A DNA stretch of 64,000 nucleotides from Haloplanus sp. CK5-1 (lineage in GTDB: Archaea > Halobacteriota > Halobacteria > Halobacteriales > Haloferacaceae), in assembly GCF_037201915.1 (NCBI RefSeq), contig NZ_CP147505.1, positions 744,001 through 808,000 on the forward strand. Direction: 5' to 3'. Positions 1-64,000 of the stretch are shown one piece after another. Each line of letters begins with the position of its first letter. Positions within the stretch are counted from its first letter, which is position 1. The notes under the pieces are model-generated. The model was not told the DNA's origin. It searched no databases and saw only the letters and a program-made list of their open reading frames with translations. The position numbers and the translations under genes were made by a program.

Positions 1-531
1 GACCACCCCGACCGGGTCGCGACCCTGTCGGCGGTGAACGTCCCCCACCCCACGGTGATGGCGCGGACGCTCCGGCGGTCGTGGGACCAGCGCCTGCGGA
101 GCTGGTACTTCGGCTTCTTCCAACTGCCCCGCCTGCCGGAACTGGTCGCCCGCGCCGGGGACTGGCGGCTCTTCGAGACGACGATGCGGGCTTCGAGTCG
201 GCCGGGGACCTTCGACGACGCCGACTTCGAACGCTACCGGGCGGCGTGGTCGAAACCCGGCGCGATCACCGGGATGGTGAACTGGTACCGGGCCATCGCA
301 CGCCACGCGCCGCCGGAGCGGACCGACCCGGTCGACCCGCCGACGCTCGTCCTCTGGGGGACGGGCGACGAGTATCTCCGGACGGAGATGGCTCGGGAGA
401 GCGTCGCGTACTGTCGGGACGGGCGGGCGATTCTGGTCGACGACGCGACCCACTGGATCCACCACGAGGTCCCGGACCGCGTGACTGACCACCTCCGCGA
501 GGGGTTCCGACGGGCGGGACCGACGCCCTGA
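1..531 (+). CDS. alpha/beta hydrolase, C-terminal part (truncated by window edge)
   Basis: The open frame runs in from the window edge without a start, so only about 176 C-terminal residues are seen. They resemble the cap and C-terminal lobe of epoxide-hydrolase-like alpha/beta hydrolases. The segment PPTLVLWGTGDEYL is the usual strand with the acid residue, and DDATHWIHHEVPDRV carries the expected catalytic histidine. The nucleophile elbow lies outside the window. The substrate cannot be told. The next gene starts 40 bases downstream on the same strand. Confidence 0.85.
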   Translation, partial: DHPDRVATLSAVNVPHPTVMARTLRRSWDQRLRSWYFGFFQLPRLPELVARAGDWRLFETTMRASSRPGTFDDADFERYRAAWSKPGAITGMVNWYRAIARHAPPERTDPVDPPTLVLWGTGDEYLRTEMARESVAYCRDGRAILVDDATHWIHHEVPDRVTDHLREGFRRAGPTP

Positions 532-570
532 AACGGGAAGGTTCAACCCCCGTTACCGACGACTGCCGGC

Positions 571-1806
571 GTGGGACTCGCCGCCCGGTTCGTCGGCGAC
601 GACGCCGACGTCGTCTCCGACCCACGGTTCAGAGTGCTGTTGCTGGGGAGCGTCGTCTCCCCCATGGGGGCCGCGCTGGTCTCGCCGCTGCTGGACACGC
701 TGACCGGCGTCTACGGCGTGGGCGAGGCCCGGATCGGCCTCGTGATGGCGGCCTTCACCGCCCCCGCCATCGTCGCCATCCCGCTCGTGGGGCTGGCGTC
801 GGATCGCTACGGCCGGAAACCGATCCTCACGTCGGGGTTGGCGCTGTTCGGCGCGGCGGGCGTCGGCCTCGCGTTCACCGCCGACTTCCGGACGACCGTC
901 GCCCTCCGCCTCCTGCAGGGCGTCGGTTACACCGGCATCGCACCGATCCTCATCGCCGCCACGGGCGACCTCTTCGCCGGCGACCGCGAGGCGACCGCAC
1001 AGGGGCTGCGCTTCACCACGGTCGGCCTCTCGCTCGCCGTCTTTCCCGTTCTGGCGGGACTGCTCGTCTCCCTCGCGTGGCAGTACCCCTTCTACCTGTT
1101 CGCGCTGGGACTGCCGGCGGCGGCGGTCGTCCACGTCCACTTCGAGGAGTCGGCGGCCGACGCCGGCGACGACGAACGCGCCACCGGCCTCGACCTGCGG
1201 GGACTCGCCGGCGTCGTCCGCGACCCGCGGATCGGACTGGTGCTCGTCGGGCGGACCGTCCCGTCGGTTCTCTGGTTCGGCTTCCTGACGTACAACTCGA
1301 TCGTGGTCGTCCGACTGCTCGGCGGGACGCCCGGGGCCGCGGGAACGCTGGTCGGCCTCACGAGCGTCGCGAGTTCCGTCGGCGGGACACAGGTGGGGCG
1401 ACTCACCGCCGCCTTCGACACCCGGCGCACGCCGTTGCTCGTCGGAACCGCCGTCTCGGGGGTCGGACTCGCCGCCGTCGCCCTCGCCCCGTCGCTCCCC
1501 GTCGCTGGCGTCGGCTCGCTCGTCGTCGGCGCGGGGTTCGGCGTCGTGCTGACGCTCTACCGGAGCACTATCTCGACGCTCGCGCCCCCCCGACACCGGG
1601 GATCGCTCGTCAGCGTCGGCGAGTCCGCCGGCCGGACCGGAAGCACCCTCGCGCCGGTCGTCATGGGTGGTCTGGTCGCCTTCGCCACGCCGCGATACGG
1701 CTTCGGTGTCGCCGTCCGCGGGACGCTCCTAGCCGTCGCCGTCGGGAGCGTCGTCGTCGGGACGGCCTGCGTTCTGCTCGCCGATCCGGGCGACGGCGAC
1801 CACTAA
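571..1806 (+). CDS. MFS transporter
   Basis: A 411-residue polytopic membrane protein with about twelve hydrophobic segments in two halves. After the second segment it has LASDRYGRKPIL, the MFS motif A between helices 2 and 3. The start is a GTG at 571, giving a short N-terminal tail before the first helix. A charged loop near residues 190-205 separates the halves. This size and layout fit the drug:H+ antiporter-like part of the major facilitator superfamily. The substrate is unknown. Confidence 0.9.
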   Translation: MGLAARFVGDDADVVSDPRFRVLLLGSVVSPMGAALVSPLLDTLTGVYGVGEARIGLVMAAFTAPAIVAIPLVGLASDRYGRKPILTSGLALFGAAGVGLAFTADFRTTVALRLLQGVGYTGIAPILIAATGDLFAGDREATAQGLRFTTVGLSLAVFPVLAGLLVSLAWQYPFYLFALGLPAAAVVHVHFEESAADAGDDERATGLDLRGLAGVVRDPRIGLVLVGRTVPSVLWFGFLTYNSIVVVRLLGGTPGAAGTLVGLTSVASSVGGTQVGRLTAAFDTRRTPLLVGTAVSGVGLAAVALAPSLPVAGVGSLVVGAGFGVVLTLYRSTISTLAPPRHRGSLVSVGESAGRTGSTLAPVVMGGLVAFATPRYGFGVAVRGTLLAVAVGSVVVGTACVLLADPGDGDH

Positions 1807-1851
1807 CTTCGCAAACCGGTCTTTGGCGCGGCCTGCCGTGGACCGTGACGC

Positions 1852-2123
1852 ATGGTAGTCGACGACCGGGACCAACTCGTGGCGACACTCCGGACGGAGG
1901 CGGGCGACGCTCTCGGGGTCGTCGCCACGTACGGCGCCGACGGCTACGAGGCGTTCTACGTGCGCTCGGACGTCTCGCGGCTATCGCGGATGACCTCCAC
2001 GACGACCTGGCGGCGTTCCAGTTCGTCGGCGGGGACGTCTCCGGTCCGTTCGTCAGCATCGACGCCGACGCCGACGTCTCCCTCGCGTCGTTCGCCGAGA
2101 CGTGCAAGTCGCAGGTGACCTGA
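1852..2123 (+). pseudogene. small haloarchaeal protein (DUF7522-like) broken by a frameshift
   Basis: The frame opening at 1852 reads as a normal acidic protein for about 43 residues (MVVDDRDQLVATLRTEAG and on to YVRSDVSR), then turns into Ser/Thr/Arg-rich shadow sequence. From about 1977 the frame one base back continues as AIADDLHDDLAAFQFVGG and ends in SFAETCKSQVT at 2123. Joined, the halves give a typical acidic protein of about 90 residues resembling the DUF7522 family, which is my recollection. One missing base near 1976-1983 explains it. This may be a true mutation or a sequencing error. Confidence 0.7.
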
Positions 2124-2166
2124 CCGGGAGCGCCACGCCTTTTGCCGGCGGGCGGCGAGCGCCGGT

Positions 2167-3177
2167 ATGCCCGACCCCGGAAAGATCGACCGCGACTTCT
2201 TCGAGACGCACGTCCGTCCGAACCTCGGGGCGGACCGGAACGACGTGCGCCTGGGGCCGACGCCCGGCGTCGACTTCGGCCTGATCGACGTCGGCGGCCG
2301 CGTCCTCGCTCTCGCGACCGATCCCGTCTCCATCCTGCCCGACCTCGGCCTCGCGCGCGCCGGCCGGTTCGCCCTCGACGTCGTCCTCGCGGACGTGGCC
2401 GTCAGCGGCCTGCCACCCGCCCACCTCGCGATTTCGTTCTCACTCCCACCGACGATGACCGACGACGAGTTCGCGACCGTCTGGGAGGCGATCAACGAGG
2501 AGGCGTCGGATCTGGGCGTGAGCGTCGTCACCGGCCACACGGCGCGCTACGACGGGTGTTCGTTCCCGTGGGTCGGTGGCGCGACGGCGCTCGCCGTGGG
2601 CGACCCCGCGGACGTGATCCGACCCGACGGGGCGCGACCGGGTGACGACCTCCTCGTGACGCGTGGCCCGGCCGTCGAGACGACCGGCCTCCTGACGACG
2701 CTGTTCCCCGACGGGGTCGACCTGCCGCCCGAGACGCTGGCGACGGCACGGGCGCGCCTCGACGAGGCGAGTTGTGTCCGGGACGCGATGACCGCCGCGG
2801 CCGCCGGATCGGTGACCGCGATGCACGACGCCACCGAAGGCGGCCTGCACGGCGCGTTCGCGGAGGTGGCAGCGAGCGCGGGCGTTCGACTCGCGGTCGA
2901 GCGCGACCGCGTGCCGATCCGACCGGGGGTCGAGGAGACGTGTGCTGCCCTCGGGATCGATCCGTGGACGGCCACGACGTCGGGGTCGCTCGTCCTCGCC
3001 GTCGACCCCGCGGGGACCGACGCCGTGATCGCGGCGCTCGACGACCGGGGGACGGCCGTCGAGCGTGTCGGGCGGGTCACCGAGGGCGAGGGCGCGTACG
3101 TCGATGGCGACCGGATCGAGGCGCCAGCGGTCGACGCCTCGTGGGCGGCTTACGCGCGGCTGTCGTCCTCGACCTGA
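2167..3177 (+). CDS. AIR synthase / HypE-like protein
   Basis: A 336-residue member of the PurM/HypE ATP-binding superfamily. The N-terminal half has LALATDPVS and AHLAISFSLPP, and the C-terminal half has MHDATEGGLHGAFAEV, the motif found in HypE and related kinases and synthases. Haloarchaea keep stand-alone HypE-like proteins with no hydrogenase genes, so hydrogenase maturation is not implied, and none is visible here. The start ATG at 2167 gives a family-length protein. Its 3' end overlaps the convergent JAMM gene by 28 bases. The reaction is unknown. Confidence 0.85.
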   Translation: MPDPGKIDRDFFETHVRPNLGADRNDVRLGPTPGVDFGLIDVGGRVLALATDPVSILPDLGLARAGRFALDVVLADVAVSGLPPAHLAISFSLPPTMTDDEFATVWEAINEEASDLGVSVVTGHTARYDGCSFPWVGGATALAVGDPADVIRPDGARPGDDLLVTRGPAVETTGLLTTLFPDGVDLPPETLATARARLDEASCVRDAMTAAAAGSVTAMHDATEGGLHGAFAEVAASAGVRLAVERDRVPIRPGVEETCAALGIDPWTATTSGSLVLAVDPAGTDAVIAALDDRGTAVERVGRVTEGEGAYVDGDRIEAPAVDASWAAYARLSSST

Positions 3178-3587
3178 ACCGCGAGTTCGTCGAACCCGTC
3201 GCCGGTGTACCGGTAGGCGCGGATCGCGTCGGGCGGGGAGACGATGGCGTAGACGTACCCCGTCCACGTCGCCCGCGCCCGGTCGGTCGCGCTCGGGACC
3301 GGCGCGCTCTCGGGGTGGGAGTGGTAGAAGCCAACCACCTCGTCGCCGTCGGCCTCGACGGCGTCGACGGCGGCCATCGTCGCCTCAGGGTCGAGTTCGT
3401 ACCGCGAGCGGGGGTGGTCCGCGACGTTCGGGACGCGCCGGGTCGCGGTCGCCCGGTCGGGGGCACGCCCCCCGACGAGTACGCCACACACCTCCTCTGG
3501 GGGGTCGCGGTCGGCTCCCTCGACCGCGTGGTCGAGGAGCGCGTCCCGGACGAGCGACGAGAGCCGGAGGGTATCAGTCGAAGTCAC
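3150..3587 (-). CDS. JAMM/MPN metalloprotease, desampylase-like
   Basis: A 145-residue stand-alone MPN domain. The zinc-site pattern is intact: Glu31/Glu32, then H89-x-H91-x7-S99-x2-D102 in HSHPESAPVPSATD. Haloarchaeal proteins of this size and pattern (HvJAMM1 in Haloferax volcanii) remove ubiquitin-like SAMP proteins from targets and from MoaD-type carriers. That role is inferred from family knowledge. The start overlaps the 3' end of the Idi-like gene by 14 bases on the same strand, so the two are probably co-transcribed. The 3' end overlaps the facing HypE-like gene. Confidence 0.88.
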   Translation of the reverse strand: MTSTDTLRLSSLVRDALLDHAVEGADRDPPEEVCGVLVGGRAPDRATATRRVPNVADHPRSRYELDPEATMAAVDAVEADGDEVVGFYHSHPESAPVPSATDRARATWTGYVYAIVSPPDAIRAYRYTGDGFDELAVQVEDDSRA

Positions 3588-4149
3588 GGCGGAGCGCGAT
3601 CTCGAACCACGGACAGAGCCGGAGTTGCCGGTACGCTTGCGGGTTGGCGTGGAGGTGGTCGTAGTCGACCCAGAGGCGGCCGGCGACCTCCTCGGTGTCG
3701 GGGTCGAGGCGAACGTCGTCGAGGGTCAGTTTCAACACCGCACACATCTCCCACTCCAGGCCCGCGTTCTCGTAGTAGCGCTTGTACTCGAACTTGTCCG
3801 TCACCCGGAGGTCGCCGTACTGGTCGGACGTGACGCCGAGTTCGTCGACCAGACGGTTTCGGGCGGCCTCCTTCTGTCCCTGCCCCGGTCGGGGGTGGGA
3901 GGCGACGGTGCCGTCCCAGTGGGTGTCCCAGAGGCGCTTTCCGGGGGCGCGCTGTGCGAGCAGGACCCGCCCCTGGCCGTCGAAGACGAGGGCGGTGAAG
4001 GCGCGGTGGCGGACGCCGTCGCCCGTGTGGGCGTCGAGTCGGTTGACGGTCCCCTGCTCACGGTCGTCGGCGTCGACGGCGATGACTTCCTGTTCGGCGT
4101 TGGGGTGTGCGCCGGCCGCCTCGGCGTCGCCCCCATCGTTCGCGCTCAT
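3574..4149 (-). CDS. idi: isopentenyl-diphosphate isomerase type I-like Nudix protein
   Basis: A 191-residue Nudix-fold protein. AFTALVFDGQGRVLLAQRAPGKR followed by LWDTHWDGT and a Nudix-like KEAARNRLVDELGV match type I IPP:DMAPP isomerase, which supplies DMAPP for archaeal lipid synthesis. The frame stays open far upstream, but residues before MSANDGGDAE are Ser/Arg-rich shadow, so the start at 4149 is chosen. At the position of the catalytic cysteine in bacterial enzymes (VCGHP) this protein reads VASHP. The acidic site in LEWEMCAVL is kept. Isomerase activity is therefore not certain. Confidence 0.8.
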   Translation of the reverse strand: MSANDGGDAEAAGAHPNAEQEVIAVDADDREQGTVNRLDAHTGDGVRHRAFTALVFDGQGRVLLAQRAPGKRLWDTHWDGTVASHPRPGQGQKEAARNRLVDELGVTSDQYGDLRVTDKFEYKRYYENAGLEWEMCAVLKLTLDDVRLDPDTEEVAGRLWVDYDHLHANPQAYRQLRLCPWFEIALRRDFD

Positions 4150-4189
4150 GTGTGCCGTGTCGACGGGGAGGCTAATGGCGTCTTCGGTG

Positions 4190-5131
4190 CTAGGCGAGGC
4201 CGGTCGCCGACGCGTACTGGACGGCGAACAGCGTGGCGTTGTAGAGACCGTGGACGACTGCGGGGACGACCAGGTTGTGCGTCCGTTCGTACAGGTAGCC
4301 GAGGACGAGGCCGAGCGTCGCCGCGACGGCGATGTAGGCGAGTTGGCCGGTCCCGCCGCCGCCGAGGAGCGCGAAGATGTGGACGGAGCCAAAGAGGATG
4401 CTCGCCACGACGATGGCGACGCCGGGACCCCACGTCCGCCGGAGGATACCTTGCACGCCGCCCCGGAAGACGAGTTCCTCGAAGGGGCCGACCAGCAGGA
4501 CGGCCACGGGGATCATGTAGAGGAAGTATCGGGGGTTCTGCTGTCCGGTGGCGACGACCTGGTTCTGGGCTGCCTGCACCTCGAGGACGGTCAGCAGGCG
4601 GGCCATGACCACCTGCGCGACGACGAGGACGACGAGACCGCCGACGATCAGGCCGAGGTGCCGGAGCGTCGGAACACGGACCTCCACGAGGTCCCACTCG
4701 TCGGTGATGGCGAGGTAGCCGGCGACGGCGACGCCGAAACCCAGAAACTGTAGGACCGAGGCGGCGACCCGGTACTCCAGTCCGCCGGCCGTGACGACGC
4801 CAGCCGCGACCAGTCCGCCCGCCCCGAGGCCGGCGACGGCGGTGGCGGTGAGGAACACGGCGACGACCAGCAGGAGGCTCCGGAGCAAGTCGAGCAGACG
4901 GGGACCGGTCGGCGCTCGGGTTCGATCGGCGTCGGGCGAGAGGGGCCCGATCCGATCCCGGAGGAGGTAGTAGCCGACCGCACCGACGAGGCCGAGGAGG
5001 AGGGCCCCAACCGCGGGAGCGAGGGGGCGGTCGCTCCCGCGGAGCGTCGCGTCCTGGTGGACGAGCGACCCGAGGACGAGTCCGCCGAGCAGGTGGAGTA
5101 TCCCCCCGACGACCACGAGGTCGTTGACCAT
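4190..5131 (-). CDS. CPBP family intramembrane metalloprotease
   Basis: A 313-residue protein with about eight membrane segments and a CPBP (Rce1-like, ABI) domain near residues 200-310. The motifs are in order: EELVFRG with the Glu pair at 218-219, FGSVHIF with His251, and HGLYNA with His294 and Asn298. These form the glutamate protease site of the family. Substrates are unknown; archaeal members may process membrane or prenylated proteins, but nothing here shows it. The next gene upstream on this strand is at least 40 bases away. Confidence 0.9.
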   Translation of the reverse strand: MVNDLVVVGGILHLLGGLVLGSLVHQDATLRGSDRPLAPAVGALLLGLVGAVGYYLLRDRIGPLSPDADRTRAPTGPRLLDLLRSLLLVVAVFLTATAVAGLGAGGLVAAGVVTAGGLEYRVAASVLQFLGFGVAVAGYLAITDEWDLVEVRVPTLRHLGLIVGGLVVLVVAQVVMARLLTVLEVQAAQNQVVATGQQNPRYFLYMIPVAVLLVGPFEELVFRGGVQGILRRTWGPGVAIVVASILFGSVHIFALLGGGGTGQLAYIAVAATLGLVLGYLYERTHNLVVPAVVHGLYNATLFAVQYASATGLA

Positions 5132-5189
5132 ACGAGGGCAAGTCGCCCCGGGAGTAAGTATCGTCGGATTCCGAGTCGAGGTCGGCCCG

Positions 5190-6476
5190 CTACTCGACGA
5201 TCAGCCGCCGCTTCGCGCCGACCGCCTCGGCCTCCTCGAAGTCGCCGCCGCCGAGCAGACCGCGAGCGGCGCGTTTCCCCCACTCGACGGCGGGCTGGGT
5301 GAACGTCTCGACGCCGGCGAGTTCGCCGTACATGACACAGGCCGCCTCCATCCCGTAGAGGAGTTCGCCCAGTCCCCGCTCGTCGACGCGGTCGATTTCG
5401 ATCCGGACGTTCGGGCAGTCGGCGGCGGCGAGGCTCGCCTCCGTCGCCCTGAACTCGGCGTCAAGCAGCTTGCCCAGACTCCCGCCCCCCAGATACGACA
5501 GGCCGTCGAGCTCCGTCTCCGGAATCGGGGCGTCGGGTCGCTCCCGCGGGCGGACGAGCGTCACGAGTTTGTCCCGCGGGCCGGCGCGGTAGAGCTGTAA
5601 CTGGGAGTGCTGGTCGGTCGCACCGAGCGCGCGGGCGGGCGTCTGCCCGACGGCGTCCTTGCCGAGGCTCTCGGCCCACAGTTGGGCGAACCACTCCGCG
5701 AACGACTCCAAGGATTCGGCGTAGGGCATCACGGCGTTGACGCCCGCGCCGCGGCGTTCGAGGGCGTAGCAGGTCGCGCCGTAGGCGTAGGCGGGCGATT
5801 CGAACAGCGATCCGACAAGGCGGTCGGCCTCGTCGCGCGCGCCGGCGAGGAGGGCATCGAGGTCGGCGCCGGCGATGGCGGCGACGGGGAGCGCGACAGT
5901 CGAGAGCGCGGAGAAGCGACCGGGGACGCCCGCGGGCACGTCGAGCGCCGGCAGGTCGTGACGGTCGGCGAGGGCTCGGAGGTTGCCGTCGGGCCCGGTC
6001 GTGACGAGCGTGCGCTCGGCCCAGTCGACGCCCGCCCGGTCCATCGCCTCGCGGACGAGCAGGAAGTTCGACAACGTCTCGGCGGTCGTCCCGGACCGGG
6101 AGACGACGTGGACGACGGTGTCCGCGAGTGGGAGCGAGTCGAGGAGTGCGGTGACGGCCGCGGGGTCGACGTTGTCGAGGACGTGGTGGTCGACGGCGCC
6201 CCCGAGCGCCTCGGCGAGCGTCGCCGCGCCGAGGGCGCTCCCCCCGATACCGACGGTCAGGACCGCCTCGGGGTCGTCGAAGCGGTCGACCGCCGCGTGG
6301 ACCGCCGCCGGATCGACGGTGTCGGGCAGGTTCAGCGCCGCGTAGCCGTGGTCGGCGTCGGCGCGGCCGCGCTCGATGCGGTCGTGGGCGTCGGCGACGC
6401 GGTCGTCGAGGCGTTCGAGCGATCCTCGCGTCAGGCGGGGTTCGCCTCCGAGTGCGTTGCCGATATCGACGTGCAT
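5190..6476 (-). CDS. pgi: glucose-6-phosphate isomerase
   Basis: A 428-residue sugar-isomerase-domain protein. It has IGGSALGAATL in the first SIS domain, VVSRSGTTAETLSNF for phosphate binding, TDQHSQLQLYRAGP in the second domain, and a C-terminal lysine-bearing WGKRAARGLL. It interconverts glucose-6-phosphate and fructose-6-phosphate, used in haloarchaea mainly for gluconeogenesis. The start at 6476 (MHVDIGNALGG) is chosen because the frame upstream is an Arg-rich shadow of the next gene. Length fits haloarchaeal Pgi. Confidence 0.95.
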   Translation of the reverse strand: MHVDIGNALGGEPRLTRGSLERLDDRVADAHDRIERGRADADHGYAALNLPDTVDPAAVHAAVDRFDDPEAVLTVGIGGSALGAATLAEALGGAVDHHVLDNVDPAAVTALLDSLPLADTVVHVVSRSGTTAETLSNFLLVREAMDRAGVDWAERTLVTTGPDGNLRALADRHDLPALDVPAGVPGRFSALSTVALPVAAIAGADLDALLAGARDEADRLVGSLFESPAYAYGATCYALERRGAGVNAVMPYAESLESFAEWFAQLWAESLGKDAVGQTPARALGATDQHSQLQLYRAGPRDKLVTLVRPRERPDAPIPETELDGLSYLGGGSLGKLLDAEFRATEASLAAADCPNVRIEIDRVDERGLGELLYGMEAACVMYGELAGVETFTQPAVEWGKRAARGLLGGGDFEEAEAVGAKRRLIVE

Positions 6477-6514
6477 ACCCGAAGGGTGGCGGCGGGCGGT
6501 AAAACGATTTCTCG

Positions 6515-7264
6515 TTAGATCCCGCCCCACCGCAGGTACACCATCACGACGACGATGGCGAGTTGGAAGAGTCCCTGTAGGCCGCTCAGGCGGGCGTTTC
6601 GCATCCCGATCCGGCTGATCACGTCCGAGTCCGGATCGCCCGAGGCCAACTGGAGGTAGATGCGCACCTCGCCGGGGAGCAGGACGCCGAAGCCGAGAAC
6701 CGTGAGGACGGTCACGATGGCGAGTGTCAGCAGGATCGTCGGGGAGGTCATGCCGAACGTGGAGGCCGTGACCGCGAGGTAGGCACCGCCGCCCAGCAGG
6801 GCGACGGCGAAGGCGACGATCCACCGTGGATCGTCGAAGGCGTCGAACTGCCAGCCCAGAATCAGGAGGGCGGGCACGGTCGTCGCGAGGGTCAGGATGG
6901 CGATCCACGCCTCCGCGTACGGAAAGACGCCGATCCGGTCGGCGAGCGTGACGCCGCCGAAGATGGTGACTAAGGCGAGCGACGGCATCAGAAACGCCAT
7001 CTTGGGCGTGAACCGTTCGAAGACGCTGGCGCGCTCCTCGACCGACAGGCCGCCGAGCACCGGCCCGAGGACCGCGGCCATGAACAGGTCGATCCCCGTC
7101 CACAGCACGCCGGCCATCACGTGGACGTACGTGTGCTGGGCGACCGACGCGAACAGGAGCGCGTAGACCAGTGCGGCGACCGGGACGGCGACGGCACCGA
7201 CCGCAAAGGCCGGATTCGCTCGCCGTCCCATTCCCCGAACCGTCTCTCGGATCGTCGCGGTCAT
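6515..7264 (-). CDS. integral membrane protein, DUF2269/CopD-like
   Basis: A 249-residue protein with six to seven hydrophobic segments. The YVHVMAGVLWTGIDLFMAAVLGP segment, with a His and a Trp-Thr-Gly in the first helices, recalls heme- or copper-linked membrane families (CopD, DUF2269). I cannot place it firmly. No soluble domain is present; loops carry VEERASVFERFTPK and SGDPDSDVISR. It sits between pgi and an AEC transporter on the same strand with gaps of about 40 bases. Confidence 0.75.
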   Translation of the reverse strand: MTATIRETVRGMGRRANPAFAVGAVAVPVAALVYALLFASVAQHTYVHVMAGVLWTGIDLFMAAVLGPVLGGLSVEERASVFERFTPKMAFLMPSLALVTIFGGVTLADRIGVFPYAEAWIAILTLATTVPALLILGWQFDAFDDPRWIVAFAVALLGGGAYLAVTASTFGMTSPTILLTLAIVTVLTVLGFGVLLPGEVRIYLQLASGDPDSDVISRIGMRNARLSGLQGLFQLAIVVVMVYLRWGGI

Positions 7265-7307
7265 CGACGGGAGGGACTCGCCGGCCGAGTAAAAAACGCC
7301 CGGGCGG

Positions 7308-8264
7308 TTACACCACCACGCCGTCCTGCAGGAGGGTGATCAACACCGTCAGGACGGGGACGCTCGCGAGCGTCGTGACGAAGATGACCATGGTGAGATA
7401 CTCCGACGCGGACACCCCCTCGCGGTCGGCCACGTCGCTGTACGAGAGGGTGAGTGCGAGGGGGATGAGGGCGACGGGGGTCGCACACAGGAGGACGAAC
7501 ACACGGGCGACTGCGACGTCGCCGAACGACCCGAGCGCGAGCGCGACTGCGAGGCCGACGGCCGGCGCGACGACGAGTTTGATGATCGACGGGCGGATCG
7601 CCCGGACGACCCCCCCGGACTCCAGTTCCGAGAGTTGGACGCCGACGATGACGAGCATCAGGGGAATGGAGGCGTCGCCGACGAGGCTGACCGTGGTCAT
7701 GAAGGTTCCCCCAGTCGGGGGAGCGACGCCGAGCACCCGAATGAGGCCGGCGGCGGCGATAGCGTACACGAGCGGCAGCCGGAAGATCTCCTTGACCGCG
7801 CCGATCCCGGCCCGCCCGCCGCCCCGGGAGGCGACGTAGACGCCGAGGGTGTACATGAGAAACGCCTGTGCGGTGATGTAGATGACGGCGGTCGTCCGGC
7901 CGATGTCGCCGAAGGAGAACTCCGCGAGCGGGATGCCGTAGAAACCGGCGTTGGGGAGTGCGCCCGCCAGCACGTCCGCGCTCCGGTAGGGTTCCGGGAC
8001 GCCGAGGACGCGGTCCGCGACTTCGGAGAAGAGCATCATGGCGACGACGAACAGGCCGACGCCGGCGAAGATCCGGGCGACCGTGTCGCCGCTCAGCGTC
8101 GTCGTGACGATACTGTGGAAGATGAGCGCGGGGAGAAACAGGTAGAGCGCGACGTCGTTCAGCGGATCGACGTCGAGGTCGACCGCCAACGACAGCACGT
8201 AGCCAAGCGCCATCACCGAGACGATCGGGAGCACCGCGGAGGTGAACGCCGAGACGAGTGACAC
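7308..8264 (-). CDS. AEC family (auxin efflux carrier-like) transporter
   Basis: A 318-residue protein with ten hydrophobic helices in two five-helix halves. LYLFLPALIFHSIV and LPNAGFYGIPLAEFSFGD are typical of the AEC/mae1 family of carboxylate and auxin-like carriers. The frame is open to 8390, but the added residues are hydrophilic and Arg-rich. The GTG at 8264 places the first helix (LVSAFTSAVLPIVSVMALGY) at the N-terminus and is preferred. It is divergent from hisS with about 110 bases between the starts. The substrate is unknown. Confidence 0.87.
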   Translation of the reverse strand: MSLVSAFTSAVLPIVSVMALGYVLSLAVDLDVDPLNDVALYLFLPALIFHSIVTTTLSGDTVARIFAGVGLFVVAMMLFSEVADRVLGVPEPYRSADVLAGALPNAGFYGIPLAEFSFGDIGRTTAVIYITAQAFLMYTLGVYVASRGGGRAGIGAVKEIFRLPLVYAIAAAGLIRVLGVAPPTGGTFMTTVSLVGDASIPLMLVIVGVQLSELESGGVVRAIRPSIIKLVVAPAVGLAVALALGSFGDVAVARVFVLLCATPVALIPLALTLSYSDVADREGVSASEYLTMVIFVTTLASVPVLTVLITLLQDGVVV

Positions 8265-8340
8265 ATGCCCCGCCTCGCCACGCTGAAGACTGAATCCCGC
8301 TGTGGGAGCAAGGGCTTCCGGTATCCGAAAGTAAAGGACA

Positions 8341-8349
8341 GGTTTCAAG
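8341..8349 (+). promoter_or_regulatory. TATA-like promoter of hisS
   Basis: GGTTTCAAGC lies about 25-33 bases before the hisS ATG at 8374, the spacing expected for a leaderless haloarchaeal transcript. Assigned by position and composition only. Confidence 0.5.
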
Positions 8350-8373
8350 CGCGGCCTTCGCCAACCACGCGGT

Positions 8374-9672
8374 ATGTACGACCGACTCAAGGGCTTTCGC
8401 GATTTCTACCCCGAGGAGATGGCCGCACGGCGGGCGGTCACCGACGTGCTGGAGGAGACCGCGCGTGGGTACGGGTTCCGCGAGATCGGTACGCCGACGC
8501 TGGAGCCAGTCGACCTCTACACCGACAAGAGCGGCGAGGACATTGTCGAGGAACTGTACGCCTTCGAGGACAAGGGTGGTCGCCACGTCGCCATGACACC
8601 CGAACTGACGCCGACGGTCGCGCGGATGGTCGTCGCGAAGGGCCAGGAGCTCCAGAAGCCGATCAAGTGGATGTCGACCCGACCGTTCTGGCGGTACGAG
8701 CAGGTCCAGCAGGGGCGCTTCCGCGAGTTCTACCAGACGAACGTCGACGTCTTCGGGTCGAGCGAGCCGACTGCGGACGCCGAGATCCTGGCGTTCGCGG
8801 CCGACGCGCTGACGACCCTCGGTCTCTCGGGCGACGATTTCGACTTCCGTGTCTCTCACCGGGACCTCCTGAGCGGCCTCCTGCGGGCGTTCGACGCCGA
8901 CGTACGGGTTCGAGAAGCGATCCGCGCGGTCGACAAATCGGAGAAGATCGACCCCGCGGAGTACTACGACCTGCTCTACGACGCCGGCCTCTCCTACGAT
9001 CAGGCCGAGACGTTCGACGAGCTGCTCTCGACCGACGACCTCGACGACCTCACCGACTTCGCCGGCACGGACGACGTGGTCGACGCGGTGGCGAACCTCC
9101 GGGCGGTGCTCGACGCGGCCGAGGACTTCGGCGTCCGCGAGTACTGCACGGTCTCGCTGGAGACGGCCCGGGGTCTCGACTACTACACGGGCACCGTCTT
9201 CGAGTGTTTCGACACGCAGGGCGAGGTGTCCCGGGCCGTCTTCGGCGGCGGCCGGTACGACGACCTCATCGAGAGCTACGGCGGCCAGCCCACCCCCGCG
9301 GTCGGCGTCGCACCCGGTCACGCCACTCTCTCCTTGCTCCTCCAGCGGGCGGGCGTCTGGCCCGACGAGGCGCTGTCGACGGACTACTACGTCCTCTCGG
9401 TGGGCGACACGCGGCCGACCGCCGCGCGGGTGGCCCGCGACCTGCGAGAGCGGGGCCACGTCGTCGAGACGGACCTCGGCGACCGGAGCTTCGGGGCGCA
9501 GATGTCCTACGCCGACGGCATCAACGCCGAGACGGTCGTCATCGTCGGCGAGCGCGACCTGGAGAACGGCGAAGTGACCGTCAAGGAGATGGCGAGCGGC
9601 GACCAGACCACCGCACCGGTCGAGGAGTTCCCGGGCGACCGGGACCGGCCGACCTACGGCGACTTCGCGTAG
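8374..9672 (+). CDS. hisS: histidyl-tRNA synthetase
   Basis: A 432-residue class II aminoacyl-tRNA synthetase. The N-terminal GFRDFYPEEMAARR and LEPVDLYTDKSGED are family hallmarks. Motif 2 is STRPFWRYEQVQQGRFREFYQ-like. The histidine-A loop is RGLDYYTGTVFE, and motif 3 is AVFGGGRYDDL. The C-terminal anticodon-binding domain spans roughly residues 330-430. It charges tRNA-His in the cytoplasm. Length and start agree with archaeal HisRS. truA follows 32 bases after its stop on the same strand. Confidence 0.97.
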   Translation: MYDRLKGFRDFYPEEMAARRAVTDVLEETARGYGFREIGTPTLEPVDLYTDKSGEDIVEELYAFEDKGGRHVAMTPELTPTVARMVVAKGQELQKPIKWMSTRPFWRYEQVQQGRFREFYQTNVDVFGSSEPTADAEILAFAADALTTLGLSGDDFDFRVSHRDLLSGLLRAFDADVRVREAIRAVDKSEKIDPAEYYDLLYDAGLSYDQAETFDELLSTDDLDDLTDFAGTDDVVDAVANLRAVLDAAEDFGVREYCTVSLETARGLDYYTGTVFECFDTQGEVSRAVFGGGRYDDLIESYGGQPTPAVGVAPGHATLSLLLQRAGVWPDEALSTDYYVLSVGDTRPTAARVARDLRERGHVVETDLGDRSFGAQMSYADGINAETVVIVGERDLENGEVTVKEMASGDQTTAPVEEFPGDRDRPTYGDFA

Positions 9673-9704
9673 GGGTTAACTGCCGGGCAACCCGACCTCC
9701 GTCG

Positions 9705-10517
9705 ATGCCGACCCGTGCCTTCCGCCTCGCGTACGACGGCCGGCCGTACTCGGGCTTTCAGCGCCAACCGGACGTGCCGACCGTCGAGGACGCCCTCTTC
9801 GACGCCCTGCGGGACCTCGACGTCCTCGCGGGGGACGCCGACACGCCGCCGAACTACGCCGCCGCGGGACGGACCGACGCGGGCGTCTCGGCGCTCGCTC
9901 AGACGGTTGCCTTCGAGGCACCGGCGTGGCTCACGCCCGCGGCGTTCAACGGGACGCTGCCGGCGGCGGTGCGGGCATGGGCGAGCGCCGACGTGAGCGA
10001 GGGGTTCCACGCCACCCGCGACGCGACCCGGCGCACGTACCGCTACCACTGCTACGCACCGACGCTCGACGACGGCCGCGTCCGGGCTGCGCTCGACCGC
10101 CTCGGCGGGGAACACGACTTCCATAACTGTACGACCGACGACGACGGGACCGTCCGCCGCCTCGAAACGGGCTGTCGGCGCGACGGCGACTTCCTCGTTT
10201 TGACGCTGTCGGCGGGCGGGTTCGCCCGGCACATGGTCCGCCGGATCGTCTCGCTCGTCCGGGCGGTGGGGTGTGGCGCGAGCGACCTCGATCGAATCGA
10301 CCGGGTGTTGGGGCCGGATCCGATCGACGGGGCGGCGGGGGTCGCGACCGCCCCGGCGACGCCGCTCGTCCTCGCCGACGTGACGTATCCGAACGTCGGG
10401 TTCGAGCCCGATCCCGACGCCGTCGAGAGCGCACGCGGGGTGTTCGACGAGCGACGCGTGACTGCGATGACGGCCGCGCGGGTCGTCGACGACCTCCGTG
10501 GCGGAATCGGGGAATGA
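9705..10517 (+). CDS. truA: tRNA pseudouridine(38-40) synthase TruA
   Basis: A 270-residue protein. AYDGRPYSGFQRQPD opens the fold, and AAAGRTDAGVSALAQTV contains the catalytic aspartate of TruA (GRTDAGV). GGFARHMVRRIVSLV near the C-terminus is also a family signature. It isomerises uridines 38-40 in the tRNA anticodon arm. The frame is open far upstream in hisS shadow, so the ATG at 9705 is taken, with GTTAAC about 26-30 bases before it as a possible TATA box. It lies behind hisS, so both may act in tRNA maturation. Confidence 0.96.
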   Translation: MPTRAFRLAYDGRPYSGFQRQPDVPTVEDALFDALRDLDVLAGDADTPPNYAAAGRTDAGVSALAQTVAFEAPAWLTPAAFNGTLPAAVRAWASADVSEGFHATRDATRRTYRYHCYAPTLDDGRVRAALDRLGGEHDFHNCTTDDDGTVRRLETGCRRDGDFLVLTLSAGGFARHMVRRIVSLVRAVGCGASDLDRIDRVLGPDPIDGAAGVATAPATPLVLADVTYPNVGFEPDPDAVESARGVFDERRVTAMTAARVVDDLRGGIGE

Positions 10518-10572
10518 GCGACGGGCGGGCGCTACCCGACGACGTAAAACGGTGGGGCGTGTAGCCGGCCCC

Positions 10573-11187
10573 ATGTCAGCGCGCACTGCCGTCGTACTCT
10601 CCGGGGGACGGTCGACCCGGTTCGGCGACGACGACAAGGCGGTCGCCGACCTCGCGGGGACGCCGATGATCCGCCGGGTCGTCGACCGGGTCGCACCCGC
10701 GGTGGACGCCGTCGTGGTCAACTGCCGCGAAAAACAGGTCGGGGCGATCCGGGCGACACTGGAGGGGGTCGATCTCCCCGTCTCGTTCGCGGAGGACGAG
10801 TACCCCGACGAGGGGCCGATGGCGGGGATGGCGACGGGTCTGCGGGCCGTCGAGACCGAGTACGCCTTCGTCGTCGCCTGCGACATGCCGTTCGTCGAGG
10901 CCGATTTCGTCGACTACCTGTTCGAGCGAGCGGCGGGCCACGACGCCGCGGTCCCCCGGCCGGAGCAGTGGTTCGAGACGACCCACGCCGTCTACCGGGC
11001 GGCGGCGATGGCCGACGCTTGCGAGACGGCACTCGAGGCGGGCGAAGAGCGCATCGTCGCGCCGCTGTTCGACCTCGATTTCGTCGTCGTCGACGCCGAG
11101 GCGGTGCGCGACCACGGCCACCCGCGGACGTTCGAGAACTGCAACACCAAGACGGATTTCGAGGACGCCGAACGACGGTTGGAGTGA
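10573..11187 (+). CDS. mobA: molybdenum cofactor guanylyl/nucleotidyltransferase (MobA-like)
   Basis: A 204-residue nucleotidyltransferase. The N-terminal LSGGRSTRFGDDDKA is the nucleotide-binding loop of the MobA/IspD fold. DEGPMAGMATGL and VVACDMPFV, with the metal-binding aspartate, follow, and FENCNTKTDFEDAERRL closes the protein as in MobA. It would attach GMP (or CMP) to molybdopterin. The start at 10573 is preferred because upstream residues are Arg-rich; GTAAAAC lies about 25 bases before it. Its stop abuts the stop of the facing yqeC-like gene, which also points to Mo-cofactor chemistry. Confidence 0.9.
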   Translation: MSARTAVVLSGGRSTRFGDDDKAVADLAGTPMIRRVVDRVAPAVDAVVVNCREKQVGAIRATLEGVDLPVSFAEDEYPDEGPMAGMATGLRAVETEYAFVVACDMPFVEADFVDYLFERAAGHDAAVPRPEQWFETTHAVYRAAAMADACETALEAGEERIVAPLFDLDFVVVDAEAVRDHGHPRTFENCNTKTDFEDAERRLE

Positions 11188-11913
11188 CTACTCGACCACG
11201 TCGACGACCGTCGGCTCGTTCATCCGCCCGAGGACGACCCGGGCCACGTCGGCGCGGTCGTGGACCGCGGCGGCTATCTCGCGGCCCGTCCCGGCCAGCT
11301 CCTCGTCGTCGACCATGTTCACCAGCGGGACGACCGTCGCGGTCGACGGGACGCGCTTGCGGCCGCCCAGTCGGTGCGCGAGGACGGTCCCCACGTCGGT
11401 CGGACCGATCGTGTCGCCGAGGTCGAGTCCGGTGAGGTCGGCCACTCGATCGGGGCGGTGGACGTGCTCCGGCGCGAGGGGCTTGCCGACGACCTTGGCG
11501 CTGGCGACCGGGATCACGGTATCGGCGGTCGCCGGCACCTGTGGCTCGCGGTCGTCCGGCGCTTTCAGCAGGCGCGTCCGCGCGCCGTCCGCCTTCGCGA
11601 GCACCGTCCCCGCCTCCTTCGTCGCGCGGATGGCGGTGACGGTCTCGCGGTCGTAGCCGAGATAGCGGTCGTCGCGTTCGCGTTCGGGGACGAGTCCCAG
11701 CGGCCACCGGTCGGCTGTCCGGAGCGCCCCCACGGGGTCGCGGGTGACGCGTACGTCGGCGACCCGGTCGTCGAAGATGGGGATGCGGACGGTCGCGGTG
11801 ACGACGGCCCGGTCCAGCCGGGTCGCGAGCGCGTACAGCGTCGTCTTCTTGCCCCCCGCACCGACGACGCAGACGAGTTCCGTGTCGGCCGAGAGTGCCT
11901 CGACGAGGTTCAT
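11188..11913 (-). CDS. yqeC: YqeC-like ATP-binding accessory protein of Mo hydroxylases
   Basis: A 241-residue protein with the YqeC pattern: VCVVGAGGKKTTLYALA is a P-loop-like ATP site, followed by LAKADGARTRLLKAPDDREP and VPLVNMVDDEE. YqeC family proteins are annotated as accessory factors for (selenium-dependent) molybdenum hydroxylases; the exact chemistry is not settled. The start at 11913 (MNLVEALS) is chosen; an ATG at 11937 would add eight residues. It faces mobA tail to tail with no spacer, supporting a Mo-cofactor context. Confidence 0.83.
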   Translation of the reverse strand: MNLVEALSADTELVCVVGAGGKKTTLYALATRLDRAVVTATVRIPIFDDRVADVRVTRDPVGALRTADRWPLGLVPERERDDRYLGYDRETVTAIRATKEAGTVLAKADGARTRLLKAPDDREPQVPATADTVIPVASAKVVGKPLAPEHVHRPDRVADLTGLDLGDTIGPTDVGTVLAHRLGGRKRVPSTATVVPLVNMVDDEELAGTGREIAAAVHDRADVARVVLGRMNEPTVVDVVE

Positions 11914-11958
11914 GTGCGGGCTTTCGCCCCCAGTCACTTCGGCGTATCGACGCCGGCG

Positions 11959-12552
11959 TCAGGGCCGCGGGCCACGGACGCGGGTCTGTTCGTGGTCGGG
12001 GAACACGTCGGCGACGGCGTCGGGGCCCTCGCGGTCGGCGAGCAACGCCCGGAGTTCGGCCTCGTAGTCGGCGCTCGGCACCGACTCGCTGGGGCCGGCG
12101 GTCACGTCGAGGCGGCCGTCGACGACCCGATCGACCGCTCCCCGACCGAAGCCGGCGAGCGGGGCGAGGTAGTCGACGCCGCGTCGGTCCTCGAGGCTCC
12201 GGGCCTCTGCCCGGGAGAGCGAGGGGACGCGGTCGTCGCGTCGGGTGCCGTCGGCGACCGCCGCGACGTCGAGGTCGGCGGCGCGTTCGAGTGCGTGGTC
12301 GTGGACCGCCCCGATCCCGTTGCGCGGGTAGCCGTCGGCGAGCATCTGGTCGACCGCGTCGGCGGCGACGGTGGCGTTGAGGTCGAGGGTCCGGAAGGGG
12401 AAGCCGAGTCGGTCGGCCGCCGATCGGGCGTGTCGCCAGTCGTCGGTAACGCCGAACGTCCCCGTGACGAGCGTCACGTCGTAGAAGGGATCGAGCGAGA
12501 GCGCTGCGAGCGTCGAGTCCTTGCCGCCGCTGTAGAGGAGGGCGGCGTCCAT
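11959..12552 (-). CDS. PP-loop ATPase, diphthamide-synthase/tRNA-thiolase-like
   Basis: A 197-residue N-type ATP pyrophosphatase. LLYSGGKDSTLAAL (residues 5-18) is the PP-loop. LSRAEARSLEDRRGVDYL and a C-terminal PSADYEAELRALL tail suggest a substrate domain reduced compared with tRNA thiolases. Members activate carbonyl or amide groups by adenylation. The target is unknown, though its place behind PDCD5 and S19e suggests translation-linked modification. The PDCD5 gene ends four bases before its start, so co-transcription is likely. Confidence 0.85.
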   Translation of the reverse strand: MDAALLYSGGKDSTLAALSLDPFYDVTLVTGTFGVTDDWRHARSAADRLGFPFRTLDLNATVAADAVDQMLADGYPRNGIGAVHDHALERAADLDVAAVADGTRRDDRVPSLSRAEARSLEDRRGVDYLAPLAGFGRGAVDRVVDGRLDVTAGPSESVPSADYEAELRALLADREGPDAVADVFPDHEQTRVRGPRP

Positions 12553-12556
12553 CGTC

Positions 12557-12913
12557 TCAGCGTCGCTGGATGTCGAAGCTGTTGTCGGGGGTGAGCTCCT
12601 TCAGCAGCTTCCGCATCTGGTCCTCGTCGATGCGGTCCTGGATACGGCCGCTTCGGGCGAGCGCGACGACCTGCTGTTCGACCTGGTCGGCGACCTGCGG
12701 TTTCGACATCTGGACGGCGTTGAGCCGCTGGCGCGCGCCGTCGGTGAGGTGTTGTTTCAGGAGGGCCTCCTTCTGGGCCTCGGCCTGCTGGCGCGCGGCC
12801 TCCTGGCCCTCGCCACGGCCGCCGGCACCGCCCTCTTGGGCCTGCTCTTTCAGTTCCTCCATCTTCTGCTGGCGAAGCTCTTCGATCCGTTCGTCGTCGG
12901 GGTTGCCACTCAT
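12557..12913 (-). CDS. PDCD5-family DNA-binding protein
   Basis: A 118-residue protein with an N-terminal charged helix ([17 protein letters not shown]), a Gly-rich linker, and a helical bundle ([22 protein letters not shown]), ending in [16 protein letters not shown]. This is the archaeal/eukaryotic PDCD5 (TFAR19) family, annotated as DNA-binding in archaea. It usually sits next to rps19e, as here, where the S19e gene lies upstream on the same strand with about 70 bases between. Its cellular role in archaea is unclear. Confidence 0.95.
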
Positions 12914-12983
12914 ACGTACCCGTTCCGTCGAAGCGGTGAAAACGATTTCGGAGGCCGAGGTGGTCGTCCCCGTCTGGCTCGGT

Positions 12984-13439
12984 CTACGCGTACTTCTCGA
13001 GGTCCGGCCGGTCGAGGTCGTCGAGCACGTCGTTGGCCACCTGATCGAGGAGGCTCCGGCCCTCCGGCGTGGCGACGCGACCCTCGCCCTGCGCGGTCGA
13101 GACGAGGTCCTCGTCTTCGAGTTGCTGGAGGATCGTCCGGATGATGTTCTTGCTGCCGGCCTCGGTGTGCGTGGCAGCGACGCGGTAGCGGGTCGAGCCC
13201 TGTTTGCGGTCGCCGTACGCCGTCGAGAGGCGGTCGACCCCGACGGGGCCGTCGACGGCGACTTTCCGCAGGAGGCTGGCCGCGCGAACCGCCCAGAAGT
13301 CGTCCTGCTGGGGAGGGAGCTCCTTGCTGGAGCCGGTCTTGGCGTAGTTCGCCCACTCGGGGTCGTCGACGCGGTCCTCGAGCCGGTCGGCGAGCTCGTC
13401 GATGAGCTCGTCCGCCGGGACGTCGTAGAGGGTTACCAT
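12984..13439 (-). CDS. rps19e: 30S ribosomal protein S19e
   Basis: A 151-residue ribosomal protein. [39 protein letters not shown] and a winged-helix core ([19 protein letters not shown]) match archaeal and eukaryotic S19e, a small-subunit protein absent from bacteria. The start at 13439 is fixed by similarity and by a TATA-like TTTAAA about 26-31 bases upstream. It heads a run with PDCD5 and a PP-loop ATPase. Confidence 0.97.
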
Positions 13440-13461
13440 TGGCTCAGGGTTCCGTCGGACG

Positions 13462-13470
13462 GCGTTTAAA
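13462..13470 (-). promoter_or_regulatory. TATA-like promoter of rps19e
   Basis: On the minus strand the sequence reads GTTTAAACGCC, with TTTAAA 26-31 bases before the S19e ATG at 13439. Position fits a leaderless transcript. GTTTAAAC is also an 8-base palindrome. Confidence 0.6.
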
Positions 13471-13493
13471 CCCATCGTATCGTCGACGCCGGC

Positions 13494-14537
13494 TCAGACG
13501 CTCCAGGCGCGCGCCCGGAAGCCGACGACGGCGGCGACGACGCCCCCGATGATCGTCGGGAGCCAGTACACCATGCCGCGGAAGACGACGACGGCGGCGA
13601 GGGCGACGGGCTCGGTGACGCCGGCGAGGGGCGCGGCGACGAGCAGGACGACGAGGACGCTCTCGATGCCGCCGGCACCGCCGGGTAGGGGCGTCACGCC
13701 CGCGATGGCCCCGATGGGGACGACGAAGAGCGCGACCGACAGCGGAATCGGCGTGCCGATGGCGCGAAAGGCGAGCCACAGCGCGAGCATCTGGAAGAGC
13801 CAGCCGGCCGCCGAGAGTGCGAGCGCGAGCGCCAGCCGTCGGGGGTGATCGGCGACGCGCTCGATGGCGCGGAAGAAGCCGTCGATGCGGCGCTCGATCC
13901 CCTCGGCGGTCGGCGTCGGGACCCGCGGGAGACGGCCGGCGACCCGTCGGGCGACGGTGGTCACGACGCCGACGACCCGGGTTTCGAGGCGGTAGCGACG
14001 GGTCCAGGCGAGGTAGCCAAGCGCGGGGACGCCGACGGCGAGGCCGACCACCGCGGCCAGGGCGAGTTCGAGTCGCTGGCTCGTCCCGAAGGCCGTCTCG
14101 GTGACGTAGTAGCCGACGCCGACGACGGCGATCGTGATCGAGGGGACGAAGTTCAGCGTGTCGACGCTGGCGATGGCGGCCAACCCCGTCTCGTACTCGG
14201 TGTCGGTGATCCGCGATATCAACAGGGCGGTGATGGGTTCGCCGCCCGCCTGCCCGAACGGCGTGACGTTGTTCGCGAACATCGCGCCGGCGAAGATCAG
14301 GAGGGCGTCGGGGACCGACGCCGGCACCCCCAGCGCGTCGAGGACGACCCAGAGCGACACGCCCCACGCCGCGAGCCAGCAGAGGGTGACGAGCGCGACG
14401 AGCGCGACGAGCGGGCGGTCCGCGGCGGCGAGGCGGGCGAGGAGCGCGTCGACGCCCGCGACCGAGAACAGGACCGCGAAGACGACGGCTACCCCGGCGA
14501 ACCCGAGGATCGTGGCTCGAAGTCTGCCGGCGGCCAT
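13494..14537 (-). CDS. UPF0104 / LPG-synthase-like transmembrane protein
   Basis: A 347-residue protein with about eight hydrophobic segments, of the lysylphosphatidylglycerol synthase transmembrane (UPF0104) family. Signature stretches are FANNVTPFGQAGGEPITALL near residues 85-105 and VTPLPGGAGGIESVL near residue 290. Archaeal members lack the catalytic domain of MprF and may flip or transport lipids or lipid-linked intermediates; this is inference. An ATG at 14564 could add nine residues. It is divergent from thiL. Confidence 0.88.
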   Translation of the reverse strand: MAAGRLRATILGFAGVAVVFAVLFSVAGVDALLARLAAADRPLVALVALVTLCWLAAWGVSLWVVLDALGVPASVPDALLIFAGAMFANNVTPFGQAGGEPITALLISRITDTEYETGLAAIASVDTLNFVPSITIAVVGVGYYVTETAFGTSQRLELALAAVVGLAVGVPALGYLAWTRRYRLETRVVGVVTTVARRVAGRLPRVPTPTAEGIERRIDGFFRAIERVADHPRRLALALALSAAGWLFQMLALWLAFRAIGTPIPLSVALFVVPIGAIAGVTPLPGGAGGIESVLVVLLVAAPLAGVTEPVALAAVVVFRGMVYWLPTIIGGVVAAVVGFRARAWSV

Positions 14538-14615
14538 GTCCGTCGGGAGGGCAAGCCGACGCATTAACCCACCGGATCGGCACCGTTTTTCCGTCGCCTC
14601 CGCGAACCGACGGCC

Positions 14616-15485
14616 ATGGACGAACGGAGCGCGCTGGGGGTGGTCGCCGAGCGGGTCGAGGGGGCCGGCGACGACGCCGCGGTGATCGACGGGCTGGTCG
14701 TGACGACCGACATGCTCCACGACCGGACGGACTTCCCCGCGGGGACGACCCGGTACACGGCCGGCTGGCGGGTGCTCGGCGCGTCGCTGTCGGACGTGGC
14801 GGCGATGGGCGGCCGGCCGGTCGCCGGGGTCGCCGCCTACGGTGCCCCGGCGTTCGACCGGGACGCGATCCGGTCGTTCGTCGAGGGTGCCGTCGACGTC
14901 TGCGAACTGGTCGACGCGCGGTACGTCGGCGGCGACCTCGACGATCACGACGAGTTTACCGTCGCCGGGACGGTCGTGGGGCGGGTCGACGATCCGGTGT
15001 ACCGGGACGGCGCGGCCCCCGGCGAGGCAGTCTGCGTGACGGGCACACTCGGACGGAGCGGGGCCGCGCTCCGTGCGTTCGAGCGCGGGGACGCCGAGCG
15101 CGGCAACGACCTCTTTCGGTTCGAACCGCGGGTGGCGGCGGGGCGCGAACTCGCGGGCGTCGCCACCGCGATGATGGACTCCTCGGACGGTCTCGCCCGG
15201 TCGCTCCACCAACTCGCAGCCGCGAGCGACTGTGGGTTCAGCGTCGAGTGGGATCGCCTCCCCGTCGACCGGGTCGTCGACGCCGTCGCCGTCGACGCCG
15301 CCGACCGACGGGACTTGGCGGCCTTCTTCGGCGAGGACTTCGAACTCGTGTTCACGCTGCCGGAAGCGGCACTACGGACGGTCAGGACGGCGGTGTCGAC
15401 TCCGATCACTCGCATCGGGACCGTGACCGAGAACACAGTCGTCGTCGACGGCGACCCGCTGCCGGACCGGGGGTACACCCACTAA
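14616..15485 (+). CDS. thiL: thiamine-monophosphate kinase
   Basis: A 289-residue PurM/ThiL-superfamily ATP-binding kinase. GAGDDAAVID near residue 20 binds Mg-ATP, VTTDMLHDRTDF and SLSDVAAMGGRP are ThiL signatures, and AMMDSSDGLARSLHQLA is the conserved second-domain motif. It phosphorylates thiamine monophosphate to the diphosphate coenzyme. The protein starts slightly shorter than bacterial ThiL, lacking the extended N-terminus. Its stop codon interlocks with the stop of the facing site-2 protease gene in four bases. Confidence 0.93.
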   Translation: MDERSALGVVAERVEGAGDDAAVIDGLVVTTDMLHDRTDFPAGTTRYTAGWRVLGASLSDVAAMGGRPVAGVAAYGAPAFDRDAIRSFVEGAVDVCELVDARYVGGDLDDHDEFTVAGTVVGRVDDPVYRDGAAPGEAVCVTGTLGRSGAALRAFERGDAERGNDLFRFEPRVAAGRELAGVATAMMDSSDGLARSLHQLAAASDCGFSVEWDRLPVDRVVDAVAVDAADRRDLAAFFGEDFELVFTLPEAALRTVRTAVSTPITRIGTVTENTVVVDGDPLPDRGYTH

Positions 15486-16609
15486 CCCAGCAACTGGATC
15501 GGAACCAGCAGGAAACAGAGCGCGCCGAGGCCGAAGGTGACGAGGCCGAGCGCCTGTCGCTTCCAGCCTAGGGGCGTCTCGTCCGCGGGGTCCGCGGGCC
15601 CGTTGTACGCGATGACGGTGGCGAACAGCCCCCAGACGGCCCACAGGCCGACTGATTCGTTGAACCCGAGGTCCCGGACGTAGTAGAGGTAGGCCGCGAG
15701 GCCGAACAGCGCGAGGGGGACGAGCGACGCGAGCGTCTCTTGGCGTCGGCCGAGCATCGCACGAACCATGTGTCCACCGTCGAGTTGCCCGACCGGGAGC
15801 AGGTTGAGGACGGTGAAGAACATCCCGACCCAGCCGCCGATGACGACGGGGTGGACGGTCCGGGTTGGATCCGCGTACTCCGTCGGCTGGCCGAGCGCCG
15901 TCGCGATCAGATCGAGCAGGGGTGGATCGTTGAAGATGATGACCTGTCCCGAGGCGTCGACGACGCTCGCGGGCACGGTCATCGGCTCCAGCGAGAGCCC
16001 GACGGCCGTCACGACGACGGTGGCGACGAGCCCGGCGAGTGGGCCGGCGACCCCGATGTCGAACAGCGTCTTGCGGTCGGGCATCCGACCGCGCATGCGG
16101 ATGACCGCCCCGAGCGTCCCGAAGGGGACGACGAAGGGGATGAGGTAGGGTAAGGAGACGTCGACTCCGTGGTAGCGGCCGAGGAGGTAGTGGCCGAGTT
16201 CGTGGGTCGTCAACACGCCGAGGACGGCGGCGGTAAAGGGCCACGCCCGCAGTGCGAGCAGGGGGTTCGACGCGATGTCGGCCGGAGGGATGTAGTACCA
16301 CGCGACTGCGCCGACGAGGAGCGTCGAGACCACCGTGGCGACGAACAGGACGAGATTCAGCCACGGAACGCCGTCGATGCGACCGTCGGCCGGCGTCGCG
16401 ACGACCGCCGTCTCGTACGGTTCGCGACCCGTTTCGAGGTCGAGGCGGTAACCGGACCGACGAAACGGCCCTCGAAGTTCGCCGATGAGCGAACGCTTGG
16501 GGACCAGTGGCTCGCCGTAGTAGCGGATGCGGTCACCGTCGTGTTCGGTTTCACGGACGTAAAACACCGTTTCGAGCGCGTCGGACGGTGGTCCGTCGGC
16601 TCCGTCCAT
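15482..16609 (-). CDS. site-2 protease family membrane metalloprotease (M50)
   Basis: A 375-residue protein with a soluble N-terminal region of about 80 residues and six or more membrane helices. The zinc motif is HELGH at 136-140, followed by GRYHGVDVSLPYLIPF. The third ligand region is NLLPVGQLDGGH. This fits S2P-type intramembrane proteases that cleave signalling or regulatory membrane proteins. The substrate is unknown. The N-terminal domain (FYVRETEHDGDRIRYYGEPL) is typical of haloarchaeal members. Confidence 0.92.
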   Translation of the reverse strand: MDGADGPPSDALETVFYVRETEHDGDRIRYYGEPLVPKRSLIGELRGPFRRSGYRLDLETGREPYETAVVATPADGRIDGVPWLNLVLFVATVVSTLLVGAVAWYYIPPADIASNPLLALRAWPFTAAVLGVLTTHELGHYLLGRYHGVDVSLPYLIPFVVPFGTLGAVIRMRGRMPDRKTLFDIGVAGPLAGLVATVVVTAVGLSLEPMTVPASVVDASGQVIIFNDPPLLDLIATALGQPTEYADPTRTVHPVVIGGWVGMFFTVLNLLPVGQLDGGHMVRAMLGRRQETLASLVPLALFGLAAYLYYVRDLGFNESVGLWAVWGLFATVIAYNGPADPADETPLGWKRQALGLVTFGLGALCFLLVPIQLLG

Positions 16610-16634
16610 TACCGTTCGGTAGATCGCTCAGCGG

Positions 16635-16642
16635 TATAAAAC
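16635..16642 (-). promoter_or_regulatory. TATA box of the site-2 protease gene
   Basis: The plus strand reads TATAAAAC, so the minus strand has GTTTTATA 27-33 bases before the ATG at 16609. This is a strong haloarchaeal TATA match at leaderless spacing. Confidence 0.65.
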
Positions 16643-16707
16643 CCGTGACAGCGGGCGGGGACCCGCGGGGGAATGCGGGGAAGCGGGCGGTCGCGGATAC
16701 CGAGGTA

Positions 16708-16962
16708 TCAGGCCGGTTCGATACGCCAGGTGGTCGCACTCGTGTACGACCACTTCTCGACCGAGAGGTCCGACGCCGAGTCGCGGAGCTTGACCATCAG
16801 CGCGCCGATCTCCTTGGGCGAGAGGTCGACTTCGTCGGCGATGAACTTGCTCTTGAAGTAGTGTTCGCCGTCTTGGGCCTTCGAGAGCAGGTACTCCTTG
16901 AGTCGCTCCTCTTTGGGCGTGCTATCGTCGGCGTCGGTGGAGGGTTCTGCGGTTGCGCTCAT
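16708..16962 (-). CDS. DUF7123-like small haloarchaeal protein
   Basis: An 84-residue acidic protein: a disordered N-terminus (STDADDSTPKEERLK), then a compact helical region (YLLSKAQDGEHYFKSKFIA, DEVDLSPKEIGALMVKL) resembling a small winged helix, ending in WSYTSATTWRIEPA. I recall this as the DUF7123 family, found only in haloarchaea. The helix-turn-helix look suggests DNA binding, but no function is known. It is monocistronic with its own TATA box. Confidence 0.85.
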   Translation of the reverse strand: MSATAEPSTDADDSTPKEERLKEYLLSKAQDGEHYFKSKFIADEVDLSPKEIGALMVKLRDSASDLSVEKWSYTSATTWRIEPA

Positions 16963-17000
16963 TTGTTGTCGCCTCGACTCTCCGTACGGGTCGGGGGATG

Positions 17001-17007
17001 TTATAAA
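17001..17007 (-). promoter_or_regulatory. TATA box of the DUF7123-like gene
   Basis: On the minus strand CCCTTTATAACA lies about 40 bases before the ATG at 16962, with a C-rich BRE-like side upstream. Start of transcription at the usual distance would leave a short leader of about 10-15 bases. Confidence 0.6.
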
Positions 17008-17184
17008 GGGAGGAACGTTCGGTGTAGTTCGAGCGATTTTAACGATTTACCCGTTTTCGGAAAACGTTTAGGACGTTTCACGAAGCCGCGAGACATTTTA
17101 TAAAACGATTTGAGTTATCTATTCATCGTCAGCTGTATTGAATATATAACTCCGATCGAGCCGGTGACTCCGTCGGATCGCCGC
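17008..17184. other. AT-rich intergenic stretch without a visible gene
   Basis: Between the DUF7123-like promoter and the stop of the MobB-MoaE gene lie about 177 bases that are far richer in A+T than their surroundings. They hold a self-complementary ATTTTATAAAAC-like box near 17094, ATATATAA near 17144 and GTTTTCGGAAAAC near 17053. No open frame with haloarchaeal codon use is present. It could hold a small RNA or a terminator for the minus-strand gene ending at 17185, but nothing proves either. Confidence 0.4.
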
Positions 17185-17967
17185 TCAGGACTGCTCGTGA
17201 ATCCAGAACTCTTCGTCGGTCGTGGACTCCTTCTTGAAGATCGGCACCTCGTCTTTCAAGCGGTTGATGCCGTCCTCGACGGTACGGAACGCTTCGGTGC
17301 GGTGACCCGCGAGGACAACCACGAAGACGATATCCTCGCCGTCGGGAATGACGCCGGTTCGGTGGTGCATCAACACCTCGAAGACTCCGTCGCGGGCCTC
17401 GAGTTCCGTCCGAATCGCCGCCATGCGGTCGGCGGCGACCCCTTCGTACTTCTCGAACTCCAGGTGCGTGGTCGGATCGTCGTCCTCGGCGTCTTTCGCC
17501 CGGACGCGGCCGGTGAACGTGGCGATGGCCCCGGCACGGTCGGCGCGTGGCGACGCCTTCGCACGGGCGACGAGGGATTCGAGCGTCACGTGCGGTTCGA
17601 GCGTGTCGATGGCCCCGAGAATTCCGTCGACGTCGGCGGCGTCGGCGGTGGGGGCGGTGGCGACCACGTCGCCGGTCGGGTCGGCGTCCCCGAGAGCGAC
17701 CGTCGGGAGTCGCGCTTCTTCGAAACCGATCGTGAGCGCGTGGTCGTACGCGGGAGTCAGCGAGCCGATCAGGTCGTCGAGGCTCCGACCGTCGCCCGCC
17801 CCGATCCACGAGCCGTCGGTCGAGAGCCCGAAGGCAGCGGCAGCGTCGGTGTCGTGGGCGGCGGTTTCGGGGAGCATCTCCACGGTGGCGACCCGGCCGT
17901 CGAGTCGAGCGACGAGTCGGTCGGCAAGGTCGACGGCACCCGGACCGACGAGGTTGAGTATCTTCAT
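17185..17967 (-). CDS. moaE: degenerate MobB domain fused to molybdopterin synthase large subunit MoaE
   Basis: A 260-residue two-domain protein. Residues 1-125 resemble MobB but have NLVGPGAVDLADRL where MobB has a Walker A GKT loop, so the P-loop is lost. Residues 126-260 are MoaE: GAIATFTGRVR, LEFEKYEGVAADRM, MHHRTGVIPDGEDIVFV, and a C-terminal PIFKKES with the active lysines. MoaE with sulfur-carrying MoaD makes molybdopterin; in haloarchaea SAMP proteins serve as MoaD, which links it to the JAMM protease at 3150-3587. It is monocistronic. Confidence 0.9.
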   Translation of the reverse strand: MKILNLVGPGAVDLADRLVARLDGRVATVEMLPETAAHDTDAAAAFGLSTDGSWIGAGDGRSLDDLIGSLTPAYDHALTIGFEEARLPTVALGDADPTGDVVATAPTADAADVDGILGAIDTLEPHVTLESLVARAKASPRADRAGAIATFTGRVRAKDAEDDDPTTHLEFEKYEGVAADRMAAIRTELEARDGVFEVLMHHRTGVIPDGEDIVFVVVLAGHRTEAFRTVEDGINRLKDEVPIFKKESTTDEEFWIHEQS

Positions 17968-18058
17968 ACTCGATGACGCGGGCGCGGATCCTTAACTGTG
18001 ACTCGATTGTGAACCGGAGCCACGCGGACGGCTCACGCACGATACCCGCTTGACAACC

Positions 18059-18064
18059 CTTAAG
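18059..18064 (+). promoter_or_regulatory. TATA-like promoter of pyrH
   Basis: CTTAAG lies 26-31 bases before the pyrH ATG at 18090 in the context AACCCTTAAGCC. Assigned by spacing. Confidence 0.5.
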
Positions 18065-18089
18065 CCGGTTTCGTGGCTACCGACGGGTA

Positions 18090-18803
18090 ATGCGAGTCGT
18101 GATCTCTATCGGCGGGAGCGTCCTCGCGCCGGACCTCGACGCCGACCGCGTCGCGGGCCACGCGTCGGCAGTCGAGCGCCTCGTCGACGAAGGGTGCGAG
18201 GTCGGCGCGGTGGTCGGTGGCGGTGGCGTCGCGCGTGACTACATCGGTGCGGCGCGCGAACTCGGCGCGAACGAGGTACAGTTGGACCAGATCGGAATCG
18301 ACGTGACGCGGATCAACGCACGCCTGCTGATCGCGGCGCTCTCCGGCCTGTCGGCGCCGTCGCCGGCCCACGACTACGAGGCGGCTGGCGAGGCGTTGCG
18401 CCGGGGCGACGTGCCGGTGATGGGTGGCGTCATGCCCGGACAGACCACCGACGCCGTCGCCGCGGCCTTGGCCGAGTACGTCGACGCCGACCTGTTGGTG
18501 TACGCCACGAGCGTCGACGGTGTGTTCAGCGCCGACCCGAACGGCGACGGGGACGCGGAGCAGTACGACTGCCTCACCGGGGCCGAACTGGTCGATCTGA
18601 TCACCCCAATGAGCCGGGGCGCAGGGGCCTCCGCGCCCGTGGATCTGCTCGCGGCGAAACTCATCGAGCGCTCGGAGATGCGGACGGTCGTCCTCGACGG
18701 CACCGATCCCGGCCGCATCGCGCCGGCCGTCCTCCGTGGCGACCACTCCGGCACCGACGTCGTCCCGGCCGGCTGCGACGACGCGGGCCCCTGGGACCGA
18801 TGA
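18090..18803 (+). CDS. pyrH: UMP kinase
   Basis: A 237-residue amino-acid-kinase-fold protein of the archaeal UMP kinase group. ISIGGSVLAPDLD starts the fold, VVGGGGVARDYI and MGGVMPGQTTDAVAA follow, and YATSVDGVFSADP is the nucleotide-site loop. It makes UDP from UMP and ATP for pyrimidine synthesis. The ATG at 18090 follows a TATA-like box at leaderless spacing. Its stop overlaps the lysS start in ATGA, so the genes are translationally coupled. Confidence 0.95.
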   Translation: MRVVISIGGSVLAPDLDADRVAGHASAVERLVDEGCEVGAVVGGGGVARDYIGAARELGANEVQLDQIGIDVTRINARLLIAALSGLSAPSPAHDYEAAGEALRRGDVPVMGGVMPGQTTDAVAAALAEYVDADLLVYATSVDGVFSADPNGDGDAEQYDCLTGAELVDLITPMSRGAGASAPVDLLAAKLIERSEMRTVVLDGTDPGRIAPAVLRGDHSGTDVVPAGCDDAGPWDR

Positions 18804-20407
18804 CCGACGACCACAACGCGTTCTGGGCCGACGACGTCGCCGACGACGTCGAAGCCCGCGACCCCGACGACCCCATCGTGATCAAGGGCGGTGTCTCGCC
18901 CTCCGGCGTCCCGCACCTGGGTCACTTCAACGAGATCATGCGGGGCTACTTCGTCGCCCGCGTCCTCCGGGAGCGGGGGCACGAGGTCCGACAGGTGTTC
19001 ACGAGCGACGACCGCGACGCCCTCCGGAGCGTCCCCCGGACCCTCGCCGACGACGAGTGGACCCTCGTCGGCCTCGGAGAGGTGGACGCCGGCTCGCTCG
19101 GCCGGAATCTGGGGGTGCCGTACACCGACATCCCGGACCCGTTCGGCGGCACCGACTCCTACGGCGCACACTTCACGGATCTGTTGGCTCGCAGCGCCGA
19201 GGCAGTCTCCGTCCCCGTCGAGATGGTGTCGAACACCGACCTGTACGAAGCCGGTGAGTTCGAGGCGGTCACCCGTGAAATTCTGGAGAAGCGCGACCTC
19301 GCCCGCGAGGTGCTCGCCGAGTACCAGGACGGCGTCGACGAGGACTACGTCCCCTTCATGCCCCAGTGTTCGGAGTGTGGCCGTCTCACGCAGGACGTCC
19401 GCGGTGTCGACACCGAGGCGGGGACGGTCGACTACCGGTGTTCCGGACTGGACGCCGGCGGCGACCACATCGAAGGGTGTGGCCACGAGGGGACCGCCAC
19501 CCTCCGGGAGGGGAAACTCCCCTGGCGCTTCGAGTGGCCCGCCCAGTGGAAGACCCTCGGCGTCGACTTCGAACCCTTCGGAAAGGACCACGCGGAGGGG
19601 TCGTGGCCCAGCGGACAGGAGATCGCCCGCCGGGTGCTCGACGCGGAGCCGCCGGTCCCCATGACCTACGAGTGGTTCACGCTCAACGGCGACCCGCTCT
19701 CCTCGTCGGCGGGCAACGTCGTCACCGTCGACGAGGTGCTCGCGTTGCTGGAACCCGAGGTCCTCCGGTACTTCTTCGTCCGCAACCCGAAGCGCGCGAA
19801 GGACTTCGACGTCGAGCGGATCGATCTGCTCGTCGACGAGTTCGACCGCTTCGAGCGGGTGTACTTCGGCGAGGAGACCGACGAGGCCCTGAAACCCCTC
19901 GCCGACCGCGCCTACCCCTTCGTCGTCGACGAGGTGCGCGAGGAGCGGGTGCGCCTGCCGTACACGTTCGCGGCGGTGCTCGGCATGACCGACGACCACG
20001 AGTTGCGGGTCCGGATGGCGCACAACCAGGGTTTCGTCGACGACGACACGCCCGAGTGGGCGATAGAGGCGGTGATGGAGCGGGTCGAACGGGCGCGCAC
20101 CTGGGCCGAGCGCATGGACAACGCCTACAACTACCGCCTGCAGGCGGACTTACCGGAGACCGACTTCGACGCCGACGTGCGGGCCGCCCTCGACGACCTC
20201 GCGGACTTCGTCGTCGAGGGGCACGACGGCGAGGAGATTCAGGGCCGGATGTACGAGACCGCCCGCGAACACGAGGTCGAAGTCGGCGACTTCTTCGCCG
20301 CGGGCTATCGGCTCTTCTTCGACGACACCGAGGGCCCACGACTGGGCGAGTTCCTCGGCGAACTCGACGAGTCGTTCGTCGTGACGCGCCTGCGCCGCGA
20401 GGGTTAG
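18800..20407 (+). CDS. lysS: lysyl-tRNA synthetase, class I
   Basis: A 535-residue class I LysRS, the archaeal type. PSGVPHLGHFNEI carries the HIGH-like signature. FMPQCSECGRLT and CSGLDAGGDHIEGCGHEG form the zinc-binding part. NGDPLSSSAGNVVTVDE replaces KMSKS. The C-terminal helical domain binds the anticodon. It charges tRNA-Lys. It overlaps pyrH by four bases and its stop interlocks with the stop of the facing cupin gene. Confidence 0.97.
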   Translation: MTDDHNAFWADDVADDVEARDPDDPIVIKGGVSPSGVPHLGHFNEIMRGYFVARVLRERGHEVRQVFTSDDRDALRSVPRTLADDEWTLVGLGEVDAGSLGRNLGVPYTDIPDPFGGTDSYGAHFTDLLARSAEAVSVPVEMVSNTDLYEAGEFEAVTREILEKRDLAREVLAEYQDGVDEDYVPFMPQCSECGRLTQDVRGVDTEAGTVDYRCSGLDAGGDHIEGCGHEGTATLREGKLPWRFEWPAQWKTLGVDFEPFGKDHAEGSWPSGQEIARRVLDAEPPVPMTYEWFTLNGDPLSSSAGNVVTVDEVLALLEPEVLRYFFVRNPKRAKDFDVERIDLLVDEFDRFERVYFGEETDEALKPLADRAYPFVVDEVREERVRLPYTFAAVLGMTDDHELRVRMAHNQGFVDDDTPEWAIEAVMERVERARTWAERMDNAYNYRLQADLPETDFDADVRAALDDLADFVVEGHDGEEIQGRMYETAREHEVEVGDFFAAGYRLFFDDTEGPRLGEFLGELDESFVVTRLRREG

Positions 20408-20742
20408 TCCCGCCAGTCCGGGTCGGTCCGGGGCGGGCTGAACACGTCGACACCCTCGAAGGGTTCGTCGCCCCGGTTCTCGACGGCGTGAGCGTGGCCG
20501 CCCGGGATGACGTAGGTGTCGCCGGCGGATACGACGCGCTCCTCGCCGTCGACCAGGAAGGTGGCCTCGCCGCGGGTGGCCACCCCCGCCTGCTCGTGTG
20601 GGTGGCTGTGTTCGGGGACCGTCGCACCGGGATCGATGGTGTACCCCTGAACGCTCATCTCGTCGCCGGTCGCCAACTGCGAGAGGTGGACGTCGGGGAC
20701 CGCTTCGACCGTCTCGGCGTCCTCGCTCGAACGGATCTCCAT
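20404..20742 (-). CDS. cupin domain protein
   Basis: A 112-residue single cupin. The metal motif 1 is PEHSHPHEQAGVATRGEATF and motif 2 is GDTYVIPGGHAHAVENRG, with all three His and the Glu in place. It ends in FSPPRTDPDWRD, as in many small cupins. It would bind a divalent metal; the ligand or reaction is unknown. It lies alone on the minus strand between lysS and a DUF192 gene. Confidence 0.9.
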   Translation of the reverse strand: MEIRSSEDAETVEAVPDVHLSQLATGDEMSVQGYTIDPGATVPEHSHPHEQAGVATRGEATFLVDGEERVVSAGDTYVIPGGHAHAVENRGDEPFEGVDVFSPPRTDPDWRD

Positions 20743-20791
20743 ACACCGGGTCGAGAGCGGGCGCGCTTAAATCTCCGGGCGGGAGCGCGGT

Positions 20792-21142
20792 TCACGCCTC
20801 CTCGACCCGGACCTCGTCGCCGGGGTGGACGTCGTCGGCGACACCGGCGGGGAGTTCGATCACGGTGTCGGCGGCCCCGCGGCCGAGACCGGTCCAGGCC
20901 GACAGGCGGGCGACGCGTTCGACGCGGCCGTCGAGGATCCAGACGGCGTCGATGTCGAATGGCACACAGACCATGTGGAGCGTGCGGATGCCGGCGTCAC
21001 CGAACGGGAACACCAGCGCATCGCCGGGAAAGGAGCGGCGGAACATCAGGCCACGCGCCTTGCCGAGGAGTGAGTCGGCGACGGCCGCGTCGGTCGCGAG
21101 AACACGCCGGTCGTCGCCGCGCCGGTGGACGACCCGTGCCAT
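20792..21142 (-). CDS. DUF192 family protein
   Basis: A 116-residue protein of the DUF192 (COG1430) beta-sheet family. LGKARGLMFRRSFPGDALVF corresponds to the usual RGLM-R motif, IRTLHMVCVPFDIDAVWI to the M-PFDI-VFI motif, and the C-terminal ADTVIELPAGVADD to the V-E-P-G loop. The start at 21142 is chosen because upstream residues are an Arg-rich shadow. Five bases separate it from the stop of the upstream membrane gene, suggesting co-transcription. Function is unknown. Confidence 0.9.
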   Translation of the reverse strand: MARVVHRRGDDRRVLATDAAVADSLLGKARGLMFRRSFPGDALVFPFGDAGIRTLHMVCVPFDIDAVWILDGRVERVARLSAWTGLGRGAADTVIELPAGVADDVHPGDEVRVEEA

Positions 21143-21147
21143 CGGCG

Positions 21148-21879
21148 TCAGAGCTGTCGCGAACCGGTGGGGGTAACCGAGTCGGTTCCCGACGCGCCGG
21201 TCGAGGAGCCGTCGAACGAGTCGGCGAGGGCGGTGACGGCGACGACCCCCGCGGCGGCGACGGTGGTGACGACGACGCCGACGGCGAGTTCGGCGACCGG
21301 CGAGAGCAGGTCGGTGAAGAGAGCGATTAGCGCGACAGCGAGGGGGACGGCGGCGACAGCGAGACCGACGGCGGCGAGCCGGGCGCGCGCACCGCGGGTC
21401 CGCGACCACGCGCGGCCGACCGCCCGGCCGATGGAGTCGCCGTCCGTCGCGACGGCGACGAACACCAGCGGCAGGTGGAGAAAGAGGAGCAGTCCGGGCA
21501 GGAGAAGCACCGCGAGGCCGACGCCGGCGGCGACGGTTCCGGCGACGGCGACGACGACGGCGCGACCGTAGGCGAGGACCGTCTCGTCGAGCGTCTCACC
21601 GGCACCGAGGGGGGCGACACTTCGAGCGAGCGCCGCGAGGAGGACGGCGAGGGCGACGGTGGCGACGGCGAGGCCGACGGCCGCTCCGGTCGCGGAGAGG
21701 GGGAGTGTCGCGTCGTAGGCGAGTCGAACCGTCGTCGCCACCCCGGAGCGGGCGACGAGTGTGTTGAGCAGTACGTTCCACGCGACGTTGCCGGCGAACA
21801 GCGCGACCACGAGTGCCACGGCCCGCGAACCGACCCCATCGACGGCGCGACGGCCGGCGGACGAATTCTGGAGGGGCAT
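21148..21879 (-). CDS. membrane protein, unknown (haloarchaeal)
   Basis: A 243-residue protein with six to seven hydrophobic segments. The central LAYGRAVVVAVAGTVAAGVG and LLLFLHLPLVFVAVATDGDSIG layout, with RAVGRAWSRTRG in a cytoplasmic loop, resembles haloarchaeal DUF7847-type membrane proteins; this is my recollection of the pattern. A short hydrophilic tail rich in Ser/Thr/Gly ends the protein. It probably heads a two-gene unit with the DUF192 gene five bases downstream. Confidence 0.8.
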   Translation of the reverse strand: MPLQNSSAGRRAVDGVGSRAVALVVALFAGNVAWNVLLNTLVARSGVATTVRLAYDATLPLSATGAAVGLAVATVALAVLLAALARSVAPLGAGETLDETVLAYGRAVVVAVAGTVAAGVGLAVLLLPGLLLFLHLPLVFVAVATDGDSIGRAVGRAWSRTRGARARLAAVGLAVAAVPLAVALIALFTDLLSPVAELAVGVVVTTVAAAGVVAVTALADSFDGSSTGASGTDSVTPTGSRQL

Positions 21880-22047
21880 CGTTCCGTTGTCTGGAGCGAC
21901 GCCGACCTATAGATTTTTATCGCTATCTGATATGTGTCTGACGCGCGTCGCACAGAGGCGCTCAACGTCGTTATGAGGCCGATACACGTCGTACGGATGT
22001 CTGACAAGATCGATACGTTTTACTGAAATCGAGCGGTAGACGGGGGC

Positions 22048-23004
22048 ATGGATCGACGGACGTTCCTCGTCGCCCTGACCCCCTTCGTCGCCGGCTGTTT
22101 CGGCGGCCAGCGGAGCCAGTCGACCCCGGAACCCACCGCGACCGACACCGCCGAATCGACGCCGACGACCACCCCCGACCCCACCGAGACGCCGACGGCG
22201 ACGGCCACGCCGGAGCCCGAAGCGTCGTCGGTGGCGGCCGAGCGCATCGAGAGCGTCCAAGAACACCTCACCGAGGCCGTCTACGTCTACACCGGCGGTG
22301 TCTCGGACGACCTCCTCTCCGTGACGGCCGCCACCGAGTCGTTCCGGGCGCGGGACGTCCTCCTGCGGCTGGACGGGGTACAGCGCTCGCTCGCCGAGGC
22401 CGAGGCCGAGGCGACGACCGACGACCAGCGATCGACCGTCGAGTCGCTCGATACGATGCAGCGGTTTCTCACGCAGGCGACGGACGCCCAGTCGTGGCTC
22501 ATCGACGGCCACGACGCGCTGTCGGAGGCGTACACCCACTTGGACGACGTCGACCTCGACGCCGCCGAGAACGACATCGAGACCGCCGAGACTGCCGCTG
22601 AGGAGGTCGACGGCCCGACGAGAACCGTTCGTGAGGAGATGGACGCCGCGAGTGCGACGGCCCTCGACGTGATCGGCGAGTCGGAGTACGAGGACAAGGT
22701 GTCGCAGTTGTCCGACGAGGCCGAGGTGCTCTCCACGCTCGCCGGCGACGCGGACGACATCCGGAACGGCATCGAAATGGTCGAGCGGGCCCGCGACGAG
22801 ATCGACGACGACCGGACGGACCGGGCCGCCGACACGGCAGACCGCGCCTACGAGGTGTTGAGCGACGTCGAGGACCGACTCGACGAACTGCTGGACGAGT
22901 TCCCGGAGCGAGCCGACGCGTTCGAGGACGTCGTCGACGACATGCGCTATCTCGCGTCGCGCAGCGCCGACGACGCGGACACCATCTACGAGCAGTACGC
23001 GTAG
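22048..23004 (+). CDS. Tat-exported lipoprotein with helical repeat-like domain
   Basis: A 318-residue secreted protein. MDRRTFLVALTPFVAGCFGG is a Tat-type signal with a lipobox (VAGC, Cys17), so it is probably anchored outside by a lipid. A Thr/Pro-rich linker (residues 20-60) follows, then a long, highly acidic region of amphipathic helices (for example ENDIETAETAAEEVDGP) that may form a bundle or coiled coil. I do not recognise a family. CGTTTTACTG about 25-32 bases before the ATG is a possible TATA box. Its function is unknown. Confidence 0.85.
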   Translation: MDRRTFLVALTPFVAGCFGGQRSQSTPEPTATDTAESTPTTTPDPTETPTATATPEPEASSVAAERIESVQEHLTEAVYVYTGGVSDDLLSVTAATESFRARDVLLRLDGVQRSLAEAEAEATTDDQRSTVESLDTMQRFLTQATDAQSWLIDGHDALSEAYTHLDDVDLDAAENDIETAETAAEEVDGPTRTVREEMDAASATALDVIGESEYEDKVSQLSDEAEVLSTLAGDADDIRNGIEMVERARDEIDDDRTDRAADTADRAYEVLSDVEDRLDELLDEFPERADAFEDVVDDMRYLASRSADDADTIYEQYA

Positions 23005-23093
23005 CGCCTGCGAGCGGAACCGGCGACCGCGTCGCCCAAACGGTCATTTGACCCACCGAGAGGGTTTTGATCGAGGGCGGCGAGCGTCCGGAC

Positions 23094-23306
23094 ATGGATC
23101 ACGACGGTGACCGTGGCTGTCCGAAGTGTGGTCACACCGAGACGGACGTGGGGAAGATATCCACTACCGGCGGCGGCCTCAGCAAGATGTTCGACATTCA
23201 GACCAACTCGTTTCGGGTGGTGTCGTGTACGTCGTGTGGCTACTCCGAACTGTACCGTGACACGGGATCGGCGGGGAGCGACATCGTCGACGTGTTCCTC
23301 GGGTGA
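23094..23306 (+). CDS. zinc-ribbon protein (COG3478-like)
   Basis: A 70-residue zinc ribbon. CPKCGHTETDVGKISTTGGG and CTSCGYSELYRDTG supply two CxxC pairs about 40 residues apart, a pattern seen in predicted nucleic-acid-binding ribbons (COG3478). The start MDHDGDRG at 23094 is chosen over an upstream in-frame codon. Its stop abuts the ATG of the next small gene, so they are probably one transcript. Confidence 0.85.
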   Translation: MDHDGDRGCPKCGHTETDVGKISTTGGGLSKMFDIQTNSFRVVSCTSCGYSELYRDTGSAGSDIVDVFLG

Positions 23307-23477
23307 ATGGCCGGGGCCGAAGCCGGGGTGGTCCTCCTCGTCTTCGCCGTCGGTATCGGGGCCTCACTCCTCCTCTACGCGCTGGTCCGGGCGGAACACG
23401 ACGAGCGCGAGGTGATGGACCGGGAGGCGGCCGAGCGGACCGCACGCCGGGACGTGGACGACGGCGACCGCCGGTGA
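23307..23477 (+). CDS. small single-pass membrane protein
   Basis: A 56-residue frame starting at the ATG directly after the zinc-ribbon stop codon. One hydrophobic helix (VVLLVFAVGIGASLLLYALV) is followed by a strongly charged tail (AEHDEREVMDREAAERTARR, ending VDDGDRR). Codon use is haloarchaeal and the abutting start supports a real gene co-transcribed with the zinc ribbon. The family is not recognised; a role as a small membrane adaptor is only a guess. Confidence 0.7.
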   Translation: MAGAEAGVVLLVFAVGIGASLLLYALVRAEHDEREVMDREAAERTARRDVDDGDRR

Positions 23478-23498
23478 CGGGCCGACGGTCACCCCGTT

Positions 23499-23510
23499 CG
23501 AACATGTTCG
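23499..23510. repeat. 12-base perfect palindrome
   Basis: CGAACATGTTCG is fully self-complementary. It lies 22 bases after the small membrane gene and about 119 bases before the multicopper oxidase start. It could be a dimeric-protein binding site, but no partner is known. Confidence 0.4.
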
Positions 23511-23628
23511 GCGACGGGGGTTTCCGTGCTGAGGAGAAGTTGGATCACAGGCCTCGAAACTGACTTTTTCCAGCATTTGAGAACTCTCGGGGGTGCTTTC
23601 CCTTCGGGGCCTCTATGCCTATCCGTCT

Positions 23629-24789
23629 ATGACTGACAACATCGGAGCACCCGGGACGAGTCTCTCGCGCCGACAGTTCGTGAAGGCGACCGGCACGGTG
23701 GGGATCGGTGGTCTCGCGGGGTGTGCGGCCCCGACGAACGGCGACCCCGAACGGCAGGGGGCCGGGGCCGGAACCGGGACGGCACCCCAACAGGGGGGCA
23801 GCGACCTGCCCGTATCGGGCAAGCCACAGATCGTCGACGTGAACGAACAGAACAACCAGGTGACGCTGCGGGCGGTCACCTCGCGGATGCCGGCCCACCC
23901 CGGCGACGCGATGGGTGGTCCCGTCGAACTGCCGCGGGTGTGGGCCTGGCAGGCCGACGACCGTACCCCCAGCGTCCCGGGCCCCGTCATCCGGACCACG
24001 GAGGGCGAGGACATCGAGGTGACCCTCGACAACACGGACGCGAACATGCCCCACACGGTCCACTTCCACGGCGTCCGCAAGACGTGGGAGAACGACGGCG
24101 TCCCGACCACGACGGGGATGACCGTCATGCCCGGTGAGGAACACACCTACGAGATTCCGGCGAACGTACCGGGCACCCACCTCTACCACTGCCACTACCA
24201 GACCCACCGGCACATCGACATGGGGATGTACGGTTTCTTCCGCGTCGACCCCGAGGGGTACGAGCCGGCCGATCAAGAACTGTTCATGACCGTGAAAGAC
24301 TGGGACTCCCGGCTCAACCGGCAGATGGCCGGCGAGGACGTGAGTTACAGTCCCCGGGACCGCCGCCCCGACGTGTTCACGATGAACGGTCGGGTGGCCC
24401 CGCGGACGCTCCACCCCGAAGACGGGTCGCCGGTGCTCGTCTCGGAAGGTGACACCGTCAGGGTCCACTTCGGCAACAACGGCTACATGCAACACCCGAT
24501 CCACGTCCACAACCACCGGTACCGGGTCGTCGAGAAGGACGGCTCGCAGATCCCGGAAGACCAGCAGATCGAACAGGACGTCATGCCCCTGTCGCCCGCC
24601 GAGCGAAAGACCATCGAGTTCGAGGCCGACGCCGACCCGGGCATCTACCTCATGCACTGCCACAAGGTGAGCCACGCGATGAACGGCACCAGTTACCCCG
24701 GTGGGATGGTCAACGCCGTCGTCTACGAGGACGCGATGGACTCGGACGTCTTCGCTCAGTTGATGGACTACGCGGGCTACGAGGCGTAG
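23629..24789 (+). CDS. multicopper oxidase, Tat-exported
   Basis: A 386-residue copper oxidase. The N-terminal LSRRQFVKATGTVGIGGLAG is a Tat signal with Arg14-Arg15, and a lipobox LAGC (Cys32) suggests a lipid anchor outside the cell. Copper motifs appear in order: TVHFHGVRKTWEN, THLYHCHYQTHRHIDMGMYG, HPIHVHNHRYRVV and YLMHCHKVSHAMNG. This is a compact cupredoxin-type oxidase, smaller than classical three-domain laccases. It could oxidise copper(I) or phenolics. The start at 23629 is favoured over the upstream frame. Confidence 0.92.
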   Translation: MTDNIGAPGTSLSRRQFVKATGTVGIGGLAGCAAPTNGDPERQGAGAGTGTAPQQGGSDLPVSGKPQIVDVNEQNNQVTLRAVTSRMPAHPGDAMGGPVELPRVWAWQADDRTPSVPGPVIRTTEGEDIEVTLDNTDANMPHTVHFHGVRKTWENDGVPTTTGMTVMPGEEHTYEIPANVPGTHLYHCHYQTHRHIDMGMYGFFRVDPEGYEPADQELFMTVKDWDSRLNRQMAGEDVSYSPRDRRPDVFTMNGRVAPRTLHPEDGSPVLVSEGDTVRVHFGNNGYMQHPIHVHNHRYRVVEKDGSQIPEDQQIEQDVMPLSPAERKTIEFEADADPGIYLMHCHKVSHAMNGTSYPGGMVNAVVYEDAMDSDVFAQLMDYAGYEA

Positions 24790-24823
24790 ACAGGTTCATC
24801 CGGAGGGAGGCCCGACGATCCCT

Positions 24824-25399
24824 ATGGAGCGGACGCCCACGGGCACGCCCGTCGGTGTCGACGACCCCTACGACCACGCGGGGCGGTGTGATCACCTGAC
24901 CTCGGACGGATGCTGCCGGTTCGCGCTCGAACGCACCGGCGACAACGGGGAACAACGTCTCCCGAGGGGCCGGCCGTCGGCCGGTGACGACGCCGCGTTC
25001 GCGGCCGAGCGCCGCGCCGAGGACTACGCGTGTGTCGCCGCCGACGAGGACGCCGAGTGGCGCGACTGTCCACACTACCGCTCGACGACCGACGGGCGCG
25101 AGTGCCGTCGCTGTGGCCTCGACGAGGTCCGGATGGCCCACGACGACGCGCGGCCGCTGCTGGAGGAACACCACCTCTCCTACGGGTCGGCGGGGGGCGG
25201 CGACGAGGGCGACCCGGCCCACGAGATCACGGTGGCGCTGTGTCGGTGGTGTCACGCGAAGGTCCACGAGGGATGGGCACGGATTGACGACGACGCCGGC
25301 CCCGACGCCGAGGCGCTGGCGGCGCGCGAGGAGCGCCGGAGCAGGGAGCAGGCGGAGTTCGGCTTCCGGACGGCCGCGGAGCGGGACGACCGCGACTGA
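24824..25399 (+). CDS. HNH-like zinc protein (DUF7097-like)
   Basis: A 191-residue haloarchaeal protein. The C-terminal half has CRRCGLDEVRMAHD, LEEHHLSYG and VALCRWCHAKVHEGW, which is the layout of an HNH nuclease with two CxxC zinc knuckles and the HH pair. The N-terminal half has additional cysteines (RCDHLTSDGCCRF, DCPHYR). I recall DUF7097 as the family name. It may be an endonuclease or just a structural relative. Neighbours give no clue. It starts 34 bases after the multicopper oxidase. Confidence 0.82.
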   Translation: MERTPTGTPVGVDDPYDHAGRCDHLTSDGCCRFALERTGDNGEQRLPRGRPSAGDDAAFAAERRAEDYACVAADEDAEWRDCPHYRSTTDGRECRRCGLDEVRMAHDDARPLLEEHHLSYGSAGGGDEGDPAHEITVALCRWCHAKVHEGWARIDDDAGPDAEALAAREERRSREQAEFGFRTAAERDDRD

Positions 25400-25456
25400 G
25401 ACGCGTCGACCGCGCTTCCGATCCGCTTTTACGCGCCTGCGAACTACCGGGAGCCA

Positions 25457-26005
25457 ATGACTCGGATCGTCGTCGTCGACAACCACGGACAGTTCACGCA
25501 CCTGGAGCGTCGCGCACTCCGCGACGCGGGCGTGGACACCGAAATTGTCGACAACACCACGCCACCGGAAGACCTCGACGTCGACGGACTCGTCCTCTCG
25601 GGCGGGCCGGACATGGATCGCATCGGGCGCTGTGACGAGTATCTGGGGATGGGCGTGCCGGTCCTCGGCATCTGTCTCGGGATGCAGATCATGGCGACGG
25701 AACTCGACGGCGCGGTCGGCTCGGGCGACTACGGCGGCTACGCCGACGTCGACGTCGACATCGTCGACGCCGAGGACCCGGTCGTGGGGTCGCTCGCCCC
25801 GGAGACGCGGGTGTGGGCGAGTCACGCCGACGAGGTGACGGCCCTGCCGACGGGGTTCGACCGGACGGCGACGAGCGGCGTCTGTGACATCGAGGCGATG
25901 AGCGATACGGATCGGGAACTGTACGGCGTCCAGTGGCACCCCGAGGTCGCGCACACGGCCGAGGGCGAGGAACTGTTCGAGAACTTCATCGACTGCTGTC
26001 GGTGA
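25457..26005 (+). CDS. guaA: GMP synthase, glutamine amidotransferase subunit
   Basis: A 182-residue class I glutamine amidotransferase. The nucleophile is Cys73 in VLGICLGMQIM; VQWHPEVAHTAEG has the catalytic His and Glu. VLSGGPDMDRIGRCDEYL is typical of archaeal GuaAa, which is separate from the synthetase subunit. It hydrolyses glutamine and passes ammonia to the ATP pyrophosphatase subunit, which is not in this window. The start at 25457 is well placed. Confidence 0.95.
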   Translation: MTRIVVVDNHGQFTHLERRALRDAGVDTEIVDNTTPPEDLDVDGLVLSGGPDMDRIGRCDEYLGMGVPVLGICLGMQIMATELDGAVGSGDYGGYADVDVDIVDAEDPVVGSLAPETRVWASHADEVTALPTGFDRTATSGVCDIEAMSDTDRELYGVQWHPEVAHTAEGEELFENFIDCCR

Positions 26006-26108
26006 CGATGCCGGTCGGTCCGTCGTCGCGACCGGGCCGTCGACGGAGGGGCGTCCCCGTCGACGCGAGGGGAGGGATTTACCACGCCGCGCCGCGTCGG
26101 ATCCACCG

Positions 26109-28016
26109 ATGACGACCACCCAGTCCGACCTCGCCGGACTGTCGCGGTACATCTTCACCGCGCCGCGGTGGTACGCCAGTCTCGGGTTCGCGCTGATCAT
26201 CGCGGCGATGGCCGGCGTCGCTGCCTTCGACTCGGGGACCAGTTCGCCGACCGTTCGCAACCTGCTCATCCTGGGCCAGGACGCGTGGCAGGGCATCTTC
26301 TTCATCGGCCTGCCGACGGTCATCGCCTCGCTCGGGACCACCGGCGTCGACCGCTTCGTCGGCGGGAAACTCACGCCGAACCGGTCGTCGCTGCTCGCCC
26401 TCCTCTGTGAACTGATCCTCGTCGTCATCGTGACGGGGGCTGGACTGATCGCACTGGTCACGCCGCTCGGACAGACGTTCGTCTACGACGCCCTCGTGGT
26501 CGCGCTGGCCTCGATCTTCGCCTTCCGACTGCTCGTCGTCATGGCGGTCTCCCAGTCGTCGCTGCTGATCGCCGCCGTCCCCGCCAGCCTCCAGACCGTC
26601 GTCGCCGCCGTGTTTCTCTTCGTCTACAGCGGCACCGTCCGGTTCATGGAACTGGGTGGGCCGCTCACGGACGCCTACCTGACGCCGTACCTCTCGCGGG
26701 CCTCGGAGGCCCCCCCGGAGCTGTGGGTGATCGGCCCCGACCACTTCGGGTTGCTCGTCGTCACCTGCGTCATCTACGCCGCCGGTGTCTACGTCTTCAT
26801 CAGGGTGATCGACCGCCCGTGGCAGCAGAGCCTCGGCGTCTCGGTGCTCGACTTCATCCGCGGGTTCGTCGGCCACGTCGCCGAAGGGTCACGGGAGTTG
26901 GAAGACTTCTTCGAGAAACTCGGCGAGGAGGCGGTCGTCCCGGTGACGGTGCTCGCCTTCCGCCGTCTCGACGGCACGCAGAAGGCGCGGTTCGTCCTGC
27001 CGATGATCCACCCCGGACCGATGGGCGAGATCGGCGGCGGGAACTTCCCGGTTCGCGTCGCCGAACACACCGACGGCCTGGTCTTCCCGCCCCACGCCAC
27101 CGCCGGCCACGACTTCAACCTCGTCACCGAACGCGAGGTGGACACCATCCTCGACGCTATCGACGCGGCACAGGACCGCCTCACCTACGACACGACGGCG
27201 ACCCGGAGCGTCCGGACGCAGTCGGGCGAGGCGACGATGCTCGGCCAGGGGTTCGGCGACGACGCCTTGCTGGTCGCCACCTACGCGCCGGGGTTCGCCG
27301 ACGACGTGGAGTACGGCGTCGGCCTCTCGGTCATGTCGGAGGCCCGGACGACCGGGCTCGACGACGTGTTGCTCGTCGACGCCCACAACTCGAACGACGG
27401 CTTGGAGGGCGACGACCTCGGCCACGTCACGCCGGGCAGCGAGCGGGCGTTCGACATGCTCACCGCGGCACGACAGGCCGGCCGCCGGCTGGGAGAGAGC
27501 CCTCGCGGGCCGATCCGACTCGGGGTGGCGTGGGACCGAACCGAGTGGGACGCACTCGACGGCGTCGGGCCGCTCGGCGTCCGTGTGGCCGTCGTCGAGG
27601 TCGAGGGCCAACACACCGCGTACGTCCTCGTCGACGGCAACAACATGGTGCCCGGACTCCGAGAGCGGATCGTCGAGTCCGTCACTGCCCACGAACCGAT
27701 CGACGTGGCGGAGATCATGACGACCGACACACACATCGTCAACACGGTGGAGGCGGACAACCAGGTCGGCGCGGCCATCGACCACGGGGCGTTCGTCGGA
27801 CTGATCGAACGACTCGTCGGGGAGGCGGTCGACGACCTCGAACCCGTCGAGGCGGGGCTGGCGACCGAGCGCGCGACCGTGACGGTGTTCGGCAACGACC
27901 GCACCGAGACGCTCGCGAGTCACGCGAACGCCGTCGTCTCGATGGGCGGCGCCCTCGCCGTCGCGGTTACCCTGATCGCGATGGCGGCAAGTCTACTGGT
28001 CTTCTTCCTCACCTAG
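26109..28016 (+). CDS. DUF2070 family membrane protein
   Basis: A 635-residue protein matching the archaeal DUF2070 family in length and layout: about six membrane helices in residues 20-235, a large soluble domain (roughly 260-590) with HPGPMGEIGGGNFPVR, THATAGHDFNL-like PPHATAGHDFNLV, and LLVDAHNSNDGLEGDDLGHV, and a final helix. The soluble motifs recur in the family, but its role is unknown. Its stop codon interlocks with the stop of the facing zinc-finger frame. Confidence 0.93.
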   Translation: MTTTQSDLAGLSRYIFTAPRWYASLGFALIIAAMAGVAAFDSGTSSPTVRNLLILGQDAWQGIFFIGLPTVIASLGTTGVDRFVGGKLTPNRSSLLALLCELILVVIVTGAGLIALVTPLGQTFVYDALVVALASIFAFRLLVVMAVSQSSLLIAAVPASLQTVVAAVFLFVYSGTVRFMELGGPLTDAYLTPYLSRASEAPPELWVIGPDHFGLLVVTCVIYAAGVYVFIRVIDRPWQQSLGVSVLDFIRGFVGHVAEGSRELEDFFEKLGEEAVVPVTVLAFRRLDGTQKARFVLPMIHPGPMGEIGGGNFPVRVAEHTDGLVFPPHATAGHDFNLVTEREVDTILDAIDAAQDRLTYDTTATRSVRTQSGEATMLGQGFGDDALLVATYAPGFADDVEYGVGLSVMSEARTTGLDDVLLVDAHNSNDGLEGDDLGHVTPGSERAFDMLTAARQAGRRLGESPRGPIRLGVAWDRTEWDALDGVGPLGVRVAVVEVEGQHTAYVLVDGNNMVPGLRERIVESVTAHEPIDVAEIMTTDTHIVNTVEADNQVGAAIDHGAFVGLIERLVGEAVDDLEPVEAGLATERATVTVFGNDRTETLASHANAVVSMGGALAVAVTLIAMAASLLVFFLT

Positions 28017-28204
28017 AGGCGCAGTTCGCACCGGTCGACGGCCCCACAACTCGGACACCGGTGGCGGAACTCGATCCGCCGCCCCGTGGTCGTCGGGCGC
28101 CACTCGACGTCGTCCTCGTGTCCACAGGCCGGACACGTCGAACGGGACTGCTCGTAGTGGGATCGCAGCCGTCCGAACGGCGTCGAGCCGTGCCGGTTCG
28201 TGAT
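28013..28204 (-). CDS. HVO_0649-like zinc finger, no standard start codon
   Basis: The minus-strand frame reads ITNRHGSTPFGRLRSHYEQS, then TCPACGHEDDVEWRPTTTGR, then RIEFRHRCPSCGAVDRCELRL and stop. Two CxxC knuckles and overall sequence fit the haloarchaeal HVO_0649-type zinc finger family (my recollection). The frame is closed by a stop at 28214-28216 and holds no ATG, GTG or TTG. The best-placed codon is ATC at 28204, where the family usually begins, so either a rare start is used or the start was lost by mutation. Confidence 0.6.
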   Translation of the reverse strand: MTNRHGSTPFGRLRSHYEQSRSTCPACGHEDDVEWRPTTTGRRIEFRHRCPSCGAVDRCELRL

Positions 28205-28297
28205 TGATATACGCTACCAATGACCGTGATAGTAGATCAATGCTTCGCAGCGGCGAGTGCCCGAAAACAAAAATAGCCGGCCGGCATACCACTCGAC

Positions 28298-29413
28298 GTG
28301 CTCCTGGTGCTCTGTGTCGACTTGGACGACGACCTCGGCCGCAAGACCGGCCTGGAGACGCCGGTCGTGGGACGGGAAGCGGTCGAGGACGGCGCGGTGG
28401 CCCTCGCGACGGCCGACCCGGAGGACTCCGACGTGAACGTCATGTTCCAGGGGTTGCACGTCCTCGACGACCTCCGGGCCGACGAGGACGAACAGGTGGA
28501 GGTGGCCGCGGTCACCGGTCTGCAAGGAAGCGAGGTGCGGGCGACACGCGCCGTCGGCGACGAAGTGGACACGGTGCTCGCGGGGCTCTCGACCGGCGAG
28601 TCCGTCCGGGCCATCGTCATCACCGACGGTGCACAGGACGAGTCGGTGCTCCCGGTGATCCGGTCTCGGGTCCCGATCGACAGCGTCCGTCGGGTCGTCG
28701 TCAGGCAGGCACAGGACCTCGAATCGATGTACTACACGATGAAGCAGGTGCTCGCGGACCCCGAGACCCGTGGGACGCTCCTCGTTCCGCTCGGCATCCT
28801 CCTGTTGATCTACCCGTTCGTCACCATCGCCACCTTCTTCGACGTGCCCGGGGCGGCCGTCATCGGCCTGCTCTCGGCGTTGCTCGGTCTCTACACGCTG
28901 TTCCGGGGACTGGGACTGGAGTCGACGGTCGACGACGTCGCCGACCGCGCCAGAAACCTCCTCTACGCCGGTCGGGTGACCATCATCACCTACGTCGTCG
29001 CGGCGGCGTTGCTCGTCGTCGGTGGCGCGGAGGGGATCGAGACGCTGCGGGCCGTCAGAGCCGGACTCGGCGGGTCGCCGTCGGCGGTGACGGTGCTCGC
29101 GGCGTTGGTCAACGGTGCGATCCGGTGGTTCGCCGCAGCCGGGATCACCAGTAGTCTGGGCCAAGTGACCGACGAGTATCTCGCCGACCGGTTCAAGTGG
29201 CGCTACCTGAACGCACCCTTCTACGTCGCCGCCATCGCAGTCGTCCTGTACGCGGTCACGGGCTTCCTGCTCCCGCCGGTCCCGGGCGTGACGTCGCTCT
29301 CCCTCACGGACCTCGCGGTGGCGCTCACCGTCGGGACGCTACTCGGCGTGTTGAGCACGCTCACGTTCGCCATCGCGGAGTCGCGCCACCCGACGAGCGT
29401 CGAGCCGACCTAA
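28298..29413 (+). CDS. DUF373 family membrane protein
   Basis: A 371-residue archaeal protein starting at GTG. The N-terminal soluble half has LLVLCVDLDDDLGRKTGLET, VMFQGLHVLDDL and IVITDGAQDESVLPVI, typical of DUF373. The C-terminal half has six hydrophobic helices. An AT-rich TATA-like AAAAATAG lies about 26-32 bases before the start. The function is unknown. Its stop codon interlocks with the stop of the facing prenyl synthase gene. Confidence 0.92.
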   Translation: MLLVLCVDLDDDLGRKTGLETPVVGREAVEDGAVALATADPEDSDVNVMFQGLHVLDDLRADEDEQVEVAAVTGLQGSEVRATRAVGDEVDTVLAGLSTGESVRAIVITDGAQDESVLPVIRSRVPIDSVRRVVVRQAQDLESMYYTMKQVLADPETRGTLLVPLGILLLIYPFVTIATFFDVPGAAVIGLLSALLGLYTLFRGLGLESTVDDVADRARNLLYAGRVTIITYVVAAALLVVGGAEGIETLRAVRAGLGGSPSAVTVLAALVNGAIRWFAAAGITSSLGQVTDEYLADRFKWRYLNAPFYVAAIAVVLYAVTGFLLPPVPGVTSLSLTDLAVALTVGTLLGVLSTLTFAIAESRHPTSVEPT

Positions 29414-30252
29414 CGCTCCCTGACGACGACGAACTCGGCGAGGTCCTGCAGGTACTCCACGGCGTCGACGTCCCGCGTCTCGGCGGCGTCGAGCGCCGAG
29501 AGCGCACGGTCCGACTCGTGGCGCGCGCGGTCGTTCGCCGCCCCCGGCGAGAGCCCGGTTACCTGCACCAGCGACGGGCGGTCCATCTCGGCGTCCTGTC
29601 CGGTCGGCTTGCCCAGGTCGTCCGGGTCGGCCGTCGCGTCGAGGACGTCGTCGCGGATCTGGAAGGCGACGCCGACCCGTTCGGCGTAGTCGCCCAGCGA
29701 CTCGACGGTGAAGGCGTCGGCGCCGCCGGCGACCGCGCCCAGTTCCGCGGCCGCACGGAAGAGTACACCCGTCTTCCGTCGCGCGAGTTCCATGTACTCC
29801 CCCTCCGTCTCCGGGCGGTCGACCAGTTCGGTCGCCTCGCCCTCGCCGAGTTCGACCATCGCTTCGGCGACGATGCGCATCGCGCGTTCGTCCTGCGAGA
29901 AGAGGGCGAAGGCCTCGCCGAGCAAGCCGTCGCTGGCGACGATGGCCGGACCGTAGCCGAAGGTCTCCCACGCGCTCGGCGTGCCCCGGCGCACTGCCGA
30001 CCGGTCGATGATGTCGTCGATCACCAGCGAGGCGTTGTGGACGAGTTCGATCCCGACGGCGAAGTCGACGGCGTCCTCCGGACTCCCGCCGACCGCTTCG
30101 CAGGTGAGCACCGTCACCGCCGGCCGGACCCGCTTTCCCCCAGCCAGCGCGACGTGTTCGAGTTCCGCCGCGAGTTCCGCTGGCTCGACCGCCTCGACGA
30201 GGGATTCGAGGCGGTCGTTCACCAGCCCGACCCGGCGATCCAGATACTTCAT
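29410..30252 (-). CDS. short-form polyprenyl (geranylgeranyl/farnesyl) diphosphate synthase
   Basis: A 280-residue trans-prenyltransferase. It has the first Asp-rich motif DDIID at 79-83 and the second DDVLD at 201-205, plus LAGGKRVRPAVTVL and RRKTGVLFRAAAELG. The family extends allylic diphosphates with IPP. At 280 residues it is shorter than typical archaeal GGPP synthases of 320-350, losing part of the C-terminal helices, so product length is unclear. It would feed archaeal lipid or quinone side-chain synthesis. Confidence 0.88.
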   Translation of the reverse strand: MKYLDRRVGLVNDRLESLVEAVEPAELAAELEHVALAGGKRVRPAVTVLTCEAVGGSPEDAVDFAVGIELVHNASLVIDDIIDRSAVRRGTPSAWETFGYGPAIVASDGLLGEAFALFSQDERAMRIVAEAMVELGEGEATELVDRPETEGEYMELARRKTGVLFRAAAELGAVAGGADAFTVESLGDYAERVGVAFQIRDDVLDATADPDDLGKPTGQDAEMDRPSLVQVTGLSPGAANDRARHESDRALSALDAAETRDVDAVEYLQDLAEFVVVRER

Positions 30253-30304
30253 CGCCCGGTCGAAGGGGCGGCCGAGGCAAGTACGTGACGACTCGCGGCC
30301 CCCG

Positions 30305-31261
30305 CTACCCGAACCGCTCGATCAGTTCGGGGACCACCTCGAACAGGTCGCCGACGACGCCGTAGTCCGCCACGTCGAAGATGGGGGCGTCGGGGTCCGT
30401 GTTGACCGCGATGATCGTCTCGGACCCTTTCATGCCGGCGACGTGCTGGACGGCCCCCGAGATGCCGAGTGCGAGGTATACGTCCGGCGTCACGACCGTA
30501 CCCGACTGGCCAACCTGCCGATTCTTGGGGAGCCAGCCGTTGTCGACGACGGGCCGGGACGCCGCAAGCGTCGCATCGAGTGCGTCGGCCAACTCCTCGG
30601 CGAGGTCGACGTTCTCCTCGTCGTCGATGCCGCGGCCGACCGCGACGACGAAGTCCGCCTCACTGATGTCGACGTCGCCGGTCCCGACCTCCTCGAACCC
30701 GCGGACCTGCGACCGGAGCGCCGACTCGTCGAGGTCGACGTCGAACGGTTCGATCCCGGGATCCCCGTTCCCCTCGGCCGCCGGCCACTCGCCCCCGCGG
30801 ATCGTCAGCGCGACCGGTTCCGTCTCCACCTCGACCGTCGCCTCCACCTTCGATCCGTACGTCTCGCGGACCGCGGTCACGCCGTCGTCGTAGTCGATGG
30901 CGACGGCGTCGGTGACGAGCGGGATCGACAGCCGCGTCGCGACCGCGGGGGCGTAGTCGAGTCCGTTCACGCTGTGTGGCACGAGGAGTGCCGTCGGCGC
31001 GAGCGACTCGAACAGTGCCGTCGTCACCGCCGCGCACACGTCGTGGTTGAACTCCTCGCCTTCGGCGACCGTGTGGACGACGTCGACGCCCTCGACGGCG
31101 AGGTGGTCCGCGAACGTCTCCACGTCGCCGCCGCCGACGGCGACGTGCAGGTCGCCACCCGTGGCGTCCGCCAGTTCCCGTCCGGCACTGACGAGCTCGT
31201 AGCTCACCGGACGGAGGTCGCCACGGCGGTGTTCGGCGACAGCGAGGACGTCGCCGCTCAT
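30305..31261 (-). CDS. etfA: electron transfer flavoprotein subunit alpha
   Basis: A 318-residue ETF alpha subunit. The C-terminal FAD domain has GRGIDDEENVDLAEELADAL, SRPVVDNGWLPKNRQVGQSG, and the signature YLALGISGAVQHVAGMKGS followed by IIAVNTDPDAPIFDVADYG. ETF accepts electrons from acyl-CoA and other dehydrogenases. The start at 31261 is chosen because it overlaps the etfB stop in ATGA; the frame upstream is Arg/Gly-rich shadow of etfB. Confidence 0.95.
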   Translation of the reverse strand: MSGDVLAVAEHRRGDLRPVSYELVSAGRELADATGGDLHVAVGGGDVETFADHLAVEGVDVVHTVAEGEEFNHDVCAAVTTALFESLAPTALLVPHSVNGLDYAPAVATRLSIPLVTDAVAIDYDDGVTAVRETYGSKVEATVEVETEPVALTIRGGEWPAAEGNGDPGIEPFDVDLDESALRSQVRGFEEVGTGDVDISEADFVVAVGRGIDDEENVDLAEELADALDATLAASRPVVDNGWLPKNRQVGQSGTVVTPDVYLALGISGAVQHVAGMKGSETIIAVNTDPDAPIFDVADYGVVGDLFEVVPELIERFG

Positions 31262-32049
31262 TCCGCGCCCACCCCCGCGTCCCGCAGAACGGTCTCGAGG
31301 TCGGCGGCGGTCTCCGTTGGCCCCCCTTCGAAGATGGTGGGGTCGGCGTCGGCCTCCGGTTTCGCAACCTCCCTGAGGATCAGGTCGGAGTCGAGGATCG
31401 AGGGATCGAGGCCGAGGTCGGCGAGCGTCCGGACCGCTATCTCCTTCTTCTGGGCCTGTCTGATACCCCGTAGGCTGGCGTATCGCGGGTCGTTGATCCC
31501 CGTCTGGATCGTCAGCACGGCCGGCAGGGAGACGGTCGTGAGTTCCTCGACCCCGCCTTCGAGTTCGCGCCGCACGTCGACCTCGCCGTCGCCCAGATCG
31601 AAGTCGTTGACGACGGCCGCCCAGCCCACGTCGAGTCGCTCGGCGAGGGCGACACCCGTCGCGCCGTAGCCGTCGTCGGAGGCCTGAACGCCCGAGAGGA
31701 CGAGGTCGGGATCCTCGCGCTCCGCGACGGCCGCGAGGAGGCGAGCTGTCGTCGTCGGGTCGGTGACGCCCGCCTCCGCCAATCGGTCGTCCCAGACGCG
31801 GATCGCCCGGTCGACACCCTTCGCCAGTACCCTGCGGATCGTCTCCTCGCTCCGTTCCGGGCCGACGGTGACGGCCACGACCTCCACCGCCTCGTCGCGG
31901 TCCTCGGCGATTCGGACGGCCGCCTCGACGGCGTAGTCGTCCCACTCGTTGAGGTCGTACTCAAGATACGTCTCCGGGATCGCCAGCTCTTCGATCTCGA
32001 AGTCGTCGGCCACCGACGCGACCTCCTTGACGGTCACGAGAACCTTCAT
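31258..32049 (-). CDS. etfB: electron transfer flavoprotein subunit beta
   Basis: A 263-residue ETF beta subunit. It opens with MKVLVTVKEVASVADDFEIE, and has VVAVTVGPERSEETIRRVLA, DLVLSGVQASDDGYGATGV and LPAVLTIQTGINDPRYASLR, all family marks including the AMP-binding loop. It forms the electron carrier with EtfA, whose gene overlaps by four bases downstream. No dehydrogenase or ETF:quinone oxidoreductase gene is nearby. Confidence 0.96.
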   Translation of the reverse strand: MKVLVTVKEVASVADDFEIEELAIPETYLEYDLNEWDDYAVEAAVRIAEDRDEAVEVVAVTVGPERSEETIRRVLAKGVDRAIRVWDDRLAEAGVTDPTTTARLLAAVAEREDPDLVLSGVQASDDGYGATGVALAERLDVGWAAVVNDFDLGDGEVDVRRELEGGVEELTTVSLPAVLTIQTGINDPRYASLRGIRQAQKKEIAVRTLADLGLDPSILDSDLILREVAKPEADADPTIFEGGPTETAADLETVLRDAGVGAE

Positions 32050-32091
32050 ACGGCCACCTTCCCCGGCCGGGAGTAAACGTGTTCCGAACGG

Positions 32092-33240
32092 TCAGCGTTC
32101 CTCGTCGGGCAGCGAGATGAGGTTCTCGCGGCCCAGCCGGAGCTTCTCGACCCGTCCGTCGTCGGCCATCGTGGACAGCAACTGCGACACCTTCGCGTCC
32201 GACCATCCCGTCTCCCGGACGATCCGGGCCTGCCTCATCCGACCACCGTTCCGATCGAGGAGGTGTTCGACCCGCTCTTCGTCCGAGAGCAACGAGGGGT
32301 CGACGTCGTCGGTGTCGTCGGCATCGGCGTCCGCGTCACCGTCGGCCGCGCCGCTCGCGTCCGTCTCGGCGGCGTCCCCGTTCGCGCCGGCGGAGTCGGG
32401 GGAGGAAGCGGCGTCTCCGGCGTCCGGGGAGCGAGCCGTCTGGCCGGCGCCGTCACCGCGGTACCGCCGGGTGTACACGATGGCGGCGACGAGAGAGAGG
32501 CCGACCACCACCACTGCGCCGACGAGCAGCGACCACGGCGGCTCGGACGGCTCCTCGACGACGGCCTGTTGATACGAGATGGTGAGTGGCTCTTGGAACG
32601 TGTGGGGGCCGTCGACGACGACGGAGCCGTTTTCGAGTCCGAATCGGGTGTCGGTCACCTGGTAGCCGTCGGGCGTCTCGACGACCAGTCGCTGGCCCGG
32701 CCCGATCGAGGTGAGCCACGTCCGATCACCGGGCATCAACACCGCGTCCCGGATCACGAACCCGTCGCCGGCGTCGCTGACGAAGTTCGTCCAGGTGAAA
32801 GAGAGCGAGAGGACGCCAGTGCCGTTCCTGACGGTCGCGTTGCGTGTCGTGCGCACGATCTCCATCTCTCGCCCGGCCGTCAGACTGGCTTCGTTGGCGA
32901 GGGTTCGGAAGAAGTCGGCGTCGAGGCCGACGTCGGCGTCGCCTGCCTCGAAGTCCCGGCCGTAGCGGTCGAACGCCGCCCGGTCGGTCTCGTTGGAGAG
33001 GTCGTACCGGACCGAGACGGTCCACCGGGCGTCGCCGCCGGGGTCGGGGGCGATGTGGATCTCGGTGAGGAGTGGCGAATCGATGCGGGCGGGGGACGGA
33101 CCGACGAGTGCCGGGCGGTCGGCCGGCGTCGCAGCGCCGCCGGAGTCGGTGGCGGGAGTGTCGACTCCGGTAGCCGCCACTGCGGGGAGCGTCCCCGCGA
33201 GGAGGATCAGGAGTGCGAGGAGGGGCACGGCAATCCGCAT
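32092..33240 (-). CDS. membrane-anchored protein with outer domain and C-terminal winged helix (DUF7345/DUF7343-like)
   Basis: A 382-residue protein: signal-like helix (residues 1-22), an extracellular domain of about 200 residues (ITEIHIAPDPGGDARWTV-type beta pattern, FTWTNFVSDAGDGFVIRDAV), one membrane helix (LLVGAVVVVGLSLVAAIVY), a very acidic Asp/Ala-rich linker, and a C-terminal winged helix (RMRQARIVRETGWSDAKVSQ, TMADDGRVEKLRLGRENLI). This resembles haloarchaeal DUF7345 plus DUF7343 proteins. The layout suggests an outside sensor joined to a cytoplasmic DNA-binding domain. It is divergent from the secreted protein gene at 33346. Confidence 0.88.
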   Translation of the reverse strand: MRIAVPLLALLILLAGTLPAVAATGVDTPATDSGGAATPADRPALVGPSPARIDSPLLTEIHIAPDPGGDARWTVSVRYDLSNETDRAAFDRYGRDFEAGDADVGLDADFFRTLANEASLTAGREMEIVRTTRNATVRNGTGVLSLSFTWTNFVSDAGDGFVIRDAVLMPGDRTWLTSIGPGQRLVVETPDGYQVTDTRFGLENGSVVVDGPHTFQEPLTISYQQAVVEEPSEPPWSLLVGAVVVVGLSLVAAIVYTRRYRGDGAGQTARSPDAGDAASSPDSAGANGDAAETDASGAADGDADADADDTDDVDPSLLSDEERVEHLLDRNGGRMRQARIVRETGWSDAKVSQLLSTMADDGRVEKLRLGRENLISLPDEER

Positions 33241-33345
33241 TGTGTGGTGCGTCTCGATGAGGCGGCAAAACGCTTTCCATCGACTCAGAACGCCTGCCGA
33301 CGCGGTAGCGGTCGTGGGACGAGCGGGAAGGAGGGTTTTAGTACC

Positions 33346-34695
33346 ATGCGGATGTACCGTCGGGCGATGAGAGCCCTCCTCGTTTTCGTGGCCGCACTCC
33401 TCGTCCCCGTGGCTGCGGTCGGGGCGGCCGGCGGTCTCGGCGGCTCCCCACCCGCCGACCCCGCGGACCGAGCGGTCGCCGACGACCCCGTCGTCGCACA
33501 AGCAGACGGGACCGTCACCCTCCAGCAGATCAACGTCCTCGACGTGCCGGCGTCGGGGGTCGAGCGGTCGTCCGTCGGGGGCCACTACGTCGACCTCGGA
33601 CCGAGTGTCGGCCTCTCGACGAACGCGACGACGGACCGGCTTCGGACGTTGGAGATGGTCGAACGCGTCGAGGCCGCGGAGACGGCCACGGAGCGTCGCG
33701 AACGCCTCCGGACCGCGTTTCGGGCGTTCGAAGCGGACGTCGACGACCTCGACCGTAGACAGACGGCCGAGATCCGAGCGTACAACCGGAACGACCTCTC
33801 CTCGCGGGAACTGCTCGTCTCGCTCGTCCGTTTCAGTACCGTGGCCGAGGAGTACAACACGCGTCGGGCCCGACTGGAATCGCTGGCCGCCGAGACGCCG
33901 GGATTCGAACTCGACCGGGGCCGACTGGCGTCGATCGGGAACCGACTCTCGGCGTTCACCGGCCCGGTCCGGACCCACGCCGGGGCGGTGTTGCGCGGTG
34001 AGGCTGATCCCACCCGGTTCTACCTCGCTACCGGCACCGAGAGTGTCACCGTGACCACCGTCGTCGACGGGGACTACCTCCGCGAGTCGTACCGCGGCGA
34101 CCTCCGCAACGGCGAGGGCAACGCCATGGAACTCGAGGTGGCGCTGGATATCGTCTCGGCAAGCTACCCGATCATCTGGAACACGACGCGAGAACAGACA
34201 CAGGTGTTCGGCGGCGGCGAGACGTACCCCGTGCGCATCGCACACAGTCGGGGCGACCTGACCGCCTTCGTCGACAGCAACGCCCGCGTCGTCTACGCGG
34301 AACACCAGCGTCGCTCCCTCGATACCGTCGTCGCCGACGACCGATTCGAGCGGTCGAACGGCGGGATCCGACTCTCGGTGAACCACACATACCCTGGCGG
34401 CCCCGTCCGGATCCAGGCCATCGACGAATCGACTGGCGACCCGCTCGATGCCGACGTCTCGATGGCGGTCGGCTCCGGCGAGTCGGCACCGGTCGGCACC
34501 ACCGGCGAGGATGGCGTCCTCTGGACGCTCTCGCCGAACCGACAGTACACCGTCGCAGTCGAGGCACTGGGCGAGTCGGCCGAGGTGGTGATCGCCCCGG
34601 GAACCCTGCCACGGGTGGAGCGAGTGACCGCGGACGGGAACGACGGCGGAGGTGGGTCCGGCAACGCGACGGCGACCCCGACACCGACGGGGTGA
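33346..34695 (+). CDS. secreted/surface protein, unknown (DUF7094/7096-like)
   Basis: A 449-residue exported protein. MRMYRRAMRALLVFVAALLV is a signal sequence, with a possible alternative start at 33367. A helical region (residues 80-210) is followed by a beta-rich domain with VNHTYPGGPVRIQAIDESTG and a Gly/Asn/Thr tail ending in TPTPTG, but no C-terminal helix, so it may be released or held otherwise. Family naming is a guess. It is divergent from the membrane-anchored HTH protein, which makes joint regulation plausible. A small secreted gene follows. Confidence 0.8.
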   Translation: MRMYRRAMRALLVFVAALLVPVAAVGAAGGLGGSPPADPADRAVADDPVVAQADGTVTLQQINVLDVPASGVERSSVGGHYVDLGPSVGLSTNATTDRLRTLEMVERVEAAETATERRERLRTAFRAFEADVDDLDRRQTAEIRAYNRNDLSSRELLVSLVRFSTVAEEYNTRRARLESLAAETPGFELDRGRLASIGNRLSAFTGPVRTHAGAVLRGEADPTRFYLATGTESVTVTTVVDGDYLRESYRGDLRNGEGNAMELEVALDIVSASYPIIWNTTREQTQVFGGGETYPVRIAHSRGDLTAFVDSNARVVYAEHQRRSLDTVVADDRFERSNGGIRLSVNHTYPGGPVRIQAIDESTGDPLDADVSMAVGSGESAPVGTTGEDGVLWTLSPNRQYTVAVEALGESAEVVIAPGTLPRVERVTADGNDGGGGSGNATATPTPTG

Positions 34696-34704
34696 CCGCC
34701 GACA

Positions 34705-34711
34705 TTTATAA
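34705..34711 (+). promoter_or_regulatory. TATA box of the small exported protein gene
   Basis: TTTATAA in the context GACATTTATAACGGG lies 26-32 bases before the ATG at 34737, the leaderless spacing. It favours that ATG over the GTG at 34731. Confidence 0.65.
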
Positions 34712-34736
34712 CGGGTGACGTGGCCACTCGGTGGCG

Positions 34737-35171
34737 ATGGTCGACCGCACGGTCCCAGTCTCGCTTTTGATCGCCGTCGCTCTCGGTACGGCCGCCGTCG
34801 CCGTCTCCGTCGGTACCCTCCCCGGCGGGCCGCCGACCGTGGCCGCCTCACTCTCGGTCGACGGGGAGCGAATCGCGCTCACCAACCGTGCTGGCCGGAC
34901 CGTCGACGTGCGCCGCCTCGACGTGGTGGTGCACGTCGACGGGACGCCGCTCCGCCACCAGCCGCCGGTGCCTTTCTTCTCCGCACCGGGATTCCGTCCC
35001 GGCCCGACGGGGCCGTTCAACGCCGCCGCCGACCCGTCGTGGGACCCGGGTGAGCGGGCGTCGCTCAGGGTGGCGTCGACGAACCGACCGGCGATTCGGG
35101 TGGGCGACCGCGTGGTCGTCGAACTCCGGTACGACGGGAGCCGACTCGTCCGCCTGTCGGCTACCGCGTAG
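34737..35171 (+). CDS. small exported protein, unknown
   Basis: A 144-residue protein with one N-terminal helix (VPVSLLIAVALGTAAVAVSV) and a beta-rich outer domain (LSVDGERIALTNRAGRTVDV, RVGDRVVVELRYDG). This recalls small haloarchaeal pilin-like or CARDB-like surface proteins but no clear pilin peptidase site is seen. It follows the 449-residue exported protein with its own promoter. It overlaps the facing methyltransferase gene by 11 bases. Confidence 0.8.
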   Translation: MVDRTVPVSLLIAVALGTAAVAVSVGTLPGGPPTVAASLSVDGERIALTNRAGRTVDVRRLDVVVHVDGTPLRHQPPVPFFSAPGFRPGPTGPFNAAADPSWDPGERASLRVASTNRPAIRVGDRVVVELRYDGSRLVRLSATA

Positions 35172-35784
35172 GAACCCGGGCGAGCGTCGTGATGGCGATG
35201 TCCGGGTTGTACGACGGCCCCATCGTCACGTGCCGAACGTCGTCGAAGCCGGCGTCGGCGAACATGCGGTCGGCCTCCGCTTCGTCGTAGAAGAGCATGA
35301 TCGCGTCGGCGAGCCGCTGGAACACCGAACTGCTCGGGTAGTTCGGACCGACGACGAGGACAGGGCCGCCGGGTTCGACGATCCGACGGAACTCCTCGAG
35401 GGCGTCGACCGGGTTTGGCCAGTACTCGATCGACCCGGACGACCAGACGGCGTCGAAACTGTCGTCCGCGAAGGGGAGTCGTTCGGCGTCGCCGCGGTAG
35501 AAGTTCACGTCGTCGGTGCGCCCGAACTTCTCGAAGGCCTTCTCCATCTGGTGGATGCTCTGGTCGAGGCCGTGGACGTCCTCGGTGTACTCGAGGAGTC
35601 CTTCGGTGCCGAAGCCGGTGCCACAGCCGACGTCGAGCACTCGATCGTCCGGATCGAGGTCCAGGAGTTCCAGCGCCTCGGCGCGCATCTCCTCGTTCCA
35701 GATGAAGGGGTTGACCCGGTCGTACACCGTCGAGAGGTACTTGTAGAACAGGCGTGCCCGGGACTTGTCTTCGAGGATGCCCAT
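35161..35784 (-). CDS. class I SAM-dependent methyltransferase
   Basis: A 207-residue Rossmann methyltransferase. Motif I is VLDVGCGTGFGTEGLL, followed by VHGLDQSIHQMEKA, NFYRGDAERLPFADDSFDAV and VEPGGPVLVVGP. FIWNEEMRAEALELLDL and YDRVNPFIW near the N-terminus recall quinone methyltransferases (MPBQ/UbiE type), so a menaquinone ring or membrane-lipid target is possible. This is inference. It is monocistronic. Confidence 0.88.
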   Translation of the reverse strand: MGILEDKSRARLFYKYLSTVYDRVNPFIWNEEMRAEALELLDLDPDDRVLDVGCGTGFGTEGLLEYTEDVHGLDQSIHQMEKAFEKFGRTDDVNFYRGDAERLPFADDSFDAVWSSGSIEYWPNPVDALEEFRRIVEPGGPVLVVGPNYPSSSVFQRLADAIMLFYDEAEADRMFADAGFDDVRHVTMGPSYNPDIAITTLARVPTR

Positions 35785-35840
35785 TTAAATACAGGTTGGG
35801 CTTCGATCGGCATAATGGTGCGGATTCGGCGGTGGTCTGA

Positions 35841-36020
35841 CTACCGGAGTCGGTCGAGCGAGCGGGCGGCCTCCCAGTCGATGGTGAGCCACTCGGTCGC
35901 GAGCGAGTCAGTACCGGGGGCGAACACCGTCAGTTTCGACGGGTCCGTGGGGTCGTCGAGGAGACACTCCAGTTCCGGACCCGACGCCTCGTCGGGCGAC
36001 GGCAGGTCTGTCGTCTCCAT
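35841..36020 (-). CDS. DUF7511-like small protein
   Basis: A 59-residue acidic protein: METTDLPSPDEASGPELECL, then LDDPTDPSKLTVFAPGTDSL, then ATEWLTIDWEAARSLDRLR. The W-x-x-I-x-W-E-A end and the overall length fit the haloarchaeal DUF7511 family (recollection). No function is known. Its ATG at 36020 touches the stop of the upstream zinc-ribbon gene with no spacer, so they are one transcript. Confidence 0.75.
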   Translation of the reverse strand: METTDLPSPDEASGPELECLLDDPTDPSKLTVFAPGTDSLATEWLTIDWEAARSLDRLR

Positions 36021-36164
36021 TCAGTTGTGGCAGTGTACGCAGAGCGTGCCTTCGACCCGGTCGCCGTCGCGGGGAACGACCTCGCCACAGCCGGGACACC
36101 GGTACCGGGACCGAACGTACTCGGTGTGGGAAGCGATGCGGGACGTGGTGTGATTCCGGCTCAT
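36021..36164 (-). CDS. 47-residue zinc-ribbon microprotein
   Basis: The frame reads MSRNHTTSRIASHTEYVRSR, YRCPGCGEVVPRDGDRVEGT, LCVHCHN and stop. Two CxxC knuckles (CPGC and CVHC) 19 residues apart make a minimal zinc ribbon. The start at 36164 is backed by GGAGGT directly upstream and an AT-rich promoter (TTATTTATTTTG-like) about 20 bases before. Such ribbons are usually nucleic-acid or protein adaptors; nothing more can be said. Confidence 0.75.
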   Translation of the reverse strand: MSRNHTTSRIASHTEYVRSRYRCPGCGEVVPRDGDRVEGTLCVHCHN

Positions 36165-36170
36165 ACCTCC
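36165..36170 (-). promoter_or_regulatory. Shine-Dalgarno touching the start codon
   Basis: The minus strand reads GGAGGT immediately followed by ATG at 36164, leaving no spacer. A perfect SD at zero distance is unusual; it may be chance or weak initiation. Confidence 0.45.
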
Positions 36171-36301
36171 ACGTACGCACGACAAAATAAATAATTTTGG
36201 TATATGTGTGTATTTTGGTAGTATAGAAGAGTTTCACTCGGTTTTCGAACTTAGAATCGGAAATTCTGTGGCTACACGCGCATTTTTCTGATAGAATGTT
36301 T

Positions 36302-36316
36302 GGTTCGGACCGAACC
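36302..36316. repeat. inverted repeat after the thioredoxin gene
   Basis: GGTTCGG-A-CCGAACC has two 7-base arms and a one-base centre, six bases beyond the thioredoxin stop on the minus strand. It is not followed by a T tract in that direction, so a simple terminator is doubtful; it could be a protein binding site. Confidence 0.45.
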
Positions 36317-36321
36317 GTACC

Positions 36322-36588
36322 TCAGGCTCCGGCGCGTTCGAGGGCGTCCTCGATCTCCGGTCGCTGCGTGACACCGACGAACTGGTCGACGATCCCGTCG
36401 TCGTTCTCGACGACGACCGTCGGGAGCGACTGGACTTCGTAGTCGCTGACGGTGGCTTGGTCGGCCTCGACGTCGATCTTCTCGAACTCGACGTCGCCGT
36501 AGTCCGCCGCCAGTTCTTCCAGGATGGGGTCCTGTGCGTCGCAGGGGCCACACCAGTCGGCGTAGAAATCGAGCAGTCGCACGGTCAT
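36322..36588 (-). CDS. thioredoxin
   Basis: An 88-residue thioredoxin fold. [19 protein letters not shown] holds the WCGPC redox site, with [22 protein letters not shown] and the cis-proline in SLPTVVV. It is shorter than E. coli thioredoxin, lacking the first strand. The start at 36588 is chosen because upstream residues are not thioredoxin-like, with GCTTATCA about 30 bases before it as a possible TATA box. It would reduce cytoplasmic disulfides. Confidence 0.93.
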
Positions 36589-36694
36589 TGATCCGTCGTC
36601 GGCTTCCCGGCCGGCGCTGATAAGCGTTTGCCAACCGGCGACCGGATATCGGCGGAGCGAAACGTTTAGGCGACCGAAGCGCTCACCACGGAGT

Positions 36695-36859
36695 ATGAGT
36701 GGAAGCGGCAACAGCGGCGGACTGATGTCGAGTGCGGGACTGGTCCGCTACTTCGACGCGGAGGACCGCAACGCCATCAGGATCGACCCCAAGACCATCG
36801 TCGCGTTCGGCGTGCTGTTCGGGGTGTTCGTGCAGGTTCTGAACCTCGTCTCGCTGTGA
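36695..36859 (+). CDS. preprotein translocase subunit Sec61 beta (SecG-like)
   Basis: A 54-residue protein: [54 protein letters not shown]. The Gly/Ser N-terminus, the [11 protein letters not shown] motif and one C-terminal helix are diagnostic for archaeal Sec61 beta, the small translocon subunit. GTTTAGG about 25-31 bases upstream is a possible TATA box. Its stop overlaps the pdxT GTG start by four bases. Confidence 0.95.
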
Positions 36860-37452
36860 CTGCCGACCGCCGTATCGGCGTGGTCGCCGTCCAGGGAAAC
36901 GTGAGCGAACACGTCACCGCAGTCCGGCGCGCGGCGAACGAGAACGTCGACGTCGTCGAGATCCGTGACGCCGGTATCGTCCCCGACTGTGACGCCCTCG
37001 TCCTGCCCGGTGGCGAGTCGACGACCATCTCCCACCTCCTCGACACCCAAGGGATCGACGAGGAGATCCGCGCCCACGCCGCGGCCGGAAAGCCGGTCCT
37101 CGCGACGTGTGCCGGCCTCATCGTCGCCTCGAACGACGCCCGCGACGACCGTGTCGAGACGCTCGACCTGATCGACGCCGCGGTCGACCGCAACGCCTTC
37201 GGCCGACAGGTCGACAGCTTCGAGGCCGGCCTCGACGTGGCCGGCCTCGACGACCCCTTCCACGCGGTGTTCATCCGTGCGCCCGTCGTCGACGAGGTGG
37301 GACCGGACGTCGAGGTACTGGCGACGTGGGAGGACCGGCCGGTCGCGGTCCGGGACGGCCCCGTCGTCGCCACCGCGTTCCACCCCGAACTCACCGACGA
37401 CGACCGCCTCCACCGCCTCGCGCTGTTCGACCCGCTTCGGGCCGAAGCGTAG
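36856..37452 (+). CDS. pdxT: pyridoxal 5'-phosphate synthase glutaminase subunit PdxT
   Basis: A 198-residue class I glutaminase. [28 protein letters not shown], the nucleophile Cys85 in LATCAGLIV, and [15 protein letters not shown] with the catalytic His and Glu are all PdxT marks. It passes ammonia to PdxS for PLP synthesis; pdxS is not in this window. The GTG start at 36856 overlaps the Sec61 beta stop, so the two are translationally coupled. Confidence 0.95.
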
Positions 37453-37489
37453 CGACAGGCCCTTGCCCCCGCCGGGCGTCCGGGCGGAC

Positions 37490-37792
37490 ATGACCGACGA
37501 TCCCGATCCCGAGGCCGTCCTCGACGCGCTCTTCGCCACCATCGAGGACCGCCGCGACGAACTCCCCGAGGACTCCTACACCGCCTCGCTGTTCACCCAC
37601 GAGAAAGGCGAGAACGCGACGCTGGAGAAGGTCGGCGAGGAGGCGACCGAGGTGATCCTCGCGGCGAAAGACGACGACCGGGAGGAACTGCTCGCCGAGT
37701 CCGCGGATCTGGTCTACCACCTGCTCGTCCTACTGGCGATGGAGGATCTGCACGTCGACGACCTGCGCACGGAACTGGAGGCTCGCTTCTAG
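37490..37792 (+). CDS. hisE: phosphoribosyl-ATP diphosphatase
   Basis: A 100-residue MazG-fold enzyme of histidine synthesis. LFATIEDRRDELPEDSYTAS, LFTHEKGENATLEKVGEEAT and ESADLVYHLLVLL hold the E-x-x-E and E-x-x-D metal motifs. It hydrolyses PR-ATP to PR-AMP. The start at 37490 is 37 bases after pdxT. Its stop interlocks with the stop of the facing F420-dependent reductase gene. Confidence 0.95.
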   Translation: MTDDPDPEAVLDALFATIEDRRDELPEDSYTASLFTHEKGENATLEKVGEEATEVILAAKDDDREELLAESADLVYHLLVLLAMEDLHVDDLRTELEARF

Positions 37793-38457
37793 TCGAACCG
37801 CACGCCGAGGTCGTGGAGGCCGTCGTTGTGCATCGCGACGTTGATGAGGAGTGGCGTCAGCGCCTCGATCTCCGGGGCGTTGGCCAGGCCGCCGGCGTCA
37901 AGCGGCCGGAGGCCGTCGATGTCGGCCGCGAGGAGACGGACCGTCTCCTTGGCGTCGTCGTCGTCGGCGACGAGCAACGTGTCGATGCCGAGGTCGGCGT
38001 CCAGGTTCGCGAGGCGGCCGGCCGCGAGGTTGTGGAACGCGCCGACGGCCGACACGCCCTCGGGGGCGGCGTCGGCGACGAGTCGGGTGACGCTGCCCGC
38101 GCCGGGGCGGTTGTAGTGGAAGCCGTCCTCGTCGCGTTTCATCCCCGTCGCGGGGGTGACGAGGATATCCCCCTCGTCCAGCGAGTCGGCGACTTCCTCG
38201 ACCGTGTCGGTGGCGTGGTAGGCGGGGACCGCCAGCACGACCACTCGTGCCCGGTCGGCCGCCATCCCGTTCTCGAAGCCGTTGATCTTGCGGTCGACGC
38301 CACGACTCGACAGTTCGGTCTCGTACTCCTCGGCCTTCGCGCGGGCCTTCTCCGGGTCGCGGGAGCCGATCACGACCTCGTGGTCGGAGTGGTAGGCCCA
38401 CCGGAGGGCCAGTCCCTCGCCGACGTCGCCGGTCCCGCCGAGTAGCGCGATTCGCAT
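37789..38457 (-). CDS. npdG: F420-dependent NADP reductase (NADPH:F420 oxidoreductase)
   Basis: A 222-residue Rossmann protein. LLGGTGDVGEGLALRWAYHS is the NADP fold start; EVVIGSRDPEKARAKAEEY, VVVLAVPAYHATDTVEEV and FHNLAAGRLANLDADLGID match Fno/NpdG. It moves hydride between NADP and coenzyme F420. Haloarchaea make F420, so the role is plausible. Upstream, from 38492 to 38562, is a strong three-helix hairpin that may overlap the promoter. Confidence 0.93.
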   Translation of the reverse strand: MRIALLGGTGDVGEGLALRWAYHSDHEVVIGSRDPEKARAKAEEYETELSSRGVDRKINGFENGMAADRARVVVLAVPAYHATDTVEEVADSLDEGDILVTPATGMKRDEDGFHYNRPGAGSVTRLVADAAPEGVSAVGAFHNLAAGRLANLDADLGIDTLLVADDDDAKETVRLLAADIDGLRPLDAGGLANAPEIEALTPLLINVAMHNDGLHDLGVRFD

Positions 38458-38491
38458 GGTCGGACTGTGGTCGGGGCGGAAGTAAGGGTTA

Positions 38492-38562
38492 GGATTATCG
38501 TAGGTCCTGATAGCCGCTCGCCGTCGGGCCTGGCGAGCAGCTATCGCGGCTACGATAACTCC
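38492..38562. repeat. long three-helix hairpin between two minus-strand genes
   Basis: The stretch folds on itself: GGA(38492-38494)/TCC(38560-38562); TTATCGTAG (38495-38503) with CTACGATAA (38550-38558), nine perfect pairs; GATAGC with GCTATC; CTCGCC with GGCGAG; apical loop GTCGGGCCT. The helices are separated by small internal loops. It lies after the stop of the small membrane gene and about 35-105 bases before npdG. It may be a structured RNA, a terminator with a control function, a cruciform, or a mobile-element end. Confidence 0.7.
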
Positions 38563-38580
38563 GAACTGCCGGGAGTGGCC

Positions 38581-38754
38581 CTACTCTCCGCCGATAGCGA
38601 CCACGTACGCCACGAGGAGTGCGACGACGACACCTGGAACGACCGAGCGGACCTGTGTGACGGGGTCGGGCGGCGTCGTCGCGGCGACGACGACGACGAC
38701 GACGGCGACGAGGACGGCGGCGACGGCGGCGAACCGACGGTGGTCGGCGCTCAC
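38581..38754 (-). CDS. 57-residue two-helix membrane protein
   Basis: A GTG-started frame: [57 protein letters not shown]. Two hydrophobic helices are split by a TTPPDPVTQ turn. The GTG overlaps the HAD hydrolase stop in GTGA, which supports a real, translationally coupled gene. The family is not recognised. The valine run reflects repeated GTC codons, not a separate repeat. Confidence 0.7.
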
Positions 38755-39617
38755 GGTCGCTCGAGGAGGGCGGGCAGGTCGTTCACCGTCTCGATCACGG
38801 CCGAGGCACCGGCGTCGGCGAAGGCCCGGCGACCCGACTCGCCGGTCAACCCGCCGGTGAGGACGCCGATACCGTGGTAGGTCCGGTCGGGGTCGGCGTC
38901 GGCCGCGTTCGTCGCCGTCCGCACGTCGTCGAGGGTGTCGCCCGCAAAGGCCACGGCGTCGGCGTCGAAGCGGTCCGCGAGCCTCGTCAGCGCCCGCGGG
39001 TGGGGCTTACCCTCGGCCCAGTCGTCCATCGTGAAGCGGTGAGCGTCGGCCACTGACAGGCCGACGCGGTCGAGGGCGATGTCGGCCTCGGCGGCCGGCC
39101 GCCCCGTCAGGACGCCGACCGCGAACCGCTCGGTGAGAGCGTCGAGCGTCGACCGCTCGACGAGCACGGGTTCGTCGTGGATGTACCCACCCGACTCGAC
39201 GGGCGGATCGCCGCCCTCGAGGTCGCGGTACAGGTCGGTCCCGAGGTAGAGCGCCTGAAACACCGCCCGGAGGTGGTCGGGATCCCAGCGGTCGAAGACG
39301 GCGGCGGCGTCGATCGGTGCGTCGCGAACGACGCCCTCGGCCGCCTCCAACCCTCCACCCGCGGCGGCGACGGCGTCGGTGAAGGCGACCACGTCGGCGT
39401 CGTAGCCCGCGTCCCGAGCGAGGACGAACAGGGCCGCCGCGTACGTGAGCTCCCAGTCGTTGTTGAAGCCGCCGGCGTTCTTGAACCGCTGGACGCCCTC
39501 GTCGTCGACGGTCTCCCCGTACACTCGGTCGACCGTCTCGACGATGGCCCGGCGGTAAGAGTCGGCGACGTCGACGAGCACCCCGTCGACGTCGAGGACG
39601 ACCGCGTCCGCGTTCAT
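38751..39617 (-). CDS. HAD-superfamily hydrolase (TIGR01548-like)
   Basis: A 288-residue haloacid-dehalogenase-fold phosphatase. Motif I is [19 protein letters not shown]; motif II is [13 protein letters not shown]; motif III/IV is [15 protein letters not shown] and [36 protein letters not shown] is typical of the TIGR01548 group found in haloarchaea and cyanobacteria. The substrate is unknown. The start at 39617 is favoured over the Arg-rich upstream frame. A small membrane gene overlaps its stop by four bases. Confidence 0.9.
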
Positions 39618-39652
39618 ATCACGGCGACGGCGGCGTCGGGACAAGGGCCTTT

Positions 39653-40015
39653 CTATACCTCCTCGATCAGATGGACGGTGTAGCCGTCGGGGTCGGTCAG
39701 GGCGGCGAGCCGCCGGTTCACTCGCTCTAGGGTCCGTGGCTCCTCCTCGACGGTGACGCCGAACGTTTCGACCGCCTCCGCGACCGCGTCGTCGACGTCG
39801 TCGGCGGCGATGGCGATATGCTCGATGCCCGTGGGGTCGGGGACCGACTCGACGACCCGAAACTGGAGTTCGCCCGGGCCGCTCCCGGTGACGTAGTAGT
39901 TCTGCACGCCGTCTTTCTCGTACTCGCGGGAGCGTTCGAGGCCGAGCAACTCCTCGTAGAACGCCCGGGTCGCGTCGAGGTCCGACACCTCGATGGCCGT
40001 GTGGAGAACGTCCAT
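39653..40015 (-). CDS. VOC family (glyoxalase-like) protein
   Basis: A 120-residue vicinal-oxygen-chelate protein with two beta-alpha-beta-beta-beta units. [51 protein letters not shown] and [15 protein letters not shown] place the His and Glu metal ligands (His5, Glu-51 region, His-78 region, Glu-118). This is the layout of lactoylglutathione lyase or methylmalonyl-CoA epimerase relatives. The substrate is unknown. Confidence 0.9.
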
Positions 40016-40055
40016 ACGGCCGGATGGTCGGCCGGGCTGATAAACGTGAACGCCG

Positions 40056-40733
40056 TCAGTCGCCCCGGGTGCTGATCTCCTCGGCGATCCGGCCGCCGGG
40101 GTAGCGGAGGTGGCCACTCTCGACTTCGTAGATGTAGCCGTGGACCGTCGCGTCGACGAGTGGATGTTCGTCCGGATACCACACCTGTGTAGCACACGCC
40201 TCGTCTATATCGTCAGAACGCGACCGCGTTCTGACTGCTAACCAGAAATCTCTGATTTCTGGTGATGTCGTCGGTCATTCGCACCCAGTCGGCGACGGAG
40301 GCGTCGCCGATCGACAGTTCCGGTAGGACCGGATCCAGATCGACGTCGTCGAGGCTCCCGCCCGCCGCGGCTTCGAGTCCCTCGCCGACGGCGTCGTCGG
40401 GGGCGCTCATCATCCCGCAGTCGGTGTGGTTGACGACGATGATCTCCTCGGTGTCGAAAAACTGGGTCGTCAGCGCCGCCGAGCGAACCACGTCGTCGAT
40501 CACCTTCCCGCCGGCGTTGCGGTAGATTTGGGTGTCGCCCAGGTCGAGGCCGAGTACCTCCTCGAGGGGATGCGCTCGTCCATGCACGCGACGACGAGCA
40601 ACTGCTTGTCGGTCGGGATGCCCTTCCGCCGGCGTCGCGCCCAGTCGTCGCGCGCGTCGACGCCAGCGTCGACGTAGGCGTGGTGGTGCCCCGGTTCGCG
40701 GTCGACGTCGCCGTAGTATCAATCTCCCGACAT
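40056..40733 (-). pseudogene. beta-carbonic anhydrase, destroyed by three lesions
   Basis: Fragments in several frames rebuild a beta-carbonic anhydrase: LLVVACMDERIP, then EEVLGLDLGDTQIYRNAGGK, then EEIIVVNHTDCGMMSAP with the zinc Cys/Asp/His/Cys set, and C-terminal VDATVHGYIYEVESGHLR. The only ATG for the N-terminus (40733) is followed by an in-frame TGA four codons later. A G4 run near 40566-40570 has lost a base and shifts the frame. A 58-base insertion at 40206-40263 brings another stop. The gene cannot make a working enzyme. Confidence 0.85.
40206..40263. mobile_element. 58-base insertion made of two perfect hairpins
   Basis: Between codons reading GACGACATC and GACGAGGCG of the dead carbonic anhydrase lies extra sequence of 58 bases. 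It consists of hairpin A at 40212-40235 (arms GTCAGAACGCG and CGCGTTCTGAC, two-base loop) and hairpin B at 40241-40263 (arms ACCAGAAATC and GATTTCTGGT, three-base loop), five bases apart. Terminal hairpins without a target duplication recall the ends of IS200/IS605 elements, so this may be a minimal non-autonomous derivative or a deletion remnant. No transposase is present. Confidence 0.65.
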
Positions 40734-40789
40734 GTGTGGCAGTACGGTCGCGAGCGGTTTTGCCGTTGAGCCCTCGGCAACGATGCCCG

Positions 40790-41221
40790 CTATCTCGGAC
40801 GGGCGAGATACAGCGTCTCGCGGGCAAGCGACTCGCGTTCGACCGGAACCGCGGGCTCCTCGAACCCGAGGGTGGTGAAGAGGAAGTCAGCGTCGGCGGC
40901 GCGAGCCACGTCCCGGGCTGGAGCCTGGAGTTCGGCGGGGAGGTTCAGCGCGTAGACGGCGTCGACGCGGTAGGGTTCGCCGGGGTGGGTGGCGTCCGAG
41001 GAGCGTGCCTCCTCGCCGAGTCCCGCCGCCCGGTCGACCACGTCGTCGCGGACGAAGCGGACGCCCTCGGGGACGGGCGCGTCGAACACGTCGGTCGCGG
41101 TCACGTCCACGCCGGCGTCGACGAGGGCGGCCGCCACCTCCGGACGGCGACCGATCCCCACCTCGACGACGCTGTCGTAGCTGGCGAGTCGATCGGCGAG
41201 TTCGGCGCGTGTGGCCGTCAC
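40790..41221 (-). CDS. UPF0146 family protein
   Basis: A 143-residue archaeal protein of the UPF0146 family, a shortened Rossmann methyltransferase-like fold: VVEVGIGRRPEVAAALVDAG, VTATDVFDAPVPEGVRFVRD, and DAVYALNLPAELQAPARDVA. The start is GTG at 41221. SAM-binding residues are partly kept. The function is unknown. It is divergent from the archaemetzincin gene with only 39 bases between. Confidence 0.88.
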   Translation of the reverse strand: MTATRAELADRLASYDSVVEVGIGRRPEVAAALVDAGVDVTATDVFDAPVPEGVRFVRDDVVDRAAGLGEEARSSDATHPGEPYRVDAVYALNLPAELQAPARDVARAADADFLFTTLGFEEPAVPVERESLARETLYLARPR

Positions 41222-41229
41222 GTCGGGAT

Positions 41230-41236
41230 ATTTATA
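41230..41236 (+). promoter_or_regulatory. TATA box of the archaemetzincin gene
   Basis: TTTATAG within GATATTTATAGCGG lies 25-31 bases before the ATG at 41261. It is only about 9-15 bases from the divergent UPF0146 start, so it serves the plus strand. Confidence 0.65.
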
Positions 41237-41260
41237 GCGGGGCCGCGCTTAAGCTCTCGC

Positions 41261-41782
41261 ATGCTCGTCGACATCGTGCCTATCGGGGACGTCCCGGCAC
41301 GGGTGAAACGCGAAGCTTCTGCCGGTCTGCGGTCCGTGTACGACTGTGACGTGACGGTCCACGACGCCCAGACCCTCCCCGAGGGCGCGTTCGACCGGAA
41401 CCGGAACCAGTACCGGGCCGAGGAGTTCATCGAACTCACGAGTCGGATCGGCACGGGCGAGAAGAACATCGGCATCACGACAGAGGACCTCTACTACCGG
41501 CGACGCAACTACGTCTTCGGCCTCGCCTATCTCAACGGCAACGGCTCCGTCATCTCCACCTACCGACTCCAGACCTCCTCCGACGGCGGCATGACCACGA
41601 CGTCGGGCAACGAGGTGTTCTCCAACCGCGTCCGCAAGGAGGTCGTCCACGAGATCGGCCACACGCTCGGCCTCGAACACTGCGACCGCGAGCGGTGCGT
41701 GATGAGTTTCTCCCCGACCGTGCGCGAGGTCGACAAGAAAGAGGAGACGCTGTGTGGCACCTGCAGTCGCGAACACTTCTGA
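41261..41782 (+). CDS. amzA: archaemetzincin family zinc protease
   Basis: A 173-residue archaemetzincin. The zinc motif is HEIGHTLGLEHC (130-141), followed by Cys146, the Met-turn residue in CVMSF, and CGTC (165-168), which binds a second zinc. The catalytic Glu131 is present. Archaemetzincins are soluble metallopeptidases; natural substrates are unknown. The start ATG fits the TATA spacing. The neighbours are unrelated. Confidence 0.95.
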   Translation: MLVDIVPIGDVPARVKREASAGLRSVYDCDVTVHDAQTLPEGAFDRNRNQYRAEEFIELTSRIGTGEKNIGITTEDLYYRRRNYVFGLAYLNGNGSVISTYRLQTSSDGGMTTTSGNEVFSNRVRKEVVHEIGHTLGLEHCDRERCVMSFSPTVREVDKKEETLCGTCSREHF

Positions 41783-41796
41783 CCGTTTCGAGCGGA

Positions 41797-42681
41797 TCAG
41801 GCGGTGTATGCGTACCGGAGTAACACCACCCCGAGCAGTCCGAACGTCGCCCCGGCGTACAGCGCGACGACCTGTCCGTCCCCTGCCGGGAGCAGTACCC
41901 AAAGCACCGGGCCCGCGGCGACCAGACCGAATCCGAACAGTCCGGCGACAAGTCGTTCCGGTCGGCCGAGTGTCGAGTGATCCCGGTTCGAAGCGGCCGC
42001 CCCCGTCCCGAGCAGCGTCGAGACGGTATCGAGATAGTCGGAGGGGACGAGTACGAGACGGGGTGCAGTCGGAACCCCCCGCGTGTACGAGAGCCAGCAG
42101 ACTGCAACCGTGTCGATGGTGACCGCCCGGACGGTGCGGACCGAGTCGGGCGGTATCCCGGTGCCGTCGACGGTGAGCGTCCCCGCCACCCGGTCGGCAC
42201 GACCACTCGTCGGAAATCCGGCGGTGAGGACGACTGGCACCCAACCGGCGACGACCACAGCGAACGGTGCCACGGGATGTACCTGCGCGCTTCCGAACAG
42301 GACGAGTGCGCCGAACAGGCTCCCGGTGACGAGTCCCCGCCGCGAGTATCGGCTCCACAGGGGGTCGGTGAGGTTCGTCGCGAGTACCGCCAGAAGGTAG
42401 CGACGGGAAAGTACCGCGAGCAGCGCCGCGGCGACGACCCCGGCTGCTCGAGCGACGTTCCCGTCCAGCACCGCCGAGACGACCAGTCGGAGACCCAACC
42501 AGCCGGCGAGCATCGCGACGCCACCGAAGAGACTGGGTCCCACATACGCCAGCACCCCTAAGAGCGGAGAATCCGTCACGTCGAGCTCCCAGTCGACCGT
42601 CGGATCGTCTCCGTCGGAATCCGCCCGCCTCACGGTCTCACCCGAACCGTTCGTACCGACCATCGCCCCGTCGACCGACAC
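41797..42681 (-). CDS. polytopic membrane protein, unknown
   Basis: A 294-residue protein: a hydrophilic, Asp-rich N-terminus of about 40 residues, then five to seven helices (for example LLGVLAYVGPSLFGGVAMLA, LVTGSLFGALVLFGS), a cytoplasmic or outer loop containing SGRADRVAGTLTVDGTGIPP, and a final helix pair. I do not recognise it. The GTG start at 42681 touches the stop of the upstream gene with no spacer, so they probably form one transcript. Confidence 0.7.
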   Translation of the reverse strand: MSVDGAMVGTNGSGETVRRADSDGDDPTVDWELDVTDSPLLGVLAYVGPSLFGGVAMLAGWLGLRLVVSAVLDGNVARAAGVVAAALLAVLSRRYLLAVLATNLTDPLWSRYSRRGLVTGSLFGALVLFGSAQVHPVAPFAVVVAGWVPVVLTAGFPTSGRADRVAGTLTVDGTGIPPDSVRTVRAVTIDTVAVCWLSYTRGVPTAPRLVLVPSDYLDTVSTLLGTGAAASNRDHSTLGRPERLVAGLFGFGLVAAGPVLWVLLPAGDGQVVALYAGATFGLLGVVLLRYAYTA

Positions 42682-43272
42682 TCATTCCGATCCGGGACCC
42701 GTGTTCGCGGCGATGATACCCCCGAGAGCGCCGAAGACCGACGGGAATACGACGCCGGCCAGAAGAACAGCCGGCAGGAGTTCGGGCCGGCCGCCGAAAC
42801 TGGCACCGAGCGCCTCGTTCGAGACGCGGAACAGCACCGCGCCGATGGCCGACAACGCCAGATACGGGGGGACTACGAGAACGCCGGTAACCGCGCCCTC
42901 GGTCGTGTCGGTGACGCCTCGTGAACGGCCGACGGCCAGCCCGGACCCGACGAGCAACGCCACAGGAACGAGGTACAGAAGCGGCGTGAACCCGTCGCCG
43001 CCGACGAACGACGTCGTGCTCGACCCGCCGAACCCGAGGAAGTCGGCTTCGACGACCGTCTCGACGAAGTGGCCGTTGAAGAACACCCACCCGACGAGGT
43101 CGATGCTACTGCCACCGCCGTCGACGCCGTTCGATAGCTCGCCCAGTTCGGAGTTCTCGAGGCGGGCGAGAACGACCACGGCCGTGAGCACGTAGCCGAC
43201 GACCCACGCGGCGGCGCCGGCGACGAACCCCTCTACGAGTGGGAGGTCGTCGAAGTCGACTGACGAGGACAT
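42682..43272 (-). CDS. DUF7978-like membrane protein
   Basis: A 196-residue protein with four to five helices and a Gly/Ser-rich loop (LSNGVDGGGSSIDLVGWVFF). GFVAGAAAWVVGYVLTAVVV opens it, and LPAVLLAGVVFPSVFGALGG closes it. I recall DUF7978 haloarchaeal proteins of this shape, but this is uncertain. It starts at 43272 and shares a transcript with the membrane gene directly after it. Confidence 0.75.
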   Translation of the reverse strand: MSSSVDFDDLPLVEGFVAGAAAWVVGYVLTAVVVLARLENSELGELSNGVDGGGSSIDLVGWVFFNGHFVETVVEADFLGFGGSSTTSFVGGDGFTPLLYLVPVALLVGSGLAVGRSRGVTDTTEGAVTGVLVVPPYLALSAIGAVLFRVSNEALGASFGGRPELLPAVLLAGVVFPSVFGALGGIIAANTGPGSE

Positions 43273-43367
43273 ACGGATACGAGTCACACATCCAACAAGA
43301 CACTTCCGGTACACCGGTCGCACCGTCTGCCCGTCGGATCGGCGAGCGACCCGTGGCGCAACGGTAA

Positions 43368-43375
43368 CCATTAGG
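43368..43375 (+). promoter_or_regulatory. TATA-like promoter of hmgA
   Basis: AACCATTAGGCG lies about 25-31 bases before the ATG at 43399. Assigned by spacing. Confidence 0.5.
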
Positions 43376-43398
43376 CGCGGGGGCGTCCACCCACGCGT

Positions 43399-44616
43399 AT
43401 GACCGACACCGACGCGAACGCGCTCGTCGACCGGGTCCGCGAGGATGACCTCCGACTCCACGAACTCGAAACCCACGCCGACGCCGACACGGCGGCGACC
43501 GCTCGACGACGCCTGATCGAATCCGACGCCGGCGTCGACCTCGACGCAGTCGGCTCCTACGGCTTCCCCGCCGACCGCGCCGACGCCAACGTCGAGAACA
43601 TGATCGGCGCGGCGCAGGTGCCGATGGGCGTCGCCGGTCCGGTGACCGTCCACGGCGGTGCGGTCGACGGCGAGCGCTACCTCCCGATGGCGACCACCGA
43701 GGGGGCGCTCGTGGCGAGCGTCAACCGGGGCTGTTCGGTAATCGACGCCGCGGGCGGCGCGACCGCCCGCGTCACGAAGTCGGGGATGACCCGCGCCCCC
43801 GTCTTTCGTGTCGCGGACGTGGCCGAGGCCGAGGCGCTCGTCGAGTGGGTGCGAGCGGAGGAGGACCGCCTCCGCGAGGCCGCGGAGGCGACGACGAACC
43901 ACGGCGAACTCACGGACGTGACGCCCTACGTCGTCGGCGACTCCGTCTTCCTCCGGTTCCGGTACGACACGAAGGACGCGATGGGAATGAACATGGCCAC
44001 CATCGCGACGCGGGCGGCCGCCGAAGTCGTCGAGGCGGAGACGCCGGCGTCGCTGGTCGCCCTCTCGGGCAACCTCTGTACGGACAAGAAGCCGGCGGCG
44101 ATCAACGCCGTCGAGGGCCGGGGACGGAGCGTCACGGCCGACGTGACGATCTCCCGCGAGGTCGTCGAGGAGCGTCTCCACACGACGCCGGAGGCGGTCG
44201 CGGAGGTGAACACGCGCAAGAACCTCGTCGGCAGCGCCAAGGCGGGGAGCCTCGGGTTCAACGCCCACGTCGCCAACGTCGTCGCCGCCGTCTTCCTCGC
44301 GACGGGACAGGATGCGGCCCAGGTCGTCGAGGGATCGAACGCCATCACGACCGCCGAGACGCGCGAGGACGGCCTCTACGTCAGCGTCTCGCTGGCCAGT
44401 CTGGAGGTCGGGACGGTCGGCGGCGGGACGACCCTCCCGACGCAGGCCGAAGCGCTCGAACTACTGGGCGTGGCCGGCGGCGGCGACCCCGCCGGATCGA
44501 ACGCGGACGCCCTCGCGGAGTGTGTGGCGACCGGCGCGCTGGCGGGCGAACTCTCCCTGATCGCGGCGCTTGGCTCCCGACACCTCTCCTCGGCCCACGA
44601 AGACCTCGGCCGGTAG
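43399..44616 (+). CDS. hmgA: hydroxymethylglutaryl-CoA reductase (NADPH), class I
   Basis: A 405-residue class I HMG-CoA reductase. ENMIGAAQVPMGVAGPV binds HMG-CoA; TTEGALVAS has the catalytic Glu, DAMGMNMATI the Asp, LCTDKKPAAIN the Lys, and SSAHEDLGR the C-terminal His. VGTVGGGTTLPTQ is the NADP-side motif. It makes mevalonate for isoprenoid ether lipids and is the target of mevinolin resistance in haloarchaea. Its stop abuts the stop of the facing zinc-ribbon gene. Confidence 0.97.
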   Translation: MTDTDANALVDRVREDDLRLHELETHADADTAATARRRLIESDAGVDLDAVGSYGFPADRADANVENMIGAAQVPMGVAGPVTVHGGAVDGERYLPMATTEGALVASVNRGCSVIDAAGGATARVTKSGMTRAPVFRVADVAEAEALVEWVRAEEDRLREAAEATTNHGELTDVTPYVVGDSVFLRFRYDTKDAMGMNMATIATRAAAEVVEAETPASLVALSGNLCTDKKPAAINAVEGRGRSVTADVTISREVVEERLHTTPEAVAEVNTRKNLVGSAKAGSLGFNAHVANVVAAVFLATGQDAAQVVEGSNAITTAETREDGLYVSVSLASLEVGTVGGGTTLPTQAEALELLGVAGGGDPAGSNADALAECVATGALAGELSLIAALGSRHLSSAHEDLGR

Positions 44617-45150
44617 TCACAGGAGGCGGTAGGTGCCGCCGGACTCGGTGGCTTCGCCTCCACGGACGAGACGGTCGAGGAGGTCCGTGGCGGCGTCGGC
44701 GGGGACGCCCCGTTCGGTGGCGTACCCCACCACGGCCGCCTCGTCGGGGTCGTCGAGGCGTTCGATGGCCTCGCGGACGATTTCGGGACGGCTCCCGCTG
44801 CCCGATCCCGCCCCGCGAGACGTGCGCTCTCCCGCTTCGGCGACTTCGCCGGCGTCGACGCCAGACGCGTCCAGATACTCCCGGTCGTCGACGATCGGAT
44901 CGTCGGCCGCTCGCTCCGACTCCGCGACGGAGGGCGTCGACTCGAAGGCGTCGGTCGCGTCCGCACGCTCGGCGAGCATCGTGGCTCGGGCCTCTCTCGC
45001 GATTTCGCGGTCCTCGGCGGTGAACAGGCGCTTGAGCCGTGCCGTCCGGTGACGGGTCCCGCAGGTCGGACAGGTCGCCGTCTCCGCCGAGTCGGGATTC
45101 GAGAGCAGCCACAGTCCCCCACAGTCGGCACACCCGACCACCGCGTACAT
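44617..45150 (-). CDS. DUF5817-like protein with N-terminal zinc ribbon
   Basis: A 177-residue protein. The N-terminus has CADCGGLWLLSNPDS and CPTCGTRHRTARLKRLF, a rubredoxin-like zinc ribbon. A basic helix follows, then an acidic, poorly ordered middle (residues 80-120), and a C-terminal winged helix (EIVREAIERLDDPDEAAVVG, LLDRLVRGGEATESGGTYRL). I recall DUF5817. It is probably a DNA-binding or replication-linked protein, but that is inference. Confidence 0.8.
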   Translation of the reverse strand: MYAVVGCADCGGLWLLSNPDSAETATCPTCGTRHRTARLKRLFTAEDREIAREARATMLAERADATDAFESTPSVAESERAADDPIVDDREYLDASGVDAGEVAEAGERTSRGAGSGSGSRPEIVREAIERLDDPDEAAVVGYATERGVPADAATDLLDRLVRGGEATESGGTYRLL

Positions 45151-45201
45151 GCTCGCGGGTTGTGCGCACCCGGTAATGAAGCCGTCGTTGCGGTCGGCCG
45201 C

Positions 45202-45978
45202 TCACGACCGCGGGGCGGCCGCCACGCGGTACGTCTCGAACCGCCGCGTCGCCCAGTCGACGACTGCCGGGTCGTCGCTCTCGAGGAGCGTGTGGGCGAC
45301 TCCGTCGAGGTTCACCCCGACCACGAAGGCGTGGTCGTCGGCGATACCGAAGGAAAACCGGATGTCGTCGGGGTGGGCATAGACGTCGACGCTCGGCGCG
45401 TCGACCATCGCATCGAAATGCTCCCGATACCCCGCGGGGAACCGCTCCATCGGCGGCGAGGTAGTCCCGAGGACGAGCGTCACGTCGGGGGGCGACGACT
45501 CGTCGGTGACCCGCTCGGCCAACTGCTCGACGGAGTCGTAGAGGAGGTACGGCGCACACTCCCGAAGCTCCGTCGCGTTCGCCCGGAGGTCGAGGAGGTG
45601 ATCGATCGGGTCGGTCGGGTCGTCGTCGGTGTCGACGACCGTGGCGTCGGCCGCGGCCTCGACGTCGAGGTCGACCGCCGCCGCGGGCGTCTGTTCGAAC
45701 ACGGGTCGGAGGCGCTCTGCGGTGCACTCCCGGTCGCGGAACTCCTCGTACGCGGAGAGGAGCATGCCCCCGAGCGACGTGAGTTCGTACGCGTCGTCGA
45801 CCTCGCGGATCCAGCCCCGAGAACACATTTCCCGGAGTGTCCGCTTCAGCGTACGCCGTGAGGCGGACAACCGATCGTCGAGTTCACGGGCCGAGAGGAT
45901 CCCGTCCGCCCGGAACGCTCGAAGCGTCTCGACGCGGACGGGCGATCCGACGAGGTAGTCGAGGGCAGTGTCGGACAT
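45202..45978 (-). CDS. HTH transcriptional regulator with FilR1-like domain
   Basis: A 258-residue regulator. The N-terminal winged helix (YLVGSPVRVETLRAFRADG, LSASRRTLKRTLREMCSRGW) is followed by a middle domain (VTLVLGTTSPPMERFPAGYR, VDVYAHPDDIRFSFGIADDH) like the methanogenesis regulator FilR1, common in haloarchaea. It likely senses an unknown ligand. It is divergent from the next regulator gene, whose start lies 112 bases away. Confidence 0.85.
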   Translation of the reverse strand: MSDTALDYLVGSPVRVETLRAFRADGILSARELDDRLSASRRTLKRTLREMCSRGWIREVDDAYELTSLGGMLLSAYEEFRDRECTAERLRPVFEQTPAAAVDLDVEAAADATVVDTDDDPTDPIDHLLDLRANATELRECAPYLLYDSVEQLAERVTDESSPPDVTLVLGTTSPPMERFPAGYREHFDAMVDAPSVDVYAHPDDIRFSFGIADDHAFVVGVNLDGVAHTLLESDDPAVVDWATRRFETYRVAAAPRS

Positions 45979-46058
45979 CGTTGGACGTCACCACGCTCGT
46001 CCGTGTAAAACCCACGCGTGATTCGCCGTGCAAGACAAGTGGTCGACCCGGCGGCCAA

Positions 46059-46064
46059 GCGTAT
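46059..46064 (+). promoter_or_regulatory. TATA box of the ArsR-like regulator gene
   Basis: TATATG in AAGCGTATATGTACG lies 26-31 bases before the ATG at 46090, the leaderless spacing. This supports that ATG over an upstream one. Confidence 0.6.
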
Positions 46065-46089
46065 ATGTACGCGGCGACCCCCACACCGG

Positions 46090-46980
46090 ATGGTGACAGA
46101 GGATACCGAGGACCTGCGCCCCGACGACGCCTTCACCCTGTTGGCCGACCGTACACGCATCAAGATCATCAGGGCGCTCGGCGACGCCGCCACGCCCGGC
46201 GTTCCGGACCGACTCGCCTTCTCGGAGCTTCGCCGCCGGGCCGACATCTCCGGGAGCGGCCGGTTCAACTACCACCTGAAGCGACTGGTCGGACAGTTCG
46301 TCGAGGAGACGGACGACGGCTACCGGCTGAGCTATCCGGGGGTGCGGGTGTACCAGGCGATACAGGCCGGCACGTTCACCGACAGTTGTCGGATCGAGCC
46401 GTTCGAACTGGACGCGGCGTGTCACGTCTGTGGTGGGCCACAGGAAGCCGCCTACCACGACTGCCTGTTCCGGGTGCGGTGTGCAGACGGCTGTGACGCG
46501 GTGTTCTACCGCTACTTCTGCCCGCCGAGCAGTCTGACCGACCGGGATCACGAGGTGATCCTCCGGGCCGTCAGCGAGCGCATCCGTCGCGAGCTCGGAT
46601 CGGTGGCCAGCGGCGTCTGTCCGTGGTGCTGTGGCCGGATGGAGGCACGGATCCTCCCCCCGGACGCGGAGCTTCCCCAGCGCGACAATCCAGCGATCGA
46701 ACACCGGGTCCTGCACACGTGTGACACGTGCGACGGCACCGTCTACACGCGGACCGGCGACCTGTTGGTCACCCACCCCGCCGTCGTCTCCTTCTTCTAC
46801 GACCACGGCGTCGACGTGACCGGGCGGCGCGTCTGGCGACTCCCCTTCGCCGCCTCCGACGAACGGACGACGGCCACGGGGACCGATCCGTGGCGCGGGA
46901 CCGTCCGAATCGAGTGCGAGGGCGACACCCTCGCGCTCCGACTGGACGACGACCCGTCGGTGGTCGAGGTACGCAGTTAG
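46090..46980 (+). CDS. ArsR-like winged-helix regulator with zinc-binding C-terminal domain (DUF7351-like)
   Basis: A 296-residue protein. Residues 10-85 form an ArsR-type winged helix (FTLLADRTRIKIIRALGDAA, FNYHLKRLVGQFVEETDDGY). The C-terminal domain holds several Cys pairs: CHVCGGPQEAAYHDC, CADGC, CPWCCGRMEAR and HTCDTCDGTVY. This resembles DUF7351 haloarchaeal regulators. Its stop interlocks with the stop of a facing zinc-finger gene. Confidence 0.87.
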   Translation: MVTEDTEDLRPDDAFTLLADRTRIKIIRALGDAATPGVPDRLAFSELRRRADISGSGRFNYHLKRLVGQFVEETDDGYRLSYPGVRVYQAIQAGTFTDSCRIEPFELDAACHVCGGPQEAAYHDCLFRVRCADGCDAVFYRYFCPPSSLTDRDHEVILRAVSERIRRELGSVASGVCPWCCGRMEARILPPDAELPQRDNPAIEHRVLHTCDTCDGTVYTRTGDLLVTHPAVVSFFYDHGVDVTGRRVWRLPFAASDERTTATGTDPWRGTVRIECEGDTLALRLDDDPSVVEVRS

Positions 46981-47150
46981 TTGATCCGACAGGTCGTCCC
47001 CTCGGCCAGCCCCGCCTTCGAGATGTGGGCCGCGAGACAGCCGTAGTTGCAGAACTGGCCGTCGGACACCCGTTCGCCGTCGACGACGGTGTCGACGTAC
47101 ACCGGGTCGTGGGTGGTCACGTCACAGCCACAGTAGGTGCAGTCGTCCAT
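46977..47150 (-). CDS. small zinc-finger protein (DUF7576-like)
   Basis: A 57-residue protein: MDDCTYCGCDVTTHDPVYVD, TVVDGERVSDGQFCNYGCLA, AHISKAGLAEGTTCRIN. CTYCGCDV and FCNYGCLAAH form a TRASH/MYM-like treble-clef zinc site. It starts at 47150. The family name is from memory. It may bind metal or protein. Confidence 0.8.
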   Translation of the reverse strand: MDDCTYCGCDVTTHDPVYVDTVVDGERVSDGQFCNYGCLAAHISKAGLAEGTTCRIN

Positions 47151-47236
47151 ACGCGGACGTAGCGTCGCGTTCCTCCTAACCGCTCGGCCGTCGGGCGGGC
47201 GAAACACACGTCCGTCGGGCGACCGTACCGCGGCCC

Positions 47237-47551
47237 ATGACCGTCGTCGCACTCCTGAGTGTCGCACCGGTTCGGGAGGGGAGTATGGCCGAAGACGTCG
47301 CGGACGCGGTCGCGGCGCTGGATTCCTTCGACGTCGCGTACGAGACCAACCCCATGGGGACGGTGATCGAGGCCGACGACGTGGGGGTCCTGTTCGACGC
47401 GTGCGAGGCCGCCCATCGCGCTGTCGACGCCGACCGCGTGAGCACCGTCCTGAAGGTAGACGACAAGCGCCGGAGCGACGCGTCGGCCGACGAGAAGGTC
47501 GCCGGCGTCGAGGCGGCGCTGGGGCGGCCGGCGAAGCGGCGTCGGGAGTGA
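47237..47551 (+). CDS. MTH1187/YkoF-like thiamine-binding family protein
   Basis: A 104-residue ferredoxin-like-fold protein. VVALLSVAPVREGSMAEDVA, YETNPMGTVIEADDVGVLFD, and RVSTVLKVDDKRRSDASADE match the MTH1187 (UPF0045) family, whose relatives bind thiamine or its pyrimidine. The actual ligand is unknown. It lies 51 bases before mch on the same strand. Confidence 0.9.
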   Translation: MTVVALLSVAPVREGSMAEDVADAVAALDSFDVAYETNPMGTVIEADDVGVLFDACEAAHRAVDADRVSTVLKVDDKRRSDASADEKVAGVEAALGRPAKRRRE

Positions 47552-47570
47552 ACCGGGCCACATCGACAAC

Positions 47571-47578
47571 CCATTTAA
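47571..47578 (+). promoter_or_regulatory. TATA-like promoter of mch
   Basis: CCATTTAACC lies about 24-31 bases before the ATG at 47602. Its position suggests mch is transcribed independently of the upstream gene. Confidence 0.55.
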
Positions 47579-47601
47579 CCGAAAGCGACCAACTCGAGCG
47601 C

Positions 47602-48534
47602 ATGGAGAGTCTCAACCGGATGGCCGTCGAACTCGTCGACGAGGCGATCGACTTCGCCGGCGAACTCAACGTCGACGTCGTCGAACTCGACTCGGGCGCG
47701 ACGGTACTCGACTTCGGCGTCGAGGCGGCCGGCGGCATCGAGGCGGGGTTGTTGCTGGCCGAGATCCAGACGGCGGGGCTGGCGACGATCCAGACCCGCA
47801 TGGACGAGGTAGCGGGGACACCGTTCCCCCACGTCGAACTCACGACCGACAAGCCGGCGCTCGCCCTGCTCTGTTCGCAGAAGGCGGGGTGGGAACTCGT
47901 CGCCGAGGGGGTCGACGGACTCGGCTCCGGGCCCGCGCGGGCGCTCGTCGGCGAGGAGGCCGAGTTCGAAGCGGTAGGATACTACGACGAGTTCGACCTC
48001 ACGGTCCTGGCCGTCGAGGCGGCGACGCTCCCGGGCGATGCCGCCGCCGAACAGGTGGCCGACCGGGCGGGTGTCGCGCCGAGCGGCGTGTTCATGCCCG
48101 CGTACGCCACGGGGTCGGTGGCCGGAAGCGTCAGCGCCGCCGCGCGAGCGCCCGAACTCGCGCTCTTTCGCCTCTTCGAACTCGGCTACGACCCCACGGA
48201 CGTGGTGTCGGCGGCGGGGAGTGCTCCCGTCGCGCCCGTGAGCCACGACGAAGGGGTGGCGATGGGCCGCACCAACGACGCCCTGGCGTACGGCGGGCAG
48301 GTGTACCTCCAGGTGCGCGAGGACTTCGACCGGTTCGACGAGGTGCCCTCCACCGCGGCCGCCGAGTACGACACCCCCTTCGAACGGGTGTTCGAGGACG
48401 CCGACTGGGACTTCTACGAGGTGCCCGAGTCGGTGTTCGCCCCAGCGCAGGTGACCGTCGACGTCGTCGACGGCCCGACGTACGCGCTGGGGGAGACGAA
48501 CCACGACCTGCTGGCCGAGTCGTTCGGGCTGTGA
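47602..48534 (+). CDS. mch: methenyltetrahydromethanopterin cyclohydrolase
   Basis: A 310-residue Mch. LLLAEIQTAGLATIQTRMDE, PALALLCSQKAGWELVAEG, YATGSVAGSVSAAARAPELA and VSHDEGVAMGRTNDALAYGG are strong family signatures. In methanogens it interconverts methenyl- and formyl-H4MPT. Haloarchaea lack methanogenesis and are thought to use a folate-type C1 carrier, so the true substrate may be a tetrahydrofolate derivative; this is inference. The stop overlaps the next gene's GTG in GTGA. Confidence 0.94.
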   Translation: MESLNRMAVELVDEAIDFAGELNVDVVELDSGATVLDFGVEAAGGIEAGLLLAEIQTAGLATIQTRMDEVAGTPFPHVELTTDKPALALLCSQKAGWELVAEGVDGLGSGPARALVGEEAEFEAVGYYDEFDLTVLAVEAATLPGDAAAEQVADRAGVAPSGVFMPAYATGSVAGSVSAAARAPELALFRLFELGYDPTDVVSAAGSAPVAPVSHDEGVAMGRTNDALAYGGQVYLQVREDFDRFDEVPSTAAAEYDTPFERVFEDADWDFYEVPESVFAPAQVTVDVVDGPTYALGETNHDLLAESFGL

Positions 48535-49022
48535 AGTTCAAACCCGTCCCCCCTGCGCCCGCCGAGTTCGCGGTCGTCGACCGCGCCCAGGGGGCGGTGC
48601 CGCTGGTCCCCGACACCGAGGCCGACTGCTGTGCCCGCCTCGTGGCGCGTCTCGACCTCCCGAGTCGCGACGCGGCGCGGACGTGGCTCACCTTCCTCCG
48701 GGCGCTCGGACTCGCCGAGGAGACCGACTCGGGCTACCGCCGGACCGACCGGGAGCCGACCGTCGAGGGCTGTCGCGAGGCGCTCCTCGACCGCGTGTTC
48801 GCCGCCGATTCCCTCCGCGACGCGCTTCGTTCGGCGGACGACCCCCTGACCGTCGACGAGGCGTTCGAGACCGTCCGCGACCGGGTGCCCGTCTGGGAGC
48901 GCCACCGGAATCCCTCGTGGGCGGACGCGTGGCGCGAGCGCGTGTCGCGTCTGCTGGGGTGGTTCGTGCTTCTGGGCGTCGCCGACCGCGTCGCCGACAC
49001 CCCGGCGTACGTCGCTCGGTGA
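48531..49022 (+). CDS. haloarchaeal protein, winged-helix-like, unknown
   Basis: A 163-residue protein starting at GTG inside the mch stop (GTGA), so it is translationally coupled. RTWLTFLRALGLAEETDSGY and DEAFETVRDRVPVWERHRNP suggest a winged helix and a helical tail (RVSRLLGWFVLLGVADRVAD). No family is recognised. Close coupling with mch hints at a linked function, without proof. Confidence 0.78.
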   Translation: MKFKPVPPAPAEFAVVDRAQGAVPLVPDTEADCCARLVARLDLPSRDAARTWLTFLRALGLAEETDSGYRRTDREPTVEGCREALLDRVFAADSLRDALRSADDPLTVDEAFETVRDRVPVWERHRNPSWADAWRERVSRLLGWFVLLGVADRVADTPAYVAR

Positions 49023-49071
49023 GCGACCGGAATCCGGTCCCGTTAACTCGTGTCGACGACTACGACCGCCG

Positions 49072-49581
49072 ATGACCGACGACTACGGGGGAATCATCGG
49101 GGCCTTCCCCTACGCCTTCCGGGCGACGGACTCGTGGCTCTGCCGGTCGTACGTCGCCGTCGGTGGCCTGTTGGCCGTCGCAGTGAGCGTCCTCTTCATC
49201 GCCGCGGTGATCGGCATCATCGCGGGGACGACCGGCGGCCGGGGTGGGAGCCTGACGCTCTCGCGCTCCTTCGTCGCCGTCGTCGGCCTGTTCGTCGTCG
49301 TTCCGCTGGTCGCACCCGTCCTGTTCGTGGCGCGTCGACACCGACGCGACGACCCCGCGACCGACCGGTACGACGCCGCCCTCGCGACCACCGGCTACCT
49401 GTTCGTCGCCGCGCTCTACGCCGGCCTCGTCGTCTCCGTGCCGCCGGACCAGCAGACGACGCCGACGGGGGCGCTGGCGCCGGTCGTCGCGGCGCTGTAC
49501 GCGCTGCCACAGCTCGCGGGACTGGTGCCGCCGCTACTCGCCGCGGCGCTGATCCCGCTCTGCCACCGCGCCCTCCAGTAG
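49072..49581 (+). CDS. four-helix membrane protein, unknown
   Basis: A 169-residue protein with four hydrophobic segments: YVAVGGLLAVAVSVLFIAA, FVAVVGLFVVVPLVAPVLF, LATTGYLFVAALYAGLVVSV, and PQLAGLVPPLLAAALIP. A charged loop (ARRHRRDDPATDRYDAA) lies between the second and third. The family is not known to me beyond similarity to haloarchaeal conserved membrane proteins. It sits behind the mch-coupled gene with 49 bases between. Confidence 0.78.
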   Translation: MTDDYGGIIGAFPYAFRATDSWLCRSYVAVGGLLAVAVSVLFIAAVIGIIAGTTGGRGGSLTLSRSFVAVVGLFVVVPLVAPVLFVARRHRRDDPATDRYDAALATTGYLFVAALYAGLVVSVPPDQQTTPTGALAPVVAALYALPQLAGLVPPLLAAALIPLCHRALQ

Positions 49582-49623
49582 CGTGACGAAACGCCGAAAC
49601 CGCTCGACTGCCTACGTCGTCCC

Positions 49624-50100
49624 ATGACCGACGACAGGGAGAAGACGGGGACCTTTCTCGTGACGGCCGGCGACGACGGCTCGGCCGTCCTCAGGGACGT
49701 GGCCGACGGCCAGATACACACGCTCGCCGAGAACCCCGGGTTCGAAACCTGTGAGGCGGTCGAGGCGACGGTCGAACCGGAGCAACCGCTGGAGGTGGCG
49801 TGGCGGGTCGTCGACGTGGTCGACCGGTGGACGATCAGCGTCGAGGAGAGTTCCGAGTCGCCGACGACGCTCGAACGCGACGTGGCGGCCGACCAAGCCG
49901 TGGGCGAGCTCACCGAGCGCGAACGCGCCGGGACGGGGGAGATTCACGTCCTCACCGTTCCGGAGGGGGAGACCGACACCGCCGTCGCGGACGTCCTCGA
50001 CGACGACGAGGGCCTCCGATCGCGAGCGGCCCGCCTCGGCGTCGAGCGCGTGGTCGTCCGCTCGGCACCCGGCGTCGTGAGCGTCCGCTATCTGCCCTAG
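49624..50100 (+). CDS. DUF5812-like protein
   Basis: A 158-residue acidic soluble protein: KTGTFLVTAGDDGSAVLRDV and GQIHTLAENPGFETCEAVEA, then VAWRVVDVVDRWTISVEESS and EIHVLTVPEGETDTAVADVL. The overall length and the GTFLVT start fit the haloarchaeal DUF5812 family (recollection). No catalytic residues are evident. Function is unknown. Confidence 0.82.
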   Translation: MTDDREKTGTFLVTAGDDGSAVLRDVADGQIHTLAENPGFETCEAVEATVEPEQPLEVAWRVVDVVDRWTISVEESSESPTTLERDVAADQAVGELTERERAGTGEIHVLTVPEGETDTAVADVLDDDEGLRSRAARLGVERVVVRSAPGVVSVRYLP

Positions 50101-50114
50101 TCCGGAGCCGACGC

Positions 50115-50539
50115 CTACGGGATCCGGAGAGTGGCCGCCTCCACGAACGCCCGCACCTCGTCGGCCACGCGGGCCGGTGCCTCGGTCGGTCCACTGTGGC
50201 CGACGCCCTCGATCTCGACGAGTCGGGCGTCGGGCAGAGCGTCGCGAACCGCGTGCACGCCGTCGTGGAGATGGGCAGGCCCCTCGCTCTTGGCCAGGAG
50301 GAGTGCCGGCGCGTCTCGCCCGCCCGTCCGACGAGCGTGTACTCCGCCACGAACGCCGCCGACTCGAAGGCGCGTTCGACCGCCGTCTCCGACTCGCCCG
50401 TCGCGTGGACGAGGAAGGGCGGGCGGTCGCCGTGATTGGACTGGATCTCCACCTCCAGCGTCGCCGTCGGGACGTCCGCGGCGACGCCGACGAGCGGCAG
50501 GTGTTCGCAGGTGATCTCGTACTCGGCGACGAGTCCCAT
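50115..50539 (-). pseudogene. junction scar: HTH-10 regulator N-terminus joined to alpha/beta hydrolase C-terminus
   Basis: From the ATG at 50539 the minus strand reads 78 residues of a bacterio-opsin-activator-type HTH-10 regulator N-domain (LVAEYEITCEHLPLVGVAAD, EYTLVGRAGETRR). At about 50306-50312 the match stops. From there another frame reads ALLLAKSEGPAHLHDGVHAV, DARLVEIEGVGHSGPTEAP and ends at 50115 like the C-terminus of an alpha/beta hydrolase with its catalytic His (GVGHSG). Neither half is complete. A deletion or recombination joining two genes explains it. Confidence 0.75.
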
Positions 50540-50669
50540 ACGTCCCTGATGACCGGTGTCGCCAGTGTGCGTGTCGGTGGCGCAGGGGGGTGTCGTTCCG
50601 GAGTGTGCCGGACCGTCCGTTCCAGCGGACATACAAAGGCTTAGTAGGCGTCGGGGTGGACCGGCGGGC

Positions 50670-51545
50670 ATGGTAGCGTTCGAAGTACCGGAAATCGACT
50701 ACACCCGGTACACGAATCGCCAGCTCGCGGCCGTACCGCTCGGCGTCCTCGTCGTCGCCCTCCTGATCATCGGCGGCTGGTACGTCGCGACCGGCGCACC
50801 GGTCGATCCGGGACTCGACTTCACCGGTGGCGCGGAGATTCGGGTCGCCGTCGACGGCTCGGACAGCGAGGCGCGCGAACAGATTCAACAGACGTTCGAC
50901 CCGGCCCCCGAGACGATCCGGAGTGTGCCCTCCGACAACACGTACATCCTGAGCTTCCAGACCGACGAGACGGGCGTGTCGGCGCTGGAGACACAGGCGC
51001 GTGACGCCGGCATGGAGGTGGAGTCGAGTTACACCGTCTCGGCCGCCTTCGGCTCCCGGACACAGCAACTCGCCTTCGGTGGCGTCGCCTTCGCCTTCTT
51101 GGGGATGAGTGCACTCGTCTTCCTGATGTTCCGGACGTTCGTCCCCTCGATCGCGGTCGTCATCTCGGCCTTTTCGGACATCGTCATTCCGGTGGCGCTG
51201 ATGAACGTCCTCGGGATCGAACTCACGCTGGGGACCGTCGCCGCCCTCCTGATGATCATCGGGTACAGCGTCGACTCCGACATCCTGCTCAACAACCACA
51301 TCCTCAGACGGTCGGGTGACTTCTACGAGTCGACCCACCGCGCGATGCGGACCGGCGTCACGATGACGCTCACGTCGCTGTCGGCGATGGTCGTCATGAC
51401 GATCGTGGCGACGCTCTTCGGCATCCAACTGCTCGCCGCGATCGGGACGGTCCTCGTGTTCGGCCTCGCGACCGACCTGATGAACACCTACATGCTCAAC
51501 CTCAGCCTCCTGCGCTGGTACAAGTACGAAGGGGTGGCGAACTGA
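50670..51545 (+). CDS. secF: protein-export membrane protein SecF
   Basis: A 291-residue SecF with six membrane helices. DPGLDFTGGAEIRVAVDGSD is the P1-head motif, SAFSDIVIPVALMNVLGIEL and MIIGYSVDSDILLNNHILRR contain the conserved central motifs, and ATLFGIQLLAAIGTVLVFG follows. With SecD it drives late steps of Sec-dependent export. The start at 50670 is chosen; CTTAGTA about 24-30 bases before it is TATA-like. Its stop overlaps the secD ATG by one base. Confidence 0.96.
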   Translation: MVAFEVPEIDYTRYTNRQLAAVPLGVLVVALLIIGGWYVATGAPVDPGLDFTGGAEIRVAVDGSDSEAREQIQQTFDPAPETIRSVPSDNTYILSFQTDETGVSALETQARDAGMEVESSYTVSAAFGSRTQQLAFGGVAFAFLGMSALVFLMFRTFVPSIAVVISAFSDIVIPVALMNVLGIELTLGTVAALLMIIGYSVDSDILLNNHILRRSGDFYESTHRAMRTGVTMTLTSLSAMVVMTIVATLFGIQLLAAIGTVLVFGLATDLMNTYMLNLSLLRWYKYEGVAN

Positions 51546-53104
51546 TGGGAACGATCCGTGACAACTGGCGGATCTTCCTGTTGATCATCGTCCTCTGTGG
51601 CAGCCTCTTCGCGCTGTTCTCACCGACGGTGGGCGACTCTGGCACCGACGCGCCGGGGTTGGAGAGCAGCGGATCGACCAACCTCCAGTACGGACTCCAA
51701 CTCTCCGGCGGGACGCGCATCCGCGCGCCGCTGATCGGCGTCACCGCCGAGGAGGTCGATCTGGGTGAGTCGGAGGCTCCGGAGGTCGAACGCGACGTGG
51801 CGAACGAACTGGAGGGCGTGAGCGTCGCCGACGTGATCGTCCGACCGACGGGCGAGGCCGAGGGGACGATCGAAGTGACCGCCGACGGCGTCTCGCCGGG
51901 TGACCTCGGCGACACCTTGGACGCGGCCGGCTACTCGTACGGCGAGACGCGGGACGGCGTCACCGAGGAGACGCGGTCCCAGACGGTCGAGATCCTCTCG
52001 AACAAGATCAACGAGGCCGGGCTCTCCGGGGGGACCGTCCAACAGATCACGACCCCCACGGGTGAGAACTTCATCCTCGTCGAGGTGCCCGACGCGAACC
52101 GTCAGCGCGTCGTGGAACTGGTGAACCAGCGCGGGACCGTCCGCGTCGACGCGTACTACGCCACCGAGGACGAGTCCTACGAACAGACGACGGTGCTCGA
52201 ACGAGACGACTTCCAGAGCATCGGCACCGCCCAGCAGGGCGGCCAAGGACAGTTGCCGAACGTCCCGGTCACGGTGCGCGAGGAGGCCGCGTCCGGATTC
52301 CAAGAGCGGATGGTCGAGACGGGCGTCGCGGGCGAGGGCGGGTCGCGGTGTAACTACGAGCAGGACCCTCAGAGCACTGGCCCGTGTCTGTTGCTCGTCG
52401 TCGACGGACAGGTCGTCAACTCCTTCGGCATGAGTCCGGGACTGGCAAGCGACATGCGGAGCGGCGACTGGGCGACCAACCCGCAGTTCATCCTCCAGAC
52501 GCAGAACTTCAGCGGGGCCCGAGAGGTCGCCATCAACCTGCGGGCCGGCGCGCTCCCGGCACGCCTCGACATCGGCCCGGACGGGGAGGGGACCTCCTCG
52601 TTCATCGCGCCGAGTCAGGGACAGCAGTTCCGGACCGACTCCCTGCTGACGGGGATCATCGCCGTCTTCGCCGTCGCCGGCGTCGTCTTCCTCCGGTACG
52701 GCGAAATCGAGGTGGCACTGCCGATGATCGTCACCGCGCTCTCGGAGGTGGTGATCCTCCTCGGCTTCGCGGCGGGTATCGGCTACCCGCTCGACCTCTC
52801 GGTCATCGCCGGCTTCATCGCCGTCATCGGGACGGGGGTGGACGACCTCATCATCATCGCCGACGAGGTGATGGCTCAGGGCGACGTCAACAGTCGCCGG
52901 GTCTTCCAGTCTCGCTTCCGCAAGGCGTTCTGGGTCATCGGTGCCGCCGCCGCCACGACGATCATCGCGATGAGTCCGCTGGCGGTCCTCTCGCTTGGCG
53001 ACCTGCAGGGCTTCGCCATCTTCACCATCCTCGGCGTCGTCGTGGGCGTCCTGCTCACGCGGCCGGCGTACGGTGACATCCTGCGGGCGCTGCTCACGCG
53101 GTAG
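51545..53104 (+). CDS. secD: protein-export membrane protein SecD
   Basis: A 519-residue SecD: an N-terminal helix (FLLIIVLCGSLFALFSP), the large outer head (YGLQLSGGTRIRAPLIGV, NKINEAGLSGGTVQQI), and five C-terminal helices with FAAGIGYPLDLSVIAGFIAV and GTGVDDLIIIADEVMA. It partners SecF. Archaeal order secF-secD is kept. The protein is long and complete; no SecA-like gene is nearby, in line with archaeal secretion. Confidence 0.96.
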   Translation: MGTIRDNWRIFLLIIVLCGSLFALFSPTVGDSGTDAPGLESSGSTNLQYGLQLSGGTRIRAPLIGVTAEEVDLGESEAPEVERDVANELEGVSVADVIVRPTGEAEGTIEVTADGVSPGDLGDTLDAAGYSYGETRDGVTEETRSQTVEILSNKINEAGLSGGTVQQITTPTGENFILVEVPDANRQRVVELVNQRGTVRVDAYYATEDESYEQTTVLERDDFQSIGTAQQGGQGQLPNVPVTVREEAASGFQERMVETGVAGEGGSRCNYEQDPQSTGPCLLLVVDGQVVNSFGMSPGLASDMRSGDWATNPQFILQTQNFSGAREVAINLRAGALPARLDIGPDGEGTSSFIAPSQGQQFRTDSLLTGIIAVFAVAGVVFLRYGEIEVALPMIVTALSEVVILLGFAAGIGYPLDLSVIAGFIAVIGTGVDDLIIIADEVMAQGDVNSRRVFQSRFRKAFWVIGAAAATTIIAMSPLAVLSLGDLQGFAIFTILGVVVGVLLTRPAYGDILRALLTR

Positions 53105-53130
53105 GGCGCCGCGTCGCCGGTTTTCCGTCG

Positions 53131-53769
53131 CTAAAAGTCCGACAGCGACGACTGCTCGGCGGCGGCGAGCACGTCCTCACAGGTCGCCCACGAGGTCCGG
53201 GCACAGGCGGGTAACTCGCCGTGGTCGCGGACGTAGTCGGCCAAAAACGCTCGCGTCCGCTCGTCGCTCGGGTACCCACTCCCTACCTCGCCGTAGGCGT
53301 CCGCAATCGCCGCGACCCGCGCGTCTCGTTCGACCTTGGCGATCACGCTCGCGGCGGCGACGTGGGCGTGACGCTCGTCGGCGCGGTGTTCGGCCCGCAC
53401 GGACACCGTCGCGTCGACCCCCTCGCGGACCCGCCGGCCGAACCGGTCGGCGTCGACGTCGCCCGCGTCGACGGTCACCGCGTCGTCGTCGGCCGCGACG
53501 TTCCGGATCGCCTCGGCCTGGGCGGCGACCGTCAGCCCGTTCATGTCGGTCTCGGGGTCGTCGATCCGGGCGGGTTCGACCGTCGCGACGCCGATATCGA
53601 CGGCCGGGTCGTCACGGAGGCGGGCGGCTAGCTCGCGTCGGCGCTCGGGGGTGAGGCGCTTGGAGTCGTCGACTCCCGCCGGGAGCGTGTCGCCCGGCGC
53701 TCGCACCGCGGCCGCGACCATCGGTCCCAGTACCGGTCCCTTCCCCGCTTCGTCGGCGCCGACGTCCAT
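53131..53769 (-). CDS. rnhB: ribonuclease HII
   Basis: A 212-residue RNase HII. DVGADEAGKGPVLGPMVAA has Asp6 and Glu7, VTVDAGDVDADRF the third region, and HRADERHAHVAAASVIAKVE the fourth carboxylate set. It removes RNA from RNA-DNA hybrids during replication. The start at 53769 is chosen over 53796, which adds a weak prefix. It faces secD tail to tail. Confidence 0.95.
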   Translation of the reverse strand: MDVGADEAGKGPVLGPMVAAAVRAPGDTLPAGVDDSKRLTPERRRELAARLRDDPAVDIGVATVEPARIDDPETDMNGLTVAAQAEAIRNVAADDDAVTVDAGDVDADRFGRRVREGVDATVSVRAEHRADERHAHVAAASVIAKVERDARVAAIADAYGEVGSGYPSDERTRAFLADYVRDHGELPACARTSWATCEDVLAAAEQSSLSDF

Positions 53770-53820
53770 ACTCGCAGGTGTCGGGACCGGAGACAAAACG
53801 GTTCGGGTGACGGTGGACGG

Positions 53821-53946
53821 TCAGTCGGCGGTCGGAACCAGCGGAGGTGGCGTCGCGGCGGCCGCGTCACCGTCGTCGGTCGCCGACTCGGACTCGGACT
53901 CGGACTCGCGGTTCGCGATCAGTTCGACGGATGTGTGGTGACACAT
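53821..53946 (-). CDS. 41-residue microprotein with Ser-Glu repeat
   Basis: The frame MCHHTSVELIANRESESESE, SATDDGDAAAATPPPLVPTA, D starts at 53946. It has a CHH N-terminus, a SESESES stretch from tandem GACTCG repeats on the plus strand, and a Pro-rich end. A TATA box and paired CACGTG palindromes upstream at correct distance support expression. There is no recognised family and it is too short for coding statistics, so this is a candidate gene. Confidence 0.45.
   Translation of the reverse strand: MCHHTSVELIANRESESESESATDDGDAAAATPPPLVPTAD
53885..53908. repeat. four tandem GACTCG hexamers
   Basis: GACTCG occurs four times head to tail. It lies in the candidate microprotein gene and encodes the Ser-Glu run on the minus strand. 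Such hexamers may change number by slippage without breaking the frame. Confidence 0.7.
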
Positions 53947-53956
53947 GGAACGATCC

Positions 53957-53973
53957 CACGTGAATTGCACGTG
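53957..53973. promoter_or_regulatory. paired CACGTG palindromes (operator candidate)
   Basis: CACGTG at 53957-53962 and CACGTG at 53968-53973 are separated by AATTG, so centres are 11 bases apart, one helical turn. They lie between the minus-strand TATA box (53980-53987) and the expected start of transcription near 53955. A dimeric or tetrameric regulator could bind both on one DNA face. Confidence 0.55.
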
Positions 53974-53979
53974 CGCGGA

Positions 53980-53987
53980 TATAAATT
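53980..53987 (-). promoter_or_regulatory. TATA box of the microprotein gene
   Basis: The plus strand TATAAATT gives AATTTATA on the minus strand, about 34-41 bases before the ATG at 53946. It is a strong match, with a short or no leader. Confidence 0.6.
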
Positions 53988-54052
53988 TTCGGCGACAGGT
54001 CGACCGGGGATTTATTACAGTTCTCGTGACAATAACGACTCGACAGCTAGCC

Positions 54053-54988
54053 ATGGGGGGCGCGAATGGCGATACGTCGAGTGGGGAGAGTATGTCAAAC
54101 CGACCGACTGCAACGCTACGGTTACTCTGCGGCGCCACGAGCGACGGCGACGACCTGTTGGAGGTGTCGCCACCGGAGGTGAACGTCCTCGTGGTGTCGA
54201 CGTCGCGGTCGATGACCGAGGTGGTGCGGGACTGGCGGTCCGCCGTGGGGTCGCTTCCCGCCGGCTTCGGTCTCGTCACCTTCGCGGAGTTCACGCGTTC
54301 GGCAGCGCCGGCGGACACGGCGGGCGGACAGCCCGCCCGACGGTCGGTCTCGGGCGGGGACATCACGCTGACGTCGATGGCGAACCCGGGGAACCTGCAA
54401 CGCCTCGGGACGGCGGTGACGCTGTATCTCGACGACTGGGCCGACTCCGACCGGGAGACCGTCGTCTACGTCGACGCCCTCTCCCCGCTGATCAAGGAGA
54501 ACGACGTCGAGTCGGCGTTCCAGTTTCTCCACCTGTTGACCCGGAGCGTCGAGCACTCCGGCGCCGCGCTGGTCGTCCGACTCGACCCTGACGCCGTGGA
54601 GGATCGGACGGCGAACACTCTCCAGCCGCTGTTCGACCACGTGGCCGACCACACCGACGACGCCTCGGGGATAGACCTCGACACCATCCACGACCTGCTC
54701 GGGAACCCCCGCCGGCGGTTCGTCCTCCGGCGGCTCTTCGAGGAGTCCCAACTCGGGCTGGACCAGTTGGCCGCCGACCTCGCCCGTTGGGAGAACGACA
54801 CCGACGACCCGACGAACGCGGAGCGCGAGCGGTCGTACACCGCGCTCGCGTCGATCCACGTCCCACGACTGGCCGAGGCGAGCTTCGTGACGTTCGACCG
54901 CGAGACGGAGCGGGTTCGTCTCTGCGGTGGCACGGCGGACCTCGACCGACTCGAACGGCTGCTGAACTGGCCGTCCGGGGAGGAGTAG
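54053..54988 (+). CDS. DUF7504-like protein with C-terminal winged helix
   Basis: A 311-residue haloarchaeal protein. The N-terminal 190 residues look like a RecA-like or ATPase-derived fold with VNVLVVSTSRSMTEVVRDWR, VYVDALSPLIKENDVESAFQ and FLHLLTRSVEHSGAALVVRL, but without a Walker A loop. The C-terminus is a DUF7344-type winged helix (IHDLLGNPRRRFVLRRLFEE). Start choice: ATG 54053 follows TTTATTA by about 36 bases; ATG 54092 has a GGGGAG Shine-Dalgarno. It is probably regulatory; its stop abuts the facing HalOD1 stop. Confidence 0.8.
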   Translation: MGGANGDTSSGESMSNRPTATLRLLCGATSDGDDLLEVSPPEVNVLVVSTSRSMTEVVRDWRSAVGSLPAGFGLVTFAEFTRSAAPADTAGGQPARRSVSGGDITLTSMANPGNLQRLGTAVTLYLDDWADSDRETVVYVDALSPLIKENDVESAFQFLHLLTRSVEHSGAALVVRLDPDAVEDRTANTLQPLFDHVADHTDDASGIDLDTIHDLLGNPRRRFVLRRLFEESQLGLDQLAADLARWENDTDDPTNAERERSYTALASIHVPRLAEASFVTFDRETERVRLCGGTADLDRLERLLNWPSGEE

Positions 54989-55306
54989 TTACGGATCGGG
55001 GTCGACCCGAACCTCGCCGTCCGCGTCGACGGCGACGTGACACCCCGCGAACTCGAAGGCGACCGTCCCGTCGTCGCGGAGCGTGCCGTCGTGTTTCGGG
55101 CCGAAGATTCGGTTCAGCGCGTCCGGTCGGATCGCGTCGTTGAGGTTCACCTCGGTCGGTTCTTTTCCGGTCGCGTCGAGAACCGCGTGGACCACCGTGA
55201 CGCTCAGTTCCCGGTCGCCCGTCTCCCGGTGATCGGCGACGTACACGCCGCGGTCCGGGTCGTACTGGGCCGTTCGGCCGCCGTCCGTCGGAGAGGAGTC
55301 CGGCAT
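54989..55306 (-). CDS. HalOD1 output-domain protein
   Basis: A 105-residue stand-alone HalOD1 domain. AQYDPDRGVYVADHRETGDR, LSVTVVHAVLDATGKEPTEV, and NRIFGPKHDGTLRDDGTVAF followed by FEFAGCHVAVDADGEVRVDP match the HalOD1 family, an output or signalling domain in haloarchaea. The start is at 55306. It faces the DUF7504-like gene tail to tail with no spacer. Its role is unknown. Confidence 0.88.
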   Translation of the reverse strand: MPDSSPTDGGRTAQYDPDRGVYVADHRETGDRELSVTVVHAVLDATGKEPTEVNLNDAIRPDALNRIFGPKHDGTLRDDGTVAFEFAGCHVAVDADGEVRVDPDP

Positions 55307-55342
55307 GGTGAAACGACTGTCGTTACCGACTGATACGGCCCC

Positions 55343-55353
55343 TAAATAAAAAA
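55343..55353 (-). terminator. T tract that may be both terminator and TATA region
   Basis: On the minus strand CTTTTTTATTTAGG lies downstream of the stop at 55396 and upstream of the HalOD1 start at 55306. The T run suits archaeal termination of the minD-pair transcript. TTATTTAG is also about 35 bases before the HalOD1 ATG and could be its TATA box. Confidence 0.5.
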
Positions 55354-55395
55354 GTGTGTGTCCGTTCGCACCGGTGATCCGCTGCAGTCCGTCGG

Positions 55396-55935
55396 TCACG
55401 ACTCGTCGAGGGCGTCGGTCAGTCCCCACTCCTCGGCGCGGGTGCGGGCCTCCTCCCGAGCCTGTTCACGGATGGCCTCGATCTGCGCCTCGTCGTCCAG
55501 AAACGCCTCCACCGCGTCGGTGTCGTCGCTCCCCAACCGCTCGTCGGGTGCGGCGTCGCGAGTCCGCGTCACCAGGTCACGGTCGTCGGCGAGTCGTTCC
55601 GCCGGCAGTCCAGGCGACACGCGGAGGTCGTCGGCCTCGTGCGCGGCCGCGAGCGCCGAGCGGTCGAGTTCGTAGAGGTCGACGCTGTACGGCCCCGGTC
55701 CCGCGACGTCCTCGAGGGCGTCCGCGCCACCCCGGTCGGTCGTGGTGCAGTACGCGAGCACCGGGATCCCGTCCTCGAAGGTGACGACACCCCGCGTCTC
55801 GTCGCCGAGCAGGACGGCGTCCTGTGGTTCGACGACGGCGTACCCCGTGAGCCGTCGCTCCAGCGCCGTCGCGAGCGTCGCTCCCGGATCGTCGACGACT
55901 CGCGACCGGAGCAGGTCGCCGTCGGGAATCTTCAT
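55396..55935 (-). CDS. haloarchaeal protein coupled to MinD
   Basis: A 179-residue acidic protein: KIPDGDLLRSRVVDDPGATL, LTGYAVVEPQDAVLLGDETR, GVVTFEDGIPVLAYCTTTDR and an acidic, helical C-terminus (DDEAQIEAIREQAREEARTR). The alpha/beta start suggests a small globular domain. Its ATG overlaps the MinD stop in ATGA, so it is translationally coupled and may be a partner. The family is known only as a haloarchaeal domain of unknown function. Confidence 0.8.
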   Translation of the reverse strand: MKIPDGDLLRSRVVDDPGATLATALERRLTGYAVVEPQDAVLLGDETRGVVTFEDGIPVLAYCTTTDRGGADALEDVAGPGPYSVDLYELDRSALAAAHEADDLRVSPGLPAERLADDRDLVTRTRDAAPDERLGSDDTDAVEAFLDDEAQIEAIREQAREEARTRAEEWGLTDALDES

Positions 55936-56705
55936 ACGTCGTCCGGGACCACCGCGCTCCGGAAGCGGTCGGCCACCGTCTCGCTCGTTCCGTCGCGAAC
56001 GTCGAGACGATTCGCCGCCTCGCGAAACGCCCGCGACGCCGGCGACGCCGGCGCGTGAGCAAGCAGGGGTTCGCCCGCCGCCCGGGCGCTCCGGGCGTCG
56101 TCGCTCTCCGGGACCACCCCGAGCGTCTCGCCGCCGAAGTAGCGCTCCGCCCGGTCGATCACCCGGTCGATCCCCTCGTCGTCGCGGACGCGGTTGAACA
56201 GCGTTCCCGCCGTCTCCGTGCCGTACGACCGGGCGTACTCCTGCACCTTCAGGCCGTCCGAGAGCGCCGGTATCGTCGGCTGGAGGACGACGACCGTCCG
56301 ATCGGCGAGCACGACCGGGAGGACCGCGCTCTTGGATCCGAGCGCCGCCGGCGAGTCCAGCAGGAGGACGTCGGTGTCGGCGGCCAACTCCGCTACCACG
56401 TCCCGGAGGCGTTCGGGATCGGCGGCTCGAAACGCCGCCAGACTCGTCCCGCAGGGGACGACCTTCATGCCGAACCGCTCGTAGACTGCATCGTCGACGG
56501 CCGCGTCGATGTCCTCGACCAACAGGTCGTGGAGCGTCACCGTCGCGTCGTCGAGCCCGGCGTGAAAGAGCAGGTTCGCCATCCCGGTGTCGGCGTCGAC
56601 GACCGTCACGTCGTGGTCCTCGGCGAGGGCCATCCCCAACGCGAGCGTGCTCGTCGTCTTCCCCGTACCACCCTTGCCGCTCGCCACGGCGAACGCCTCG
56701 ACCAT
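55932..56705 (-). CDS. minD: MinD-like ParA-family ATPase
   Basis: A 257-residue deviant-Walker ATPase. VASGKGGTGKTTSTLALGMA (residues 7-26) is the P-loop, VTVVDADTGMANLLFHAGLD is the A-prime motif, and LLLDSPAALGSKSAVLPVVL follows. The C-terminal amphipathic helix of bacterial MinD is not clear. Haloarchaeal MinD homologues help place polar structures such as archaella and chemotaxis arrays. The next gene overlaps its stop by four bases and may encode a partner. The start at 56705 is chosen because the upstream frame is Arg-rich. Confidence 0.9.
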   Translation of the reverse strand: MVEAFAVASGKGGTGKTTSTLALGMALAEDHDVTVVDADTGMANLLFHAGLDDATVTLHDLLVEDIDAAVDDAVYERFGMKVVPCGTSLAAFRAADPERLRDVVAELAADTDVLLLDSPAALGSKSAVLPVVLADRTVVVLQPTIPALSDGLKVQEYARSYGTETAGTLFNRVRDDEGIDRVIDRAERYFGGETLGVVPESDDARSARAAGEPLLAHAPASPASRAFREAANRLDVRDGTSETVADRFRSAVVPDDV

Positions 56706-56783
56706 CGGCGACGGGTTGCGGGGCGCTGGGGTTAAACGTTCCCTTGGCCCAAGAGTTTTGCCGATCTGTGCCGTTCCGGGGGT

Positions 56784-58253
56784 ATGCCACCCTCCTCGGC
56801 GGCGTTTCGGGAGCTCCTCGACGGGCTCGATCCCGACGCGCTCGCCGCGTTCGTCGCGGCCCTCTACGAGGCCCGTGGCCGGGAGACCGACCGCGTCGAC
56901 GGCGACGTCCTCGTCTCCGACGGCGAGGGGACGCGACGGCTCGCCGTCCGACGTGGCGCGGACCCGTCGACCGCCGCGAGCGACGCCGACGCAGACGCCG
57001 TCGTGATTCCGATCGTCGCGGACGACGACGACGTCGTCGACGCCGACGACCTCAGGCGGATGTCGCTGTACGCCGTCGACGACCCCGACCGCACGCGCCT
57101 GTTCCGGCGCTTCTTCGGCGTCACCCCCGACGAGGTCGGCGACGAGACGGATCCGGATACCCGCGGCGCGGGCGGCGATCCGACGCGGTCGACGTCGCCC
57201 CGACCGACCACCGACGAGTCCCCGCCGTCGACGACGTCGGCGGTCACCGATCGGGACGACACCCACCGGCCGGGCGTCGGGCGGTCGTCGGACGATTCGG
57301 CGGCCGACGACGCGGACGACCTCCCCGTTCGCGGTCCCCTCCTGTTCGGCGTCCTCCTCCTCCTCGCCGCCGTCGTCGGCCTCGCCGTCGGTCCTGGAAC
57401 GGGTGTCCTGCCGACGACCGACGGCGGGACCGCGGGCGACGCCGCCCCGAACGACACGACGGCCACACCCACACCCACCGCCGACCCGGCGGGGGTGTCG
57501 AACCGCGACCCGCCGCTCGACGCCTCGGACGTCGAGGACGTCGGTGGATCGGCGGGAGCCGTCGAGGGGCCGTACCCGCCCGGCGTCGACGCGGACGGGA
57601 TCGAGAACGCCTCGGCGCTCGCGACGGCCCACCGGGAGGAACTCTCCGGCCGATCCTACCGACTCTCGGTCGTCGACCGCGAGTTCGTCGGCGGACAGCC
57701 CACCGCCGCCGCGTGGGAGCGGACGGTCGTCGAGAGTCCGACCCGGTATCGCTCCACGGTCGAAGTGGCGGGGACGTTCCGGGAGAAACCGCGAGGGGTC
57801 GCCGACGCCACCACGTACGCCGACGGGACCGAGCGGTTCGTCCGCCTGACCGCCGAGACGGACGCCGACGGGACGATTCGATTCGTCGACCGGAACTCCG
57901 ACGACGGCACCGCCGGCGGCGACGGGTGGCGAAGCGTCGCGATCACCCGCGAGGACGACCCGTTCGCGACCCGCACCGCGTCGTATCTGCGGCGTGCGCT
58001 CGACGTCGAGAACTCGCGGCTGCTCGGAGCGTACGAACGCCACGGGACGCGGTACGTCTGGATCGAACTCCGTGCGCGACCCCCCAGCGGCGCCGTCACC
58101 CTCGGCAGCGTCCTCGTCGACGAACGCGGCCTCGTCCACGAACACCACCGCGAGTACGCCTACGTCCCCATCGGGGAGTCGTCGGTCCGGACGACGACCA
58201 CCGTCCGGATCACGACGGGGAACGTCACTGCCGACCCGCCGTCGTGGCGCTGA
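56784..58253 (+). CDS. membrane-anchored protein with outer DUF7537-like domain, paralogue A
   Basis: A 489-residue protein. Residues 1-105 are a cytoplasmic alpha/beta domain (RELLDGLDPDALAAFVAALY, RTRLFRRFFG) recalling the start of Mrr/PD-(D/E)XK folds. Next come an acidic linker, one membrane helix (LFGVLLLLAAVVGLAVG), a Thr/Pro linker and an outer beta domain (HREELSGRSYRLSVVDREFV, ATTYADGTERFVRLTAE) like haloarchaeal LolA-type DUF7537 domains. It is clearly related to the minus-strand protein at 59796-61250. It starts 78 bases from the divergent minD. Confidence 0.82.
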   Translation: MPPSSAAFRELLDGLDPDALAAFVAALYEARGRETDRVDGDVLVSDGEGTRRLAVRRGADPSTAASDADADAVVIPIVADDDDVVDADDLRRMSLYAVDDPDRTRLFRRFFGVTPDEVGDETDPDTRGAGGDPTRSTSPRPTTDESPPSTTSAVTDRDDTHRPGVGRSSDDSAADDADDLPVRGPLLFGVLLLLAAVVGLAVGPGTGVLPTTDGGTAGDAAPNDTTATPTPTADPAGVSNRDPPLDASDVEDVGGSAGAVEGPYPPGVDADGIENASALATAHREELSGRSYRLSVVDREFVGGQPTAAAWERTVVESPTRYRSTVEVAGTFREKPRGVADATTYADGTERFVRLTAETDADGTIRFVDRNSDDGTAGGDGWRSVAITREDDPFATRTASYLRRALDVENSRLLGAYERHGTRYVWIELRARPPSGAVTLGSVLVDERGLVHEHHREYAYVPIGESSVRTTTTVRITTGNVTADPPSWR

Positions 58254-58257
58254 CCGC

Positions 58258-59799
58258 CTACGCGTCCCCGAACCCGAGGGCGCTCAGGTCGACTGGCTCG
58301 ACGAGGTCGGCCGCGCGTTCGTACGGCGACGGCTCCTCCGCCGACGCGTCGGGTCGCGGCCGCGCGCCGTACGCCGCCTCTACGACCCTCTCGCGGACCT
58401 GCCGATTCGCGAACAGGCCGTGGAGGTAGGTCCCCACCACGCCGTCTCGTGCCGCGCCGAGTTCGGTCCCGTCCCGGCCGTCCGGCGCGGCGAAGGGGGT
58501 GTCGACCCGGCCGACCGCCCGCGTCTCACCGGCGTGGATCTCGTAGCCCTCGACCGTCGCCGAGACGCCGGCGAGCGGTCCGTGGCCGCGGCCGTCGAGG
58601 GTCCACGTCGCCGGTTCGACCCGCTTGTCGGCCGAGAACCGGGTCACGACGGGGAGTAGTCCCAGTCCCCGAACGGTCTCGGCGTCGCCGGTCCCTTCGA
58701 CCGACGCCCCCTCGATCCGCTCGCCGAGGAACTGGTAGCCACCACAGAGCCCGACGATCGGTCCGTCGAACGCCCGAAGCCGCTCGTCGAGCCCCGCTTC
58801 GCGGGCGACGCGCAGGTCGTCGACGGTGTTTTTCGTCCCCGGGAGGACGACGGTGTCGGCCCCCCGACCACCGGGTCCGGCGGTCCGGAGGTCGGCAGAG
58901 AGCGGCGCGTAGACGACGCGCACGCCGGGGACCCGCGCCAGCGGTTCGAGGTCGGTCGCGTTCGAGAGGTGGGGGAGCCGCGGCACGGCGACCGTGGCCG
59001 TCCGTTCGGTGTCGACGCCGTCGTCGCCCCCGACGACGCCGCGGTCGCCCCGCGCCGGCAGGGCGACGCTGTCCTCCTCGGGAAGTCCCGGGTCCTCGTA
59101 CGGCAGGACGGCGAGGACGGGGACGCCAGTCCGCTCCTCGACGGCGTCGACCCCATCCGCGAGCAACGATCGATCACCCCGGAACTTCGTGATCACGACC
59201 CCCGCGACCCGGTCGCGGAGGTCCTCCGGGAGCAGATCGAGGGTGCCGACGATGGCGGCGAAGACGCCACCCCGTTCGACGTCCGCGACGAGGAGGATGT
59301 CGGCGTCGGCGAACCGGGCCGTCTCCACGTTCGAGAGGTCGCGGTGGTGGAGGTTGATCTCGGCGATCGACCCCGCTCCCTCGGCGACGACGACGTCGGC
59401 GTCGGTCGCGAGACGTTCGTGGGCAGCCTCGACCGCGTCGCGGGCCTCGTCCCACCACCGTTGGTAATACCGGTCGGCGGCGACGTGCGCCCGGGCTTCC
59501 CCGTCGATCACGAGTTGGGACTCGCCGTCGCCCCGCGGTTTCAACAGGACGGGGTTGTGGTCGGTCGTCGGCCGGACGCCCGCGGCGCGGGCCTGGGCGT
59601 ACTGCGAGACGCCGACCTCGCCGAACCCCTCGCCGTCGGCCCGCGGGACCGCGCGGGCGTTGTTCGACATGTTCTGTGCCTTGAACGGCGCGACGTCGTA
59701 CCCAGCCTCGGCCAGGCGGCGACAGAGCCCCGCCGCGACCGTCGACTTGCCGACGTGACTCGCCGTCCCCGCGATCAGGAGGGTGCGGGCGTCGCTCAT
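58258..59799 (-). CDS. cbiP: cobyric acid synthase
   Basis: A 513-residue CobQ/CbiP. The N-terminal dethiobiotin-synthase-like domain has [20 protein letters not shown] and [15 protein letters not shown]; the central [20 protein letters not shown] and [12 protein letters not shown] follow. The C-terminal glutaminase has [20 protein letters not shown] with the nucleophile Cys and [17 protein letters not shown]. It amidates the corrin ring at b, d, e and g. Its start overlaps the stop of paralogue B at 59796, giving ATGA coupling. Confidence 0.96.
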
Positions 59800-61250
59800 G
59801 GGCGCACCCGCCGCGTCGCCGACTCGGTGGTGTTCGATCGGACCGTGGTCGTGGTCGGGGTCGGTCCCCCGGCACCGGCGTCCGACTCGGTTCGATCGGC
59901 CCACGCCGGCCGCGTCACCGTCACCGGCTCCGGCGTGACGCGAACCGTCACCACCACCCGCACCGACGGTTCGCCCGTCGGCGTCGACTCCCGCCGGATG
60001 GATCGAACCAGCCCCCGCTCGTCGATCCGCGCCTCGCCCGTCACGTTCCGCGACCCGGACCACGAGTCGCCCTCCAGAGCGACCCGCACCTGCCCCCGCC
60101 CGCCGCGGGTCGCGTGACCGACGACCCGGGACTCCTCGACGCCGAGATACCAGCGCACGTACCGCCGCGAGCGGTCGACGACGCGGTTGGGGGTGGTCGT
60201 CTCCCGCGTCGTCTTCCGGACGGACCGGTCGCTTTCGGACGTGTCGAGGCCGTCGACCGGCCGGGCGTACAGCGCCGTCCCGTTCGCGTACACGGACTCC
60301 TCCGCGACGAGCGGCGAGGTGTGTTCGACCGCGCCGACGACGCGGACGCGCGATCGGTAGCGATCGGTCGACTCGACCGCGATGCGCTCCTCGGCGACGC
60401 CGCGCAGGCGGCCGTCGACGTACTCCCGGTGGAGGATGTGGATCCGGTAGGACCGCCCCGCGAGCGCCTCTGCGTGTGCGCCGGCGACCGAAATCGCGCT
60501 GGTGACGCCCTCGTCGTCGACCCCCGGTGAGAACGACGCTCCGACCGTCCCGTCGCTCCCGACGCCCGGCGTGTCGGTCTCGTTCGCCCCGTCCGCGTCG
60601 GTGCCGGCGTCGACCGCCGGCGCGAACGTCGGCCCGGCCGCCGCCGCGATGCTCCCGACCACGAGCGCCACCGCGGCCCCCACGAGGAGGACTCGCCGAC
60701 CCCGCTCGCCGCTCGTCGGCCCTCCTCCCGTCGCCGACCCATCACCGCCGTTCTCGCCGTTCTCGCCGTCCGCGCCGGCCCGTCCCCTGTCGGTCGCCGC
60801 GGCTCCCCGAGACGCCGTCCCCGGGTCGCCGGCGACGCCGTCGTTCGCGCCCCCGTCGCCGGCCTCCACCGTCCCGGCCGACGCGTCGTCGCCATCGTCC
60901 TCAGCGATCGTCGCCCCGTCGCACCCGTCGATCGACCACAGGTCGTCGGGATCGGCGTCGAAGAAGCGTCGGCACAATCGCCCCCGATCGGTCGGATCGA
61001 GCGCGTAGGTCAGCAGTTCGCGCAGTTCGGCCGCGTCCAGCGGGGCGTCGTCGCCCCTCGTCGCGACGGTGGCTCCCTCGGCAGTCACCGTGAACCGCCG
61101 CGGACGGGCCGATCCCGGCGGCGTCGCCACCACCTCGTCCCCGTGCCGTATGACCGCCCACCCGCGGGCGTCGTACACCGCGGCGACGAGAGCCGCCCGT
61201 TCGTCCCGATGTAGGGCGGCGACCCGGTCTGTGAACGCGTCGCCCGTCAT
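59796..61250 (-). CDS. membrane-anchored protein with outer DUF7537-like domain, paralogue B
   Basis: A 484-residue protein with the same layout as paralogue A: N-terminal alpha/beta domain ([40 protein letters not shown]), an acidic linker, one membrane helix ([20 protein letters not shown]), a Gly/Thr linker and an outer beta domain ([38 protein letters not shown]). It lacks a lipobox. It is translationally coupled to cbiP, so it may serve corrinoid capture or sensing; this is inference. Confidence 0.82.
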
Positions 61251-61293
61251 ACCGTCCGATACGGGCGGGCGCGCAAAACCCTTCGGCTCGGAC

Positions 61294-61914
61294 TCAGAAC
61301 TCCGTTCCCTTCCGCGCCCGCTGGCCGGCGTCGATCGGGTGTCGCTCTTTCCGCACCTCGCTCACCAGGTCGGCGGCGTCCGTCAGGTACGACGGTCGCT
61401 CGTGACCGCCGGTACAGACGAGTTCCAAGTCGTCGGGTTTCCGGTCGACGAGGTCGACCACGTCCGCGGGGTCGATCAGGTCGCGGTTGGCGGCGTACAG
61501 CACCTCGTCGAGGATCAGCATGTGGACGCCCTCCTCGGGGTCGCCGTCGAGGGCGAGCGGTTCGGAGGCTTCGGCCGCCGCGTCGATCAGGTCGCGCGCC
61601 CGTTCCAACCCCCCCTTCGCCTTCGCGGCGTGGTCGTCGTCGTCGCTCCCGTCGGCGAAGCCGTGCCAGCCGTAGTGGCCGGTGTGTTCGTAACTGAACC
61701 CCGCAACCTGCTCGATGGCCGCGTACTCGCCGCGGACGTCCTCGACGCTCTCGGCCCCACCCTTCATGAACTGGAGGCAGTGGACCCGGTAGCCGTGGCC
61801 GGCGGCCCGAAACCCCATGCCGAGGGCGGCGGTGGTCTTTCCCTTCCCGTCGCCCCACCACACCTGCGCGAGGCCGAACTCCTCGGGGACGCGAGCCTCG
61901 ACCGTGTCGTTCAT
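61294..61914 (-). CDS. cobO: cob(I)yrinic acid a,c-diamide adenosyltransferase
   Basis: A 206-residue CobO/CobA-type corrinoid adenosyltransferase. AQVWWGDGKGKTTAALGMGF is the P-loop, YRVHCLQFMKGGAESVEDV binds corrinoid, and HMLILDEVLYAANRDLI is the Walker B. It adds the upper adenosyl ligand. The start at 61914 is chosen because the earlier frame is Arg/Gly-rich. It lies downstream of cbiZ (27 bases) on the same strand. Confidence 0.95.
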   Translation of the reverse strand: MNDTVEARVPEEFGLAQVWWGDGKGKTTAALGMGFRAAGHGYRVHCLQFMKGGAESVEDVRGEYAAIEQVAGFSYEHTGHYGWHGFADGSDDDDHAAKAKGGLERARDLIDAAAEASEPLALDGDPEEGVHMLILDEVLYAANRDLIDPADVVDLVDRKPDDLELVCTGGHERPSYLTDAADLVSEVRKERHPIDAGQRARKGTEF

Positions 61915-61940
61915 CGTCCCGACTCGGCCCGGATCGGCCT

Positions 61941-62684
61941 TCAATGGTCCGGTGTGACCGGTGACGTCGTCGCCCGCTCGTCGGTTACGACGCCCGCGCC
62001 AGCCCGCGCGTCCGCCGCGGCGTCGACCGTCGCGTCGCCGTACCGGGACTCGAGGCTCGCGACGAGGGCGTCGCGGACGCAGGCGCGGGCGGCCCCGCCG
62101 ACGTCGGTCGCGCTCCCCGAGAACCGCGCCGGCTCGCCCGCCGGATCGCAGGCCGCGACCACCGCGTCGGTCGTCGTTCCGGGGACGCCGGTCAGCGCGA
62201 GCAACGTCGCCGCCTTCGCTTCCGCGGCCACCGTCAGCAGGTTCGCGAGCGCACCCGGCGCCAGCGCACGAGTCGTCCCGACGACGACGTTGACGGTGCC
62301 GGCGTGTGTGGTCCCCTCGTCGCGGTCGTCGCCCCCGCCGTCCACCGTCGTCCACTCCCTGTCCACCGGGAGCGCCGCGGGGTTCGAGACGCCGGCCGTG
62401 ACGACGGCCTCGACGGGGTCGAGTCGCGCCCGCCGGGCGTGGCGCTGGTCGACTCCGGTCAACAGCGCCGGGCCGCGGGCCTCGGGGTCGAAGCCGGCCT
62501 CGGCGAGTCGGTCGGCGACGTAGGCGTCGAGGTCGGTTCGGGCCCACCCCTCCGGGACGGTGCAGTTGTAGGCCGCCGGTGCGACGCTCACGCCGCCGTC
62601 GGCCCCTGTCGAGAGCCACCGGGTGTCGGGGCGGCCGAGTCGACAGACGCCCGCCCGCACCTCGGCGTCGAAGATCTTGCTCAC
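61941..62684 (-). CDS. cbiZ: adenosylcobinamide amidohydrolase
   Basis: A 247-residue CbiZ. RWLSTGADGGVSVAPAAYNC, ALLTGVDQRHARRARLDPVE, VVTAGVSNPAALPVDREWTT and GTTRALAPGALANLLTVAAE are family signatures. It removes the aminopropanol side from cobinamide, allowing salvage through cobyric acid, which then re-enters by CobD-made aminopropanol phosphate. The GTG start overlaps the cobD stop in GTGA. Confidence 0.93.
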   Translation of the reverse strand: MSKIFDAEVRAGVCRLGRPDTRWLSTGADGGVSVAPAAYNCTVPEGWARTDLDAYVADRLAEAGFDPEARGPALLTGVDQRHARRARLDPVEAVVTAGVSNPAALPVDREWTTVDGGGDDRDEGTTHAGTVNVVVGTTRALAPGALANLLTVAAEAKAATLLALTGVPGTTTDAVVAACDPAGEPARFSGSATDVGGAARACVRDALVASLESRYGDATVDAAADARAGAGVVTDERATTSPVTPDH

Positions 62685-63682
62685 AGCAACGCGTCGAGGA
62701 GGCGGTCGTTCTCCGCCGGGCGGCGCACGGCGACCCGGACGTGTGAATCGAGGCCTCGGAAGGTGGTGGCGTCGCGGATTGCGATACCCGCTCGCCGGGC
62801 GTCGGCGACGAGGTCCTCGACCTCCGTCTCGGTCTCCAGCAGGAGGAAGGGGGCCTCCGAGGGGTGGACGTCGAACGCCCCGTCGAGGGCGTCGCGCATG
62901 CGGCGGCGTTCGCGCCGGACCCGGTCGCGCGTCTCGGCGACGAACGCCGTCCGCCCGAGGCAGTAGGCACCGACCTCGGCGGCGGGCGTCGACAGCCCCC
63001 ACGCCGGCCGCGCGGCCTCGAGTCGGTCGTGCAGGTCGCCCGTCGCGGCCGCAAAGCCCATCCGGAGTCCCGGCAGGCCGAACACCTTCGTCAGCGACCG
63101 CGCGACGACGACGCCGGGTTCGCCCGCGAGCGTCGGCCGATCGGTGAAATCGAGGAAGGCCTCGTCGACGACGAGGAGGGTGTCGGCGGCGCGACACGCC
63201 TCGGCGTACGCCACGAGGTCGGCCCGCGGGTACGCGTCGCCGGTCGGGTTGTTGGGGTTGCAGACGACGACGGCCTCGTGCCCCGCGGGATCGGTTCCGA
63301 GGAGGCGGTCGTGGTCGACGAACGTCGGGTCGGCCCCCTGGAGGCGGACCTCGCGGGCGTACTCGCCGAAACTCGGCTTCGGGAGCAGGACCCTATCGGA
63401 GGCGTCGAGGGTCACTTCGAAGGCGAGGCGGAGCGCGCCGATGCCCCCGGCCGTCGGCACGACGGTCGACGGCTCACACCCCAGATACTCGCCGGCCGCG
63501 GTGCGGTACTCGGGGTAGTCGCCGTCGGGGTACCGCGTGGCCGGCCGGTGGGCCGCGTCGTAGACGTCGGCGACTCCGCTCGGTCGCTCCGGGTTCGTGT
63601 TGGCGCTGAAGTCGAGCAGCGACGGGTCCGACGCGCCCCCGTGTGGGATGCGGTCCACGTCGGGAACGGCGTCAGGGTCCAT
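62681..63682 (-). CDS. cobD: threonine-phosphate decarboxylase
   Basis: A 333-residue PLP-dependent fold-type I enzyme. LDFSANTNPERPSGVADVY, PTAGGIGALRLAFEVTLDAS, VVCNPNNPTGDAYPRADLV and the PLP lysine in RSLTKVFGLPGLRMGFA are CobD/HisC marks. In its cobalamin context it makes aminopropanol phosphate. HisC-type aminotransferase activity cannot be ruled out by sequence alone. It overlaps the CobT-like gene by 11 bases. Confidence 0.92.
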   Translation of the reverse strand: MDPDAVPDVDRIPHGGASDPSLLDFSANTNPERPSGVADVYDAAHRPATRYPDGDYPEYRTAAGEYLGCEPSTVVPTAGGIGALRLAFEVTLDASDRVLLPKPSFGEYAREVRLQGADPTFVDHDRLLGTDPAGHEAVVVCNPNNPTGDAYPRADLVAYAEACRAADTLLVVDEAFLDFTDRPTLAGEPGVVVARSLTKVFGLPGLRMGFAAATGDLHDRLEAARPAWGLSTPAAEVGAYCLGRTAFVAETRDRVRRERRRMRDALDGAFDVHPSEAPFLLLETETEVEDLVADARRAGIAIRDATTFRGLDSHVRVAVRRPAENDRLLDALL

Positions 63683-64000
63683 CGCCCGAATCCATGCGTT
63701 CCACCACCTCAAGCGTTGCGTCCGCGACGCCGTCGAGGACGCCGGCCCGCTCCGCGAGCAGGAGCGCACCGCCCATCCCCGCGCCCTCCTTCGCCTCGCC
63801 GGCGGCGTAGCGCGACAGCGCGTCGGGCCGCCCCTCGAACCCGGGGTCGGTGACGACCGTCTCGCAGTCGAGGTCGGCCGCCGCGCGCCGGACGTCGGTG
63901 TCGGCGGCGACGTACGTCGTCGACGCGACGGTTAGCGGCGTGGCGACCCCGGCGTGACGAACCAGCGCGACGGCGGCGATCATCTGCGTCCCGCCGCCGA
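63672..64000 (-). CDS. CobT-like nicotinate-nucleotide phosphoribosyltransferase (UPF0284), partial
   Basis: The frame runs out of the window at its 5' end. The visible 109 residues read GGGTQMIAAVALVRHAGVAT, then VASTTYVAADTDVRRAAADL, and EGAGMGGALLLAERAGVLDG, the C-terminal part of archaeal CobT-like proteins, which make alpha-ribazole phosphate for the lower ligand. The start lies beyond 64000. It heads the cobalamin run and overlaps cobD by 11 bases. Confidence 0.85.
   Translation of the reverse strand, partial: GGGTQMIAAVALVRHAGVATPLTVASTTYVAADTDVRRAAADLDCETVVTDPGFEGRPDALSRYAAGEAKEGAGMGGALLLAERAGVLDGVADATLEVVERMDSGDGP

Follow-up and report, generated by a model that had tools for sequence, protein, structure and literature searches.

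The 58-nt insert that interrupts a carbonic anhydrase (CA) gene in Haloplanus sp. CK5-1 is probably a non-autonomous, ultra-short mobile DNA element, designated here the haloarchaeal double-hairpin element (DHE), which would be moved at the DNA level by short-homology-directed copying. The DHE consists of two perfect hairpins of 8-11 bp with loops of 3-4 nt, joined by a short conserved linker, measures about 51-58 nt and does not itself encode a protein. Copies at dispersed locations, precisely matching empty sites and covarying stems were observed, and the mobility of the element, as judged from its copies and empty sites rather than from transposition in action, is very likely. Insertion is precise, recent, lateral and sequence-directed, and is often accompanied by a short direct repeat of the target sequence (0-11 nt at six sites).

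The window (the whole stretch of 64,000 nucleotides that was analysed) belongs to a genome of a single contig of 3.24 Mb (G000), the genus mates of which include Haloplanus ruber R35, G006 being Haloplanus ruber. The features of the CA locus are listed below in window coordinates.

40056-40733, minus strand: interrupted beta-type CA gene, recognised by Pro_CA (PF00484) in the empty G004 orthologue
40208-40265, minus strand: double-hairpin element of 58 nt, TCA-hpA-TTAGCAG-hpB-CGATA on the gene strand, from the covariance model and the empty alleles in six congeners
40241-40263, minus strand: hpA, the first hairpin of the element, arms of 10 bp and loop of 3 nt, from the DNA fold
40236-40240, minus strand: unpaired linker, TAGCA on the gene strand, from the aligned copies
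40212-40235, minus strand: hpB, the second hairpin, arms of 11 bp and loop of 2 nt
40264-40272, minus strand: direct repeat GACGACATC (gene strand), adjoining hpA
40206-40214, minus strand: second copy of the direct repeat, GACGATATA, adjoining hpB and partly decayed

Comparison with the empty alleles of six congeners gives an insert length of exactly 58 nt, which confirms the 58-base insertion in a dead CA gene claimed in an earlier note on this DNA, and the two perfect hairpins with arms of 11 and 10 bases, loops of two and three bases and a spacer of five bases are exactly as described there. The paired part of the insert spans positions 40212-40263 and comprises, on the forward strand, the hairpin GTCAGAACGCG-AC-CGCGTTCTGAC (40212-40235), the spacer TGCTA (40236-40240) and the hairpin ACCAGAAATC-TCT-GATTTCTGGT (40241-40263); the 58-nt unit was read on the gene strand as TCA-hpA-TTAGCAG-hpB-CGACA. 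In the family register, hpB has 9-bp arms and the 4-nt loop GGTC. The borders of the insert can slide because of the 9-bp direct repeat GACGACATC, and 40206-40263 is equivalent to 40208-40265; the hpB-side copy of this repeat is intact as GACGACATC in G006, G007 and G009. DNA folding of the hairpin stretch yields -19.9 kcal/mol, whereas shuffled versions average -8 (z -5.3; 0 of 200 shuffles), and the element scores 84.8 bits (E 4.1e-18) against covariance model R1 at 40207-40270.

In CA the 58-nt insert throws the reading frame off and cuts the protein short. The gene is dead in G000, where its further lesions are a nonsense mutation at codon 5 (40719-40721) and the loss of 1 nt around 40566-40569. 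Of 12 congeneric genomes searched with the hairpin stretch, G006, G007 and G009 carry this insert at the identical CA position. In G007 (L109/L142, C2:807663) the 5' half of the gene with the active site is lost as well, while the alleles of G006 and G009 have no lesion besides the insert, the frame is otherwise intact on both sides and the pN/pS values (0.028/0.213 vs G008; 0.019/0.245 vs G004) are like those of empty pairs. The insert was not found as part of an intact CA in relatives, which the earlier note had regarded as contradicting an insertion, though in G006 and G009 it does lie in an otherwise intact frame.

Related copies were detected by the same search at other sites in G004, G007, G009 and G011. 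The exact two-hairpin pattern matches 28 of the 171 family genomes, with no match for the reversed control, and a covariance model built from 17 copies matches 142 of the 171 at E <= 0.01 and, in a sample of 292 genomes from the class, 169 at E <= 1e-4, representing 58 of 77 genera. The haloarchaeal search suggested in the earlier note therefore returns further copies, so that the insert is not the solitary sequence that would have spoken against mobility, and the proposed family of ultra-short mobile hairpins is upheld by recurrence with varied flanks and exact empty sites.

The two-hairpin structure is conserved across these copies. In an alignment of 83 distinct copies that was fitted to the model, standard pairing is present in 95.3% of the pair cells and two-sided changes occur at 15 of the 19 stem pairs (182 cells vs 59 in shuffles), while pairing falls to 27-48% (at most 47.5%) in slid-partner controls. 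The MAFFT alignment A1 of the 17 copies has 12 of 19 pairs changed on both sides and 94.1% paired. The arms are usually 9-10 bp, the loops mostly 3 nt, and the stems begin with CC or TC; among the 71 distinct copies aligned with two perfect hairpins resolved, 58 have exactly the 5-nt linker TAGCA, and other subfamilies carry the linkers TTGGCnn or TGTGCG with different stems. The 3-nt loops occur in both orientations (GGA/TCC 12/6, AGA/TCT 7/5, GAA/TTC 5/6), a pattern that inversion of perfect hairpins, or their copying by strand switching, would produce. Tandem arrays of units with varying stems and constant linkers lie downstream of genes (L118:1386-1562, L213, L242), that of L213 near a glnA-like end. 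Rfam searches matched neither the DHE nor its tnpB context at the gathering threshold in 16 loci, nor the element at E up to 1 in the window region. No copy was detected in viral contigs (exact pattern) or phage records (blastn), and plasmid records hold one, inside an annotated IS605 transposase. Many near-identical intergenic multi-hairpin repeats were also seen in genus g21 (L207, L211, L220 and similar loci), with the unit as the middle part of a conserved structure; they may represent copies of an RNA gene or a composite repeat of greater size.

One subfamily arrived laterally and recently at the same CA position in four Haloplanus species. On a CA tree calculated with the insert removed, four changes are required to account for the four filled alleles, those of G000, G006 and G009 each group with empty relatives, and a single clade of filled alleles is rejected by the AU test (p 0.00017, or 2e-5 when the half-deleted G007 allele is left out). 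The four elements differ only in their loops and at 0-2 other bases, while the CA genes of these species show roughly 0.25-0.5 synonymous differences per site, and the CA inserts are therefore young. The exact form of hpB with a 4-nt loop is restricted, among the 171 genomes, to the CA copies, and the copy in a cation-efflux transporter gene of G009 has the 4-nt hpB loop of the CA copies with one stem change or mismatch; the CA copies and the shared loop thus point to one recent source. Near-identical elements in host alleles that do not form a clade indicate a recent common source and lateral spread. All four filled alleles have the same 15 bases (ATGACCGACGACATC) to the left of the CA insertion, of which 14 are also present at the cation-efflux target of G009, while the bases just right of the insert follow the lineage of each species. 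No excess similarity of the kind expected from co-transfer of donor flanks was observed immediately right of the junction or more than 30 bp to its left.

Six insertion sites were resolved, with junction direct repeats of 9, 11, 2, 3, 6 and 0 nt. The CA site, with its 58-nt unit, is filled in four Haloplanus species and empty in G001, G003, G004, G005, G008 and G010. The G009 cation-efflux transporter gene carries a 58-nt copy that nine congeners lack, and a molybdopterin-binding (CinA-like) gene of G000, located outside the window (L278:1515-1576 = G000 C1:2623914-2623975), carries a 56-nt unit with other stems and the linker TTGGCTG, the site being empty in nine congeners. Three distinct insertion sites lie within IS1341-type tnpB elements. 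At their 3' ends the unit is inserted between AGCCCCA and CCCTCAA, about 40-60 nt inward of the element's own end GTAGGGTGGGGTAGTTYAC, and uninserted elements exist. At a mid-tnpB site after SQSG codons the unit breaks the frame in L215; a Haloquadratum genome (L323) has it at the same site, and another TnpB retains an uninterrupted SQSGF motif. At the tnpB C-terminus (L280) a 57-nt unit lies in frame, and six sequences are uninserted. The unit also interrupts a tnpB reading frame mid-way in L275 and is in frame in the plasmid TnpB annotated as an IS605 transposase. The target 3' ends (CGACATC, CCCCA, TCCGG, CAACG, CACGT) share no constant tetranucleotide; the outer ends of the L215 unit are TCACCAGAA...TTCTGGTGA, and the inverted ends are imperfect in the CA copies. 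Insertion without target duplication, which the earlier note cites for IS200/IS605 transposons, was not observed, short direct repeats accompanying five of the six sites, nor was the fixed 4-5 nt target of such elements.

In the proposed mechanism the hairpins would be exposed in single-stranded DNA, the right end of the element (GACGACATC in this subfamily) would join a target with the same letters, and short-homology-directed copying at the DNA level would be aided by incoming DNA from related species. Since GACGACATC is present both in the right end and in the target, short-homology joining that probably draws on single-stranded or incoming DNA accounts most simply for the CA and cation-efflux sites; it is from this identity of target and end at the two sites that we infer such copying. 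The tnpB 3'-end site has only two bases in common with the element end. The direct repeats are variable and absent at one site, and a single cleavage chemistry is therefore not indicated. Insertion by short homology is put forward as a tentative component of the reading, with somewhat less than an even chance of being right. The majority of copies are embedded in tnpB elements or in larger multi-hairpin repeats, which may simply carry them along. A broader extension, in which transposase-free double hairpins of about 57 nt across the class pick matching targets by their own right end, re-enter one and the same position of a gene in successive species in a home-like manner and also settle in the guide-RNA/tnpB 3' ends of IS605-type transposons, is more doubtful still.

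It is rather unlikely that the unit is instead a REP/REPIN-like element whose movement depends on a trans-acting Y1 (HUH) transposase, of IS200/IS605 or RAYT type, that recognises single-stranded hairpins. The hairpin pairs with outer tags resembling CGTC/TGTC suggest such a relationship: among the units examined, CGTC stands to the left in 33% and GACG to the right in 31%, vs 15% in controls, and CGTC-tagged REPs likewise occur as dimers, insert into genes and lack a known dedicated transposase (PMC3733652). Y1 genes are present in 122 of the 171 family genomes. However, PF01797 (Pfam) is unmatched in G000, even though two genic copies sit there in broken genes; copies are also present and Y1 absent in G011, G061, G063 and G032, and both the target tetranucleotide and the outer tags are inconstant. 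Loss of such a gene is nevertheless conceivable, and DNA may reach the genome from other species. A quite improbable derivation is that of a minimal IS200/IS605 element, composed of left and right ends, or a PATE reduced to its termini. The 52-bp terminal-only PATEs of Haloquadratum, possibly mobile and formed by repeat-mediated deletion of the core (PMC3119063), offer a precedent, and the unit is common at tnpB 3' ends. At these ends, however, the hairpin pair is an internal insertion (AGCCCCA|CCCTCAA), the same type of tnpB exists without the pair, the true terminus lies further out, and units interrupt tnpB mid-frame in L215 and L275. The suggestion in the earlier note that the insert represents the left and right ends of such a transposon is not upheld, as the whole unit is inserted within tnpB elements whose true ends lie outside it; a look for TnpA/TnpB elements with the same end hairpins was proposed there, and the hairpins do occur in tnpB 3' ends, yet not as termini. 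A simple sum of IS605 ends was rejected, both hairpins lying together upstream of the real right end.

Two further readings of the CA site itself are very improbable. An ancient insertion in the Haloplanus ancestor, inherited vertically with several precise losses, would account for the position shared by four species, and precise loss across the direct repeat is conceivable; against it, the element copies are near-identical while CA has diverged at synonymous sites, the filled alleles are scattered on the CA tree, and gene constraint in G006 and G009 looks normal. An old vertical insertion was thus rejected by the CA tree and the element identity, and the alternative of the earlier note, a deletion scar, is not supported. 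Equally improbable is an insert tolerated through ribosomal bypass or RNA-level removal, as with the inserted blocks in Magnusiomyces mitochondria, which provide a precedent for tolerated inserts in genes (PMC5009743). The otherwise intact CA genes of G006 and G009 with low pN/pS, and the nine identical bases on either side of the gap, are consistent with it, but the CA genes of G000 and G007 carry further disabling lesions, recency alone explains the intact frames, and copy lengths are both frame-keeping and frame-breaking. A mobile DHE is retained as the preferred explanation.

None of the definitions compared, all from the open-access literature, fits the DHE family in full, and an earlier description may exist elsewhere. 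The small mobile repeats SMR-A and SMR-B of Haloquadratum walsbyi (80-110 bp) lack target duplication, their mobilisation has been called enigmatic, and SMR-A favours near-terminal palindromes of IS605-type elements and PATEs (PMC3119063). Like the DHEs, they are haloarchaeal, transposase-free, too short for a transposase and bounded by inverted-repeat ends, and the SMR-A sites in IS605-type elements parallel the frequent location of DHEs in the tnpB 3' end region. The DHEs differ in their length of 51-58 nt, their two complete hairpins, the usual short direct repeat and their presence in ordinary genes also; SMRs (HqIRS40-43, HqIRS55) are not described as hairpin pairs, and the DHE, set apart from them here by description, may overlap with them in sequence. 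PATEs and IS1341/IS605-type elements of haloarchaea (PMC3119063) and omega/sotRNA genes (PMC12558985) are known, and in relation to PATEs and IS605-type elements DHEs are inserted passengers rather than element ends. CGTC-tagged REPs, which include the Rickettsia palindromic elements RPE-4 and RPE-6, have 8-9 bp stems and form mostly inverted dimers; with loops of 4-5 nt, stems that start with AT and spacers of 20-100 bp in most cases, they lie sometimes within genes, where they are read as 20-30 amino acids, and are reported in bacteria, archaea being named only in the reference list (PMC3733652). The short palindromes, similar build, gene entry and absence of a dedicated transposase are shared, whereas the DHE has 3-nt loops, CC/TC-starting stems and a fixed linker of 5-7 nt, and does not fit the REP definition (stem of 8-9 bp beginning with AT, loop of 4-5 nt and a CCA tail). 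CGTC-type outer tags are enriched about two-fold in DHEs and are not universal, the CA subfamily having CATC and TGTC, and the GTAG tag of REPIN/RAYT systems is absent from the resolved DHE copies read. A review (PMC2800124) covers the double-hairpin elements of Allomyces mitochondria together with further repetitive elements that form hairpins; these very short units are scattered over sites in species that are close relatives, their mobility was inferred from species differences, and flanking duplications were reported absent in Allomyces. They resemble the DHE in having two adjacent hairpins, dispersed copies and empty sites in relatives, a functional parallel for which homology is not claimed; they differ in compartment and domain of life, and flanking duplications are often present in DHEs.

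The DHE would rank among the smallest mobile DNAs with exact empty sites resolved in any archaeon, and would be widespread in the class as well as capable both of breaking host genes and of adding short in-frame peptides. Because the unit is tiny, its borders are known and its hosts (Haloplanus and relatives) are culturable, the movement of transposase-free hairpin repeats is now directly testable. Many haloarchaeal TnpB 3' ends contain a DHE, which is relevant when omega-RNA scaffolds are defined.

Two related observations were made in addition. A histidine kinase gene of G000 (L279:1443-1499; C1:1702342-1702398) contains an in-frame two-hairpin segment of 51 nt, read as VEHGSTGNQNSMSSGDA, possibly a unit that has been domesticated, and haloarchaeal kinases may often contain comparable segments; the segment of G000 was excluded from the proven insertions because a clean empty orthologue was not resolved. 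The tnpB 3' ends of L103 and L140 carry a further two-hairpin insertion, with the linker TGATGA and the stems GAGACGG and GAGAGC, in the outer stem of the elements.
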